Shown one piece after another: positions 1 to 64,000 of a DNA stretch of 64,000 nt (its first letter is position 1; every line of letters begins with the position of its first letter). The notes below the pieces were generated by a model. It saw nothing but the letters and a program-made list of their open reading frames with translations, made no database searches and was not told where the DNA came from. The translations under genes were made by a program, and so were the position numbers. Origin of the DNA: Sulfurospirillaceae bacterium (GTDB taxonomy: Bacteria; Campylobacterota; Campylobacteria; Campylobacterales; Sulfurospirillaceae); assembly GCA_028684065.1 (NCBI GenBank), contig JAQUGO010000002.1, positions 1 to 64,000 on the forward strand, in the 5' to 3' direction.

Positions 1-2
1 TT

Positions 3-818
3 ACAGCTATTATTTATTACGGTGTTGAGCCTTTCGCTCATTCTCAAATGCACCCTCACGTCGCCCCTGCTGATTTCGCTTTTAAAGATTTAGGCCATAC
101 CGATAAAGTGGGTGATCCTGTGAAAGGCAAAGAATTAGTCAGTTCTAATTGTACGGCATGTCATGGTTTACAAGTGGAAGGATTTCCTTCCCCTATGCCC
201 AATGCCGATGCCGCCATGGCATACGGTGTTGTACCTCCAGATTTAAGTACAGCAGGTGCATTGTATGATGTCAATTATCTTGCTGGTTTTATTAAAGAAC
301 CAACAAAAGCGGCACATTTGCAGCATAAATTCGATGATACCAAGCCGTATCCAATGCCAAATTATAATTGGATGAGTGAACAAGAGATAGCTGATATGGT
401 CGCTTATTTGGAAAGCATTGCCCCTAAAACAGTTAGCGATAAAGAAGTTTTCAAAGATGCCTGTGGAAGATGCCATAGTATGAACTACGATAAAGTTTCA
501 GCACTAACAACTCCTGAGCAATTAAATGCTTACATGGGAGCGCCTGCGCCTGATTTATCCATTATGATTCGTGCCAAAAGTTATGAATATCTTGAAACAT
601 TTATTAATGAACCTCAAAAGCTTTTAGAAGGCACGTCTATGCCTCGTGTTGGCCTGACTGAAAAAGCACAAACTCAAGTCATTGCCTATATGGAAAAAAC
701 GGGTGATAGAAAAAAAGCTGAAAGAGAAGACTTAGGCTATAAACTTGTGGGCTTTATGGCTCTCTTTACACTGCTAGCCTATCTTTGGAAAGTTAAAATT
801 TGGAGAGAGGTGGAATAA
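3..818 (+). CDS. petC: Ubiquinol-cytochrome c reductase, di-heme cytochrome c1-type subunit (5' truncated by window edge)
   Basis: Frame is open upstream of the listed ATG to the window start (...YYGVEPFAHSQMHPHV). Two CxxCH motifs (CTACH, CGRCH) and a C-terminal TM helix. Confidence 0.8.
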   Translation, partial: TAIIYYGVEPFAHSQMHPHVAPADFAFKDLGHTDKVGDPVKGKELVSSNCTACHGLQVEGFPSPMPNADAAMAYGVVPPDLSTAGALYDVNYLAGFIKEPTKAAHLQHKFDDTKPYPMPNYNWMSEQEIADMVAYLESIAPKTVSDKEVFKDACGRCHSMNYDKVSALTTPEQLNAYMGAPAPDLSIMIRAKSYEYLETFINEPQKLLEGTSMPRVGLTEKAQTQVIAYMEKTGDRKKAEREDLGYKLVGFMALFTLLAYLWKVKIWREVE

Positions 819-1100
819 CCACCTCTTGCTTTTTCAAACCTACGTTATAGATTTTTTTGCTCTTTTTTTCCCTTAAAATAATTTCACGAAAAACTTTTGG
901 TACTTTATAGGTCTTTTAAAGAACAGAAGTTTAGAGCGTCATGATAGTGCGGTATCGACCTGTTTGTGTGCCGATACCGGGTTGTTATATGTTTAAACGG
1001 GGGTTTAAAGTGATAAAAGCAACCAAGCACATGGTAACACAAACCTATTTTTGTTTTTATTAACTAATAAAAACACCTCATGTACCAAAAAGGATTAAAC

Positions 1101-2306
1101 ATGAAATTTGCAAAACTAAGTTTGGTGGCTATCGGCGTTGTAGGGTTGTCTGTCAGTTCGTTTGCAGCAGATACGCTTGCTGATGCATTCAAAGAAGGAA
1201 AAGTAAGTGGCGAGCTAAAAGCTTTCTATTGGAACAGAGATAGAAATCCTGCAATTTCGAGTGACTCTATCTTTAACACGGGTGTTATGTTAAATTATAA
1301 AACGGCTTCTCTCAATGGCTTTAGCATGAACGTTACAGGGCAAAGCAATCATGCGGCTTTTGCCAATAAGAATGCCAAAACACAATTTGATTGGGATGAA
1401 TACGGCTCAGGTGCCCAACTCTCCGAAGCATATCTTGCTTATAATACAGGCAAAACAACGCTGCAAGTGGGACGTATGTTTTTAAATACTCCACTGATTG
1501 CTTCTCTTGGAAACCGTATTGTTAAAGAGGCATTTGAAGGAGCTATGCTTGTCAATACTGACCTTCCAAATACAACATTAACTGCGGCCTATGTTCAAAA
1601 ATTTCAAGCACAAACAGATGGTAACGGCAATATAGGACAATTTACAACGTATAACAATCCTTATGGAACATCTCCACTCTTAAATGATGGTGCCTATACT
1701 GTTGTTGCTGTGAACAAATCAATCGCAGGGCTAACATTGACAGCGGCGTATGCTGAAGATATGGATACTAAAGGTCAGATGGCCTATACCGAAGCAGCTT
1801 ATGCTGGACAAGCCAATAACTTTACCTATGGTTTAGCGGCACAATACTATTACAGTGATAAAGATATCACGGGTTCTAAAAGTGCTAGTTTAGTAGGCGT
1901 TAAAGCGAACATTGGCATGGGAGCTTTTAGTGGTTATGTCGCCTATAGTACCGTTAGCAAAGATGCTGCTGTAACACCTGGTATTGGTTGGGGTGCTGAT
2001 CTTGCTTATACAGGTACGATTATCTTATCAAGCAGTTATGGTGCTAATACCGATGCGTATACAGCTGGCATTGGTTATGCGCTTAATGCATCTACCTCTA
2101 TTGGTGCAGCATATACGGTAACAGATGATGAAGGTCTTGGTTGGGCAAAAGGCAAGGCGACTTACGTTTCACTTACTGGAAATTATGCTTTTTCTGGAGC
2201 GCTTAAAGGTCTAGGTATTGGTGTTATGTATGATAATGAAAATACGGAAAATGCAGCTACGAAAGACAAAGACGAATTTCGATTTAGCGCTAGTTACAAA
2301 TTTTAA
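1101..2306 (+). CDS. OprD-like outer-membrane porin
   Basis: Signal peptide MKFAKLSLVAIGVVGLSVSSFAADTLADAFKEGKVSGELKAFYW, beta-barrel composition, terminal FRFSASYKF. The ATG at 1101 has an RBS (aaaagga), so the track start at 1080 is probably too early. Confidence 0.8.
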   Translation: MKFAKLSLVAIGVVGLSVSSFAADTLADAFKEGKVSGELKAFYWNRDRNPAISSDSIFNTGVMLNYKTASLNGFSMNVTGQSNHAAFANKNAKTQFDWDEYGSGAQLSEAYLAYNTGKTTLQVGRMFLNTPLIASLGNRIVKEAFEGAMLVNTDLPNTTLTAAYVQKFQAQTDGNGNIGQFTTYNNPYGTSPLLNDGAYTVVAVNKSIAGLTLTAAYAEDMDTKGQMAYTEAAYAGQANNFTYGLAAQYYYSDKDITGSKSASLVGVKANIGMGAFSGYVAYSTVSKDAAVTPGIGWGADLAYTGTIILSSSYGANTDAYTAGIGYALNASTSIGAAYTVTDDEGLGWAKGKATYVSLTGNYAFSGALKGLGIGVMYDNENTENAATKDKDEFRFSASYKF

Positions 2307-2437
2307 TTCACCACATCTTCTTCTTAGTGTAGCCATTGTTTAAAAAAATGGCTACCGCTCTCAAAAAATAAAATTTCGATTTTTTTGCTTCTTTTTTTCT
2401 TTAAGATGCTTATGTAAGTTTCGAAAAGGGAGTAACC

Positions 2438-3010
2438 ATGAAGAAAAAAATCGAGGAGAATGCGATACAGCTCTCCAAAAGATTACAGATGAGTAAGACA
2501 CTGCGTGACATTTTCACCAGTCAAGATTCAACTTCCCTCAAAATCGCATTTGATGCCTTAGAATCGCCTATTGCCATTTCAGAAGAACTACTAGAGTCTG
2601 ATTTTAACCGTTATTTCATAGGACCACTCTCCCCTATCGCTGATCCTTTTTCGTCTATCTACTTAGATGAACTTGACCAAGTGATGTCCAAAAGTACCCT
2701 TAAAGTTCGAGCACTTTATGAGACTATGGGGTTTTCATTTCCACAACAAAACCAAATTCCTGATGACCATATAGGAATAGAGTTAGACGCATATTACCAA
2801 TTACTTTATATCGAAGAGGTCAAAAATATTGACTATCTTAGAGAGCTTCGTCACTATTTTTTACATGAACATTTGAATCTTTGGATTCCTCTTTTTATCG
2901 AAAGAGCCCTTGCATGTAAAGAAGGGCCTTCCAAGGCTATGGTCTATATCTTAACACAGCTCAAATCATTCTTGATAAGAGAAACCAATACACAAGGAGT
3001 CCCCGCATGA
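2438..3010 (+). CDS. TorD/DmsD-family molybdoenzyme chaperone
   Basis: About 190-aa helical protein directly upstream of, and overlapping by 4 bp, a Tat-exported molybdoenzyme. Confidence 0.7.
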   Translation: MKKKIEENAIQLSKRLQMSKTLRDIFTSQDSTSLKIAFDALESPIAISEELLESDFNRYFIGPLSPIADPFSSIYLDELDQVMSKSTLKVRALYETMGFSFPQQNQIPDDHIGIELDAYYQLLYIEEVKNIDYLRELRHYFLHEHLNLWIPLFIERALACKEGPSKAMVYILTQLKSFLIRETNTQGVPA

Positions 3011-5286
3011 GTTATTCGAAAGAAAAAGTCGATACCCTCTTACATAACGGTATCAGCAGAAGAAACTTTCTCAAAGGGTTAGCGGCGAGTGGCGTTTTAT
3101 CTTCATTTCCAGGAGGATTATTAGAAGCTAATGAAGATTTAAATACAAAAATCCCTTACTTAGGTGAAAAAAGTTACGAAACATTTAGAAATGCCTGTCC
3201 TAGAAATTGCTATGATACATGCAGCATTAAAACCTTTGTTAAAGATGGTGTAATGCAATTTATCGAAGGTGCGCAAGAATCTACGTACACACGTGGTGGC
3301 TGTTGTGTCAAAGGTAATTCGTACGTCAAACGTGTCTATTCCGCTCGTCGTCTTAAATACCCAATGCTTCAAGTGGGCGGTAAAGGTTCAGGTCAATGGA
3401 AGCGCATTTCATGGGATGATGCGATGGAAATTATCGCTAAAAAACTCCTAGAAATCAAAAAAGATGATGGCACGATGTTGGGTGCTGCGTTGACAAAATA
3501 CTCTGGTAATTTTGGTATTACACATTATGGTATCGAAGGGATGTTTAATTCTATCGGTTATACGACACGACTTGCAGGAACCCCTTGTTGGCCAGCGGGT
3601 ATTGATGCACAAAACCTTGATATGGGAAATATGTGGTGTAATGATCCTGAAGAGATGAAAGACAGTAAATTTATCATTCTTTGGGGTGTTAATCCTGCCA
3701 GCAACTCTGTTCATTCTATGAAATATATATATGAAGCAAAAAAGAAGGGTGCTAAAGTTGTTGTTATTGACCCTGTATTTACTGAAATGGCTTCAAAATC
3801 CAGTCAATATATTCAAATAAAAACAGGAACTGATGGCTTACTAGCGCTTGGAATGCAAAAGATTATTATTGATGCAAAATTGCATGATCAAAAATGGCTT
3901 GATGCAAATTCTAAAGGCTTTAAAGAATTAAAAGAGTATTTGGATAAAGATATTAAGTTAGATGATGTTTCCAAAGTTACAGGTATTCCTCTTGAAATGA
4001 TTAAAGAGTTGGCTTTATCATTTGCAAAAGCAAAACCGGCAACGATTTGGATGGGTTATGGAATGCAACGCCATACCAATGGTGGTTCAATGATTCGTGC
4101 TATTGATGCATTGGTGGCAGTAACAGGTAATGTTGGAAAATATGCAGGTGGTGCTCGTTATGGGCATTTGAGTACATGGGGCTTTAATTATGCCGCACTC
4201 AGTATGCCAAAACCTGAAGGCAGTGTTGGTTACACTGGACCAGAGGGCGCTAAAGGTGAATTTGCACACGGAGGTGGTGGTGAAAAAGCGGCCTATACTG
4301 ATCGTTTTTTAAACATCAATAAAACAGCCCGTGAACTTTTAAATTCTAAAGGTCCAAAAGTTCGCTTGTTATGGGTAGCTTGTAAAAATCCATTTTCACA
4401 AGATTTTGACCGCAATCAGCTTATCCGTGCTTTCAAACAACTTGATATGGTCGTTGTAGCGGATCAATTCTTCAATGAAACAGCTAAATGGGCAGACATC
4501 GTGCTTCCTGTAGCAACACAATTTGAAGAAAATGATGTGAACGTTTCGTACTGGCATTATTGGTTGAGTCTTAATGAACAAGCTATTAAACCTATTTTTG
4601 AAGTTAAATCCGATGTGCAAATCGCAGCACTTTTATCAAAGCATATGAATAAGCTAGAAAAGGGCTCATGTACCTTCCCACAAAGTGTTGATACCAAAGA
4701 GATGACTATCAAAGAGTTTAACCCTGGCATTTATGCACAATTTGGCATCAAATCATGGGAAGAACTTAAACATGGACCGGTTAAAGCCAAAGCGGTTATC
4801 CCTTATGCTGATGGAAAATTTCAAACACCAAGTGGCAAATATGAGTTTTATTCTGAAAAAGCTTTGGAACTCTTTGGTAGTGCCTTACCAAAATACCTAG
4901 AAGTGCGCAAGCCTTATGATAAATTTCGTATGACATCGCCTCATAGTAGATGGAGTCTGCATTCACAGTTCCAAAATTTAGAGTGGATGGAAGATGTACA
5001 TCCTGAGCCTTCTGTTTATATCAATCCTGATGATGCCAAAATGAAAATGGTAAATGAAGGAGATACGGTTGCTGTCTTTAATAAACAAGGACTCTTAAGG
5101 CTAAAAGCGAAAATCACCGATAACGTTCAGCCTGGAACAGTTTTGATGTATGAACAGTGGTATAACAATAATATTTACAATGTCAATGAACTCGTTGATG
5201 ACACAAGCTCAGATATGGGTGCGTTCAAAACAGGAGCCCCTGGTGTTGCGCTTCATGATACATTTGTAAATTTTAGAAAAATATAA
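3007..5286 (+). CDS. Molybdopterin-dependent oxidoreductase catalytic subunit (DMSO reductase family), Tat-exported
   Basis: Twin-arginine signal SRRNFLKG; N-terminal FeS ligands CPRNCYDTC...C; typical molybdopterin oxidoreductase segments (WGVNPASN, VVIDPVFTEMA, C-terminal dinucleotide-binding region). Confidence 0.9.
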   Translation: MSYSKEKVDTLLHNGISRRNFLKGLAASGVLSSFPGGLLEANEDLNTKIPYLGEKSYETFRNACPRNCYDTCSIKTFVKDGVMQFIEGAQESTYTRGGCCVKGNSYVKRVYSARRLKYPMLQVGGKGSGQWKRISWDDAMEIIAKKLLEIKKDDGTMLGAALTKYSGNFGITHYGIEGMFNSIGYTTRLAGTPCWPAGIDAQNLDMGNMWCNDPEEMKDSKFIILWGVNPASNSVHSMKYIYEAKKKGAKVVVIDPVFTEMASKSSQYIQIKTGTDGLLALGMQKIIIDAKLHDQKWLDANSKGFKELKEYLDKDIKLDDVSKVTGIPLEMIKELALSFAKAKPATIWMGYGMQRHTNGGSMIRAIDALVAVTGNVGKYAGGARYGHLSTWGFNYAALSMPKPEGSVGYTGPEGAKGEFAHGGGGEKAAYTDRFLNINKTARELLNSKGPKVRLLWVACKNPFSQDFDRNQLIRAFKQLDMVVVADQFFNETAKWADIVLPVATQFEENDVNVSYWHYWLSLNEQAIKPIFEVKSDVQIAALLSKHMNKLEKGSCTFPQSVDTKEMTIKEFNPGIYAQFGIKSWEELKHGPVKAKAVIPYADGKFQTPSGKYEFYSEKALELFGSALPKYLEVRKPYDKFRMTSPHSRWSLHSQFQNLEWMEDVHPEPSVYINPDDAKMKMVNEGDTVAVFNKQGLLRLKAKITDNVQPGTVLMYEQWYNNNIYNVNELVDDTSSDMGAFKTGAPGVALHDTFVNFRKI

Positions 5287-5297
5287 GGGAGATTATT

Positions 5298-5936
5298 ATG
5301 CAAAAAGCTTTTTTAGTAGACGGCAGTATCTGCCTTGGTTGTAATACATGTGCAATGGCTTGTAAAAATCAGTATCATCAAGATACTGGAATTTTGTGGA
5401 GAAAAGTGAGAGAAGTGGGAGCGGAAGATTATCTTATTGATAACAACAACATCCTCCCGACACTTGTTTCCTATCAAAAAGCACCTAAAGTAACCATGCC
5501 AATAGAACGCTTTTATTTCTCTTTGGCATGTAATCATTGTGAAAACCCAGCGTGTGTAGCTATCTGCCCTGTTGGTGCTCATACCAAAGATCCTGAAACG
5601 GGTATTTGTAAACATGACCAAACGATTTGTATTGGTTGTGGTGGGTGTGTCAAAGCGTGTCCGTTTGGTGCTTCTAAATTTAATGCCAAAATGGGACAAG
5701 CTGAAAAATGTAGTATGTGTTGGGAAAGACAAGCGGATGGTAAAACAACCGCATGTGTACAAGCATGTCCTGTTGGAGCAATTGCGATTATTGACTTGCA
5801 TGACCCCAAATATAAAGAGTTAGGAACATCTGCTCCAGTAGGTATTGATTATGCCATTAATGCGGAAACAAAACCTAGTACACGCTTTATTCATCCACAC
5901 ATGCCTAAGGAGATATACCGACAGCCTAAAGGATAA
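5298..5936 (+). CDS. 4Fe-4S ferredoxin-type electron transfer subunit (DmsB-like)
   Basis: Multiple CxxCxxCxxxC clusters (CLGCNTCAMAC, CNHCENPACVAIC, CIGCGGCVKAC, CSMCWERQADGKTTACVQAC). Confidence 0.9.
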   Translation: MQKAFLVDGSICLGCNTCAMACKNQYHQDTGILWRKVREVGAEDYLIDNNNILPTLVSYQKAPKVTMPIERFYFSLACNHCENPACVAICPVGAHTKDPETGICKHDQTICIGCGGCVKACPFGASKFNAKMGQAEKCSMCWERQADGKTTACVQACPVGAIAIIDLHDPKYKELGTSAPVGIDYAINAETKPSTRFIHPHMPKEIYRQPKG

Positions 5937-5939
5937 ACA

Positions 5940-6299
5940 ATGAAACAATTTTTATATATCGTGTCACTATTCTCTTTTATATTAACACATAGCTGGGGCT
6001 CTCCTGCCCCAGCTATGTGTAACTTTGGTGACCCATTATTTGGCGAGCTCTCACACCAAAAAGTTAGTTTTGAGAAGCCAACAGCGTATAAGGTTGATAA
6101 AGAAAACTTGGTTATAATAAAACTTGAAAAGCCACATTTGCCTTCTGGTTATATGGTGAGCGTCTTTGTGGACATACTCAAATCACCTAAGAAAAAACCA
6201 GAAACGCAAGGATGGTATCCATCAACCATTATCATGCCCAAAGAAGCTGGTGTTCATGAATTGGGTATTCAGGTTAATCTAATGTATAAAGGGAGCTGA
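5940..6299 (+). CDS. Small exported protein of unknown function in the molybdoenzyme operon
   Basis: Signal peptide followed by about 95 aa; 3 bp downstream of the FeS subunit. Confidence 0.6.
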   Translation: MKQFLYIVSLFSFILTHSWGSPAPAMCNFGDPLFGELSHQKVSFEKPTAYKVDKENLVIIKLEKPHLPSGYMVSVFVDILKSPKKKPETQGWYPSTIIMPKEAGVHELGIQVNLMYKGS

Positions 6300-6373
6300 G
6301 GTGGGATACAAGTTGCAAGTCTTGCAAAAACAACACTATCTTTTGTCGCACATTAGCTTTTTGGAGAATTAAA

Positions 6374-7066
6374 ATGGATACACTTTTTTTAGAGCGATTA
6401 AAAACATTAAGAATTCTCTATGCCGAAGATGAGGAAGGAATAAGATCAAATATTTCCGCCTCTCTTCGCTATTACGTTAAAGAGGTCATTGAAGCTGAAA
6501 ATGGCAAAGCAGCTTTAGCCCTCTATCATAAAGAAAAACCCGATATTGTCATTACCGATATTTTAATGCCTCTTATGAGTGGTATTGAACTTGCTAAAAT
6601 CATTCGAAAAGAAGATGAAACCACTCCCATCGTCATAATATCTGCACATACAGACAAAGAGTACCTTCTGAATGTTGTTGATTTACATCTAGAGCAATAT
6701 ATCGTTAAACCCGTTAATTTAGATGAATTAATGGCAGCGCTCTCTCGCTGTTTAAAGCGCATATCCAATACCCATACTATCGTCTATGAGCTTCCTTGTG
6801 GGTATCTGTATGACTTTGATTATAAACATCTCACCTACAGGGGTGAGCTGATTCATCTTAACAAAAAAGAGTCTGCTTTTTTAGAACTTTTATTGCATAA
6901 TAAGCAACGTATTGTCACCTACGAAGAGCTACAGTTACAAGTATGGCAAGATGATATTATGACAGACAGCGCATTACGCTCTTTAGTGCGAAATTTGCGC
7001 AAAAAGCTCCCTCGTGATTTTATTACAAATCTTTCTGGAGTTGGGTATCGATTTGAAAAGTGCTAA
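6374..7066 (+). CDS. OmpR-family response regulator
   Basis: Receiver domain (LYAEDEEG, DIVITDILMP) plus winged-helix C-terminus (SALRSLVRNLRKKLP...GVGYRFEKC). Confidence 0.9.
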   Translation: MDTLFLERLKTLRILYAEDEEGIRSNISASLRYYVKEVIEAENGKAALALYHKEKPDIVITDILMPLMSGIELAKIIRKEDETTPIVIISAHTDKEYLLNVVDLHLEQYIVKPVNLDELMAALSRCLKRISNTHTIVYELPCGYLYDFDYKHLTYRGELIHLNKKESAFLELLLHNKQRIVTYEELQLQVWQDDIMTDSALRSLVRNLRKKLPRDFITNLSGVGYRFEKC

Positions 7067-8735
7067 ATTTTCTCTTTTTATCCTTCTATTTACCGCGAGC
7101 GTACTCTTTGCTAATGATGGAGTCTCTTTAAATTATCGAAATAATAATAGTGATTCAGAGCTTATTTCAGAGCGTCTTCCTGAGTCACACATTAAGGTTT
7201 TTTTCCCAACCATGCCCTATTTATATCTCTCAAAACTCATTAATGGAACTTTAGTACGCTCCAGTGGAAATAAGGATGGATGGGAATACATGCTAGCAAC
7301 ATCGTATGTTAAAATTGACCCATTGACATATGAATTCACATTAAGGCAAAATGTTCATTTTCAAGATGGTACCCCGTTTAATGCTGATTCTGTTATCGAA
7401 AATTTTCACTACTTTCAAAAAGATCCCATTGTGTATTCAGATATTCACAAGCGACTTAAAAGCGTTACTAAAGTTTCTCCTTATACGGTGCGCTTTCACC
7501 TCTTAAAACCATATGGAATGCTTCTTAATGACTTAGCAACGATTAATCTCTACACATCTTCGTATCTCAAAAAATTCGGATGTAGTACAGGTGAGGGCTC
7601 TCAAAGTAATTGCAATAGCATGCAAGCTCCCGGTCTCTATGGCCTTGGCCCTTATATTTTAACAGAAGGATTTGCCACGGGAAGATTTCAAACACCTATT
7701 ATTAAACTCAAAGCCAATCCTTACTATTACGAAAAAGGAATGCCCTATATTGAAAATATTACTATTTTTACAGAACTAACCTCTAAAGAAGTGATTCATA
7801 GAGCACTTGAAGAAGAAGGAGCTTTAGATATAGCCCCCATTCCATTTAACAAAAAAGTGGAAACGGTTCTTTCAAAATATGCAAGACTTTATACCAAACC
7901 TTCTACCAATAATATCTCGATTTACTTTAATATGCTCAAAGCCAATAGCAAACTTAACGATAAGCGGATTCGTATAGCTCTCAATAAAGCCATCAATCAA
8001 AAAAATCTTCTTAATTTTGTATATAAAAAAGAGGGTTTTTTAGCGCCTACAGAATCTTCTGTCAATTACCGCTCTGTCAAACTTGCAACACAAGATATGA
8101 AGCCATGGGGAGAGGTTGCTCTTGAAGAAGGAGAAAAGGAAAAGAATGAACTTCACATGCTTCTGAATGGCTTACATCTTAAAGTTGTTACTTTGGAGCG
8201 TTTTATGTTTTTATGGAGAGGCATTGAATACCAGTTAAAACAATACGGTGTGACTTTGGAGTATTTCATTACACCTAATGAAAAAGAAATTTATGGACAA
8301 CTACTTACGAATAGAAAATCACCCAAAGATTGGGATATTTTGACGTGGGGAAATGATGATTGGTCCAGTAACCATCCATGGACCAGTCTATTTGCTTATC
8401 GAACATCAGATAAATGGTCGTCGATAGAGAGAGATGACATTATGCAAGACTATATTGAGCATTTTTTTGATGTGGATTTTCAAAGTAATGCTTTTGATGC
8501 TATTGTTAAAAAAATGGTACAAAGAGTATATGACCAAGCCTATATGCTTTTTGTGCCCTCCCCCAATATTGTCTTAGCTGTCAATAAAGAAATTTCCTAC
8601 GATCCCTCTTCTGTGTTACTAATGCCCTTATGGAAAGCCAAACTAACACGTTTTCATTGGTCTATAAGAGGCAACATACCGTATCCACAAAAGAGGCAAC
8701 AACCAATGCGCCCATTAAGGTTTAGTCATGATTAA
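7053..8735 (+). CDS. ABC-type peptide/nickel solute-binding protein (SBP_bac_5 family)
   Basis: Signal peptide after a probable TTG start at 7053; SBP_bac_5 pattern (YTFELRQNVHFQDGTPFNADSVIENF). The listed ATG at 7014 overlaps deeply with the RR gene. Confidence 0.75.
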   Translation: MKSAKFSLFILLFTASVLFANDGVSLNYRNNNSDSELISERLPESHIKVFFPTMPYLYLSKLINGTLVRSSGNKDGWEYMLATSYVKIDPLTYEFTLRQNVHFQDGTPFNADSVIENFHYFQKDPIVYSDIHKRLKSVTKVSPYTVRFHLLKPYGMLLNDLATINLYTSSYLKKFGCSTGEGSQSNCNSMQAPGLYGLGPYILTEGFATGRFQTPIIKLKANPYYYEKGMPYIENITIFTELTSKEVIHRALEEEGALDIAPIPFNKKVETVLSKYARLYTKPSTNNISIYFNMLKANSKLNDKRIRIALNKAINQKNLLNFVYKKEGFLAPTESSVNYRSVKLATQDMKPWGEVALEEGEKEKNELHMLLNGLHLKVVTLERFMFLWRGIEYQLKQYGVTLEYFITPNEKEIYGQLLTNRKSPKDWDILTWGNDDWSSNHPWTSLFAYRTSDKWSSIERDDIMQDYIEHFFDVDFQSNAFDAIVKKMVQRVYDQAYMLFVPSPNIVLAVNKEISYDPSSVLLMPLWKAKLTRFHWSIRGNIPYPQKRQQPMRPLRFSHD

Positions 8736-10404
8736 ATATCTATCCATGCGATATAAGTTTTTCGTAATGGCTTCATTAGGAGTGTTAGCTATCGTTACAC
8801 TCTCTTTTTTAGCATTCTCTATTACTGAAAAAGGTGTTTTAAATGTCAATAAGGTTTTTGAAGATTCTAAAAGAGTACAAAATATTCAGCAACTCTATAT
8901 TTTGCCACTTTTCAAACTTAGAGAACTTTCACTTTCTCTGGTAATGGCACCTAATGAAGATTTGAGAAAAGACATTACAACACAGATTGCTAAAGCAATT
9001 CATGATATGGAACCCTCCTTTTCAAAACTTGATGCTTCTGTTTATAAAAATTGGACCTATTATGTTCAACTTATTTCTACAACGGAAAAGTATTTGAACC
9101 AAGGATTTGATGAAGGCGCTTTTATCAGTGCGAATACTTTTGAGCGGGATCAGTTTTATTCACTGATGCATACTTTAGAAATTTTACAACAAAATGAACT
9201 CAACAACTCTTCAAAAACATTTAACGATGCCAACAAACAAGCAATTAACTCTAAATACTTTATTGCCAGTTGGCTTGCAGTCGTCGTTTTATTGACCCTA
9301 TTATGTGGTTTTTTAATTGCCAAAAATATTGTCGAATCTATCGAAAAAGTTCAGCAAGGCTTGCGACAATTCTTTGACTATCTTCAGTCACCTTCAACAG
9401 AAGAAGCAAAGCGAATTAATATTTCTCTCATCAATAAAGATGAATTAGGCGATATGGCACGCAGAATTAATAAAAAAATAGAAAATATTCAGCGTAATCT
9501 TGAAAAAGACAGCTTGCTAATCGAAGATGCTACAAGTGTTGTAGCAGATTTAAAAAATGGCAATCTCAATCGTAGACTTGTAAAATTAGGTAATTCAGAA
9601 CAACTCAATTTACTCAAAACAGTCATGAATGAAATGCTCGACAATCTAGAACTCAGAATTCAACAAGAAATAGATGAACGAACGAAACAAGAACAACTTT
9701 TGATTCAGCAAAGTAAGCTTGCTGCTATGGGAAATATGATAGGCAATATTGCCCATCAATGGCGGCAACCATTGGGTGAAATCAATGCTATTTTGATGCT
9801 CTTACAAGTTCGTTATAGTTTTCATGATTTTAATGAAGCTTTTTTAATGCAAAAAATTAATGAATGCAATAAAATTACCTCTTACATGTCGAATACTATT
9901 AGCGATTTCCAAAACTTTTTTAAACCCTCAAAAGATAAAGAAATTTTTGAAATCAATGAAGCATGCAAACGTGCAAGTGCTATATTACATGCATCCTTAA
10001 AATACCATGCTATCACTTTTCGCTTTACAGAATCACCTGAGTCTCTAGCTTTAGGCTATCCAAATGAATTTGCACAAGCTCTCTTAAATATCCTATCGAA
10101 TGCCAAAGATGTCCTTATTGACAGACAAATTGCTGATCCCTACATCGAAATGAGCGTTAAAAATGGTGAAAAATATATCTTGATTAAGATTGAAGATAAC
10201 GGTGGAGGCATTGCCCCAGAGTATCTAGAACGAATTTTTGAGCCTTATTTTACAACAAAACATGCAAAACAAGGTACAGGCATTGGTTTATATATGACAA
10301 AAATGATTATAGAAAATAATATGAATGGGATTATCGTTGTCAGCAATACAGAAAAAGGCGTACTGTTTACCATCAAACTGAAACATTTTACTGAAACATT
10401 ATAA
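8728..10404 (+). CDS. Membrane sensor histidine kinase
   Basis: TM helices, HAMP-like region, H-box GNIAHQWRQPLGEI, HATPase motifs EDNGGGIAPEYLERIFEPYFTTK and GTGIGLYMTK. Confidence 0.9.
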   Translation: MIKYLSMRYKFFVMASLGVLAIVTLSFLAFSITEKGVLNVNKVFEDSKRVQNIQQLYILPLFKLRELSLSLVMAPNEDLRKDITTQIAKAIHDMEPSFSKLDASVYKNWTYYVQLISTTEKYLNQGFDEGAFISANTFERDQFYSLMHTLEILQQNELNNSSKTFNDANKQAINSKYFIASWLAVVVLLTLLCGFLIAKNIVESIEKVQQGLRQFFDYLQSPSTEEAKRINISLINKDELGDMARRINKKIENIQRNLEKDSLLIEDATSVVADLKNGNLNRRLVKLGNSEQLNLLKTVMNEMLDNLELRIQQEIDERTKQEQLLIQQSKLAAMGNMIGNIAHQWRQPLGEINAILMLLQVRYSFHDFNEAFLMQKINECNKITSYMSNTISDFQNFFKPSKDKEIFEINEACKRASAILHASLKYHAITFRFTESPESLALGYPNEFAQALLNILSNAKDVLIDRQIADPYIEMSVKNGEKYILIKIEDNGGGIAPEYLERIFEPYFTTKHAKQGTGIGLYMTKMIIENNMNGIIVVSNTEKGVLFTIKLKHFTETL

Positions 10405-10410
10405 TTTAAG

Positions 10411-10487
10411 TGGTGTCCCCAGCGCGATTCGAACGCACGGCCTCAGAATTAGGAATTCTGTGCTCTATCCGGCTGAGCTATGGGGAC
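10411..10487 (-). tRNA. tRNA-Arg (anticodon CCT)
   Basis: Minus strand gtccccatagctcag...CAGAA TTCCTAA TTCTG...ggttcgaatc-type T arm...ggggacacca. Confidence 0.9.
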
Positions 10488-10500
10488 AAAAATTGAAGTA

Positions 10501-10541
10501 AAAAAAAAGCCGAATGCGTGAAAACACATTCGGCTTTTAAG
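10501..10541 (-). terminator. Rho-independent terminator downstream of fusA (possibly bidirectional)
   Basis: GCCGAATG cgtgaaaaca CATTCGGC stem with A/T tracts on both sides. Confidence 0.75.
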
Positions 10542-10551
10542 TTTTGGCGTA

Positions 10552-12630
10552 TTAGCCGTTACGTTTTTTGATAATCTCTTCTGCAACGTTTCTTGGAACT
10601 TCATCATAATGATCGAATTCCATAGAATAACTTGCACGACCTTGTGTTTGAGAACGAAGATCGGTTGAGTAGCCGAACATTTCAGCCAATGGACAGAATG
10701 CGTTAACAATTTTGTTACCACTTCTATCATCCATAGAGTTGATTTGTCCACGTCTTCTGTTAAGATCGCCGATAACATCACCCATAAAGTCTTCTGGAGT
10801 TTCAACTTCAACTTTCATGATTGGCTCAAGAATAACGGGTTTTGCCTTACGACAACCTTCTTTAAAGCCCATAGAAGCAGCCAATTTAAATGCCATCTCA
10901 GATGAGTCAACATCATGGTAGCTTCCATCATAAAGTGTAACTTTAACGTCTTCTACTTTATAGCCAGCAAGAACACCTGCTTGAAGTGATTCTTTGATAC
11001 CTTTATCAACAGCAGGAATAAATTCTTTTGGAATTGCTCCACCTTTGATATCATTAACAAATTCATAACCCTTACCAGCATCTTGAGGTTCAATTTTAAG
11101 GTAAACGTGACCGTATTGTCCACGACCACCAGATTGTTTTGCGTATTTGTATTCTTGGTTAACTGAGGCACGAATAGTTTCACGGTAAGCAACTTGCGGT
11201 TGACCTACTTCGGCACTTACTTTAAATTCACGCAACATTCTGTCAACAAGAATTTCAAGGTGAAGCTCACCCATACCAGAAATAATCGTTTGACCACTCT
11301 CTTCATCGGTTTCAACTCTAAAGCTAGGGTCTTCTTGCGCCAATTTTTGAAGCGCAATACCCATTTTTTCTTGGTCAGCTTTTGTTTTAGGCTCAACTGC
11401 AACAGAAATAACGGGGTCTGGGAATACCATTCTTTCCAAAATAACGTGATCTTTATCGCCAGCAAGAGTATCACCTGTTAGTGTCTCTTTAAGACCCACA
11501 ACAGCACCAATTTCACCGGCATGTAAAACTTTTATCTCTTCTCTTTTGTTCGCATGCATTTTCAACAAACGACCTACTCTCTCTTTTTTATCTTTTGTCG
11601 TATTGTAAGCATAACTTCCGCTTTCCAATGAACCACGATAAACACGAACGAATGTCAGCTGACCAACAAAAGGGTCCGTCATAATTTTAAACGCAAGAGC
11701 AGCAAATTCGCCCTCATCTGTTGAATCTACAACACATTCTGTACCATCTTCATATTCACCTTTAATCGCATGAACTTCCGTTGGTGAAGGCATATAGTCG
11801 ACAACAGCATCAAGAAGCGGTTGAACACCTTTATTTTTAAAAGCCGTTCCACAGATCATAGGGATAAATGTCATAGCTAAACATCCCGCTTTAATACCAG
11901 CTTTAATTTCTTCTTGGCTTAATACTTCACCACCGAGGTATTTTTCCATTAATTCATCACTTGTCTCAGAAACTGCTTCTACCATTTTTTCACGGTATTC
12001 TTCAGCTTTTGCACGTAAATCAGCAGGAATTTCAAGAACTTGGTAATTTGATCCCATTGCAGCATCTTCATCCCAAATTAATGCTTTCATAGTTACTAAA
12101 TCGATGACACCTTTAAAAGCATCTTCTGCACCAATAGGAATTTGAATAGGAACAGGATTTGATTTAAGTCTATTTTTAATTTGTCTCTCTACTTCGTAAA
12201 AATCTGCTCCAACACGGTCCATTTTATTAACAAATACCATTCTTGGAACTTTATAACGATTTGCTTGTCTCCATACGGTTTCTGATTGTGGTTGAACACC
12301 ACCTACCGCACAAAATACAGCAACTGCACCATCGAGAACACGCATAGATCGTTCAACTTCGATCGTGAAATCAACGTGGCCTGGGGTGTCAATAATATTA
12401 ATTTGGTGGTCTTTCCATGTACAAGTAGTTGCAGCAGAAGTAATTGTAATACCTCTTTCTTTTTCTTGTTCCATCCAATCCATAGTAGCAGCGCCATCAT
12501 GAACTTCACCAGTTTTATGAGAAATTCCGGTATAAAAAAGGATTCGCTCAGTCGTGGTGGTCTTACCGGCATCAATATGCGCAGCAATACCTATGTTTCT
12601 TACCATGCCTATAGGTGTATTTCTTGCCAT
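10552..12630 (-). CDS. fusA: Elongation factor G
   Basis: [19 protein letters not shown]; full-length EF-G; str operon context. Confidence 0.99.
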
Positions 12631-12714
12631 TATAATTTCCTTGTATTCTTAGGGGTGTAATTCTTGAAAGAGAGGGAATGCCTATGTATAAGTACAGACA
12701 TCCCGATCACCATT

Positions 12715-13197
<483 letters not shown>

Positions 13198-13261
13198 TCA
13201 AATTTTAAAAATTTTACTCAAATGATGTCAAAATCTAACGAACATCACCTGTGCTTTAAAT

Positions 13262-13639
13262 TTATTTTGCTTTTGGTCTTTTTGTACCGTATTTACTTCT
13301 AGACACCGTTCTTTTTGCAACACCTGATGTATCAAGCGCACCACGTACAATGTGATACTTAACACCTGGTAAATCTTTTACCCTACCGCCACGTACTAAT
13401 ACAATAGAATGTTCTTGTAGGTTATGTCCCTCGCCACCGATGTAGCTAATGACTTCAAAACCGCTTGTCAATTTGACTTTGGCAACTTTTCTCAAAGCTG
13501 AGTTTGGTTTCTTAGGAGTGGTAGTATACACTCTTGTACAAACGCCTCTTCTTTGAGGGCACTTATCAAGTGCTGGTGATTTTGATTTTTTAATCACCTT
13601 TTTTCTCTCATTTCGGACCAGTTGGTTAATGGTTGGCAC
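13262..13639 (-). CDS. rpsL: 30S ribosomal protein S12
   Basis: [13 protein letters not shown]...[39 protein letters not shown]. Confidence 0.99.
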
Positions 13640-13705
13640 AATATTTCCTTTGTTACTTTTTTACAAAAATAGGAAGCCATTTTATTTAAAAATAGCTTAA
13701 AAAAA

Positions 13706-22433
<8,728 letters not shown>

Positions 22434-22486
22434 TCAGAGGACGGAATCTTTAACGACTATAATATTGATTTCCTGAGAAAAAATTT

Positions 22487-22519
22487 TTAGGGAAGTTCTA
22501 CAAAATGTAGGCTTCCCTA
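22487..22519 (-). terminator. Hairpin in the rplL-rpoB intergenic region, candidate attenuator
   Basis: tagggaag-tt-ctaca aaa tgtag-g-cttcccta stem, followed on the minus strand by aaaaatttttt. Confidence 0.55.
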
Positions 22520-22527
22520 GTGAAAAA

Positions 22528-22899
22528 TTACTTAATTTCAGCGACAGCGCCAGCTTCTTCAAGTTTCTTTTTGATTTCTTCAGCCACTTGTTTAGAAACG
22601 CCTTCTTTAATAGTTGTAGGAGCACCTTCAACAGCATCTTTTGCTTCTTTTAAGCCAAGACCTGTGATTTCTCTTACGACTTTAATAGCATTGATTTTCT
22701 TCTCACCAGCATCTTTAAGAATAACATCAAACTCAGTTTTCTCTTCTACAGCTTCAGCAGCTACAGCAGCACCACCAGCTACCATTACAGGAGCAGCAGA
22801 TACACCAAATTTTTCTTCGAAATCTTTTACTAATTCACTTAATTCAAGTACACTTAGACCTGAAATATACTCTAATACGTCTTCTTTTGAAATTGCCAT
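22528..22899 (-). CDS. rplL: 50S ribosomal protein L7/L12
   Basis: [36 protein letters not shown]...[15 protein letters not shown]; likely start at 22899. Confidence 0.99.
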
Positions 22900-23036
22900 T
22901 CCAAATCTCCTAATTATTATTTTAAACAACGCCAAAAAAGCAAAGCTTCTTTGACTGCATTAGCCACTAAGGCACTAAAACTAACCAACTTTGTTGGCAG
23001 TGTTTTTTAATTGCTTTACATGCAAACCCATAAGGT

Positions 23037-23519
23037 TTACGCTGATTCTTGTTTTTTAGCGCGAAGTGCGTCAAGACCGATTGTAAAGTTTGTAATTGGT
23101 GCCATCCAAGTTGATAATAACATTCCAATAAGCTCATTACGTGATGGCATTTTTGAAAGTGCTTCAACTTTAGCAGCATCAACCACAATACCGCCAGCAA
23201 AACCAGATTTAATAATAAAATTTGGATTTGTTTTAGCAAAAGTTGCTACAACTTTAGTTACGGCTAACTGATCTGCACCCCAAACAAAAATGTTGGTATC
23301 TTTAAGCTCAAGCCCATCCATATCAGCATCTTTCATTGCGATCTTTGCTAAAGTATTTTTTATAACTTGAACATTAACATTTTCAAGACGTGCATTATTT
23401 CTTAAAACTTCAATTGCTTTAACATTAAGACCTTTATAGTCACAAACTATTAAGCCGTCGGAAGCTTTAAACTCTTCAGTTAGAGAATTAATAAATTCAG
23501 CTTTCTCTTTTCTTGTCAA
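23037..23519 (-). CDS. rplJ: 50S ribosomal protein L10
   Basis: MTRKEKAEFINSLTEEFKASDGLIVCDYKGL; gene order. Confidence 0.98.
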   Translation of the reverse strand: MTRKEKAEFINSLTEEFKASDGLIVCDYKGLNVKAIEVLRNNARLENVNVQVIKNTLAKIAMKDADMDGLELKDTNIFVWGADQLAVTKVVATFAKTNPNFIIKSGFAGGIVVDAAKVEALSKMPSRNELIGMLLSTWMAPITNFTIGLDALRAKKQESA

Positions 23520-23624
23520 TTTTTCTCCTTTCCAACTGGTGATTTCAAGTAGAGCTGAGTTTCCTCAAATTAAGCTTTCGCCTCTACTCTCTCCAATCAA
23601 GATATAATTCTAAATTTTAACGCG

Positions 23625-24329
23625 TTATCTAAGGTCAATAAGTTCTTGGTTATCGAGATACATAGCAGGGCTCATTGTTAATGAAATAGCACCGCTTTTA
23701 ATATATTTACCTTTTGAAGCAGAAGGTTTATGTTTGTTAATCGCTTTTAAAAATGCATCAAAATTTTCTTTAATTTGTTCACTTGTAAAACTAATTTTAC
23801 CAATTCCTGCGTGGATATTTCCTTGTTTATCAACACGGAAATTTACTTGGCCACCTTTGTTATTCATAATTGCTTTAGCAACATCCATAGTAACTGTACC
23901 TGTTTTAGGATTTGGCATAATACCTTTTGGTCCTAAAATACGTCCAACTTTACCCACAAGACCCATCATGTTTGGTGTTGCGATTAAAACATCAAAATTG
24001 ATACGACCTGCTTGAATCTCTTCAATTAAATCATCGCTACCAACAATATCAGCTCCTGCAGCTCTTGCTTCATCCGCTTTTTCGTCTTTTGCAATAACAG
24101 CAACACGAACTGTTTTTCCCGTACCCGCTGGAAGAACAACTGAACCTCTAACCATTTGGTCCGCATGTCTTGGATCAACATTAAGTTTCAACGCAATTTC
24201 AATTGTTTCATCAAATTTTGCAGAAGCTAAATTTTTAATATTTCCTAATGCTTCATCAACAGAATATTTCTTTTCTTTTTCAATTTTTTTCAAGAGCTCT
24301 TGAAAACGTTTATTTACTTTCTTTGCCAT
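23625..24329 (-). CDS. rplA: 50S ribosomal protein L1
   Basis: [28 protein letters not shown]...[14 protein letters not shown]. Confidence 0.99.
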
Positions 24330-24389
24330 TACAATCTCCGCATAATTTTGCTTCCGCCTTTTTTAAATCCCGACGGTATAGGATTTGAA

Positions 24390-24815
24390 TTAATTAACGA
24401 CGTTAATACCAATACTTCTTGCGCTTCCAGCAATAATCTTAGCAGCCGCTTCTTTATCAGTCGTATTTAAATCTGCAATCTTTTGATCAACAATAGCAAG
24501 AATTTGTGCTTTTGTAAGCGTTCCTACTTTGTTTTTTAAAGGGTTGCTTGATCCACTTGTAATTCCAGCAGCTTTTTTAATTAAATCTGTTGCTGGTGGC
24601 TGTTTTGTGATAAATGTAAAACTTTTATCTGCATAAACAGTAATAACAACAGGGATTCTATAGCCCGCCATATCTTTTGTCTTTTCATTAAATGCTTTAC
24701 AAAATTCCATAATATTTACACCTTTTTGACCTAGTGCTGGGCCAACTGGAGGTGATGGATTTGCTTTAGCAGCTGCAATTTGCAATTTAATCTCGCCAAT
24801 TACCTTTTTTGCCAT
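24390..24815 (-). CDS. rplK: 50S ribosomal protein L11
   Basis: [37 protein letters not shown]. Confidence 0.99.
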
Positions 24816-24831
24816 CTTTTGTCCTTTAAAC

Positions 24832-25362
24832 TTAAACTATTTTTTCAACTTGTGAGTAGAGTATCTCTACTGGTGTACTTCTGCCAAATATCGAAACATT
24901 TAACGTCAACTTTCCATGAACCATATCATATTCTTCAACTGAACCCGTAAAGTTAGCGAAAGGACCTTCTGTAATCCTAACACTCTCGCCGTTTTCAAAG
25001 AAAATTTTTGGTTTAGGAGCACCTTTCTTTTGAGCCTTTTCCAAAATTAGTGTAATATCTTTTTCACTAAGTGGTGTTGGCTTTTTGGCCTCACCAATGA
25101 ATCTTCCTACTTTAGGTAGAGACTGGATGAGATGCCATAATGCTGTGTCTAAATCCAAATTTGCAAATGCATATCCTGGATATAAACTTCGCTCACTAAT
25201 CTTTTTCTTACCGTTTTTAACCTCAATAACATCTTCCGTTGGAACAATAATTTGATCCACTTTCTCGGATATACCGCGGTCTTCTACAAGATTTATAATC
25301 GCTTTCTTAACTGCTTGCTCACTCCCTGCATAGGTTTGAATTGCATACCATCGATGTGCCAT
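24832..25362 (-). CDS. nusG: Transcription termination/antitermination protein NusG
   Basis: [25 protein letters not shown] region [19 protein letters not shown]. Confidence 0.98.
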
Positions 25363-25371
25363 TGTTTATCC

Positions 25372-25551
25372 TTAAATAATCGTTGACAACGAAAACGACA
25401 TGATCGCATCAATCAATGCTAGAAATAGAGAAATGACGGTTACTACGACAAAAACAGAAATGAATGCATTTCGAATCTGCTCTTTAATCGGAAAAATAAC
25501 TTTCGACAACTCAGCTTTAGAATGGTTATAATACGCTCTTAATTTTTCCAT
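25372..25551 (-). CDS. secE: Preprotein translocase subunit SecE (59 aa; missing from the supplied ORF track)
   Basis: Manual translation MEKLRAYYNHSKAELSKVIFPIKEQIRNAFISVFVVVTVISLFLALIDAIMSFSLSTII*; position between nusG and tRNA-Trp. Confidence 0.9.
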   Translation of the reverse strand: MEKLRAYYNHSKAELSKVIFPIKEQIRNAFISVFVVVTVISLFLALIDAIMSFSLSTII

Positions 25552-25570
25552 TTGTATTACCTTCGACTAG

Positions 25571-25646
25571 TGGCAGGGCAGGGGGGATTCGAACCCACAA
25601 CCTACGGTTTTGGAGACCGGCGCTCTACCGTTGGAGCTACTACCCT
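25571..25646 (-). tRNA. tRNA-Trp (anticodon CCA)
   Basis: Acceptor AGGGTAG/CTGCCCT, anticodon loop CTCCAAA, encoded 3' CCA. Confidence 0.92.
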
Positions 25647-25672
25647 ACATATAAGTTAAGTCTTTTAAAGAC

Positions 25673-25831
25673 TTAACTTTTTAATTTAATCTCTTTATGA
25701 ACAGTATGCTTTTTAAGGCGTGGACAGTACTTACTTAATTCCATTTTTTCAGTAATTGTCTTGCTATTTTTAGTCGTTGTGTAGTTAATGTCACCACATT
25801 CTACACATTTTAGTCCGAATTTAACGGTCAT
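25673..25831 (-). CDS. rpmG: 50S ribosomal protein L33 (52 aa; missing from the supplied ORF track)
   Basis: Manual translation [52 protein letters not shown]. Confidence 0.93.
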
Positions 25832-25850
25832 TGGATTTCCTTACTTTAAA

Positions 25851-25878
25851 TACAAAAGAGGAATAATCCTCTTTTGTA
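25851..25878 (-). terminator. Hairpin terminator downstream of tuf
   Basis: 12-bp perfect inverted repeat tacaaaagagga-ataa-tcctcttttgta. Confidence 0.65.
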
Positions 25879-25887
25879 TGACTTAAT

Positions 25888-27087
25888 TTACTTAATGATT
25901 GTTGAAACAACACCCGCACCAACAGTTCTACCACCCTCACGGATTGCAAAACGAGTACCCTCTTCAAGAGCGATTGGAGCAATCATTGCTACTTTGATTT
26001 TTACGTTATCACCAGGCATAACCATTTCAGTACCTTCTGGTAATGTGATAGAACCTGTTACGTCTGTTGTACGAACATAGAATTGTGGTCTATAGTTGTT
26101 AAAGAATGGAGTATGACGACCACCCTCTTCTTTTGACAATACATAGATTTCAGCTTCGAAATCAGTATGAGGAGTGATAGATTTTGGCTTACAAAGAACC
26201 ATACCACGCTCAACGTCTTCTTTTTTGATACCACGGAGTAGAATACCACAGTTATCACCAGCTTCACCACGCTCCATCTCTTTACGGAACATTTCAACAC
26301 CTGTAACTGTTGTAGTTTTTGTATCTTTAATACCAACGATTTCGATAGTTTCACCAATCTTTACAGAACCTCTGTCAATTTTACCAGTAACAACGGTACC
26401 ACGACCTGAGATTGAGAATACATCTTCGATTGGCATCAAGAAGTCTTTTTCAGTTTCACGAACGGGCGCTGGAATATAAGAATCAACAGCAGCCATAAGT
26501 TCAAGAATTTTTGAAGCCCAAACGTCAATTTTACCAACTTTAGCTTCTTCAAGTGCTTTAAGCGCTGAACCAGCTACAATTGGAGTATCATCACCTGGAA
26601 AATCATATGCTGAAAGAAGTTCACGAATTTCCATTTCTACGAGTTCTAATAATTCTTCATCATCAACCATATCGGCTTTGTTCATAAATACAACGATATA
26701 TGGAACACCAACTTGGCGAGAAAGAAGGATGTGCTCACGAGTTTGAGGCATAGGACCATCTGCTGCAGAAACAACTAAGATAGCACCGTCCATTTGAGCA
26801 GCACCAGTAATCATGTTTTTAACATAATCCGCGTGACCAGGACAGTCAACGTGTGCATAGTGGCGATTTTCAGTTTCATACTCAATATGAGAAGTAGCGA
26901 TAGTAATACCTCTTTCTCTCTCTTCTGGAGCATTATCAATACCATCATAATCTTTAAAATCACAAAGACCTTTTGATGCAAGAACTGCTGAAATTGCTGC
27001 TGTAAGTGTAGTTTTACCATGATCAACGTGACCGATGGTTCCAATGTTAACATGTGGCTTGGTTCTAGAGAACTTTTCTTTTGCCAT
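25888..27087 (-). CDS. tuf: Elongation factor Tu
   Basis: [32 protein letters not shown]; full length. Confidence 0.99.
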
Positions 27088-27162
27088 TTTTTCCTCCGTA
27101 TTGGGTTTGTTTTTAAATATAGACTTTTTTGCTTTAAAGTTATTGAAAACTTTTTAAGTGAA

Positions 27163-27238
<76 letters not shown>

Positions 27239-27382
27239 GACTACAACAGGGTAAACCGATATTCTACCAGCTAATAGTAACAATTTGATTTCATAGTGAT
27301 TGTGAGAGTGAGTCTACTGAACTTGTTCTGTAGTGCAGTGTCGCAGAAAAAATTCAACAGCTCCCAGTTTCGTATAAAATCA

Positions 27383-27459
27383 TGGAGCGGGAGACGGGAC
27401 TCGAACCCGCGACCCCCAGCTTGGAAGGCTAATGCTCTAGCCAACTGAGCTACTCCCGC
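27383..27459 (-). tRNA. tRNA-Gly (anticodon TCC)
   Basis: gcgggagtagctcag...CTTCCAA loop...ggttcgagtcc...ctcccgctcca. Confidence 0.92.
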
Positions 27460-27465
27460 ATTCAA

Positions 27466-27550
<85 letters not shown>

Positions 27551-27600
27551 GTATTTTTACCATTTTTATTGCTGGTCAAACACTGTTTTTTCACAAAAAA

Positions 27601-27676
27601 TGGAGCTGGTGAACGGAATCGAACCGCCGACCTACTGCTTACAAGGCAGTTGCTCTACCAACTGAGCTACACCAGC
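27601..27676 (-). tRNA. tRNA-Thr (anticodon TGT)
   Basis: gctggtgtagctcagttggtagagc...TTGTAA loop...ggttcgattcc...caccagctcca. Confidence 0.92.
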
Positions 27677-27811
27677 ATCTTTTTATGTGAGGTGAAATTA
27701 TAGCTCAAAAGAATCGCAAAGTCAATACTTTTTTAGTATTTTTCTAAGATTTATGCGCTAAACTATATTTGTTATATTAAGACTCTTAAAACTCTATTCA
27801 AGGTTAATGTT

Positions 27812-28555
27812 ATGAAAATTCTTTTTTCTCCAAGTGAAACTAAAACATCACATGGTACTTTTCAACCCATTTCAGAACAAAGCTTTCTTTTTCCAGAACT
27901 TTACAGCAAACGACTTGAGGTACTCAAACGTTATCAAGATATTTTAAATCAATGTGATTTAACAACCTTACAACAACTCTTTGGTATTAAAGATAAAAGC
28001 AAATGTTTGGAACTTGCTACTAGTGATATTTTTTCTACTTTAACGTATAAAGCAATTGAACGCTATAGTGGCGTAGCTTATGAGTCTCTCTCTTATCATA
28101 CCCTTTCACAAGAAGAGAAAGATTTTTTAGATCACAATACTATTGTCTTTTCTAACCTTTTTGGTCCTCTTTTAGCAAACAATCTTCTTCCCGATTATAA
28201 ATTACACCAAGGCATATCATTGCTAGGATTTAGACCAGAGCTTTTTTACAAAGATATCTTTACCCCTGCATTAGATAGCTTTTTAAAAAATGAATTTATT
28301 ATTGACTTACGTGCAGGTTTTTATGAAAAATTTTACACTCTAAAACAACCTTATATTACTATGAAATTTCTCAAAAATGGTAAAGTAGTAAGCCATTTTG
28401 CAAAAGCATATAGGGGCTTGATGTTACGAGAATTAGCACACTATAAGCCTATCAATGAAGATGCTCTACGCTTGATTCGCTTTGAAAACCTCAGTATTTA
28501 TGAAATTGTAACATCTAAATTGAAAACAGAATATGTTTTTAACATTATTGATTGA
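27812..28555 (+). CDS. yaaA: YaaA-family (DUF328) peroxide stress protein
   Basis: MKILFSPSETKT... start; about 247 aa; DLRAGFYEKFYTLK. Confidence 0.75.
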   Translation: MKILFSPSETKTSHGTFQPISEQSFLFPELYSKRLEVLKRYQDILNQCDLTTLQQLFGIKDKSKCLELATSDIFSTLTYKAIERYSGVAYESLSYHTLSQEEKDFLDHNTIVFSNLFGPLLANNLLPDYKLHQGISLLGFRPELFYKDIFTPALDSFLKNEFIIDLRAGFYEKFYTLKQPYITMKFLKNGKVVSHFAKAYRGLMLRELAHYKPINEDALRLIRFENLSIYEIVTSKLKTEYVFNIID

Positions 28556-28607
28556 TTTATTTTAAAAAGGTACAATGTTGAAAAATTTAATTACAAAGGA
28601 TTATACA

Positions 28608-28913
28608 ATGGGAATTTTACAATGGGTTATTGTTGGTGCATTAGCTTATGTTATCTACTATCTAATTAACAAATATGAAAAAAGAGTAGAAGAATTAACA
28701 CGCTTAATAGAACTTAACCGTGAAGAAATCAAAAGCAATCGAGAAAAAATAGCCAAGAATGCTGAAGCTGTTGCAGTACATCATGAAAAAATTACTAAAC
28801 ACGAAGAAGTAGTGGCTGTACATCATGAAAAAATTACAGCAAATGCAGAAGGCATTTCTCACAACAAAAAAAGACTTGAACTTAATCAAGAAATCATCGA
28901 AAAACTAAAATAA
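28608..28913 (+). CDS. Membrane-anchored coiled-coil hypothetical protein with internal repeats
   Basis: N-terminal TM (MGILQWVIVGALAYVIYYLI), then coiled coil with duplicated VAVHHEKIT unit. 28608 ATG preferred over 28575. Confidence 0.6.
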   Translation: MGILQWVIVGALAYVIYYLINKYEKRVEELTRLIELNREEIKSNREKIAKNAEAVAVHHEKITKHEEVVAVHHEKITANAEGISHNKKRLELNQEIIEKLK

Positions 28914-28975
28914 TTTTTATCAAATAAGCTTTAGAAGGAGGAGCAAGATGCTCATCCTTCTTTTTTGTGGTTTGT

Positions 28976-31900
28976 TTACTGCTTATTAGACCATGTTCTC
29001 CCACCAATATTTCCATAACGATGATAGCTATGTGATATACTTTGTTCTAAACAATAATGTAACAACTCAATGCGACCTTCCATCATAGGCTTTGTTCGTA
29101 CAATAAACTTTGCCATTTTTGCTGCTTCTGTATAGACCAAATCTGAAATCAAGTCTACTCCACTGTAAAATAGTTTATCTACGTCGGCAAAACACTTAAC
29201 AAAATCTTTCTCACTTTCTCTCGCTATACTATCTTTTGGTCCAAAGAGAACTTCTTTATTTTCATATAAGAAAGAGACTACTCCATTTTCAATAGGCATA
29301 TCAATGCTTATATGTAAAGCTACTTTGCAAATTTTTGCTGCTACAATGCGACTCATAATATCAAATAAAGTATCTTTTGCCGTAATGCGTAAGGCAATTT
29401 TATGTAAAGGAAGATATTTAAAGATATTATCCTCACCTCTAACATTGGCATAATCTTTGGCTTGGCTAAACTCTTTTTCATAATTCTCAACATAACTGGC
29501 TGTAGCAAGTTGTAATTTGGAAATATCCTCTTTAAAACTTGTATGAGCTCCTTTTTGAGAGGCATTCATCCATTTCTCAACAAGATTTAACATAGGATGC
29601 TTAAGTGCGTTTACGACAACGGGTTCGGACACTTCTTCAAAATCCATAAATTGGGTAATATAATTGTGTACACCTGCTTTTCGGCCTGAACCAATAGCTG
29701 ATTTTCCCATACCTCCAAATGGCTGACGTAGAACGATTGCACCTGTTGTTCCACGGTTAATATAAAGATTCCCTGCCTTAATATGCTCTCTCCAATAATT
29801 GACTTCTCGCTCATCTAATGATTCGATACCTGAAGTTAACCCATAACCGGTTGCATTAACAATGTTAATGGCATGCTTTAAATCTTTAGCACACATAACA
29901 GATAATACTGGTCCAAAAAGTTCATTCATGTGACAGAAACTTCCCTCTTTGACACCCCATTTAATAGCAGGTCTTAACATATATTCATTATCGCTTGCGT
30001 ACTCTGGCTTAAGGGCCCAACTCTCTCCATTTTCTAAATTCTCGATGGCATGTTTAAGAGCACCGTCCACTTTATTGGCTAGTGTTCCAATACGATTTTT
30101 AAAGTCCCACACAGAACCTACATGAGTACTTTTTGCCGTATCTATAAGTCCTGCTTTGAAACTTGGATCATTGAAAACCTCTTCTTCTAAAACCAATAAA
30201 GAGGTTGCTGAACATTTTTGGCCACTATTTGAAAAAGCGGAATGTGCTACATTTTTAATGGCTTGCTCACGATCAGCCATAGCAGTGACAATCGTAGCAT
30301 CTTTACCACCTGTTTCAGCACTTAACATAAGATTAGGTCTGCTCTCTAACATCTTATAGGCGGTCTCTTCACCACCTGTTAAAATGACAAAATCTACTTT
30401 TGGATTTTTAATCAAATACTCTCCTGCTAAAGCACCAGGGCAGGGAACATACTGTAACGTATTTTTACTAATACCTGCATCCCAAAAACATTTGCATAAT
30501 TCGTAGGCACATAAAGCTGCGGCACTTGCTGGTTTCATAATGACACAGTTACCAGCGGCCAAGGCTGCTGTTAATCCACCTACGGGAATAGCAATAGGGA
30601 AATTCCACGGAGGTGTTACAACGCCAACACCCTTACCTTTAAATTTTAAATTGGTGTATTTTTCAAAATAACGCGCACTGTAACCGTAAAACTCTAAAAA
30701 GTCGATAGCCTCACTCACTTCTACATCCGTTTCTGTGAAAACTTTACCCACTTCTGCCGCTGCAACCCCGATAAGGTCACCTCTTTTTTTACGTACTTCA
30801 ATTGCCACATTACCTAAGATTTTTTGACGCGCTTCATGGCTGAGACTTCTCCATCCATCTTTATCTGCATGGGCTACTTCAACGGCGCGTGTTAAATCTT
30901 CAGCTGTTGCAAGAGAAAATGAACCACAAATAACACCCTCTTTTAATTGTGATTTATCAATGACTACTTTACTTTCTCGCTCAGTAATCTCTTCTCCACC
31001 CACTACAATAGGCGCAACACTCAGTGCATCACCTGCTTTTTTCATCCACTTTGTTCGAATCTGTTTAACCCACTCTTTATTAGGAGGTAAAATAAAGTCT
31101 GTATCCGCTTCACCGTGATACTCACCTGTATAATAGCTACCACCTTTATAATCATCCCATACCTCTTCAAGACGATTTTGCTGTCGTTTGGCTCCAATAA
31201 ATATATTTTTGGTGTTTTCAAAAGATTTTAAAAATTTCTCTTTTTGCTCTTCCCATGCAGGTGTTCCAACTTTCATACCAAAGGAATAACGAATAAAGTT
31301 TTCAATCCCTGTATTTTCATCTAAACGGCGTACCAAATAGGCAATAGCGTTGGTAAATTGCTCTTTTTTAGCGGTTGGAGCATATAAAATAATTTCACCA
31401 CTAATCTCTTTAATTGCTAAACGTGCACTTTCGCTCATACCCTCTAGCATTTCCATCGTAAAATATTCGCTAGTACCATATTCTTTGGCTAATTCAAAAC
31501 CATAAGCATGTTCAAAAAGATTGTGTGACGCAAAACCTATATTGACATACGGTGCATTTTCAGGACGTAAAGCAAATTCACCCATCACTTTATAGTTACT
31601 ATCGGTATCAATTTTACGTGTATGTGTAACTAGTTCCCAATGGCGAAGAGCTGATTCAGTCTCTTCCATCTCCATATTAGCACCCTTAACTAAGCGCATT
31701 TTAACAGGCACGCCACCATTTTCTACACGTTCTTTCGCCCACGCAATCAATTTTTGTTGCCATAAATGAGAATCTGGCAAATAGGCTTGTAAAACAATCC
31801 CTGCGCGAAAATCTTGAAATTCTGGCTTGTCAAGTGTTTTAGTAAATGCATTAACCGTTAAAGAAAGGTCACGGTACTCTTCCATATCAAGATTGATAAA

Positions 31901-32578
31901 TTTATTTTCTTGCTCACCTTTGGCATTCGTAAAACTGTATTTTTTGGCTTGTGCATAGATACGGCTCAATCGTGCCACTAACTCTTCAATAGTATCTTCG
32001 TATGCAAGGGCATTGATTTGCGAAAAAATAGTCGAAATTTTTATCGAAATATAATCCACATTAGGATTTTCTAATACTTTAAGATATTTTTCTATTCGTT
32101 CTTCTGCTTCATCTTCTCCCAAAACAACTTCACCAATCAAGTTTAGGTTAATACGTGTCCCTTCTTTATGACGTTTAATCAAATGGGCATTAAGCAGTTC
32201 ATCTTCACCTTTAAGAACAACTGTTTGGGTGTCATCGCGTACACTTTTGATAAAAAGAGGTACTGATATTTGAGGTAAATAAATTCCTGCATTGAGAAAT
32301 AAAAAAACCAAAAAACGTTCAGATGTTGTAAAAAACGATGCCATTTCGTATTTTGCAAAAAGATACTCAATTTGATTGGCAACACGCGTAGGATTTTTAC
32401 TACGAAAGCTTTGATCCATGAGTTCAATTAAAAACACTTTATCTTCTGGATTACTTAACATCTTATTCATTTTAATATGAAATTTTCTATCGAAATCACT
32501 CACTAACTCTGTAGCTCTGGTTTGCCATTTTTCAGCGAGTAGAACAGCTCGTTTGATGACCTCTGGATTATGTGACAC
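28976..32578 (-). CDS. putA: Bifunctional proline dehydrogenase / L-glutamate gamma-semialdehyde dehydrogenase (PutA, no obvious N-terminal RHH domain)
   Basis: PRODH region (RLVKGANMEMEE, GFASHNLFEHAYG) plus ALDH region (VTPPWNFPIAIPVGG, AETGGKDATIV, SNSGQKCSATS). Confidence 0.95.
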   Translation of the reverse strand: MSHNPEVIKRAVLLAEKWQTRATELVSDFDRKFHIKMNKMLSNPEDKVFLIELMDQSFRSKNPTRVANQIEYLFAKYEMASFFTTSERFLVFLFLNAGIYLPQISVPLFIKSVRDDTQTVVLKGEDELLNAHLIKRHKEGTRINLNLIGEVVLGEDEAEERIEKYLKVLENPNVDYISIKISTIFSQINALAYEDTIEELVARLSRIYAQAKKYSFTNAKGEQENKFINLDMEEYRDLSLTVNAFTKTLDKPEFQDFRAGIVLQAYLPDSHLWQQKLIAWAKERVENGGVPVKMRLVKGANMEMEETESALRHWELVTHTRKIDTDSNYKVMGEFALRPENAPYVNIGFASHNLFEHAYGFELAKEYGTSEYFTMEMLEGMSESARLAIKEISGEIILYAPTAKKEQFTNAIAYLVRRLDENTGIENFIRYSFGMKVGTPAWEEQKEKFLKSFENTKNIFIGAKRQQNRLEEVWDDYKGGSYYTGEYHGEADTDFILPPNKEWVKQIRTKWMKKAGDALSVAPIVVGGEEITERESKVVIDKSQLKEGVICGSFSLATAEDLTRAVEVAHADKDGWRSLSHEARQKILGNVAIEVRKKRGDLIGVAAAEVGKVFTETDVEVSEAIDFLEFYGYSARYFEKYTNLKFKGKGVGVVTPPWNFPIAIPVGGLTAALAAGNCVIMKPASAAALCAYELCKCFWDAGISKNTLQYVPCPGALAGEYLIKNPKVDFVILTGGEETAYKMLESRPNLMLSAETGGKDATIVTAMADREQAIKNVAHSAFSNSGQKCSATSLLVLEEEVFNDPSFKAGLIDTAKSTHVGSVWDFKNRIGTLANKVDGALKHAIENLENGESWALKPEYASDNEYMLRPAIKWGVKEGSFCHMNELFGPVLSVMCAKDLKHAINIVNATGYGLTSGIESLDEREVNYWREHIKAGNLYINRGTTGAIVLRQPFGGMGKSAIGSGRKAGVHNYITQFMDFEEVSEPVVVNALKHPMLNLVEKWMNASQKGAHTSFKEDISKLQLATASYVENYEKEFSQAKDYANVRGEDNIFKYLPLHKIALRITAKDTLFDIMSRIVAAKICKVALHISIDMPIENGVVSFLYENKEVLFGPKDSIARESEKDFVKCFADVDKLFYSGVDLISDLVYTEAAKMAKFIVRTKPMMEGRIELLHYCLEQSISHSYHRYGNIGGRTWSNKQ

Positions 32579-32622
32579 GTTTTCTCCTTTTGAGATTTTA
32601 TAGTTTTAGTTTCATTTTTATT

Positions 32623-32877
32623 TTAATACGCAAAATGAGCCAAGCTCATTTCACTACGTTGCACTGGGCGCTAAAGCTTTTCTCTTCCGAGAAAGAACTT
32701 AATTCTTTAATACGCAAAATGAGCCAAGCTCATTTCACTACGTTCGCACTGGGCGCTAAAGCTTTTCTCTTACGAGAAAGAACTTAATTTTTTAATTCAC
32801 ATTAATTCACAAAATGAGCCAAGCTCATTTCACTACGTTCGCACTGGGCGCTAAAGCTTTTCTTTTATAAGGAAAGC
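32623..32877. repeat. Three direct copies of an approximately 84-bp hairpin-containing repeat
   Basis: Units at about 32623, 32707 and 32802 share aaaatgagccaagctcatttcactacgtt(c)gcactgggcgctaaagcttttct. Confidence 0.9.
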
Positions 32878-32885
32878 TCAAATAA

Positions 32886-32904
32886 GTATTACTAAAAGTA
32901 GTAC
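32886..32904. promoter_or_regulatory. Candidate operator GTATTACT-AAA-AGTAGTAC upstream of putA
   Basis: 8-bp imperfect inverted repeat matching the site at 38518-38536 with half-sites swapped. Confidence 0.5.
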
Positions 32905-32929
32905 CTTTTTTAAAATATGAAAATTAGGC

Positions 32930-32959
32930 AAAAAAAACCGCCTGCAATTTGCAGACGGC
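32930..32959 (-). terminator. Rho-independent terminator of the liv operon
   Basis: Minus strand ccgtctgcaaattgcaggcgg followed by a T run. Confidence 0.8.
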
Positions 32960-32975
32960 CTTACATCATATATAC

Positions 32976-33698
32976 CTACTTTTTCTTACCCAAATAAGCC
33001 TCTTGAATCACTTCAGAATTGAGTAATTCGTCACTACTTCCTTCATGGCTAATTTTTCCTAATTCCAACACATAACCTCTATTGGCTAAGCGAAGGGCTG
33101 CTTTAGCATTTTGCTCGACCAATAAAACAGTAACGCCTGTATTGGCGATTTGTCTAATCGCTTTAAAAATAACTTTTACCAAAACAGGGGCCAAACCAAG
33201 ACTTGGTTCATCTAAAATCAATAGCTTTGGTTTACTCATAATTGCTCGACCAATGGCCAACATCTGTTGTTCACCTCCACTAAGCGTTCCCGCTAATTGT
33301 CCGTGACGCTCTTTAAGGCGTGGTAATATTTCATAAATCCATTCTAAGGTTTTAACATCATGCTTTTTAAGGCTATATGCACCCATCATCAAGTTTTCGG
33401 CCACACTTAGCGTTCCAAAAACACGACGACCCTCAGGCGAATGACTCATACCAAGACTTACAATATCGTGTGCTGGTGTTTGAGTGATGTCTTTACCATC
33501 AAACATAATGCTTCCCGATATAGGTTTGAGTAATCCACTAATCGTTCGAAGTGTCGTTGTTTTTCCGGCCCCATTAGCACCCAAAATTGTCACTACTTCG
33601 CCCTTGTTGACATATAAATCAATGCCTTTAATCGCAGCGATGGCACCATAGCTTACATGTAGGTCTCTGACTTCTAATAATTTTTCAGTATTACTCAT
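32976..33698 (-). CDS. livF: Branched-chain amino-acid ABC transporter ATP-binding protein LivF
   Basis: Walker A GANGAGKTT, signature LSGGEQQ, LivF-type sequence. Likely start MSNTEKLLEV, overlapping the livG stop. Confidence 0.92.
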   Translation of the reverse strand: MSNTEKLLEVRDLHVSYGAIAAIKGIDLYVNKGEVVTILGANGAGKTTTLRTISGLLKPISGSIMFDGKDITQTPAHDIVSLGMSHSPEGRRVFGTLSVAENLMMGAYSLKKHDVKTLEWIYEILPRLKERHGQLAGTLSGGEQQMLAIGRAIMSKPKLLILDEPSLGLAPVLVKVIFKAIRQIANTGVTVLLVEQNAKAALRLANRGYVLELGKISHEGSSDELLNSEVIQEAYLGKKK

Positions 33699-34473
33699 GT
33701 TCATCTTCCTCATCACTACCAATGTACGCTTCCACGACGACAGGGTCATCCTGCACAAAAGCAGGTAAACCAGCACTGATTCTGGCACCGAAATTGATAA
33801 CGGTAATATACTCAGTCAAACTCATAACCATTTCCATGTCATGTTCAATCATCATAATGGTTACACCCATTGCTTGTATTTTGAGAATAGTTTGTGTTAA
33901 TTCTAAGGTTTCATTTTCATTCAAGCCTGCGGCGGGTTCATCTAAGATGAGAAGTTCTGGTTCAGCGGCCAATGCTCGCGCCATCTCAATGCGACGCTGA
34001 ATACCATAAGAAAGATCACCCGCTGGAATCGTTGCATATTCGGAGAGATTAAAAAAGTCCATCAATTCGCCGACTTTCTCCCAGTTTTCTTTTTCATCTT
34101 TATAGTAAGCTGGTGTATGAATGATACCGTTGTACCATTTTTGTTTGGATTTGATATGTCGACCTGACATAATGTTCTCAGCCACACTCATCTCAGCAAA
34201 TAAACGAATCGTTTGAAACGTTCGCAAAATTCCAAGTTCAGCAATTTTAAAAGGAGTCGTTCCTTTAATTTCTTTGCCTTTCCAAAGAATTTGACCTTCT
34301 TCAGGTGTGTAAATTCCTGTGATACAGTTAAACAAGGTTGTCTTACCAGCACCATTAGGTCCAATAATGCCATATATTTGACCTTTTTTGACTTTCATGG
34401 AGAGATCATTGATTGCAACAAGGCCGTGAAAATATTTGCTGACGTGCTTAATTTCTAAGATGTACTCACTCAT
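33691..34473 (-). CDS. livG: Branched-chain amino-acid ABC transporter ATP-binding protein LivG
   Basis: GPNGAGKTTLFNCITGIYTP, LSYGIQRRIEMARAL. Confidence 0.92.
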   Translation of the reverse strand: MSEYILEIKHVSKYFHGLVAINDLSMKVKKGQIYGIIGPNGAGKTTLFNCITGIYTPEEGQILWKGKEIKGTTPFKIAELGILRTFQTIRLFAEMSVAENIMSGRHIKSKQKWYNGIIHTPAYYKDEKENWEKVGELMDFFNLSEYATIPAGDLSYGIQRRIEMARALAAEPELLILDEPAAGLNENETLELTQTILKIQAMGVTIMMIEHDMEMVMSLTEYITVINFGARISAGLPAFVQDDPVVVEAYIGSDEEDEHE

Positions 34474-35420
34474 TTGACATCCTTTTTCAAGAAACTTGGG
34501 ATATTCCCAAATTTAACCGGCCAAATACCGCGAGGGCGTAAAATCATCGTTAAGATCATTGCTAAACCAAAGACTAAATAACGCGCTGTTGCAAACTCTC
34601 TAAAGACCTCAGGAAGAACAAACATAATGAACGTTCCTATTAAAACACCTGGCAAGGAGGCTGAACCACCCACTAAAACAATTGTAAAGAACATAATGGA
34701 TTGGGTCACGTTAAAGGCTTCGGGGCTTACCGCTGAATATTGAACAGAGAACATACTCCCTGCCGCCCCTGCGATACCTGCACCCAAAATAAATGCATAG
34801 AGTTTATAATAACGAATACTAATGCCCATACTTTGCGCGGCAATTTCATCTTTGTTGATATAAAACATCGCCCGACCAAATTTACTTTTATCGAGATTGC
34901 GCATAATAAAGAGTGTAATACCCAAAAGGATAAATGCCATATAATACATGTACGTCTGTGAGGCAAATTGAATACCAAAAAGTCTCACAATATCAATGCC
35001 AAAAATCCCATTTGGTCCACCGGTAAGGCCAAAGACATCATTTTCTAATATTTGAATAAAGATAATATTAAATCCAATCGTGGCCACCAAAAGATAATCA
35101 CCTTTTAGATGGATAATGGGTCCTGCCAATAAAAAAGCACAGACCATAGGAATCAATACAGAAGGTGCCCATGTAGCCAAAATTGGCCAACCAAACTGGA
35201 CATTTAAAATCGCTGTCGTATAAGCACCCAATCCAAAGAACAAAGCGTGTCCCATGTGAAAAACACCCGCACGTCCTAAGATAATATCTTGGGAAAAGGC
35301 CACAACGGAGAACACTAAAAATGTTGTACCAACTGCTAACCAAGCTGAATCTACAAACATAGGAAAAAATCCCATAAAAATCAGTAGCACTAAGGCTATC
35401 ATACTTGTTTTAGTCATCAT
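34470..35420 (-). CDS. livM: Branched-chain amino-acid ABC transporter permease LivM
   Basis: Polytopic; LivM-type GGPNGIFGI, MFVLPEVFREF; operon order. Confidence 0.9.
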   Translation of the reverse strand: MMTKTSMIALVLLIFMGFFPMFVDSAWLAVGTTFLVFSVVAFSQDIILGRAGVFHMGHALFFGLGAYTTAILNVQFGWPILATWAPSVLIPMVCAFLLAGPIIHLKGDYLLVATIGFNIIFIQILENDVFGLTGGPNGIFGIDIVRLFGIQFASQTYMYYMAFILLGITLFIMRNLDKSKFGRAMFYINKDEIAAQSMGISIRYYKLYAFILGAGIAGAAGSMFSVQYSAVSPEAFNVTQSIMFFTIVLVGGSASLPGVLIGTFIMFVLPEVFREFATARYLVFGLAMILTMILRPRGIWPVKFGNIPSFLKKDVK

Positions 35421-36319
35421 ACTTTCTCCGCTACTGTTTCACCGAGTATTCCCGTTGGTCTGAAAACTAAAATGACTATCAAAAGAATAAACGTAAATGT
35501 TTCTGCCCATTGAGACGAAATGTAACCTGTAATCATGGCGTTAAAAAGACCTAAGAGAAGCCCACCAAGCATTGCGCCTGGAATATTTCCGATACCACCC
35601 ATAATGGCTGCAACAAAAGCATTAAGGCCATACATCCATCCCATATCAAATGTTATACCTCGATAATATGCACCAATGAACAATCCCGCTACGGCACCAA
35701 GAGCTGAACCAATAATAAAGATAACCATAATGATACGATTGACATTGATACCCATCAATTTTGCGGCATCTTGATCAATGGCTACGGCGCGTATCGCTGT
35801 TCCCATTTTTGTACGATTGATAAAGAAAAAGAGAGTTACCATCAGCATGGCAGAAATACCTAAAATCATGACCTGTGTAAACGTAACGACAATGCCCCCT
35901 ATTTCCCAAATCGTGGAGGGGAATATTTCGGAAGGAAATATTTTCATATTAGGTCCCCAAATAAGCATCACAGCATTTTGAATCACAAGCCCTGCTCCCA
36001 AAGCTGAAACGACTGCACTTAATCGCGGTGCCGTTCGTAAAGGCCTATATGCTAGACGTTCAAGAAGAACACCAACGACTGCAATAATCGCTGCAGTAAA
36101 CATAAAGACAGCAATGACAGCAACAAGGGAGGTAATTCCCTCTCCAAAAATCTGTGTATATACGGTTAGTCCTACAAAGGCCGATAAGGCTACTAAATCT
36201 CCATGGGCAAAGTTAATCAATCGCATAACCCCATAAACCATTGTGTAACCTAAAGCGACCAATGCATATAAGCTTCCTATTGTCAAACCGTTGACAATTT
36301 GTTGAAGAAAAATATCCAT
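35417..36319 (-). CDS. livH: Branched-chain amino-acid ABC transporter permease LivH
   Basis: QQIVNGLTIGSLYALVALGYTMVYGVMRLINFAHGD. Confidence 0.93.
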   Translation of the reverse strand: MDIFLQQIVNGLTIGSLYALVALGYTMVYGVMRLINFAHGDLVALSAFVGLTVYTQIFGEGITSLVAVIAVFMFTAAIIAVVGVLLERLAYRPLRTAPRLSAVVSALGAGLVIQNAVMLIWGPNMKIFPSEIFPSTIWEIGGIVVTFTQVMILGISAMLMVTLFFFINRTKMGTAIRAVAIDQDAAKLMGINVNRIIMVIFIIGSALGAVAGLFIGAYYRGITFDMGWMYGLNAFVAAIMGGIGNIPGAMLGGLLLGLFNAMITGYISSQWAETFTFILLIVILVFRPTGILGETVAEKV

Positions 36320-36409
36320 GGGCTTTGTTTATCCTAACATTTGATATAGGCAGACAAAGAAAAACTCTTTGTCTGCTTTGTAACGTATCCGATAAGTTCG
36401 GAAATTTCT

Positions 36410-37537
36410 CTATTTATAAACGATTTTATAACTTTTGTCGGCTTGTACTTCATAAGTCATATAACCACCGCCTAATCTTTCGCCATCTTCTCTAAAAGTA
36501 ACTGGACCTGTAATTCCTGGGAAATCTTTGAGTTTATGCATGGCTGCTGCAATCACTTTGGTATCTTCTGATTTGGTTGTTTCCATACCATTAAGAACCG
36601 CACGTAGACCATCAATGTTCATAAGTGACCAGATAGATGCTGGCATCATGTTGTATTTTGCTTTATAATCTACTAAGAATTGCTTTGCAATGTCATACGG
36701 TAATATATCTGGAGTTGGTACATTGATAAGGAATGTTCCTTCGGCACTTCCGCCTGCAAGTTTCATAAAATCTGGATTATCATTTGAATCTCCACCAACG
36801 AAGTCTGCTTTAATGCCAAGTTGAATTTGTTGTGCACGAAGTAATCCACCATCTGTGTAGTATCCACTATAATAGATAACATCTGGATCCATTGATTTGA
36901 TTTTAGTCAAAGCCGCTGTAAAGTTTTGTGTACCTGATTTGATTTTACCTTCATAAATGATATTTCCATTTTTAGCTTTAAGCGCTTTTACGACTGAATC
37001 AGCGAGATCCGTTGAATAACTAGAATAATCAGAAAGAACAACGATTTTTTTGTATTTTTTCCCATCTACAAAATATTTCGCTGTATATTCAGCTTCTGCA
37101 CTATTAGGGAATGAATTTCTAAAGAATGTCCAATACTTGTGCGTAATCAAAGAATCACTTGTACCATCACTGGTTTGAAGAATACCTGCTCTAAAATAGG
37201 TTGTTTGAGCTGCTTCTGTTGCACCTGAAGTATAGGAACCAATAACCGCTTTAACACCTTCGTTTACCAATTTTTTTGCACAAATCGCAGCTTGTTGTGC
37301 TGTACCTTGGTCATCACAACTTACAACTTCGATTTTTTTACCTAAAATACCACCTTTAGCATTGAATTGATCAACGATAAGTCTAACACCGTTATCAATA
37401 CTTTGACCTTCACTAGCATACTGACCAGTAATAGGTGCTTGCACACCGATTTTAATTACATCAGCAGCAACGCTTGCTGAAACGAGGGCTGTACATACTG
37501 CAAGTGATGCAGCAAACTTTGGAAACATTTTTGTCAT
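36410..37537 (-). CDS. Branched-chain amino-acid ABC transporter substrate-binding protein
   Basis: Signal peptide; IKIGVQAPITGQYASEGQSIDNGVRL, LivJ/LivK type. Confidence 0.92.
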   Translation of the reverse strand: MTKMFPKFAASLAVCTALVSASVAADVIKIGVQAPITGQYASEGQSIDNGVRLIVDQFNAKGGILGKKIEVVSCDDQGTAQQAAICAKKLVNEGVKAVIGSYTSGATEAAQTTYFRAGILQTSDGTSDSLITHKYWTFFRNSFPNSAEAEYTAKYFVDGKKYKKIVVLSDYSSYSTDLADSVVKALKAKNGNIIYEGKIKSGTQNFTAALTKIKSMDPDVIYYSGYYTDGGLLRAQQIQLGIKADFVGGDSNDNPDFMKLAGGSAEGTFLINVPTPDILPYDIAKQFLVDYKAKYNMMPASIWSLMNIDGLRAVLNGMETTKSEDTKVIAAAMHKLKDFPGITGPVTFREDGERLGGGYMTYEVQADKSYKIVYK

Positions 37538-37574
37538 TCGTTCTCCTTAAGATTTTTTAAGCTCTATTAAAACC

Positions 37575-37612
37575 CAATGAGAGAAGCCTTACATGTAAAG
37601 CTTCTCTCATTG
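37575..37612. terminator. 38-nt near-perfect palindrome centred on TTACATGTAA
   Basis: caatgagagaagccttaca|tgtaaagcttctctcattg, one mismatched pair, overlapping the stop of the 37607 ORF. Confidence 0.6.
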
Positions 37613-38275
37613 AATTTCCACTTTTGGTTCAATGATATAGCATCCCGCCATCCATTCTCCTACATCTACTACTTTATGAATTGGCGTAGAAACAAAACGT
37701 GAAGAGAGTGAATCAAACCCCGCAACAACATTATCAAAACTAGCAATAATTTCAGGTAATCGTTTATCTAATTTTTTACGCGCTAAAGATGACAAATCAG
37801 CATAAAAGGCAAATACACCATAATCGAGTGTTGAATCTTCTCCCTTTTTACGATGAATCATTTTACAGAGTCGTTCAATTTCACTGGTGTATTCTGGTTT
37901 ACTATTACGAACACCATTTTTAATCGTTGCAATCACTCGCGAAATCGAATCATTATTGTTTTGGTGCACAAAACGCTCGTCAAGCGTAATGCTAAAAGTA
38001 CCTTGGGCAAGAGCATTTTTTTCCATAAATGTTTTAAAGGCTTTTCGGTCAGGTAGCGAACAACGTAATATATCCGCTACAGTAGCATCAATAAAAATTT
38101 CTGGTGCATTTTCCATAGCACTAAGAGCTTGTGCTACATGAATGCCGATAATTTTATGTGGACCACTGGAGAGAGAAAGACGATTGTTTGTCCAAAAAAG
38201 AAAATTTTGCTCCGCATTTTGGATGCCTTGCAAAAGCGCTTCAATAACATCTTTTTGGTGTGGGAAATTACTCAT
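37607..38275 (-). CDS. Conserved hypothetical protein coupled to an RHH-like gene
   Basis: Starts MSNFPHQKDVIEALLQG at 38275, overlapping the preceding gene's stop by 8 bp. Confidence 0.65.
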   Translation of the reverse strand: MSNFPHQKDVIEALLQGIQNAEQNFLFWTNNRLSLSSGPHKIIGIHVAQALSAMENAPEIFIDATVADILRCSLPDRKAFKTFMEKNALAQGTFSITLDERFVHQNNNDSISRVIATIKNGVRNSKPEYTSEIERLCKMIHRKKGEDSTLDYGVFAFYADLSSLARKKLDKRLPEIIASFDNVVAGFDSLSSRFVSTPIHKVVDVGEWMAGCYIIEPKVEIQ

Positions 38276-38492
38276 AATAATTTTCCTCCACTTCTTGCAT
38301 AATGCCACTTTCAAATAAAATATCTTCAATTAACCTATTTTTAGAGATATTTAGCGCATTGGAAAGTTTACTTAGAGCATTGTCAAGATTGCTATCTATT
38401 TTAATCGTTAATTGTGCAATTTCACGTTTTTTAGTCTGATTTTTTTCGATAACACTCTGAATAATTTCACGACCAAATTTTTGCTTTGCCAC
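38268..38492 (-). CDS. Small ribbon-helix-helix-like protein
   Basis: 74 aa; QLTIKIDSNLDNALSKLSNALNISKNRLIEDIL resembles an RHH fold (beta strand then two helices). Confidence 0.6.
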   Translation of the reverse strand: MAKQKFGREIIQSVIEKNQTKKREIAQLTIKIDSNLDNALSKLSNALNISKNRLIEDILFESGIMQEVEENYYE

Positions 38493-38517
38493 GTTTTAAC
38501 CTATTAATATAATTTAG

Positions 38518-38536
38518 GTACTACTAAAAGTAATAC
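38518..38536. promoter_or_regulatory. Candidate operator GTACTACT-AAA-AGTAATAC upstream of the RHH-like gene
   Basis: 8-bp inverted repeat with one mismatch, 26 bp upstream of the RHH-like start; matches 32886-32904. Confidence 0.5.
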
Positions 38537-38771
38537 TTTTTAATAAACAAGAAAATCATAATATAATTTTTTGATTTCTGTATCCTTTCGAGTGATGAAA
38601 TTTTACGCATTTAGTATGATTTAATTGAAAGTTGTTATAAAATTGCCCATTTTAAGGCATTATTAATATAAAATGACATTTTTTAAGCATTCTAGAGTCG
38701 TTACAAAAAGTATCATTATAAGCACTAAAAAAAATAGTATACTTACAAAAAGTAAATTTAAAAGGAAAAAT

Positions 38772-39524
38772 ATGTCAAAAATTGTTCTTATTACAGGTGC
38801 AACTTCAGGTTTTGGCGAAGCAACTGCAAAGCTTTTTGCTAATGCTGGGTATAAAGTCATTATCACTGGTCGTCGTAAAGAAAGACTTGAGGCCTTTAAA
38901 CAAAGTTTACCGCAATGTGATATTTTGTCACTTTGTTTTGATGTTACCAAAAAAGAAGAAGTTTTTAATGCCATCAATACTTTGCCTGAAGCTTACAAAA
39001 ATATCGATATTTTGGTCAATAATGCAGGTCTTGCTCTTGGTCTTGGACGCGCACCAGAAGCTGATTTAGACGATTGGGATACAATGGTTGATACCAATAT
39101 CAAAGGATTATTATATGTCACAAGAGCTGTTTTACCGACGATGGTTGCTCGCAAAAGTGGCTATATCTTCAATTTAGGGTCTATCGCTGGAAATTGGCCA
39201 TATGAAGGAGGTAATGTTTATGGTGCAACCAAAGCGTTTGTCAAACAATTTTCCCTCAACCTTAGAACAGATCTTAAAGGTACGAATATCCGTGTTACCA
39301 ATATAGAACCTGGTTTTTCACAAACTGAATTTTCTGATGTCCGTTTTAAAGGGGATAAAGAGAAAGCTGATCAAGTGTATAAAGGTACAAAAGCCTTGGA
39401 TAAAGAAGATATTGCCAATACGATTTTTTCACTTTCACAACTTCCAGAGCACGTCAATGTTAACCGCATCGAAATTATGCCAACCAAACAAAGCTGCGGC
39501 GGTTTATTTGTCGAGCGCGATTAA
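38772..39524 (+). CDS. SDR-family NAD(P)-dependent oxidoreductase
   Basis: VLITGATSGFGEATAK, VNNAGLALG, YGATKAFVKQF. Start at MSKIVL with aaaaggaaaa RBS. Confidence 0.92.
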   Translation: MSKIVLITGATSGFGEATAKLFANAGYKVIITGRRKERLEAFKQSLPQCDILSLCFDVTKKEEVFNAINTLPEAYKNIDILVNNAGLALGLGRAPEADLDDWDTMVDTNIKGLLYVTRAVLPTMVARKSGYIFNLGSIAGNWPYEGGNVYGATKAFVKQFSLNLRTDLKGTNIRVTNIEPGFSQTEFSDVRFKGDKEKADQVYKGTKALDKEDIANTIFSLSQLPEHVNVNRIEIMPTKQSCGGLFVERD

Positions 39525-39532
39525 AACTCTTT

Positions 39533-39557
39533 GCATGTAAGGGTTACCCTTACATGC
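39533..39557. terminator. Bidirectional hairpin between convergent genes
   Basis: gcatgtaagggt-t-acccttacatgc inverted repeat. Confidence 0.6.
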
Positions 39558-40383
39558 TTTCTATCTTTTTCACGCGTGTCCCAATGTCCACAGGCTTAGC
39601 AAAATAAGGTGCACTACTGACTATCACATCCGGGAAACATGCGGCATATTCGCGCACATTATGTTCGTTAATACCACCGGCTAATGCTATGATAATACGA
39701 GGATTGAGCGTTCTTAGTTGTTCAATGCTTTTTTTAAGCACACTTGGCTCTTCCTTATCAAGTTGTATTATATCCACCTCTTTGACATAGCGAAGTGCTT
39801 CTTCAATACTTTTAGCCTCAAAACCAATCTTTTTTTCACTAAATTTTTTGGATTTCCACTCTTTATTGTTTTTGAATGCAAAATAATAGGGGAAAATTAA
39901 AATTGAATCATACAAGCCCAATCGATGAGGAATACCTCCGCCTGCAATTGCTGCGTTAATGGAGAGTTTCTTAGCCCCAACAATATGTTTACGAGTGGTT
40001 GCTATTTCAATATCTGGAGCGACTTCTTTCGCATAAGTCACCATTTTATTTGTTCGCTTGGCGATTCCACAGCTGTATTCTAAGACATTTTGTGCCACTT
40101 TATGCATCTTTAATAGCTCCACACCATTACCATGCGCAACTAATAATGACTCATTAGCCTTGACATGCAAGCCATCTTTTTGCGCAAAAACAATCGTTGC
40201 ACCAAAAAGCTCACACATGCGCTTTGCCACATTAACCCCTGCACAAATGGTATCTTCACGTGTAAAAAAGGTTACTTCTCCTAATGCGCTCGTATCAACC
40301 TCAAGATATTCTGCTGTCAAATCATACAAACCAACATCATCATACACCATGGCTAAAAGTTCACTATCTAAAAATTGAATCAT
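39550..40383 (-). CDS. modD: ModD-like protein (nicotinate-nucleotide pyrophosphorylase-related)
   Basis: QPRT-like pattern (DVGLYDLTAEYL, TRKHIVGAKKLSINAAIAGGGIPHRLGLYDSILI, IIALAGGINEHNVREYA). Likely start MIQFLDSELL near 40383. Confidence 0.75.
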   Translation of the reverse strand: MIQFLDSELLAMVYDDVGLYDLTAEYLEVDTSALGEVTFFTREDTICAGVNVAKRMCELFGATIVFAQKDGLHVKANESLLVAHGNGVELLKMHKVAQNVLEYSCGIAKRTNKMVTYAKEVAPDIEIATTRKHIVGAKKLSINAAIAGGGIPHRLGLYDSILIFPYYFAFKNNKEWKSKKFSEKKIGFEAKSIEEALRYVKEVDIIQLDKEEPSVLKKSIEQLRTLNPRIIIALAGGINEHNVREYAACFPDVIVSSAPYFAKPVDIGTRVKKIESM

Positions 40384-40514
40384 TACCTTACCTTTTGTTT
40401 TCATAAAGCAAAAATTATACAGCGACCTTTTAGTATAAGTCAATGACTTAAAGGCTCATTGGCTTTTTCTTTAGTAACACTTGGTATAATTATCAAAAAA
40501 TTTAAGGCATCTTT

Positions 40515-40739
40515 GTGAGTATAGAAAATCCAAAAAATCCACTGCATGGCATTACTCTGGCTATGATTATTGATGAATTGTACCAACTCTATGGTTGGGA
40601 AGGTTTGGGTGAAAAACTAAATGTCAACTGCTTTAAAAGTAATCCCAGTGTCAATTCAAGTTTAAAGTTTTTTAGGGCCACACCATGGGCACGAGAAAAA
40701 CTCGAAAAACTTTATATCAATACTAAAAAAAACCGATAA
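40515..40739 (+). CDS. VF530-family DNA-binding protein
   Basis: KNPLHGITLAMIIDELYQLYGWEGLGEKLNVNCFKSNPSVNSSLKFFRATPWAREKLEKLY. Confidence 0.85.
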   Translation: MSIENPKNPLHGITLAMIIDELYQLYGWEGLGEKLNVNCFKSNPSVNSSLKFFRATPWAREKLEKLYINTKKNR

Positions 40740-40742
40740 GCT

Positions 40743-41609
40743 TTGCAAGCAGCCTATTCAAAAGCTTTGCTTTTTACCGTTATTGGTGTTTTTTTAATGA
40801 GTTTTGAATCATGGCTGATTCGGATAGCAAACGTCTCTGCGCAAACGGTGACTTTTTATTTCGGCCTCTTTATGTTTAGTGCGACATTTTTAGCACTTCT
40901 TAGTATTGAAAAAAGTCATATTTTCAATGTTTATACCAAAAATCCTAAACCTATCATCTTAAGCGCCCTATTTATGGGAACAAGCAATCTCTTTTTTGTG
41001 CTTGCTATTAAGCATACAACCGTAGCCAATGCTGTTTTTATCCTGAGCTCTGCCCCTATGGTTAGCTCTTTGATTGGTTATGTACTTTTTAGACGCAAAA
41101 CGCCTCGCCGTATTTTTGTCGCTACTTTTTTTGTTTTTATTGGACTTTTTATGATTCTCAGTGATGGTTTAGGAATGGGTCGATGGGAAGGAAATCTTTA
41201 TGCACTTTTGTGTGTGATCTCTTTTTCCTCTCTTTTTGCCGTTCTTGAAAATTATAAAAAGGTAAGCCGATTGGCATGTATTGGAGGCGGTGGTTTGTTC
41301 GCTTCTTTTTTAGCCTTCACAACAGCAACCATTGTGATTCCAGATACACATTCATTTTTAGTCATTTTATTTATGGGTGGAATTTTAACACCGATTTCTC
41401 GTGTCCTTATTGGTGCTGGGACCAAAGTGCTTGCATCGGTGGATGTAACGCTTCTTACGCTGATAGAAACGGTTTTAGCACCGATTTGGGTGTGGTTATT
41501 TTTAAACGAAGTCCCAGCATCTAGCACCCTTTATGGGGGTGCTATTATTATTGTAACACTGGTGATAAACTCATTACAAGCGCATCGAAGTTATACTAAC
41601 TATCCATAA
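40743..41609 (+). CDS. EamA/DMT-family transporter
   Basis: About 10 TM helices in two EamA-type halves; TTG start. Confidence 0.85.
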   Translation: MQAAYSKALLFTVIGVFLMSFESWLIRIANVSAQTVTFYFGLFMFSATFLALLSIEKSHIFNVYTKNPKPIILSALFMGTSNLFFVLAIKHTTVANAVFILSSAPMVSSLIGYVLFRRKTPRRIFVATFFVFIGLFMILSDGLGMGRWEGNLYALLCVISFSSLFAVLENYKKVSRLACIGGGGLFASFLAFTTATIVIPDTHSFLVILFMGGILTPISRVLIGAGTKVLASVDVTLLTLIETVLAPIWVWLFLNEVPASSTLYGGAIIIVTLVINSLQAHRSYTNYP

Positions 41610-42009
41610 CGTTGATTTGACCGTACAATGCATTTAGGTCACCGAGAACCCACGCATCAATAATCTTATCATTTTCAAATTTAAAGAATGAGGCACCCGA
41701 ATAGCGAATGCGATTTCCTGTGGGTTCAAAACCAAATAAACGTCCACTATGTGTTCCTGTATAAACAACACGAACAGCTGCTTTATCGCCTTCCACAACC
41801 ACATCTTCAATCACATGGTAAAGATTAGGAAAAGCACTAAAAAGCATTTTGGCATAATCACAAAAACCATTAATTCCTTCAACACGCATGCCGAGTGAAC
41901 CGCGAAAACTAATCGTAGAGTGTAAAAAGCGATTGGCTTGGTCTAATTTTTTCTCGTTCCATAGAACATCATAATACTCTTCGATAATTTGTCGTGGATT
42001 CTTTGACAT
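41596..42009 (-). CDS. SnoaL-like / ester cyclase-family protein
   Basis: About 137 aa; EEYYDVLWNEKKLDQANRFL...SFRG...GINGFCDYAKMLFSAFPNLYHVIED. Confidence 0.75.
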   Translation of the reverse strand: MSKNPRQIIEEYYDVLWNEKKLDQANRFLHSTISFRGSLGMRVEGINGFCDYAKMLFSAFPNLYHVIEDVVVEGDKAAVRVVYTGTHSGRLFGFEPTGNRIRYSGASFFKFENDKIIDAWVLGDLNALYGQINVMDS

Positions 42010-42264
42010 TTACTTTTTTCCCTTTTCTAAAGTCTCTTTACTTGGAGCTTTGTGCGCACTTTGTGTACTGCTCCCACCTTCATACCAACTCTCATATTCA
42101 TCATATTCATAAACAAACACTTTATCAAAACCTCGTGCTTCGAGTTCCGCATCAATATTTTGAGGACTAATACCCTTCTTTTTGCAGATTTCTAAAATAT
42201 CTTCAATATCTTCTTCAGGAATCCCACCGTAACGCATTTCTACTATTGCTTCATGTATCGTCAT
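42010..42264 (-). CDS. Hypothetical protein
   Basis: 84-aa ORF directly upstream of the SnoaL-like gene. Confidence 0.5.
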   Translation of the reverse strand: MTIHEAIVEMRYGGIPEEDIEDILEICKKKGISPQNIDAELEARGFDKVFVYEYDEYESWYEGGSSTQSAHKAPSKETLEKGKK

Positions 42265-42463
42265 AATTTATTCTCATCAAAATAAGACCTGTAAAACAAC
42301 AGGTACAAGACGTTTGAACATCTTCCAAACACAGCCAAATAACAACCATTGCTAAAATACTGAGCTAAAATTTCTGTACAAAACTCCTTACAACTATTTT
42401 TGAAATTATAGTCACATTTTTACAAAAAAAAGATAAAATTATTCACCAATTAAAAGAGTTCTG

Positions 42464-43357
42464 ATGCTTAAATCACTTTTTTTTCTTCTTTTGCTCTCAT
42501 TGTCGCTTTTTGGTATAGAAAACTATCAGGTTTTCATTAAGCAGTACCAAGCGGAAGATGGCCAATTATTTTTAACACTACGCCAATTTACTCGTGATTC
42601 AAAAACTTTTTATCTCACACTGAATACCTCAACGCTACAAACACGTATCGAACCTTTAGAGGTAATACGATTAATGCCGATAACCCAACAATGGCAAAAA
42701 AGTGAATTTGGAGAATTACTTTACAACGCAACAAAGCTCTCACGTTTTGGGGGAATTCGCGAAGCTACAAATCCCTTGCCTCATACCATTTTTTTAACGA
42801 TGGATATGTGTCCTTCTCAAAAAAGTGGCTACGAAGAAGAGTTTGTACATCACCTTACTCAGCGTTTTGGTAAAACACCTATTGCTATTGCGATGACATC
42901 GGCATGGCTCAAAGCGCACGAGAAAGAATTTGATGCACTTGCAAACAATCCTCTTTTAGATATCACGTGGATCAATCATACTCATACCCATTTTTACGAT
43001 CGAAATTTACCCAATGAAGAAAATTTTATGCGTCATGAGGGAACCAATGTCAAAGAAGAGATTTTGGGATTGGAACAAACATTAATCGAAAAAGGGGTAA
43101 CGCCTTCAGTCTTTTTCCGTTTTCCAGGTCTTATTGCCGATGAGAGCTTGATGAAAGCATTACGCGATACTTACTTTTTAATTCCGATTAGTTCACATGC
43201 ATGGATTGCCAAAAATGAAGCGATTAAAAGGGGAAGTATCATTCTTATTCATGGCAATAAAAACGAACATCAAGGCATTACGTTATTGGAACACAAACTT
43301 CCCTCTTTGGCTTCGACTTTTACATTTAAACCACTAAGAGAAGCTTTTGTCAAATAA
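42464..43357 (+). CDS. Exported polysaccharide deacetylase-like protein
   Basis: Signal peptide; LTMDMCPS; NHTHTHFYDRN; FFRFPG motifs. Confidence 0.75.
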   Translation: MLKSLFFLLLLSLSLFGIENYQVFIKQYQAEDGQLFLTLRQFTRDSKTFYLTLNTSTLQTRIEPLEVIRLMPITQQWQKSEFGELLYNATKLSRFGGIREATNPLPHTIFLTMDMCPSQKSGYEEEFVHHLTQRFGKTPIAIAMTSAWLKAHEKEFDALANNPLLDITWINHTHTHFYDRNLPNEENFMRHEGTNVKEEILGLEQTLIEKGVTPSVFFRFPGLIADESLMKALRDTYFLIPISSHAWIAKNEAIKRGSIILIHGNKNEHQGITLLEHKLPSLASTFTFKPLREAFVK

Positions 43358-43378
43358 GCCTTACATGTCAAGCTTATT
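43353..43378. terminator. Bidirectional hairpin with TTACATGT core between convergent genes
   Basis: aataagccttaca|tgtcaagcttatt, two mismatched pairs. Confidence 0.5.
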
Positions 43379-44141
43379 CGTAGTATTCACTGTCCATGAC
43401 ATCACTGACAAACATATGTCCTGGTGCATGCGTAATAGCAAAAGGTAATTTCATCTTTGCAATGACATTTTGAGGTGTAACACCACATGGCCAGAAAAGA
43501 GGAATTTCATCTGCCTTTATCTCTACACTATCACCATAATCGGGCTTTGCGATATCATTTACACCAATCATCTCAGGGTACCCCACCTGTATAGGGGAAC
43601 CATGCATTCTTGGAAAATGACTGGTCACCACACATGCATCGGCTACTTTTTCTTTTTTGACAGGACGCATACTGACGACCATTTCACCACTAAAGCCATC
43701 TACTTCATTGAGTTTGATATTAGTCCGATACATAGAAACATTTTTTTGCTCATCCACATAACGAAGCGGTATGCCATTTTGTATCAAGGCATTTTCAAAT
43801 GAAAAACTACACCCGATTAAAAAGAACACTAAATCAGACGTATAATACGGCGTAATATCCGTCACTTCCTCTACTACAACTCCATCTTTGAGTATATTAT
43901 AACGTGGAATATCGGTTAAGATATTAGCACCTTTGGCGATTATTTTTGAGGTAAATCCTTCATCAATGACTTCCAACACAGGGATTGCCTTGGCATTAGC
44001 ACGTGCAAATTTTTCAAAACTTTGAGCATATTCTCGTGGTAAGGCTACCATATTAGCCTGAACATACCCAGGGCACTGTCCACCTGTTGGTTTATCAAAT
44101 TTTCCTAGCGCAATTTGTTCACGTAATGCTTTTGGGTTCAT
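43374..44141 (-). CDS. DUF1445 putative hydro-lyase (D-glutamate cyclase-related)
   Basis: TGGQCPGYVQANMVALP, FLIGCSFSFENALIQNGIPLR, FWPCGVTPQNV, ITHAPGHMFVSD. Confidence 0.85.
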   Translation of the reverse strand: MNPKALREQIALGKFDKPTGGQCPGYVQANMVALPREYAQSFEKFARANAKAIPVLEVIDEGFTSKIIAKGANILTDIPRYNILKDGVVVEEVTDITPYYTSDLVFFLIGCSFSFENALIQNGIPLRYVDEQKNVSMYRTNIKLNEVDGFSGEMVVSMRPVKKEKVADACVVTSHFPRMHGSPIQVGYPEMIGVNDIAKPDYGDSVEIKADEIPLFWPCGVTPQNVIAKMKLPFAITHAPGHMFVSDVMDSEYYE

Positions 44142-44239
44142 GTCTATCCTTTTACATTATAAATTCAACTTTTTCATGAGATTGTAGCAGATTTTAGATA
44201 CAATTTTCGAATAAACTTTTTACATATAAAGGTAGTACT

Positions 44240-45070
44240 GTGGAATTTAAAACAACAGAAGATATTATTTTACAACACTCTACACGAGGTATGGATAAGA
44301 TACAAAAACATTTTCCCTACCAACATTGTCACAAAGCTGTAGAAGCTTTTTTAAAACAACCCAAAGGATGCATCTTTATTTATACTGGTTTTTATGTCGC
44401 TGGTTTTGCAGAAACCGATGGCCCAATCGGTGCATACTTTTTAGCCAAAACTTTTAAAACATTAGGTTACCGCCCTATCATTATTACGGATGCTTTTTGT
44501 GAAGGTTATTTTGAGCCCTATGAAACCATTTTTATTCCTATTGAAGGACTGGATAATACAGGCTATGAAGCCCTATTAGATACTTACCAACCAATGTGTC
44601 ACTTCTCGATTGAACGATGTGGACAAAATAATGATGGCAACTACCTCAACTCTCGTGGTGTTAATATCAAAGAATTTACAGCTCCGGTGGATGAGCTTTT
44701 CAAACGTGGCAATAAGCGTACCATAAGCATTGCTATCGGAGATGGTGGCAATGAAGTGGGTATGGGAAGCTTTGAAGAAGTGTTGCGTAACAAAGAGGAC
44801 TTTTTTGATTACTGTGCTGTTCCTTCTGATTTTCCAATTATTGCCTCTGTATCTAATTGGGGAGCATACGGCTTTATTGCGGAGCTTGAAAAAGCTTTAC
44901 ATGTACACCTTTTACCAAGTTTCAACGCAGTCGATGCTTACTTAGAATTTATCGTTTCAAAAGGCAGTGTTGATGGCATTAAACGTGAATCTGTTAAATC
45001 CGTTGACGGTAAAGAGTGGTCTATTGAAAAAGAGATATTAGATGCTTTAGAACATTTTGTAAAAGGATAA
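44240..45070 (+). CDS. DUF4392 / glutamate cyclase domain protein
   Basis: TGFYVAGFAETDGPIGAYFLAKTFKTLGYRPIIITD, GDGGNEVGMGSF, SNWGAYG. Confidence 0.8.
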   Translation: MEFKTTEDIILQHSTRGMDKIQKHFPYQHCHKAVEAFLKQPKGCIFIYTGFYVAGFAETDGPIGAYFLAKTFKTLGYRPIIITDAFCEGYFEPYETIFIPIEGLDNTGYEALLDTYQPMCHFSIERCGQNNDGNYLNSRGVNIKEFTAPVDELFKRGNKRTISIAIGDGGNEVGMGSFEEVLRNKEDFFDYCAVPSDFPIIASVSNWGAYGFIAELEKALHVHLLPSFNAVDAYLEFIVSKGSVDGIKRESVKSVDGKEWSIEKEILDALEHFVKG

Positions 45071-45073
45071 AAA

Positions 45074-45496
45074 ATGAAAGTGATTTGTCCCCATTGTCTA
45101 GCAACCAATAACATTCCAAAACTTGAAGTCTATAAAAAAGTGGATTGTGGCAAATGCAAAAAATCGTTTTTTGATGTTAAGCCAATTGAACTTAATAGCG
45201 ATACCATGGATAAAATCATCAGTCGCTCAGAAATTCCGGTTATCGTCGATTTTTGGGCGCCATGGTGTGGCCCATGCAAAAGTATGAGCCCCGTTTTTAA
45301 AAGAACAGCCAATGCCTTTCCTCTTAAAATGCTTTTTGCTAAAGTGAATGTTGAAGACGAAAAATTTCTAGGCACTCGCTTTAAAATTCGCTCCATCCCC
45401 ACCATCATCGTCTTCAAAAATGGTGCTGAAATCAACCGTACCACAGGGGCTATGGATGCTGAGAGTTTAGAAAAATACGTCGAGAGATTTATCTAA
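45074..45496 (+). CDS. Thioredoxin (TrxC/Trx2-like with N-terminal zinc ribbon)
   Basis: CPHCLATNNIP...CGKCKK zinc ribbon and WAPWCGPCKSM active site. Confidence 0.92.
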   Translation: MKVICPHCLATNNIPKLEVYKKVDCGKCKKSFFDVKPIELNSDTMDKIISRSEIPVIVDFWAPWCGPCKSMSPVFKRTANAFPLKMLFAKVNVEDEKFLGTRFKIRSIPTIIVFKNGAEINRTTGAMDAESLEKYVERFI

Positions 45497-45505
45497 ACTC
45501 TTCGA

Positions 45506-45527
45506 AGAGCCTTACATGTAAGGCTCT
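45506..45527. terminator. 22-nt perfect palindrome with TTACATGTAA core
   Basis: agagccttaca|tgtaaggctct between convergent thioredoxin and pseudogene. Confidence 0.55.
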
Positions 45528-45532
45528 GACAC

Positions 45533-45809
45533 TTACTTTTTGTTGGCTATGTTTAACATCCACTTTGCTATTTCATCGGTTGATTCACCTGAAGCGTTTA
45601 GGTGCGTAGCGTTTGGTTCATACAATGTGGCATAAGGATTTGGGAGTAGTGCTGTAAACATCTTTTGTTTGACTTTAAGCAAGTCCGGATACATGTTGTG
45701 TTGGTAACCCACCTTTACCATGCATCATGACAATACCAATTTTAGAAGAGAGTAATTCTTCGGCCAAAGCATGGGAGCTTAAAGAAAAAATGCAGAGTAA
45801 TACAAGCAT
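45533..45809 (-). pseudogene. Decayed exported alpha/beta hydrolase
   Basis: MLVLLCIFSLSSHALAEELLSSKIGIVMMHGKGG then frame change into GYQHNMYPDLLKVKQKMFTALLPN...STDEIAKWMLNIANKK; central hydrolase core missing. Confidence 0.7.
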
Positions 45810-45854
45810 ACTACGTAAATAGAAATAGTGCAATATGATAGACTCTTTGTCACT

Positions 45855-46559
45855 TTAATTAGGCGCGTTAACCCATTTTTTTATCTCTTGAGATAATTCT
45901 AAAGGTTTTTCTAAAGGCAACATGTGTGAGCCTCCTTCAAACTCTACAAATTCTGCATACTTGCTCTGTTTAGCAATGATTTGTAACCACAATTTACTAA
46001 TAAGCTCATCTTCTTTACTGTAACAAAAAGTGATGGGAATATGAAGCATAGCAATGTCCATGAGAAGATTTTCTCGTTTAACCATTGCATCGATTTGCTT
46101 CGTTAACACATCAACTCCTAATTCCATATACATCGTCTGAATCATATCAATCAAGGCTTGATTGGAATGGTTTTTTTTATCTAAAAGACTCATAATCCTA
46201 GTGTGACTTAAAGCTCTAAAACCATTGTTGAGGATATCATTTAATCCCTCCTCTCGCTTTCGAATCTCTTCAGGAGGAAAAGAACGAGGAGCGCTTCCTG
46301 CAAGAAAGAGTTTCCCTACTTTATGAGGATATTTTACTGTAAAAAAAGCAGAGAGATAACCACCCATTGAAAAACCAAAAAGATTGATTTTTTCTTCTTT
46401 AAAGTAAGGTAGCAAAGCATCCGCCATAGCATTAAAATTGTCTTCCATAGGAATAGGGACATGGACCAATTCGTAATGCTCATCAAAATAGGTGTAGAGC
46501 TTATCCCACAAGCGTTCATTGCACATTGAACCTGGTAAAAAATAGATTTTTGTTTTCAT
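45855..46559 (-). CDS. Alpha/beta fold hydrolase
   Basis: LPGSMCNERLWDKL, LFGFSMGGYLS nucleophile elbow, GGSHMLPLEKP. Confidence 0.88.
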   Translation of the reverse strand: MKTKIYFLPGSMCNERLWDKLYTYFDEHYELVHVPIPMEDNFNAMADALLPYFKEEKINLFGFSMGGYLSAFFTVKYPHKVGKLFLAGSAPRSFPPEEIRKREEGLNDILNNGFRALSHTRIMSLLDKKNHSNQALIDMIQTMYMELGVDVLTKQIDAMVKRENLLMDIAMLHIPITFCYSKEDELISKLWLQIIAKQSKYAEFVEFEGGSHMLPLEKPLELSQEIKKWVNAPN

Positions 46560-46683
46560 AGTAAAATGGTATCAAAATGCCTTTAAAAATACGGCTATTT
46601 AGCTGTAATTTTTCAAAATGAAATATTTTTAGGTACCTATTTACACATTTGTTATTATAACAGTACATTTTAAAGAAGGAGAC

Positions 46684-47040
46684 GTGATGATAATTGGGAA
46701 ATGTCCCTATTGCGATGGCAATGTCATCTCTCAAAAAATAAATGTTCAAGGCCAAAATGTTATCGTATATGCTTGTGAACATGCGAGAAAAGAGTATGAC
46801 CTTACCGAATCTTACGTTTTTAGTGCTGAGTCTACATGTCGATTTCGCATTTATTCCAATGCTTTAAAACGCTGGAATAAACGCTCGATTGGACACTATG
46901 AAATCAAAAGTCTTTTAGAAGAAGGGCAAATCAAAGTCAGGCTACACGGACGAAAAGGAACAAGAGAATATTTTAAATATGCCATTACAGATGAAGAATA
47001 TGGTATCTCTATTCTCTGGGATGAAGAAGTTTCTCTATAA
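46684..47040 (+). CDS. Small zinc-ribbon hypothetical protein (topoisomerase C4 zinc finger-like N-terminus)
   Basis: GKCPYCDGNVISQKINVQGQNVIVYACEHA. Confidence 0.55.
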   Translation: MMIIGKCPYCDGNVISQKINVQGQNVIVYACEHARKEYDLTESYVFSAESTCRFRIYSNALKRWNKRSIGHYEIKSLLEEGQIKVRLHGRKGTREYFKYAITDEEYGISILWDEEVSL

Positions 47041-48322
47041 TTTTAGGAGAAGGTTCATCAATATAATAACCTTGTGAATAGTCAATGCCAAGTTTTTTTA
47101 CAGCTGATAGAACTGTGCTGGAGTGAACAAATTCTGCAACCGTTTTAATGCCTAATTTTTTGGAAAAATCAACAATCGTTTCTACTACAATTTGTGCATT
47201 TTTATCGGTATCTAATGCTCTTATAAGGCTTCCATCAATTTTGATAAAATCTGGATGAAGATTGATAATATAGGAAAAATTTGAAAATCCACTTCCAAAA
47301 TCATCTATTGCAATTTTGACTCCATACCGTCTAATCTCCTTAAAAAAGCGCATGACCTTATCAAAATCATCTACATTTTCTGATTCAAGTAACTCAAACG
47401 TAACACGCTCTCCCATCTTTGAATCTTGAAGCACTTTTATAATATAGCCGTAAATTTGTTCGTTGATAATATCTTCAAAAGAGAGATTGATACTAAAATC
47501 ATACGGTACTTTTGAAAATATATCAAAACTTTTTTGGATAATTGTTTTGGTGATGATGTCATATACTTTTATCTTTTTAGCTACAGGGATAAAAGCATCA
47601 GGCGCGTGAATAGAACCTTGCCCATCAATCAGTCTTGAAAGTGATTCGAATTTAACAATTTTATTACTCTTATTATCAATAATAGGTTGGAAATAAGGAA
47701 CAATACCCGATAAATCTACAATAGCTTTACGAATTTTGGTAGCATAGGCAAGATTGTTTTCATACACTTGCGAAAGTTTCATTGTATCTTCATAAATCCA
47801 AAATTTCAAACGCTCTTCTTTAGCATATTTAAGTGCCATATTCACCTTCGAGAAGATATCACTTTGCACCTCTCCTGAACTCGAAGCAAAAGTACAATCC
47901 ACAAATATCTCTGTTTGTGCATAAGCATACTGTAAATGGGCTAAGTCTTTGGAGAGTTGTACCAAATAGTCTTTGAGTGTATAAAAGCTCATATGTTCTT
48001 GCTTAACGATAGCAAATTCATCTCCTGCAACTCTATAAATTGTTGCATCTTCAAGTGTTTGTTTGAGTGTATTGGCAAATGATTCCAAGATGAAATCGCC
48101 AACGATAAAACCGTAAAAATCATTCAAAAGTTTAAAGTTATCAATATTTACAACGATAAATGTAAAATGTCTTTTTGCTTCAAGATCGTGGCGTAATTTG
48201 TAAAGATTGGGAAGGGAAGTTAAAGGGTCAATGTAAAATTGCTCCATTAACGTTTTGCGTGTGCTGGCTAACTCAGTGCGTAGTTGTTTGCATTCTTTTT
48301 CATACAATAACTCTTTTTTCAC
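47009..48322 (-). CDS. GGDEF-EAL domain protein
   Basis: DPLTSLPNLYKLRHDL, VAGDEFAIVK; EAL-like FESLSRL, AIDDFGSGFSNFSYI, IKIDGSLI. Confidence 0.9.
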   Translation of the reverse strand: MKKELLYEKECKQLRTELASTRKTLMEQFYIDPLTSLPNLYKLRHDLEAKRHFTFIVVNIDNFKLLNDFYGFIVGDFILESFANTLKQTLEDATIYRVAGDEFAIVKQEHMSFYTLKDYLVQLSKDLAHLQYAYAQTEIFVDCTFASSSGEVQSDIFSKVNMALKYAKEERLKFWIYEDTMKLSQVYENNLAYATKIRKAIVDLSGIVPYFQPIIDNKSNKIVKFESLSRLIDGQGSIHAPDAFIPVAKKIKVYDIITKTIIQKSFDIFSKVPYDFSINLSFEDIINEQIYGYIIKVLQDSKMGERVTFELLESENVDDFDKVMRFFKEIRRYGVKIAIDDFGSGFSNFSYIINLHPDFIKIDGSLIRALDTDKNAQIVVETIVDFSKKLGIKTVAEFVHSSTVLSAVKKLGIDYSQGYYIDEPSPKIIEKLLHPRE

Positions 48323-48348
48323 ACAACGTTCCTTATCATAAAAAGGGC

Positions 48349-48726
48349 CTAAGGAGTCATTGTATCCAAATTCTGATAAAATTGATTCAATATTGTCGAA
48401 GGTTTTTCGCCTCGTTTGCTCATTTCTTGGAGTAATTGTAACTTATACGCCGCAACTTGAGTATCAAAGAAATTACTCTTTGTGAGAAAATTTAAATTAT
48501 CAACACCTAAGGCATCCATAGCACCTAAAACCTCTGGAGAAGTGATACTTGCAAAGGTATCTTGGTTTATTAAATTGGTTAACCAGCTATTATCACCTTC
48601 ATTAACACTATGAGAATCATAATGCACTAAAAAGTCCTCAAAACTGCCTTCGCCTTTTTTCATAGCATTGTACAACCCGTAGTTAATCGCCGCCAGAGGG
48701 TCTACTTCAAATAATCTATTATCCAT
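48349..48726 (-). CDS. Hypothetical protein
   Basis: 125-aa ORF, fits between flanking genes. Confidence 0.45.
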   Translation of the reverse strand: MDNRLFEVDPLAAINYGLYNAMKKGEGSFEDFLVHYDSHSVNEGDNSWLTNLINQDTFASITSPEVLGAMDALGVDNLNFLTKSNFFDTQVAAYKLQLLQEMSKRGEKPSTILNQFYQNLDTMTP

Positions 48727-48777
48727 GGTTTATCCTTTGAAATGTAGAAGCAAAAAATAGTCCCTCTGGTACTTTTT

Positions 48778-49521
48778 TTAGTGTAACGTTTCTTTTAAAA
48801 ATTCACTAAAACGTCTCCATGATTTTTTATCGGCATCTTCACGGTATCTATCGGTGTCAAATACCGTAAAAGCATGTGGAGCTCCACTGTACGTTGTCAT
48901 TTCATGCTTGACACCTGCTTTTTCCAACTCTTTTGCTAAGGTCGCAAATTCATCTAAGCTTACACTTTGATCGGCTGAGCCATGAAAGACAAGAATAAAG
49001 CCTTTATTTTTAGAATAATCTTCATCTTTTGGGGTAGCTAGACCTCCGTGAAAACTCACAAAAGCTTTCATGTCTGCACCCGAACGAGCCATTTCTAAAA
49101 TCGCTGCGCCACCAAAACAATACCCTATTCCCACAGCATTGTTAACATTAGCACCTAAAGATTTTGCGGTACGCAACCCTGCATCTAAAAGTTTGCGCAT
49201 TTTTGCACGGTCTTTATAAAGAGCTGCAGTAAATGCTTTTTTTTCTTCAAGGCTTACAGGTCGTGTATCTTTGCCAAAAAGGTCCACGGCAAATGCAGCA
49301 TAACCTAGTTTATTGAGCATTTCTACTCTTTTGATTTCATAGGCATTGAGTCCATCCCAATCGTGAACAATGAACACTAAAGGTGCTTTTTTGGAAGGGC
49401 TACTGTAATATCCTTCATAGACTTTACCATCCACTTCATACGTCACAAAAGGACTTGATTTGGCAATCGCACCGACAGTAAAAAGAGAGACCATCAATAA
49501 GGCATAAAAGCTTTTTTTCAT
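48778..49521 (-). CDS. Exported dienelactone hydrolase-family protein
   Basis: Signal peptide; VFIVHDWDGLN, GIGYCFGGAAILEMARSG, GAPHAFTVFD. Confidence 0.9.
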   Translation of the reverse strand: MKKSFYALLMVSLFTVGAIAKSSPFVTYEVDGKVYEGYYSSPSKKAPLVFIVHDWDGLNAYEIKRVEMLNKLGYAAFAVDLFGKDTRPVSLEEKKAFTAALYKDRAKMRKLLDAGLRTAKSLGANVNNAVGIGYCFGGAAILEMARSGADMKAFVSFHGGLATPKDEDYSKNKGFILVFHGSADQSVSLDEFATLAKELEKAGVKHEMTTYSGAPHAFTVFDTDRYREDADKKSWRRFSEFLKETLH

Positions 49522-49623
49522 CGAGCACTCCTTAAATAATATTGTTGTGATAGTTTAAGATAGATGAGTTAAAAAAGTGTGTAGAAATTTATCTAAGTAG
49601 GGATTTTAAGTCTAAAAAAAAGA

Positions 49624-49698
49624 TGGAGCGGGCGACGGGAATCGAACCCGCTACTTTCAGCTTGGGAAGCTAACACTCTACCGATGAGTTACGCCCGC
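49624..49698 (-). tRNA. tRNA-Gly (anticodon CCC)
   Basis: gcgggcgtaactcatcggtagagtgttagc TTCCCAA gctgaaagtagcgggttcgattcccgtcgcccgctcca. Confidence 0.9.
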
Positions 49699-49706
49699 AT
49701 AAAGAG

Positions 49707-49925
49707 TTATTGTTGCTCCGCCTTAAGCCTTGCATATTCTTGCTGGCTTAATTCAAAAGTCTGTCCATTGTCAAGACTTTTGAGTTTTTTTTCAACTTTA
49801 TGCCTCTCATAAAACTCATGTAATGCTTGTGCAATAACCTCTTCTTTGGAGAGTTCAAGGTGTGCTGTGACATTGTCTAAGATATTACATGTAGGACGAT
49901 CAAGTGTTAAAGATAAAAGTGGCAT
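49707..49925 (-). CDS. Small RHH/CopG-like hypothetical protein
   Basis: SLTLDRPTCNILDNVTAHLELSKEEVIAQALHEFYERH resembles RHH. Confidence 0.5.
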   Translation of the reverse strand: MPLLSLTLDRPTCNILDNVTAHLELSKEEVIAQALHEFYERHKVEKKLKSLDNGQTFELSQQEYARLKAEQQ

Positions 49926-50030
49926 AGATAAAATATCCTCTCGGCTATAAAATTTTTAAATTGCGTTATTATACTGTATCATTCCCAAAAAAATAGCTAA
50001 GTTTTACACTTAGTACCTCTCCCTAAGCAT

Positions 50031-50945
50031 CTAATACTTTTTACCCGTATAAGCCCATAAATCTTTCTCGCTAATATCTTCAAGAAGCACTTTGAGACTT
50101 TTTAAGGTAAATAATTTCACCGTTTCACTTTTAAGAAGTTTCAGCTCATTAGTAAAGCCATTTTTTGCAAAAATAACTAAGATATCAGGTTTTAACTCAG
50201 CAAGAGTACATTTTTCTTTGAGTTTACTCAATTCTGTTTTTTTCACTTTAGCATTACCGTATTTGCATACACCTGCGATTAGTTTTCCAGATTTTGTTGT
50301 CGCTAAAATATCAATTTCAGTATTTCTATCCCAATAAGCACCTACTTTAACGATAGGGTCATCTTCAAAGCTTTTTTTGAGTAGCTCTTCGCACAATTTT
50401 TCAAAAATCAAATCTGAAAAACCTTGTTCTCGATTGACCAATCGCTCTTTCACTTCTTTGTAATTTCCCTCTTTGATGCTTTTATAAAAAGGCGAGATAA
50501 ACGCAAACCAAAACCGCAAATACTCTTGCATAAAATGTAATTTATCCGAGATATTATCTTCCTCCCGCAGGGGAAGTTCCGTAGAATACTCTATCTCAAT
50601 CAGTCCATTTTCATATAAAAAATCAACTGCTCTATCGCCTTCTTCACGACTAATCTTAGCCCTCTTAAACGAAGAGAACATGCGACGGTCCCCTGTGGCA
50701 ATGGCACTTAACAGGGCATGGGTTATTTTATTGCTCTGCGTTATCTTTGTAATATCACCGTGAATATACGCATAATTTTTGAGAAACTTTGATTCGATTA
50801 AGTCTAAAAGTGGTTTTTGCATATCTACATGCCAACCACTCCCACCAAAAACTGAAAAATACTCAATGGCTTGTTCAATGTCTTGAGGTTTGTTTTGAAT
50901 ATAAAAAGAACGAAAATGTTGTAAAAAAGTAGGTTGTTGTACCAT
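50031..50945 (-). CDS. DUF234-containing protein lacking the usual N-terminal ATPase domain
   Basis: C-terminal half of COG1672-type ATPases (EYLRFWFAFISPF..., RNTEIDILATTKSGKLIAGVCKY). Confidence 0.65.
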   Translation of the reverse strand: MVQQPTFLQHFRSFYIQNKPQDIEQAIEYFSVFGGSGWHVDMQKPLLDLIESKFLKNYAYIHGDITKITQSNKITHALLSAIATGDRRMFSSFKRAKISREEGDRAVDFLYENGLIEIEYSTELPLREEDNISDKLHFMQEYLRFWFAFISPFYKSIKEGNYKEVKERLVNREQGFSDLIFEKLCEELLKKSFEDDPIVKVGAYWDRNTEIDILATTKSGKLIAGVCKYGNAKVKKTELSKLKEKCTLAELKPDILVIFAKNGFTNELKLLKSETVKLFTLKSLKVLLEDISEKDLWAYTGKKY

Positions 50946-51089
50946 AAAAAAAGCCTTTGATAATTTTTTAAATTATACTAAAATAAGCCTTTGATGATAA
51001 ACTAGGTATTATCTCATCATCATTAAAAGATACTAATGTTATAATTTTTTCCTAAGTCAATAACCTAAATAATACCAATAAGGTGCGAA

Positions 51090-51707
51090 ATGTTTGCAAA
51101 ATTTATCCGTTTATTTAAAGTTAAAGAAGACACAACACTCGATTATATGGATCCAGACAAACTCCTTAAACCCAATAAAAAAGTATTGAGAGACCCTTTA
51201 AACCAAGAAGATGAAGATGCTTTTTTTCGTGAACTTGATGCAGAAAGAGATGCCCTTGAAAGCTTTGAAGCTCAAGATAAAATCCCTCTTTTCAACGAAG
51301 AAGAAGCCCCTTTCAGAGAATCTGTATTAAAAAAAATGCGTCAATGCATGCAAGAAAAAGACTGGAATCCCAAGCATCACCCTAAATTATTACTTTCAAT
51401 AGCTTTTATCCTTAGTGCAACAGCCCTAACGATTTTTATCCTACATGAAACACCCAACCCTCTCCTCGGCAAATGGAAACCCTTAGGCAAAAATATCTTT
51501 TTACCCACAGGCGATATCGAATTTAGCAAAGATAAAGTGCAGGCTATGGGCAACAGTACCCCCGTGAAATACGACATCGAAGAACATTCCATTGAAGTCA
51601 TTGACCTCACCACTAAAATGCGCCTCACTTTTTTCATCAAAGATGAAAAAAATATCGAACTGACTATTTTAGGCGTCAAGACGTCTTATAAAAAGGCAGA
51701 TAAATAA
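51090..51707 (+). CDS. Hypothetical single-TM protein
   Basis: 205-aa ORF, TM around LLLSIAFILSATALTIFIL. Confidence 0.55.
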   Translation: MFAKFIRLFKVKEDTTLDYMDPDKLLKPNKKVLRDPLNQEDEDAFFRELDAERDALESFEAQDKIPLFNEEEAPFRESVLKKMRQCMQEKDWNPKHHPKLLLSIAFILSATALTIFILHETPNPLLGKWKPLGKNIFLPTGDIEFSKDKVQAMGNSTPVKYDIEEHSIEVIDLTTKMRLTFFIKDEKNIELTILGVKTSYKKADK

Positions 51708-51923
51708 ACATTGTGCTTGTAAAGAATTTTGTTTTTTACTCGTGTTCGCATCAATTTTCATCCATGATGAGCTTTCATCTCATTATAGTATGGACTACAC
51801 GTTCCAGAAAATTCCTTGAACACTATCATTCATTAAAGAGATTTGGAGGGTAATTTTTGCTAAAATACACATCTAACATGGATAATAGTGAATCTTATAA
51901 GCAAACGTCGAAAAGGAAAAATA

Positions 51924-52901
51924 GTGTTAACATTAAATGAATTAAAAACAACTGGTATATGGCCAAAAAATAAACCTTTTACTGAAAAGCCAGGAGAAAA
52001 GGCACTCAACGAACTAGGTTTGGTGATGTTTTATTCTGGTAAAAATGGTGATCTTTATCTTATCCCCGATGCCAATAAAGATGTCGTTTTACTGATGAGA
52101 TCCGACAGAGTTTCTGTTTTTGATATCCCTATTGGTGACGTCGTCGAAGGTAAAGGTAAAATTCAAAACTCTATTTCTACGCTTGGCGCAAATTATGCTA
52201 ATAAATTGGGCATCAGAACAGCGTTGAATACGAACTACGAAATCAAAAATCTTCCTGAAGAATTTAAACAAAGAAGTCAAGTGATTGAGCTTTGCCGTCC
52301 TTTTGAAATTGATATGGATGGTGAAACGGTGCAACTTGAACTTATTTTTAGAAATTATCTCACGGGCTCTTTGTATAAGGCATATAAAAATGGGCAAGAC
52401 CCATACAACTTACACCTTGAAGATGGCCTACAAGAGTGGCACAAGTTCGATGCACCTATCTTTACACCCACAACCAAAGGCGAAACCGATGTTCCACTTG
52501 ATGGCTCTAAAGTCGCACTAAAAATTCCAGAAATTGCGAAGACTTTAAAAAGTCTTTTTATCGATTTTTCTAACTATGCTCACGCTCGTGGCATTACAAT
52601 TATTGACACAAAATTTGAAGTTTTCCTCAACGCAAAGGGTGAATGGGTACTAGGCGATGAGATACTGACTCCTGAGAGTAGTAGATTTATCATGAGTGCA
52701 GATTTTGACGCTGGTAATTTTAAATCAATGGACAAACAACTCATCCGAAACTATGCTATCAGTGATGGCTGGAAAGAACGATGGCTCAGCGAAAAAACAG
52801 CCAATCCTAGTCAAAAATTCTTAAAAGCGTCTATTCCTGCAGAAATCAAAAAAGCAGTCATCAAAGGTTACGAGTATATCTACTCTCTCCTCAAAAATTA
52901 A
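51924..52901 (+). CDS. purC: Phosphoribosylaminoimidazole-succinocarboxamide synthase
   Basis: LMRSDRVSVFDIPIGDVVEGKGKIQNSIS, FIDFSNYAHARGITIIDTKFEV, DEILTPESSRF. Start uncertain (51888-51924). Confidence 0.85.
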   Translation: MLTLNELKTTGIWPKNKPFTEKPGEKALNELGLVMFYSGKNGDLYLIPDANKDVVLLMRSDRVSVFDIPIGDVVEGKGKIQNSISTLGANYANKLGIRTALNTNYEIKNLPEEFKQRSQVIELCRPFEIDMDGETVQLELIFRNYLTGSLYKAYKNGQDPYNLHLEDGLQEWHKFDAPIFTPTTKGETDVPLDGSKVALKIPEIAKTLKSLFIDFSNYAHARGITIIDTKFEVFLNAKGEWVLGDEILTPESSRFIMSADFDAGNFKSMDKQLIRNYAISDGWKERWLSEKTANPSQKFLKASIPAEIKKAVIKGYEYIYSLLKN

Positions 52902-52907
52902 AAGAAC

Positions 52908-52940
52908 GCTTACATGTAAAGATTTTCTTTACATGTAAGC
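52908..52940 (+). terminator. purC terminator made of two inverted TTACATGTAA elements
   Basis: gcttacatgtaaaga-ttt-tctttacatgtaagc, perfect 15-bp stem. Confidence 0.7.
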
Positions 52941-52949
52941 CACTAAAGT

Positions 52950-53019
52950 TTAAACTTCTTTCAATTTCCTAAGCACCTTCACCATCGCCAAAGTATCGAG
53001 TTCACAGTACTTCAACAAC
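52950..53019 (-). pseudogene. 3'-end remnant of a DUF2779 gene
   Basis: Minus-strand MLLKYCELDTLAMVKVLRKLKEV*; 41 nt identical to 53730-53770. Confidence 0.8.
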
Positions 53020-53024
53020 ATATT

Positions 53025-53663
53025 TTATGCTTGTAAATTTTCTACATGCAAAGATATATTTTCATGTTTTTTCAACTCTTTTCTACCTATTTTGGCAGAA
53101 ATAATATGGCGTAAATTATAAAAAAGAAAAAAACTAGCAAACAAACAAATAGCACTCAACACAAAAGTAGGTATAGACGTAACAATAGAAAAATTGAAAA
53201 ATCCATAAAGAAACGAAGCTATTCCAGAGAGATAGAAGAATACAGTAAAAATGGCGTTTGCATAAAAAATAATAGCATCAACTTTTGAAATTTTTACTTT
53301 TAAAATTCCATCTTCATAATCAAAAAATTGTAGTCCTCTTTGAAAATGCCTAAATCCAACTTCTCCTTTTGCATCTTTATACGCTTTTATAATCACTTCT
53401 CTAAATTCTTTTTCTACATTGAGTCCTAGTGTTGTTGAAAGATACTCTTTTGTAAGTTGATCCTCTAAAAGCTCTCTATCTAAACCTTTTATATTTTCAT
53501 GTTTTAAAGCTTCTTCTATTTTTATAATTTTTACTTTTTTTCTGCTATCTATAAACTCAATGATATTTTTATAATTTATAATCAACGCTATAAGTATTAT
53601 CAACAGCACAATTAAAACATTCCCTTTTTCAATACTGTCTATAAGTTTATTTATTAATTCCAT
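53025..53663 (-). CDS. Hypothetical membrane protein
   Basis: 212 aa; N-terminal TM LIVLLIILIALIINY and two further TM segments. Confidence 0.6.
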   Translation of the reverse strand: MELINKLIDSIEKGNVLIVLLIILIALIINYKNIIEFIDSRKKVKIIKIEEALKHENIKGLDRELLEDQLTKEYLSTTLGLNVEKEFREVIIKAYKDAKGEVGFRHFQRGLQFFDYEDGILKVKISKVDAIIFYANAIFTVFFYLSGIASFLYGFFNFSIVTSIPTFVLSAICLFASFFLFYNLRHIISAKIGRKELKKHENISLHVENLQA

Positions 53664-53694
53664 TCTTACCCCTTATCTTCAAAGAATTCAAATC

Positions 53695-55179
53695 TCATTC
53701 ACACACTTTTCTTAATTTCCCCAATACTTTCACCATCGCCAAAGTATCGAGTTCACAGTACTTCAACAACTGTTCTCGCACTTTCATTTGTTCTTCCAAA
53801 CTCTTACCATATAAAGAGGCAAAGGCGTTCATAGCATCACCGCCATTTTGGATGCCATCAAGTTTTTTATAGGCGAGTTCCATCTCAGGTACAAGCGCAG
53901 GAAGGACGTATTTGATGGAGTAACTACCTTGCATGACTGGGGTGACGTAGTGTCCTTTTTGGAAAGGAAGCATCAAATCTTTGATGGTGTCGTGTAGGTG
54001 CATAAGCCTTACATGTAAGTCCGGAAACAGCTGCGCAAGTGAGGCGATGACGCCTTTTTCGAAGCTCATATTGTATGCCAAAATGTTTACATGTAAAGGT
54101 ATATCTTCGACCAATTTCTCCGCCAAAGTGCGTCTTGGGTCGCTTCCTGTCTCAGCTAAAAATGCTTTATGCTCCAATGTGCCATCACGGTGTTCTACAT
54201 GTAAGGAGTATTGAAACGGTATTTGTTTGTAAGGGCTGACACCGTTCCACTCTGGCACGGCTTGTTGAAAGGTCTCAAAGTCAAGATGATAGATCGGATA
54301 CGTGAGGGTTTCTAAAAACTCAGCGATTGCGGCATGGTCGATGAACGTGTGTTGCTTTTTCCAGTTCTCGACCTTTTGCCACTGCAAAGGTGTCATCGCA
54401 AAGTCTTCGGGGATGTCTTCGATAGCCACGATATTTTTGGCATAAAGCTCTTGTTGTTTTTTACTGCCAAGGTTGAAGATATTGAAGATGCTGTACTCTG
54501 GGATATTTCGCTGAACTTTCCAACAATACGCCTTTGCATCGCACTCGTACGGGTCATTGCACTGTTTGCCAATGTCGATGTTTGGCTCATGAAATTTATC
54601 GTCTAAATACGCCTCAAACGCTTCAAGTTTTGCAGGGATAGAGCCTTGCAAATCTCGCACCTCATCTGTGACATCGACCACCACAAAAAGTTTTTCAAGT
54701 TCCAACGCTTCTTCTCGCACATAACTAGAGTTAATATGCACCACATGACACGCCCCAACCCTAAAACCAAGGGCTTCTAAAACATACAGCTGAATGGAAA
54801 TATCATGCAGATAGATAGGCTTCACATCGGTGGAACTCTTCACTTCATACAGCTCTAAGCCAAGAGGCGTTTGGCGCAAGATGTCCACCATCACCACGAT
54901 GCCCTCGTAAATAAACGTCGCCTCGTAGATGTTTTCCACACCCTCATCAAAATACGTTTTTGTAAGCCTCGCCATGCTTTTAAAATCGTGTGCATCAAAA
55001 GGTATCTCACGCCCATTTGGAAACAACTCACACGCCAAATCCCCCACAACATTACCCGTTTCAAACCGTGCTTTAGCACTGGCATCGGGCGGGCTCAATT
55101 CCTCTGGCTTGTACTTTTTCAGCCAAAGGGACTTTGGGCATTGAATGGCTCGGGTGTAGAGGGATTTTGAGAGGGTCAT
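53695..55179 (-). CDS. DUF2779-domain protein (Cas4/RecB-like PD-(D/E)xK N-terminus plus RNase H-like C-terminus)
   Basis: LELYEVKSSTDVK; Cys cluster KQCNDPYECDAKAYCW; YHLDFETFQQAVPEWNGVSPYKQIPFQYSLH. Confidence 0.8.
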   Translation of the reverse strand: MTLSKSLYTRAIQCPKSLWLKKYKPEELSPPDASAKARFETGNVVGDLACELFPNGREIPFDAHDFKSMARLTKTYFDEGVENIYEATFIYEGIVVMVDILRQTPLGLELYEVKSSTDVKPIYLHDISIQLYVLEALGFRVGACHVVHINSSYVREEALELEKLFVVVDVTDEVRDLQGSIPAKLEAFEAYLDDKFHEPNIDIGKQCNDPYECDAKAYCWKVQRNIPEYSIFNIFNLGSKKQQELYAKNIVAIEDIPEDFAMTPLQWQKVENWKKQHTFIDHAAIAEFLETLTYPIYHLDFETFQQAVPEWNGVSPYKQIPFQYSLHVEHRDGTLEHKAFLAETGSDPRRTLAEKLVEDIPLHVNILAYNMSFEKGVIASLAQLFPDLHVRLMHLHDTIKDLMLPFQKGHYVTPVMQGSYSIKYVLPALVPEMELAYKKLDGIQNGGDAMNAFASLYGKSLEEQMKVREQLLKYCELDTLAMVKVLGKLRKVCE

Positions 55180-55180
55180 G

Positions 55181-56185
55181 TTATTTATTTTCCACCTCTA
55201 GCAATAGTTTGTCAAAATCACTCCTAAAAAGTCTATCTTGAACCACACGGTATTTTTCAAATTCGCTCAAAGCTTTTTCATCGGCTATTTTTTTAGTGAT
55301 TTGCCCTGCATCGTGCAAAATCTCTCTATCATCAAACTCCAAAAAGGCATCGAGTCTTTTAGCCCAATCGTCCATGCTCATAGGAATATTTCGTTTGGCT
55401 CTACTTTCTGCAAGGTCTAAAAAAGCATTGACAATTCGCCCAAGAGAGTCAAGTTCTTCTTTTGAGAGATAGTTTTTTGCTACAGTGACATCAGATTTCA
55501 GTACCTTTCCACTAGGTGCATTTTCCCAAGACGTTAGCCCCATATATTCTTTCTCACTATCTGCTCTATTGTGGATGAGTTCCGCCGCCGTATGTCCGTG
55601 AATGGCAAAATGAAGTTTGTTCTGCACCTTTGCAAAAAACGTTTTGGTTGTCTCGTCGTCTTTGTTGTAGTCCACACTTGTGGCATAAATATCGGTAATC
55701 TTTTGGTAAAACATCCGCTCACTCAGTCGTATCTCTCGTATCTCTTCTAAGAGCTTATCAAAATAGTTTTGTCCTAAAAACGAACCGTTTTCAAGTCGCT
55801 TTTTATCAAGCACAAACCCTTTAATGGCAAACTCTTTCAGTACGCTTGTCGCCCACTGTCTAAACTGTGTCGCTTTTTTGGAGTTTACTCTATATCCTAC
55901 GGAGATGATGGCATCGAGGTTATAGTATTTTGTGTTATAGGTTTTACCATCATTGGCAGTATGTCGGAATTCCCGACATACTGATTTTTCAACTAACTCT
56001 TCACTTTCAAATATATTTTTAAGATGCTCAATTATAGTTGTTCGACCTTTATCAAAAAGCTGGGCTATCATCGTTTGAGTAAGCCAAACGGACTCTTCAA
56101 AAACTTTTACCTCGATGCTGTTTTCTCCACTTTGTGAGGTAAATATCAAAAATTCAGCAGTCGAGTTTCTTATGAGTTTATCCAT
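55181..56185 (-). CDS. RhuM-family protein
   Basis: EVKVFEESVWLTQTMIAQLFDKGRTTIIEHLKNIFESEEL...YYNLDAIISVGYRVNSKKATQFRQWATSVLKEFAIKGFVLDKKRL. Confidence 0.85.
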   Translation of the reverse strand: MDKLIRNSTAEFLIFTSQSGENSIEVKVFEESVWLTQTMIAQLFDKGRTTIIEHLKNIFESEELVEKSVCREFRHTANDGKTYNTKYYNLDAIISVGYRVNSKKATQFRQWATSVLKEFAIKGFVLDKKRLENGSFLGQNYFDKLLEEIREIRLSERMFYQKITDIYATSVDYNKDDETTKTFFAKVQNKLHFAIHGHTAAELIHNRADSEKEYMGLTSWENAPSGKVLKSDVTVAKNYLSKEELDSLGRIVNAFLDLAESRAKRNIPMSMDDWAKRLDAFLEFDDREILHDAGQITKKIADEKALSEFEKYRVVQDRLFRSDFDKLLLEVENK

Positions 56186-56224
56186 CTATCTTAGCCTTTT
56201 ATTCATGTGTAATATTCTTTTTAG

Positions 56225-56308
56225 CAACTATTTTACTCTTCATCGCTCAATGGCTTTGAAAAAATTTCAATATGAAATGCCTTACAACGCAACAATCCAC
56301 ACGCTAAA
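56225..56308. repeat. Duplicated 84-bp upstream module, copy A (upstream of the RhuM gene)
   Basis: About 10 mismatches by eye against 57203-57286; contains ATTTCA-ATA-TGAAAT. Confidence 0.8.
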
Positions 56309-56385
56309 GCCCATCGTTTTTTTTACATGTAAGAATCAAAAAATAGCCTGTCACATTTTTCTTCTTACATGTAAACACACTTTAC

Positions 56386-57186
56386 TCATTTTATCAGCCT
56401 ACTAACCACGTTATCGGTTAATATCTGCATCTGTTGGATAGCAATTGTATTGAGCTTTTGAAGCCTCTCTTTTTGCCCTAATCCTTCTTGGATAAATAGC
56501 GCATTAAGTGTTTCTAGATTTGCCAAACAGACAAGCTGGCTGACATCGGCATCGTCGCGGATATTGCCTTTTCTCTCAGGATTTGCATCACGCCACATTT
56601 TTGCACTCATGCCAAAAAGTGCTACATTTAAGATGTCAGCTTCACTGGCATAGACATGGCTAATTTGTTGAGGCGTAAGAGTTTTTGGTATGAGATTTAT
56701 CTGAATTGCATCGGTGTGAATGCGGTAATTAATCTTGGTGAGATTCCTTCTGATATCCCAACCCAACTGTTTTTGCTCATCATCTTTGAGTCTTTGAAAC
56801 TCTTTAATGAGATAGAGTTTAAACTTGACCGAAATCCACGATGCAAACTCAAAGGCGATGTCTTTATGAGCATATGTGCCACCGTATCTGCCTGATTTTG
56901 AGACGATACCAATGGCATTGGTAGCTTCAATCCACTTTTGAGGACGCAGGGTAAAGCTGTTGAGTCCGGCTTCTTTTCTAAACCGGTCGAATTCGACCGG
57001 TTTAAAATTTGGATTGTAAAGATGCTCCCAAATACCTAGAAATTCTATGGTATTTCGGTTGCGTAGCCAATTACGAATAATTTCATTGGCTTCGCTGTCT
57101 TCTTTGTACTTTGCGATGTCTGTCAGGGAGATATAATCATCTTTATTGATTGCTATGCTTTGATCAAAAACAGTTATATTTGCCAT
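56386..57186 (-). CDS. KilA-N domain-containing protein
   Basis: IAINKDDYISLTDIAKYK...IIRNWLRNRNTIEFLGIWEHLYNPNFK...KWIEATNAIGIVSKSGRYGGTYAHKDIAFEFASWIS. Confidence 0.88.
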   Translation of the reverse strand: MANITVFDQSIAINKDDYISLTDIAKYKEDSEANEIIRNWLRNRNTIEFLGIWEHLYNPNFKPVEFDRFRKEAGLNSFTLRPQKWIEATNAIGIVSKSGRYGGTYAHKDIAFEFASWISVKFKLYLIKEFQRLKDDEQKQLGWDIRRNLTKINYRIHTDAIQINLIPKTLTPQQISHVYASEADILNVALFGMSAKMWRDANPERKGNIRDDADVSQLVCLANLETLNALFIQEGLGQKERLQKLNTIAIQQMQILTDNVVSRLIK

Positions 57187-57202
57187 GTTTTACCTTTTTT
57201 AA

Positions 57203-57286
57203 CAACTACTTTACTATTAATTGTTCAATTTCTTTGAAAAAATTTCAATTTGAAATGCTTTACAATGCAACAATCCACACGCTAAA
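57203..57286. repeat. Duplicated 84-bp upstream module, copy B (upstream of the KilA-N gene)
   Basis: See copy A; contains ATTTCA-ATT-TGAAAT. Confidence 0.8.
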
Positions 57287-57391
57287 TTCCCCACAACATT
57301 ACCCGTCTCAAACCGTGTTTTGGCACTGGCATCTGGTGGAATTAAAACCTCTGGTGTACTTTTTCAGCCAAAGGGATTTTGAGAGGGTCAT
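57275..57391 (-). pseudogene. 5'-end remnant of a DUF2779 gene
   Basis: Matches the 5' end of 53695..55179 (ccacaacattacccgt.tcaaaccgtg...ctttttcagccaaaggg...attttgagagggtcatgttat) with an internal deletion and frameshift. Confidence 0.8.
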
Positions 57392-57401
57392 GTTATGTTA
57401 T

Positions 57402-58262
57402 TCATTCGATTTTATATCCTGGAGGAATTTTAAAGACTTTAGACGTAATTTTTTGTTGAGCTTGAATTAATTCATTAACGGGTAAATGCACTACTTGAGT
57501 TGCAAATAAATCAGCGCCTTGATTTCTAAAAATCATTCTTTTGTAACTATCACTATATGGAGAAAACACCAATGAGTCCCCGAACTTTCCGGTATTGCAA
57601 ATTAGGACATTACACATCACTAATCTAGCAATTCCTTCAGCTAATGAAAAAAAAGAATTCGTATCTTGATTGTATGCAATAATAATCATATGTTGAACTT
57701 TTCCTTTGTACGCAACATATCGTTCTATATCATAAAAATCTGCACAAATTGCAAAACCTATTTTCCCATACTCACCAGAATCAATCAAATACATATTTTC
57801 GTCAGAATCAAACGTAAAGTCTTTAGTTGAATATTCATTAATTGTTTTTTTTTCAGCATTTGCAGGATATTTTTTACCTAATAATCGAATAGTAGTTGAA
57901 GATGATTTCATATCTTCATTCCATTTATTTGGGACAATTAAAATTGCATTATTCTTAACTTTTTTTTCTTTGTTTACATCCCAGTCTAGTCCAGCTATTA
58001 CAACAGCATTCATTTCCTGAGCAAGTTTTCTAAGTTCATATTGATACCCATTTGGAACTGTAAGTTCGGGCATTACAATAATATCTGGCTTTGTATGATG
58101 ATTATATAGTTTATGAAATCCTTTTTTCATTTCTTGCCAAATATAATTTTCTGCTTCTTCTTTCATTCGCAAAGTTATATTTTCCCTAGGCCCCCAAGCA
58201 ATGTCATTATCAAGATTTGTTTGAATAAATCCTATTTTCAAATACTCAGTCATTACTTTCAC
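57402..58262 (-). CDS. Nitrilase / carbon-nitrogen hydrolase-family protein (putative RT-associated)
   Basis: Candidate catalytic Glu in IVMPELTVP, Cys in IGFAICADFYDIE, Lys-rich segment RLLGKKYPANAEKK; start overlaps the RT stop by 17 bp. Confidence 0.8.
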   Translation of the reverse strand: MKVMTEYLKIGFIQTNLDNDIAWGPRENITLRMKEEAENYIWQEMKKGFHKLYNHHTKPDIIVMPELTVPNGYQYELRKLAQEMNAVVIAGLDWDVNKEKKVKNNAILIVPNKWNEDMKSSSTTIRLLGKKYPANAEKKTINEYSTKDFTFDSDENMYLIDSGEYGKIGFAICADFYDIERYVAYKGKVQHMIIIAYNQDTNSFFSLAEGIARLVMCNVLICNTGKFGDSLVFSPYSDSYKRMIFRNQGADLFATQVVHLPVNELIQAQQKITSKVFKIPPGYKIE

Positions 58263-61200
58263 CTTGTTGAAAAATATCTTTTTTAATTTTATTCAAGCTA
58301 ATAGGCACAAGATAACGGGCATTATCTTTAAATACATATTTGTTTTCTTCTACCAATCGTATTGCATTATTAATAGCATCACGTAATTCATACACAGTAT
58401 AAAAAATCAATTCATCTTTTTCATCATTATCAAAATCTGAGTCATACTCAAAAGGGTAGGACTTAAATTTACGTGTTTCTCTTTTTCTTTTAGAAAGGCT
58501 ACTTTCAATTATTTCAGCTGTATACGAAGATATAGGATATTTTTCCAGTTTAGAAAGGAAGTACCCTAGATTAAATAATTGCGTACTTGGTAGAAACATT
58601 GCATTTGGCAACCATCTTGTTTGAGTCACTAATTGAAACATTAAAATTCCAATTGCAAATATTTTACGTTCTTCTTGATGTGTAGATTCAATAAAATCAG
58701 AAAAATATCTATTGTCAATTATTTCTTCACAATCTATCATATTAATTTCATCATCCTTTTGCAAGACTATATTGTAAGGGAATGAGGTAAAAATTTTATC
58801 AGGACTTTTTACATCTTCGATATTTACATTACAATATCTATCAAGTATTTTTTTGATATATCCTAGAATTTTTAATTCTTTATCCTGTTGAAAATCCTTA
58901 TTTTTTAAGAAATCTAAAATAAATGTTTGTGATTCTTTAGCTTTCATATATTTTACATATTTTAATGCATCTATATTTACGATAACATCTTTAGAAAAAT
59001 TCACACTTCTATTCTCAAATACTTTATACCACCATGAAAAAGCAAGATATGAATTATTTTTTTGCTGTAAAAGTTTTTTAATTCCATTATCATTTATTGA
59101 ATCTGGGTATAAAGCAGCAACAGCAGTGAATGCGAAGTTATTTTCAATATTTGCACTTTCTAAATAAAGCTTAGCTATAGATAAATGATTATTTTCATTT
59201 TGACTTGAAAATTTTTCAATTAAACTCCAAATAATCTTATCTGCATCTAAATTTTTATTTTCTAGATATTCAATAGGTGAATTATTCCAATCTATAAGTT
59301 CAAAATTATTTATAAGGGTATCACTATTTTCAAGCTTTAGTTTGTTGACTATATTGTCATTTAATTCATTTAAGAGAAAAAGTATCGTGCCAATTGTAGT
59401 TTTTAAATATTCTTGTGATTGCTTAAAATAATATGTCTGATCGCTTCCTGGAAGTATCTTTTTTAAAAAATTTGGACTCAAGATTTGCCTAAAATAACTA
59501 CATTTTCGATTTATCTCTCTATAAGAAAGTTGTGTATTTTGCAGTAATTTATAAACACGTATTAAAGAATGTATTAATAAATCATAAAAAAAAGTTTTGA
59601 TATAAATATTAGATACTTCATTAATAATCTTGGATTCTTTCATTTCATTTACTAAATCCCAAATTGTTATAAGTTCATTTTTATAATGGGTATCTTTGAT
59701 TTCTATTTCTGAAAAGCCATTTTTTTCACAAAACAGCAGAGCATTTTTCCACAATCTTAATTTTTCAGGATGCTTATGGATAGCATAAATCAGAAGTTTA
59801 AATATTCGTCTTCTATCTTCTTGAATATTCTGTTCTAAGTCATTCTTTGTTTGTACCAAATCTTTATTTAACTGTTCCACTTTTTTATCATTTTTATCTT
59901 TATTTAACTGTTCAAATAATTTTCTTTTTTTGAGATATATTTCAGAAAAATCATGATTTTTTCTGGATGTCAATAATGCCAATCTTGAAGCAGCATACGA
60001 AACTCTAGTGTCTTTTCTAATTTCATCATCAGGAAAGTCAGTAATTAGTAAATGCTCTAAATCACCCAAAACTCGTTTTCCTTCAGCTTCATCCAATAAA
60101 TCAAATGGAGTATGGTTTATCATAGACATTTTTTCAAGTGTCAAATTCATTAGCGTAGATGGGTAGTGAGGATCTAACCTCATTTCGTGAATTGCTTTTT
60201 CTCTCAATTCCTCTAACTTATCATTAGTTTGTCCACTCTTCGGATTGAATTTTTTGTCTAAATATTCTGCATATTCATCTGGTTTTGTTTTCTTCCAATT
60301 TATTTCAATACATGATCGGCCTGATGAATCCTTAAAATGCGTTTCAAGTAATGATTTATATTGTTCAACCCAATTAACGAGATTGTCCACATTAGTAGAT
60401 AAAAAAGTATGATCATCCACAAATCTAAAATGTGCAATTTCTTTTTTTTCTTCAATGAGTATATTAGCCTCAATATCAACTTTAAGCATAGCGATATTTG
60501 AAAGAAATCCAGCACTAAATAATCCTGTTGGGATACCATTGTAAATTAAATCTTTTGCACCCAAACCAATGATCTCAAAATATTTATCATCTAAATGTTC
60601 TAGCCCATGATATGAAATTTTAAATTTCAATAATAATGATATAAGATTTTTCAACTTGTGGGAATCTGTATAATCTTCTTTTAGTTTAACTCCAAAATTT
60701 TCAAAATTTTGTTCAATTATTTCAACTTTCGCACTGGGATAAAACTTTGTTAAATCAATACTACACCAATATAAATCAGATTGGTTTTTTTTCCAATAGT
60801 TTGGTTCTTTATATCTTACTTTATGTGTTTTATTTAGATGATTATTTTCTTCAATATTATCTTTCTCTTCTTTATTTAAAGTGCCTTTGTTGCTGGTCAT
60901 AAGTTTTGCTGTGAGATAAATATCTTTCCTAAATCTTGGCCAGCTTTGCTGAAAACTTCTATATGCATTTGTTATTGTGTTACGATAAGGTCCATATCCC
61001 CATACTATTTTGCCATTTTTCTTTTTTTCTTTAGGGAACATACTAATATATAATCTATTTCCATAGCTCCAAAATGGCATTTGTTTATCATAATATCTAC
61101 CAATAATATTCATGACAGCTAACCAAACCACTTGATCTCTCACTGCAACCCAAAACATTTGACGACTCTGTGCTTCGCCCTTTTCATCTTGTCCTTTTGG

Positions 61201-61413
61201 AAAAAAAATAGGTTGTAAAGGAGTTAGCGTATAATTTTCTTGTTGAATTTCTTGTACTATTTTTTTTAACTCGTTTTCATAATTTGCTGAGAAAGAAGCA
61301 AGCTCTAATTGATCATACCAATGTTCATGTTTTTGATAAAAAGATTTTGCTTTTTCCCATGCCCAGTGAAGATTTTCTAATTGAACAATTTCCGCAATAA
61401 TAGATTGGTTCAT
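58246..61413 (-). CDS. UG/Abi-type reverse transcriptase (DRT-like), 1055 aa with a long C-terminal extension
   Basis: RT motifs: SYGNRLY, WCSIDLTKFYPSAKVE, NGIPTGLFSAGFLSNIAM, FRFVDDHTFLST (FVDD); about 600-aa helical C-terminal region. Confidence 0.88.
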   Translation of the reverse strand: MNQSIIAEIVQLENLHWAWEKAKSFYQKHEHWYDQLELASFSANYENELKKIVQEIQQENYTLTPLQPIFFPKGQDEKGEAQSRQMFWVAVRDQVVWLAVMNIIGRYYDKQMPFWSYGNRLYISMFPKEKKKNGKIVWGYGPYRNTITNAYRSFQQSWPRFRKDIYLTAKLMTSNKGTLNKEEKDNIEENNHLNKTHKVRYKEPNYWKKNQSDLYWCSIDLTKFYPSAKVEIIEQNFENFGVKLKEDYTDSHKLKNLISLLLKFKISYHGLEHLDDKYFEIIGLGAKDLIYNGIPTGLFSAGFLSNIAMLKVDIEANILIEEKKEIAHFRFVDDHTFLSTNVDNLVNWVEQYKSLLETHFKDSSGRSCIEINWKKTKPDEYAEYLDKKFNPKSGQTNDKLEELREKAIHEMRLDPHYPSTLMNLTLEKMSMINHTPFDLLDEAEGKRVLGDLEHLLITDFPDDEIRKDTRVSYAASRLALLTSRKNHDFSEIYLKKRKLFEQLNKDKNDKKVEQLNKDLVQTKNDLEQNIQEDRRRIFKLLIYAIHKHPEKLRLWKNALLFCEKNGFSEIEIKDTHYKNELITIWDLVNEMKESKIINEVSNIYIKTFFYDLLIHSLIRVYKLLQNTQLSYREINRKCSYFRQILSPNFLKKILPGSDQTYYFKQSQEYLKTTIGTILFLLNELNDNIVNKLKLENSDTLINNFELIDWNNSPIEYLENKNLDADKIIWSLIEKFSSQNENNHLSIAKLYLESANIENNFAFTAVAALYPDSINDNGIKKLLQQKNNSYLAFSWWYKVFENRSVNFSKDVIVNIDALKYVKYMKAKESQTFILDFLKNKDFQQDKELKILGYIKKILDRYCNVNIEDVKSPDKIFTSFPYNIVLQKDDEINMIDCEEIIDNRYFSDFIESTHQEERKIFAIGILMFQLVTQTRWLPNAMFLPSTQLFNLGYFLSKLEKYPISSYTAEIIESSLSKRKRETRKFKSYPFEYDSDFDNDEKDELIFYTVYELRDAINNAIRLVEENKYVFKDNARYLVPISLNKIKKDIFQQGESND

Positions 61414-62417
61414 ATAATACGCCCTTTTATTACTTCATTTAAATCATTGTATTGCTTAGGTATTTGTATACGCTTAATTGTTTTTATTTGGCTGAAAAAC
61501 CTTTGAATACTTTGGAAAAATTTTTCTCCACCTGCATCATTGTCTGGTGCAATATAAATATCATAATTCTTCAATATTGACACATATGAACTTTTAAAAT
61601 TTGATGCACCCATTATCCCAATTACATTCCAACCAAATTCTTTTGCTGAGAGCGCATCAGTTAATCCTTCTGTAATAACTACTTTTTCACCTACTTTTAG
61701 ATCTTTTAAAATTTGTTCATTAAATATTGTTGATTCTATGGAAGATAAGTTCATCCAACGAATTTTAGGATGGTCATAAAATCTTCCTTGTAAATAGTTT
61801 ATTTTATTTTCATGATTATAAAAAGGAAAAACAATAACATCTTGCCACCATATGGGTCTACTTTTCTGGTCATTATTAATCCATAATCCACATTGCACTA
61901 ATCTATCAATCCCCCACCGTTTTTTTGCTTCATTAAAAAATTCATTTGTTAACAGAATATCTCTAATATTGAAATATCTAAGAGTATCTTCATTTATATT
62001 TCGTGCTTTAAAATAGTCAATCGCTTTTTTACTTAACGTTGTATTATTAATTATCCACTCATATATTTCTGCGTTAGGTTGATACTCATTAGTTTCAATT
62101 TTTTTTATATCTTGTTTGAATACTTTCTTTTTTATACATTGATTTGAAGAATCATGAATAAATCGATCCATTAGCCATTGGCAAGCTTCTTGAAAATCAA
62201 CTCCGCCATATTCCATAATTAAATTAATCGGACCTCCACCAATTCCACAACCAAAACATTTGAATTTATTTTTTGAATACTGAAAAGAAAGACTAGGTGT
62301 TTTTGTATCATGTCCAGCAAAGCACATCGCCTTTGTATTTTTATTTATCTCTATCCCTAAGATTTGCGCTACTTCTTTGATGGGAATATTATTTAATAAT
62401 TCCGTATCATATTTCAT
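61410..62417 (-). CDS. DnaG-like primase: CHC2 zinc finger plus TOPRIM domain
   Basis: CFAGHDTKTPSLSF...KFKCFGCGIGGGPINLI (CHC2); VVITEGLTDALSAKEFGWNVIGIMGAS...IYIAPDNDAGGEKF (TOPRIM Glu and DxD); 335 aa. Confidence 0.9.
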   Translation of the reverse strand: MKYDTELLNNIPIKEVAQILGIEINKNTKAMCFAGHDTKTPSLSFQYSKNKFKCFGCGIGGGPINLIMEYGGVDFQEACQWLMDRFIHDSSNQCIKKKVFKQDIKKIETNEYQPNAEIYEWIINNTTLSKKAIDYFKARNINEDTLRYFNIRDILLTNEFFNEAKKRWGIDRLVQCGLWINNDQKSRPIWWQDVIVFPFYNHENKINYLQGRFYDHPKIRWMNLSSIESTIFNEQILKDLKVGEKVVITEGLTDALSAKEFGWNVIGIMGASNFKSSYVSILKNYDIYIAPDNDAGGEKFFQSIQRFFSQIKTIKRIQIPKQYNDLNEVIKGRII

Positions 62418-63147
62418 TTTTAAGAACTTTTGTACAACATTTTTTAAGTTCAGATAATGAAGAACAAATAGCTCTCAATTGTTCTTCATTAGATATTTCT
62501 CCATTTATTCCTTGAATCAATTTTTCAATAGGAAAAATAATTAGTCTAAATTTTTCACTTTTATAATTTTCTTCGAATTCATAATAAGATTTACAAATCC
62601 TTTTTCCATTTTCATGACTTATCATCATTTCTGCAATTTGCCGTTGTTGCAAGGAATAGATAGGAGTCATAAATGCTGTAGACCTAAGATTCACATTCAC
62701 GGAATGAATGGCATTAAAAAAATCTTTTTCATCTTTTTTTTCGTTAAAAATTTCATAGTTAATTTCTTCTTTTAAAACTTGTATCCAACACAAATATTGT
62801 GCAAAATAATAAAGTGAACTTGGCATATAATAGTTATATTCTAGTTCATCCTCCAGAAGAGCTTTCTTACCATTTTTATTAATAAAATAATCCAATCTAC
62901 CTATCAATCCATTGACTGAACTTAAAACAGGATTTGTCCATTTTTTTAGTTCTTCAAATTTTCTATTATCTTTTTCATACAATTTTTTAATTTCGTTTTT
63001 TTCATTTTCTAATTCTATCTTTAACTCATTTTTATATTTTTCTAATGTCATTTTTGATGCTGTATCTAAAATCTTTTTACCAAGAAAAACTACTCCTGTC
63101 GTAATAACTGATATGCTAGAAAAATAAACAATTATTTCTTGAATCAT
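62407..63147 (-). CDS. Membrane-anchored coiled-coil protein, first gene of the RT operon
   Basis: N-terminal TM MIQEIIVYFSSISVITTGVVFLGKKIL followed by a charged coiled coil; RBS taggagt; 11-bp overlap with the primase gene. Confidence 0.65.
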   Translation of the reverse strand: MIQEIIVYFSSISVITTGVVFLGKKILDTASKMTLEKYKNELKIELENEKNEIKKLYEKDNRKFEELKKWTNPVLSSVNGLIGRLDYFINKNGKKALLEDELEYNYYMPSSLYYFAQYLCWIQVLKEEINYEIFNEKKDEKDFFNAIHSVNVNLRSTAFMTPIYSLQQRQIAEMMISHENGKRICKSYYEFEENYKSEKFRLIIFPIEKLIQGINGEISNEEQLRAICSSLSELKKCCTKVLKNEI

Positions 63148-63168
63148 TATAATTACTCCTATTTAAAT

Positions 63169-64000
63169 TTAAAGTTCCACAACTCTCTCAAACATCTCTT
63201 TTATCTCCATTTCATGGCTTATCAAAAATATCTGTCTGTACTGTTCTTTTATGGTATGAAATGCTTCTAAGATTTCCATTCTTCGGTTTTCGTCTTGACT
63301 TCCAAAGACTTCGTCAAACGCTAAAAATCCCACGCTACTGGCACCGTTCAGTTCACTCAGTGTTTTAGAGATGGCGATACGAAGCACTAAGTTAGCAAGG
63401 TCTATCTCTCCGCCGCTGAAGCGTTCTATGGGGTAGCATTTGCCCTCGTCGTAGATGAAAAAGTCAAAGTCGTTGTTCACTTCGATGTATTGGTATTTGC
63501 CTTTGGTGATGGTGGCGTACATCTGCGAGGCGATTTGCGAGATGCGTGGGGCTATTTTTGAGTTGAGTTTGGTTTTAAACTCACTAAGGCTCAGTTTGAT
63601 TTTCTCATAGTCTTGCAAATCGTCTTTTTTACTCTGTACTTTTTTAAGTTGTATGTCGTTATTTTCCAGAGCGTTTTGCAAGGTTTTTATCTCGCCTTCA
63701 TTTTTGGCTATCTTTTCTTTTAGCTCTGAGATAACGCTGTATTGTTTCTCTTTTTGCTTTTGAAGTTCGTCGTATTCACTTTGTTTTGCGGTGTGTTTTG
63801 GCTCATCGTAGAGTGTTTTTTGCACTTCCAATTCTTTCTCTTTTGACTTTACATGTAAAGCTTCTGCACTTTTTACTGTAAGTGCCAAATCCTCTCTCAC
63901 GCCCTGCTCTCGTTTGAGTTCTGTTTCAAGACTTAGGACGGCTTCATACTTTGGTTTTAGCTCCAAAAAGCTTTTTTGTAGGCTTACATGTAAGGCTTCA
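63169..64000 (-). CDS. sbcC: SbcC/Rad50-like SMC ATPase (C-terminal part; 5' end beyond window)
   Basis: FSGGEIDLANLVLRIAISKTL, FLAFDEVFGSQDENRRMEILEAF, IFLISHEMEIKEMFERVVEL; coiled coil reads through toward the window edge. Confidence 0.82.
   Translation of the reverse strand, partial: EALHVSLQKSFLELKPKYEAVLSLETELKREQGVREDLALTVKSAEALHVKSKEKELEVQKTLYDEPKHTAKQSEYDELQKQKEKQYSVISELKEKIAKNEGEIKTLQNALENNDIQLKKVQSKKDDLQDYEKIKLSLSEFKTKLNSKIAPRISQIASQMYATITKGKYQYIEVNNDFDFFIYDEGKCYPIERFSGGEIDLANLVLRIAISKTLSELNGASSVGFLAFDEVFGSQDENRRMEILEAFHTIKEQYRQIFLISHEMEIKEMFERVVEL

What the first reader, a model, noticed from the sequence alone, without database searches (positions are those of the whole stretch)
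57402..63147. Four-gene operon: membrane coiled-coil protein + CHC2/TOPRIM primase + UG/Abi reverse transcriptase + nitrilase
Seen directly: four consecutive minus-strand genes with overlaps of 11, 4 and 17 bp, so they are likely translationally coupled. The RT has an intact FVDD box and SIDLTKFYPS motif. The primase has an intact CHC2 zinc finger, TOPRIM Glu and DxD. The nitrilase keeps its ICADFYD Cys motif. Established: DRT type 1 (UG1) defence RTs carry a fused nitrilase domain. Inference: this is a split DRT1-like architecture to which a dedicated primase has been added. The primase may supply RNA primers for RT-driven DNA synthesis, with the TM protein as membrane effector or anchor. I do not recall a described UG-RT plus DnaG-like primase system.
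Basis: partly seen in the sequence, partly recalled or inferred. Interest (0 to 1): 0.92.

Follow-up and report, generated by a model that had tools for sequence, protein, structure and literature searches.

The report
Primase–RT–nitrilase anti-phage operon (UG6 type)
A bacterium carries a rare phage-defence gene set in which a reverse transcriptase works next to its own DNA primase and a nitrilase; public defence databases already list each part, but nobody has shown how a reverse transcriptase and a DnaG-type primase cooperate.

Summary
In detail: four intact, overlapping minus-strand genes encode a one-helix membrane coiled-coil protein, a DnaG-like primase, a 1055-aa reverse transcriptase (RT) and a nitrilase. 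The claim that it is undescribed does not hold. PADLOC (2023) has DRT models for every part: RT_UG6 (440 bits), RTasNitrilase (317), RTasDnaG-like (295) and RTasTM (101). I found 13 further UG6 loci in five phyla. The nitrilase follows the RT in 13/13, the primase precedes it in 11/13, and the three genes have congruent distance matrices (r=0.88-0.95). The membrane gene is in none of the 13, so it is an accessory. Catalytic residues of RT, primase and nitrilase are invariant. The only PDB sequence match of the RT and of the nitrilase profile is DRT1 (9yfd). The operon fills a slot between sbcC and a DUF2779 nuclease gene. In related genomes the slot holds Gabija, Hachiman, Lamassu, OLD and Ppl homologues instead, which is strong context evidence for defence. 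Best reading: a three-gene relative of DRT1 with a nitrilase effector; the primase probably acts on the RT's DNA product. The primase's role is untested. Novelty: new member of a catalogued, experimentally uncharacterised kind.

The parts
62407..63147 (-). RTasTM-family protein, 246 aa: one N-terminal transmembrane helix then predicted coiled coil; first gene of the operon, 21 bp after the sbcC stop
   Evidence: PDLC03799, 101 bits; one TM helix; absent from 13 other UG6 genomes and from 284 other Campylobacterota
61410..62417 (-). DnaG-like primase, 335 aa: CHC2 zinc ribbon, RNA-polymerase core, TOPRIM; no helicase-binding domain
   Evidence: PDLC03800, 295 bits; invariant residues; 2au3, E 9e-26; model pLDDT 83; DnaG fold
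58246..61413 (-). UG6 reverse transcriptase, 1055 aa: RT domain in about the first 480 residues, then a long mainly helical C-terminal half
   Evidence: PDLC03782, 440 bits; only PDB sequence hit is DRT1 9yfd; D220, D333, D334 invariant
57402..58262 (-). stand-alone nitrilase, 286 aa (GTG start; ATG at 58253 possible), with E62-K126-E133-C169
   Evidence: PDLC03804, 317 bits; invariant residues; only PDB hit is the DRT1 nitrilase domain, E 1e-24
57269..57396 (-). decayed copy of the 5' end of the DUF2779 gene, directly after the nitrilase stop
   Evidence: repeats D2, D4, D5, 84-100% identical to 55022-55184
56386..57186 (-). KilA-N domain protein (PADLOC PDC-S22), probably a second cargo of the same slot
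   Evidence: 91-bp repeat D1 beside it
55181..56185 (-). RhuM-family protein (PADLOC PDC-S05), probably a second cargo of the same slot
53695..55179 (-). intact DUF2779 protein (predicted RNase H-like 3'-5' exonuclease with a PD-(D/E)XK-like N-terminal part); far end of the variable slot
   Evidence: family assignment in PMC3985635
63169..64000 (-). 3' part of sbcC; near end of the variable slot (sbcD and the rest of sbcC lie beyond the window)
   Evidence: (L007: sbcC 789 aa, sbcD 372 aa)

Best explanation
This is a defence-associated reverse transcriptase system of the UG6 kind with three core genes (primase, RT, nitrilase) and an accessory membrane protein. SHOWN: the three core genes are intact, overlap, keep their catalytic residues, are inherited together across five phyla, are nearest to DRT1 (RT, nitrilase) and DnaG (primase) among solved proteins, and sit in a slot that otherwise holds known anti-phage systems. 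INFERRED: as in DRT1, the RT makes non-genomic DNA without a dedicated RNA template, started either on a protein hydroxyl (Ser430 is a candidate) or on a short RNA laid down by the primase. The primase, which by homology needs single-stranded DNA as template, most likely primes that DNA for second-strand synthesis, or else primes exposed phage single-stranded DNA for the RT. The DNA or its protein adduct controls assembly of the nitrilase, which is released during phage replication and cuts a C-N bond in an essential metabolite, stopping growth. In this genome the TM protein would tether or report at the membrane.
For: PADLOC DRT models match all four proteins. Thirteen other UG6 loci from Campylobacterota, Bacteroidota, Verrucomicrobiota, Bacillota and Alphaproteobacteria: nitrilase downstream 13/13, primase upstream 11/13, mostly with overlapping genes. 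Distance matrices of the three proteins correlate at 0.88-0.95, 0 of 5000 permutations. Catalytic residues invariant. Only PDB sequence match of the RT profile and of the nitrilase profile is DRT1 9yfd. DRT1 is reported to need both RT and nitrilase residues for defence and to make template-free protein-primed DNA (PMC13275509). The slot between sbcC and DUF2779 holds OLD, Gabija, Hachiman, Lamassu and Ppl homologues in relatives and elsewhere in the same genome. No Rfam family matches the region and genes overlap, leaving little room for a template RNA. Operon G+C about 25-30% against about 38% around it and absence from all 23 searched congeners suggest acquisition.
Against: No experiment exists for any UG6 system in the papers held. 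RT sequence identity to a DRT1 RT is only about 18%, and the DRT1 priming serine is said not to be conserved in other class 3 DRTs (PMC13275509). The RT model is poor (pLDDT 55), so priming geometry could not be examined. Two UG6 loci lack the primase (L073, L082), so it is not indispensable everywhere. The TM gene is unique to this locus.
Confidence: 0.6

Rival explanations
1. Primase-first model: the DnaG-like primase senses phage replication by priming exposed phage single-stranded DNA, and the RT extends these RNA primers; the resulting DNA triggers the nitrilase. The RT would not be protein-primed.
For: The primase keeps the zinc ribbon and the full catalytic set, which a purely structural protein would not need. 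A phage single-strand helicase is required for DRT1 activity (PMC13275509). In L082 the gene before the RT is an Argonaute instead, another protein that handles short oligonucleotides.
Against: DRT1 and DRT5, the nearest tested relatives, are reported to be protein-primed. L073 keeps RT and nitrilase with no detectable primase. No helicase-interaction domain is present.
Confidence: 0.25
2. Two or more independent systems that happen to be neighbours in a defence island.
For: The locus is a cargo slot in which unrelated systems are stacked.
Against: Same three genes, same order and congruent histories in five phyla at different chromosomal places; gene overlaps.
Confidence: 0.04
3. A mobile or domesticated retroelement with no defence role (group II intron-like or DGR-like RT).
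For: Best Foldseek matches of the RT model are group II intron, G2L4 and DGR RTs, and a group II maturase model gives a weak hit.
Against: The hit is far below its cut-off (33 vs 300 bits), the RT_UG6 model scores 440 bits, and the site holds known defence systems in relatives.
Confidence: 0.05
4. The TM protein is the true toxic effector (pore or membrane disruptor) and the nitrilase is regulatory.
For: TM partners exist for some DRT1 systems (Drt1b, PMC13275509), and the RTasTM family was catalogued with RTs.
Against: TM gene in 0 of 13 other UG6 loci, nitrilase in 13 of 13 with an invariant tetrad.
Confidence: 0.06

Closest known systems
UG6 RT family with RTasDnaG-like, RTasNitrilase, RTasTM and RTasSbcB in PADLOC-DB (DRT set)
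   Same: All four window proteins match these models, and other UG6 loci carry RTasSbcB; this is the family the operon belongs to.
   Different: The models list parts, not a mechanism. The window protein is a divergent UG6 (440 bits against up to 1331 for alphaproteobacterial members) and combines the TM gene with the primase.
DRT1 (UG1), structure 9yfd
   Same: RT plus nitrilase with invariant catalytic residues; only PDB sequence hit for RT and nitrilase.
   Different: DRT1 is a single RT-nitrilase fusion without a primase; here the nitrilase is a separate protein and a DnaG-like primase precedes the RT. RT identity is about 18%.
DRT5 / UG5 RT-nitrilase
   Same: Homologous nitrilase (128 bits to the UG5-nitrilase model).
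   Different: Fused, no primase; the Leptospira relative L009 has a DEDDh exonuclease downstream.
UG29 (PADLOC model of 2280 positions)
   Same: Its N-terminal 290 positions match the window primase (87 bits) and later positions match RTs: primase and RT in one protein.
   Different: Fused; whether it has a nitrilase was not tested.
DRT7 / UG10 RT-primase-polymerase fusion
   Same: Couples an RT with a priming enzyme; described in preprints cited by PMC13213688.
   Different: That primase is of the archaeo-eukaryotic type (AE_Prim_S_like, PMC8934634), unrelated to DnaG; fused; no nitrilase named there.

Membership tests
UG6 DRT (PADLOC) | RT matches RT_UG6 better than any other RT model | tested here: met
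   440 bits, next best 53 bits
UG6 DRT (PADLOC) | RT catalytic Asp residues and the family motifs (WSYGNR, GIPTGL, AHFRFVDDH) kept | tested here: met
UG6 DRT (PADLOC) | RT-associated genes adjacent (DnaG-like primase, nitrilase) | tested here: met
UG6 DRT (PADLOC) | SbcB/DEDD exonuclease partner seen in many UG6 loci | tested here: inconclusive
   No SbcB-like gene directly beside the operon; a DUF2779 exonuclease and its 5' remnant lie downstream, but that gene is a constant of the slot
DRT1 (UG1) | RT and nitrilase fused in one chain | tested here: not met
   separate ORFs 58246-61413 and 57402-58262
DRT1 (UG1) | best match to Drt1a model | tested here: not met
   Drt1a 53 bits against RT_UG6 440
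DRT1 (UG1) | priming serine equivalent to S402 | tested here: inconclusive
   No alignable T-S-S motif; Ser430 is the only invariant S/T/Y between D334 and T469 in 12 UG6 RTs
[quoted passage not shown] nitrilase-dependent abortive infection | not testable with these tools
   needs biochemistry and phage assays
Group II intron RT / retron RT | passes the curated model or carries intron or msr/msd RNA | tested here: not met
   TIGR04416 33 bits against cut-off 300; no Rfam match
DnaG primase | CHC2 zinc ribbon, TOPRIM Glu and DxD | tested here: met
DnaG primase | C-terminal DnaB-binding domain | tested here: not met
   protein ends after TOPRIM
Nitrilase superfamily | Glu-Lys-Cys catalytic set (second Glu also kept) | tested here: met
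   E62, K126, E133, C169 invariant in nine homologues

The most novel reading that the evidence does not exclude
A DnaG-type primase and an RT cooperate to write double-stranded or RNA-primed DNA that licenses a nitrilase toxin. This would be a two-polymerase immune system in which the second strand or the primer comes from a replication-type primase; the nearest reported cases are the unrelated RT-AEP fusion DRT7 and the two-RT system DRT3.
Probability: 0.35. Interest if true: 0.75.

Novelty: new member of a known kind. Interest (0 to 1): 0.5.

Why it matters
UG6 is a DRT group whose parts are catalogued but for which I found no experimental work in the library. Its operon gives a clean, separable set of genes (primase, RT, effector) for asking how defence RTs start DNA synthesis and how that DNA controls a nitrilase; in DRT1 RT and nitrilase are fused in one chain, and no primase is present. 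The surrounding sbcDC-[cargo]-DUF2779 slot is also a ready-made place to find further defence systems in this genus.

Tried and rejected
(1) Three viral contigs protein scans and one genome contigs protein scan found nothing, because the automatic patterns fell outside conserved motifs; a hand-made motif GIPxxLxxAGF(h)xN solved this. (2) I considered feeding a masked alignment to steer the search (drafted) and dropped it in favour of real motifs. (3) Plasmid tblastn with RT, primase and TM: no hit; phage tblastn: nothing with the nitrilase, only one distant phage primase-helicase with the primase. (4) A dedicated template RNA: no Rfam match. (5) An RT tree with UG1/UG5 outgroups was dominated by long branches and not used for placement. 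(6) RT structure model too poor for mechanism. (7) The idea that DUF2779 is a specific fifth UG6 gene here was weakened: it closes the slot in every related copy whatever the cargo, though in the verrucomicrobial locus it directly follows the nitrilase. (8) I could not read the UG/Abi catalogue paper (gkac467; not held) and relied on PADLOC model names for what is catalogued.
Full report
WHAT IS THERE. The window ends with four minus-strand genes in the order TM/coiled-coil (62407-63147), DnaG-like primase (61410-62417), RT (58246-61413), nitrilase (57402-58262). The overlaps of 11, 4 and 17 bp are as reported. An ATG at 58253 is an alternative nitrilase start, which would shorten the last overlap to 8 bp. 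The first gene starts 21 bp after the stop of sbcC. G+C is about 25-30% across the operon against roughly 38% before it, and none of the 23 congeners searched has the RT, so it looks acquired.

FAMILY ASSIGNMENT. PADLOC matches all four proteins to models of its DRT set: RTasNitrilase 317 bits, RT_UG6 440 bits (next RT model 53 bits), RTasDnaG-like 295 bits, RTasTM 101 bits. Pfam and NCBIfam see only generic domains: CHC2, Toprim and DnaG core in the primase, RVT_1 just under cut-off in the RT, nothing convincing in the nitrilase. So the parts were already catalogued by 2023. A 2021 survey listed a nitrilase beside a UG6 RT and names dnaG among occasional RT neighbours (PMC8934634). The PADLOC UG29 model, 2280 positions long, begins with a region that matches this primase and continues with an RT region.

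CONSERVATION. A motif scan of one genome per species for 85,462 species found UG6 RTs in Maricaulis, Rhodospirillales, Mesorhizobium, Novosphingobium, Tardiphaga, Bradyrhizobium, a further alphaproteobacterium, Verrucomicrobia, Bacteroidales, Flavobacteriia, Acetivibrio and Arcobacter caeni; all non-Campylobacterota genomes were confirmed with the UG6 HMM, A. caeni. One more came from an HMM search of the order of one Bradyrhizobium locus. HMM sampling shows rarity: 2/398 Campylobacterota, 1/297 Bacteroidota, 2/347 in that order, 1/251 in the order of Novosphingobium, 1/243 Verrucomicrobiota, the single hits being the centre genomes themselves. Of 13 loci with wider flanks (L006, L071-L075, L077-L082, L117; L076 is fragmentary), the nitrilase follows the RT in 13 and the primase precedes it in 11; neighbouring genes overlap by 4-67 bp in most. 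Some loci are damaged: the RT is split in L072 and L079, and an IS has cut the primase of L117. The two without a primase are L073 (none detectable) and L082, where a prokaryotic Argonaute gene overlaps the RT instead. Since loci were picked by an RT motif or RT model only, the neighbour counts are not biased by the neighbours, though the sample is not exhaustive. Pairwise distance matrices correlate at 0.88 (RT-primase), 0.93 (RT-nitrilase) and 0.93 (primase-nitrilase) over nine loci, and RT with nitrilase at 0.95 over twelve, with no permutation of 5000 reaching the value: the three genes are inherited together.

ACCESSORY GENES. The TM family is absent from the other 13 UG6 genomes (one remote 26-bit match on another contig of the verrucomicrobial genome) and from 284 other Campylobacterota: an accessory, not core. 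A DEDD-type 3'-5' exonuclease gene is adjacent in 8 of 13: SbcB-like (PADLOC RTasSbcB) in L071 and L073 (the L074 and L117 homologues were identified by their shared N-terminal sequence only), DEDDh in L072, L075 and L081, and DUF2779 in L077. DUF2779 is placed among 3'-5' exonucleases with a PD-(D/E)XK-like domain by PMC3985635.

CATALYSIS. RT D220, D333 and D334 are invariant in 12 UG6 RTs. Primase zinc ligands C32/H36/C54/C57 and E250/D292/D294 are invariant in seven; its model (pLDDT 83) matches DnaG polymerase domains (2au3, 4e2k) and lacks the DnaB-binding domain. Nitrilase E62, K126, E133 and C169 are invariant in nine. The RT profile and the nitrilase profile each have one PDB sequence match, the DRT1 structure 9yfd. 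The RT model is too poor (pLDDT 55) to say more than 'RT fold'.

GENOMIC SETTING. In this genus sbcD-sbcC-[cargo]-DUF2779 recurs as one tight co-directional block. sbcC is 93-96% and DUF2779 90-92% identical between copies (sbcC 43% in the block on another contig of the same genome), but the cargo is different each time. PADLOC names the cargoes OLD (L118), a weak HNH-effector match (L119), Ppl (L120), a weak KAP-NTPase match of QatA/PifA type (L121), Gabija GajA in two frames (L122), Hachiman (L123) and Lamassu (L124). The UG6 operon occupies this slot. Directly after the nitrilase stop lies a decayed 5' copy of DUF2779 (57269-57396; 84-100% identical to 55022-55184), then KilA-N and RhuM genes (both PADLOC defence candidates) and the intact DUF2779. 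The simplest history is that the UG6 operon abutted DUF2779 and a second cargo was later inserted. This is the strongest context evidence that the operon is a defence system.

MECHANISM. [quoted passage not shown]). Inference for UG6: the same logic split over separate proteins. Ser430 is the only S/T/Y invariant in all 12 RTs between D334 and T469 and is the candidate priming residue; this is a prediction, not a result. The primase could prime the RT's DNA for second-strand synthesis, as in the duplex-making DRT3 and DRT7 systems described in PMC13213688, or prime phage single-stranded DNA. The replacement of the primase by an Argonaute in one locus fits a role in handling short oligonucleotides, but is a single case. 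The recurrent exonuclease may trim the DNA product.

VERDICT. A real, intact, acquired UG6 DRT with a TM accessory gene. New member of a catalogued but experimentally uncharacterised kind; the primase question is open and testable.

Noticed in passing
window 53695-64000; L118-L124: In this genus sbcD-sbcC-[cargo]-DUF2779 is a modular block whose ends are 90-96% identical while the cargo between them differs in each copy (OLD, Ppl, Gabija, Hachiman, Lamassu, HNH and KAP proteins, UG6). Some genomes, including the window's own, hold two blocks. Searches of the held papers for DUF2779 and for SbcCD defence hotspots found no description of it.
   Followed up: partly
L082 5985-12022 (Flavobacteriia): A prokaryotic Argonaute gene overlaps a UG6 RT gene by about 13 bp, followed by the nitrilase; no primase. 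An Argonaute appears to take the primase's place. SIR2-like, HerA-like and DUF4062 genes lie upstream.
   Followed up: partly
L072 12035-12925, L075 12955-13845, L081 12901-13788: A DEDDh exonuclease gene lies directly upstream of the UG6 primase in three alphaproteobacterial loci; it matches PADLOC DEDDh but hardly RTasSbcB, so it is a different partner from the SbcB-like one.
   Followed up: partly
L009 5768-6484 (Leptospira noguchii plasmid): A DEDDh exonuclease gene sits 12 bp after a UG5-nitrilase-like RT, so exonuclease partners may extend to other RT-nitrilase systems.
   Followed up: no
window 56218-56308 and 57196-57286: Two 91-bp direct repeats (88% identical) lie upstream of the RhuM and KilA-N genes; they may mark recombination joints of slot cargo.
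   Followed up: no
L077 6746-9165 (Verrucomicrobia): A DUF2779 gene follows the UG6 nitrilase by 3 bp although no sbcDC is seen upstream, so the DUF2779 link is not limited to the Campylobacterota slot.
   Followed up: no
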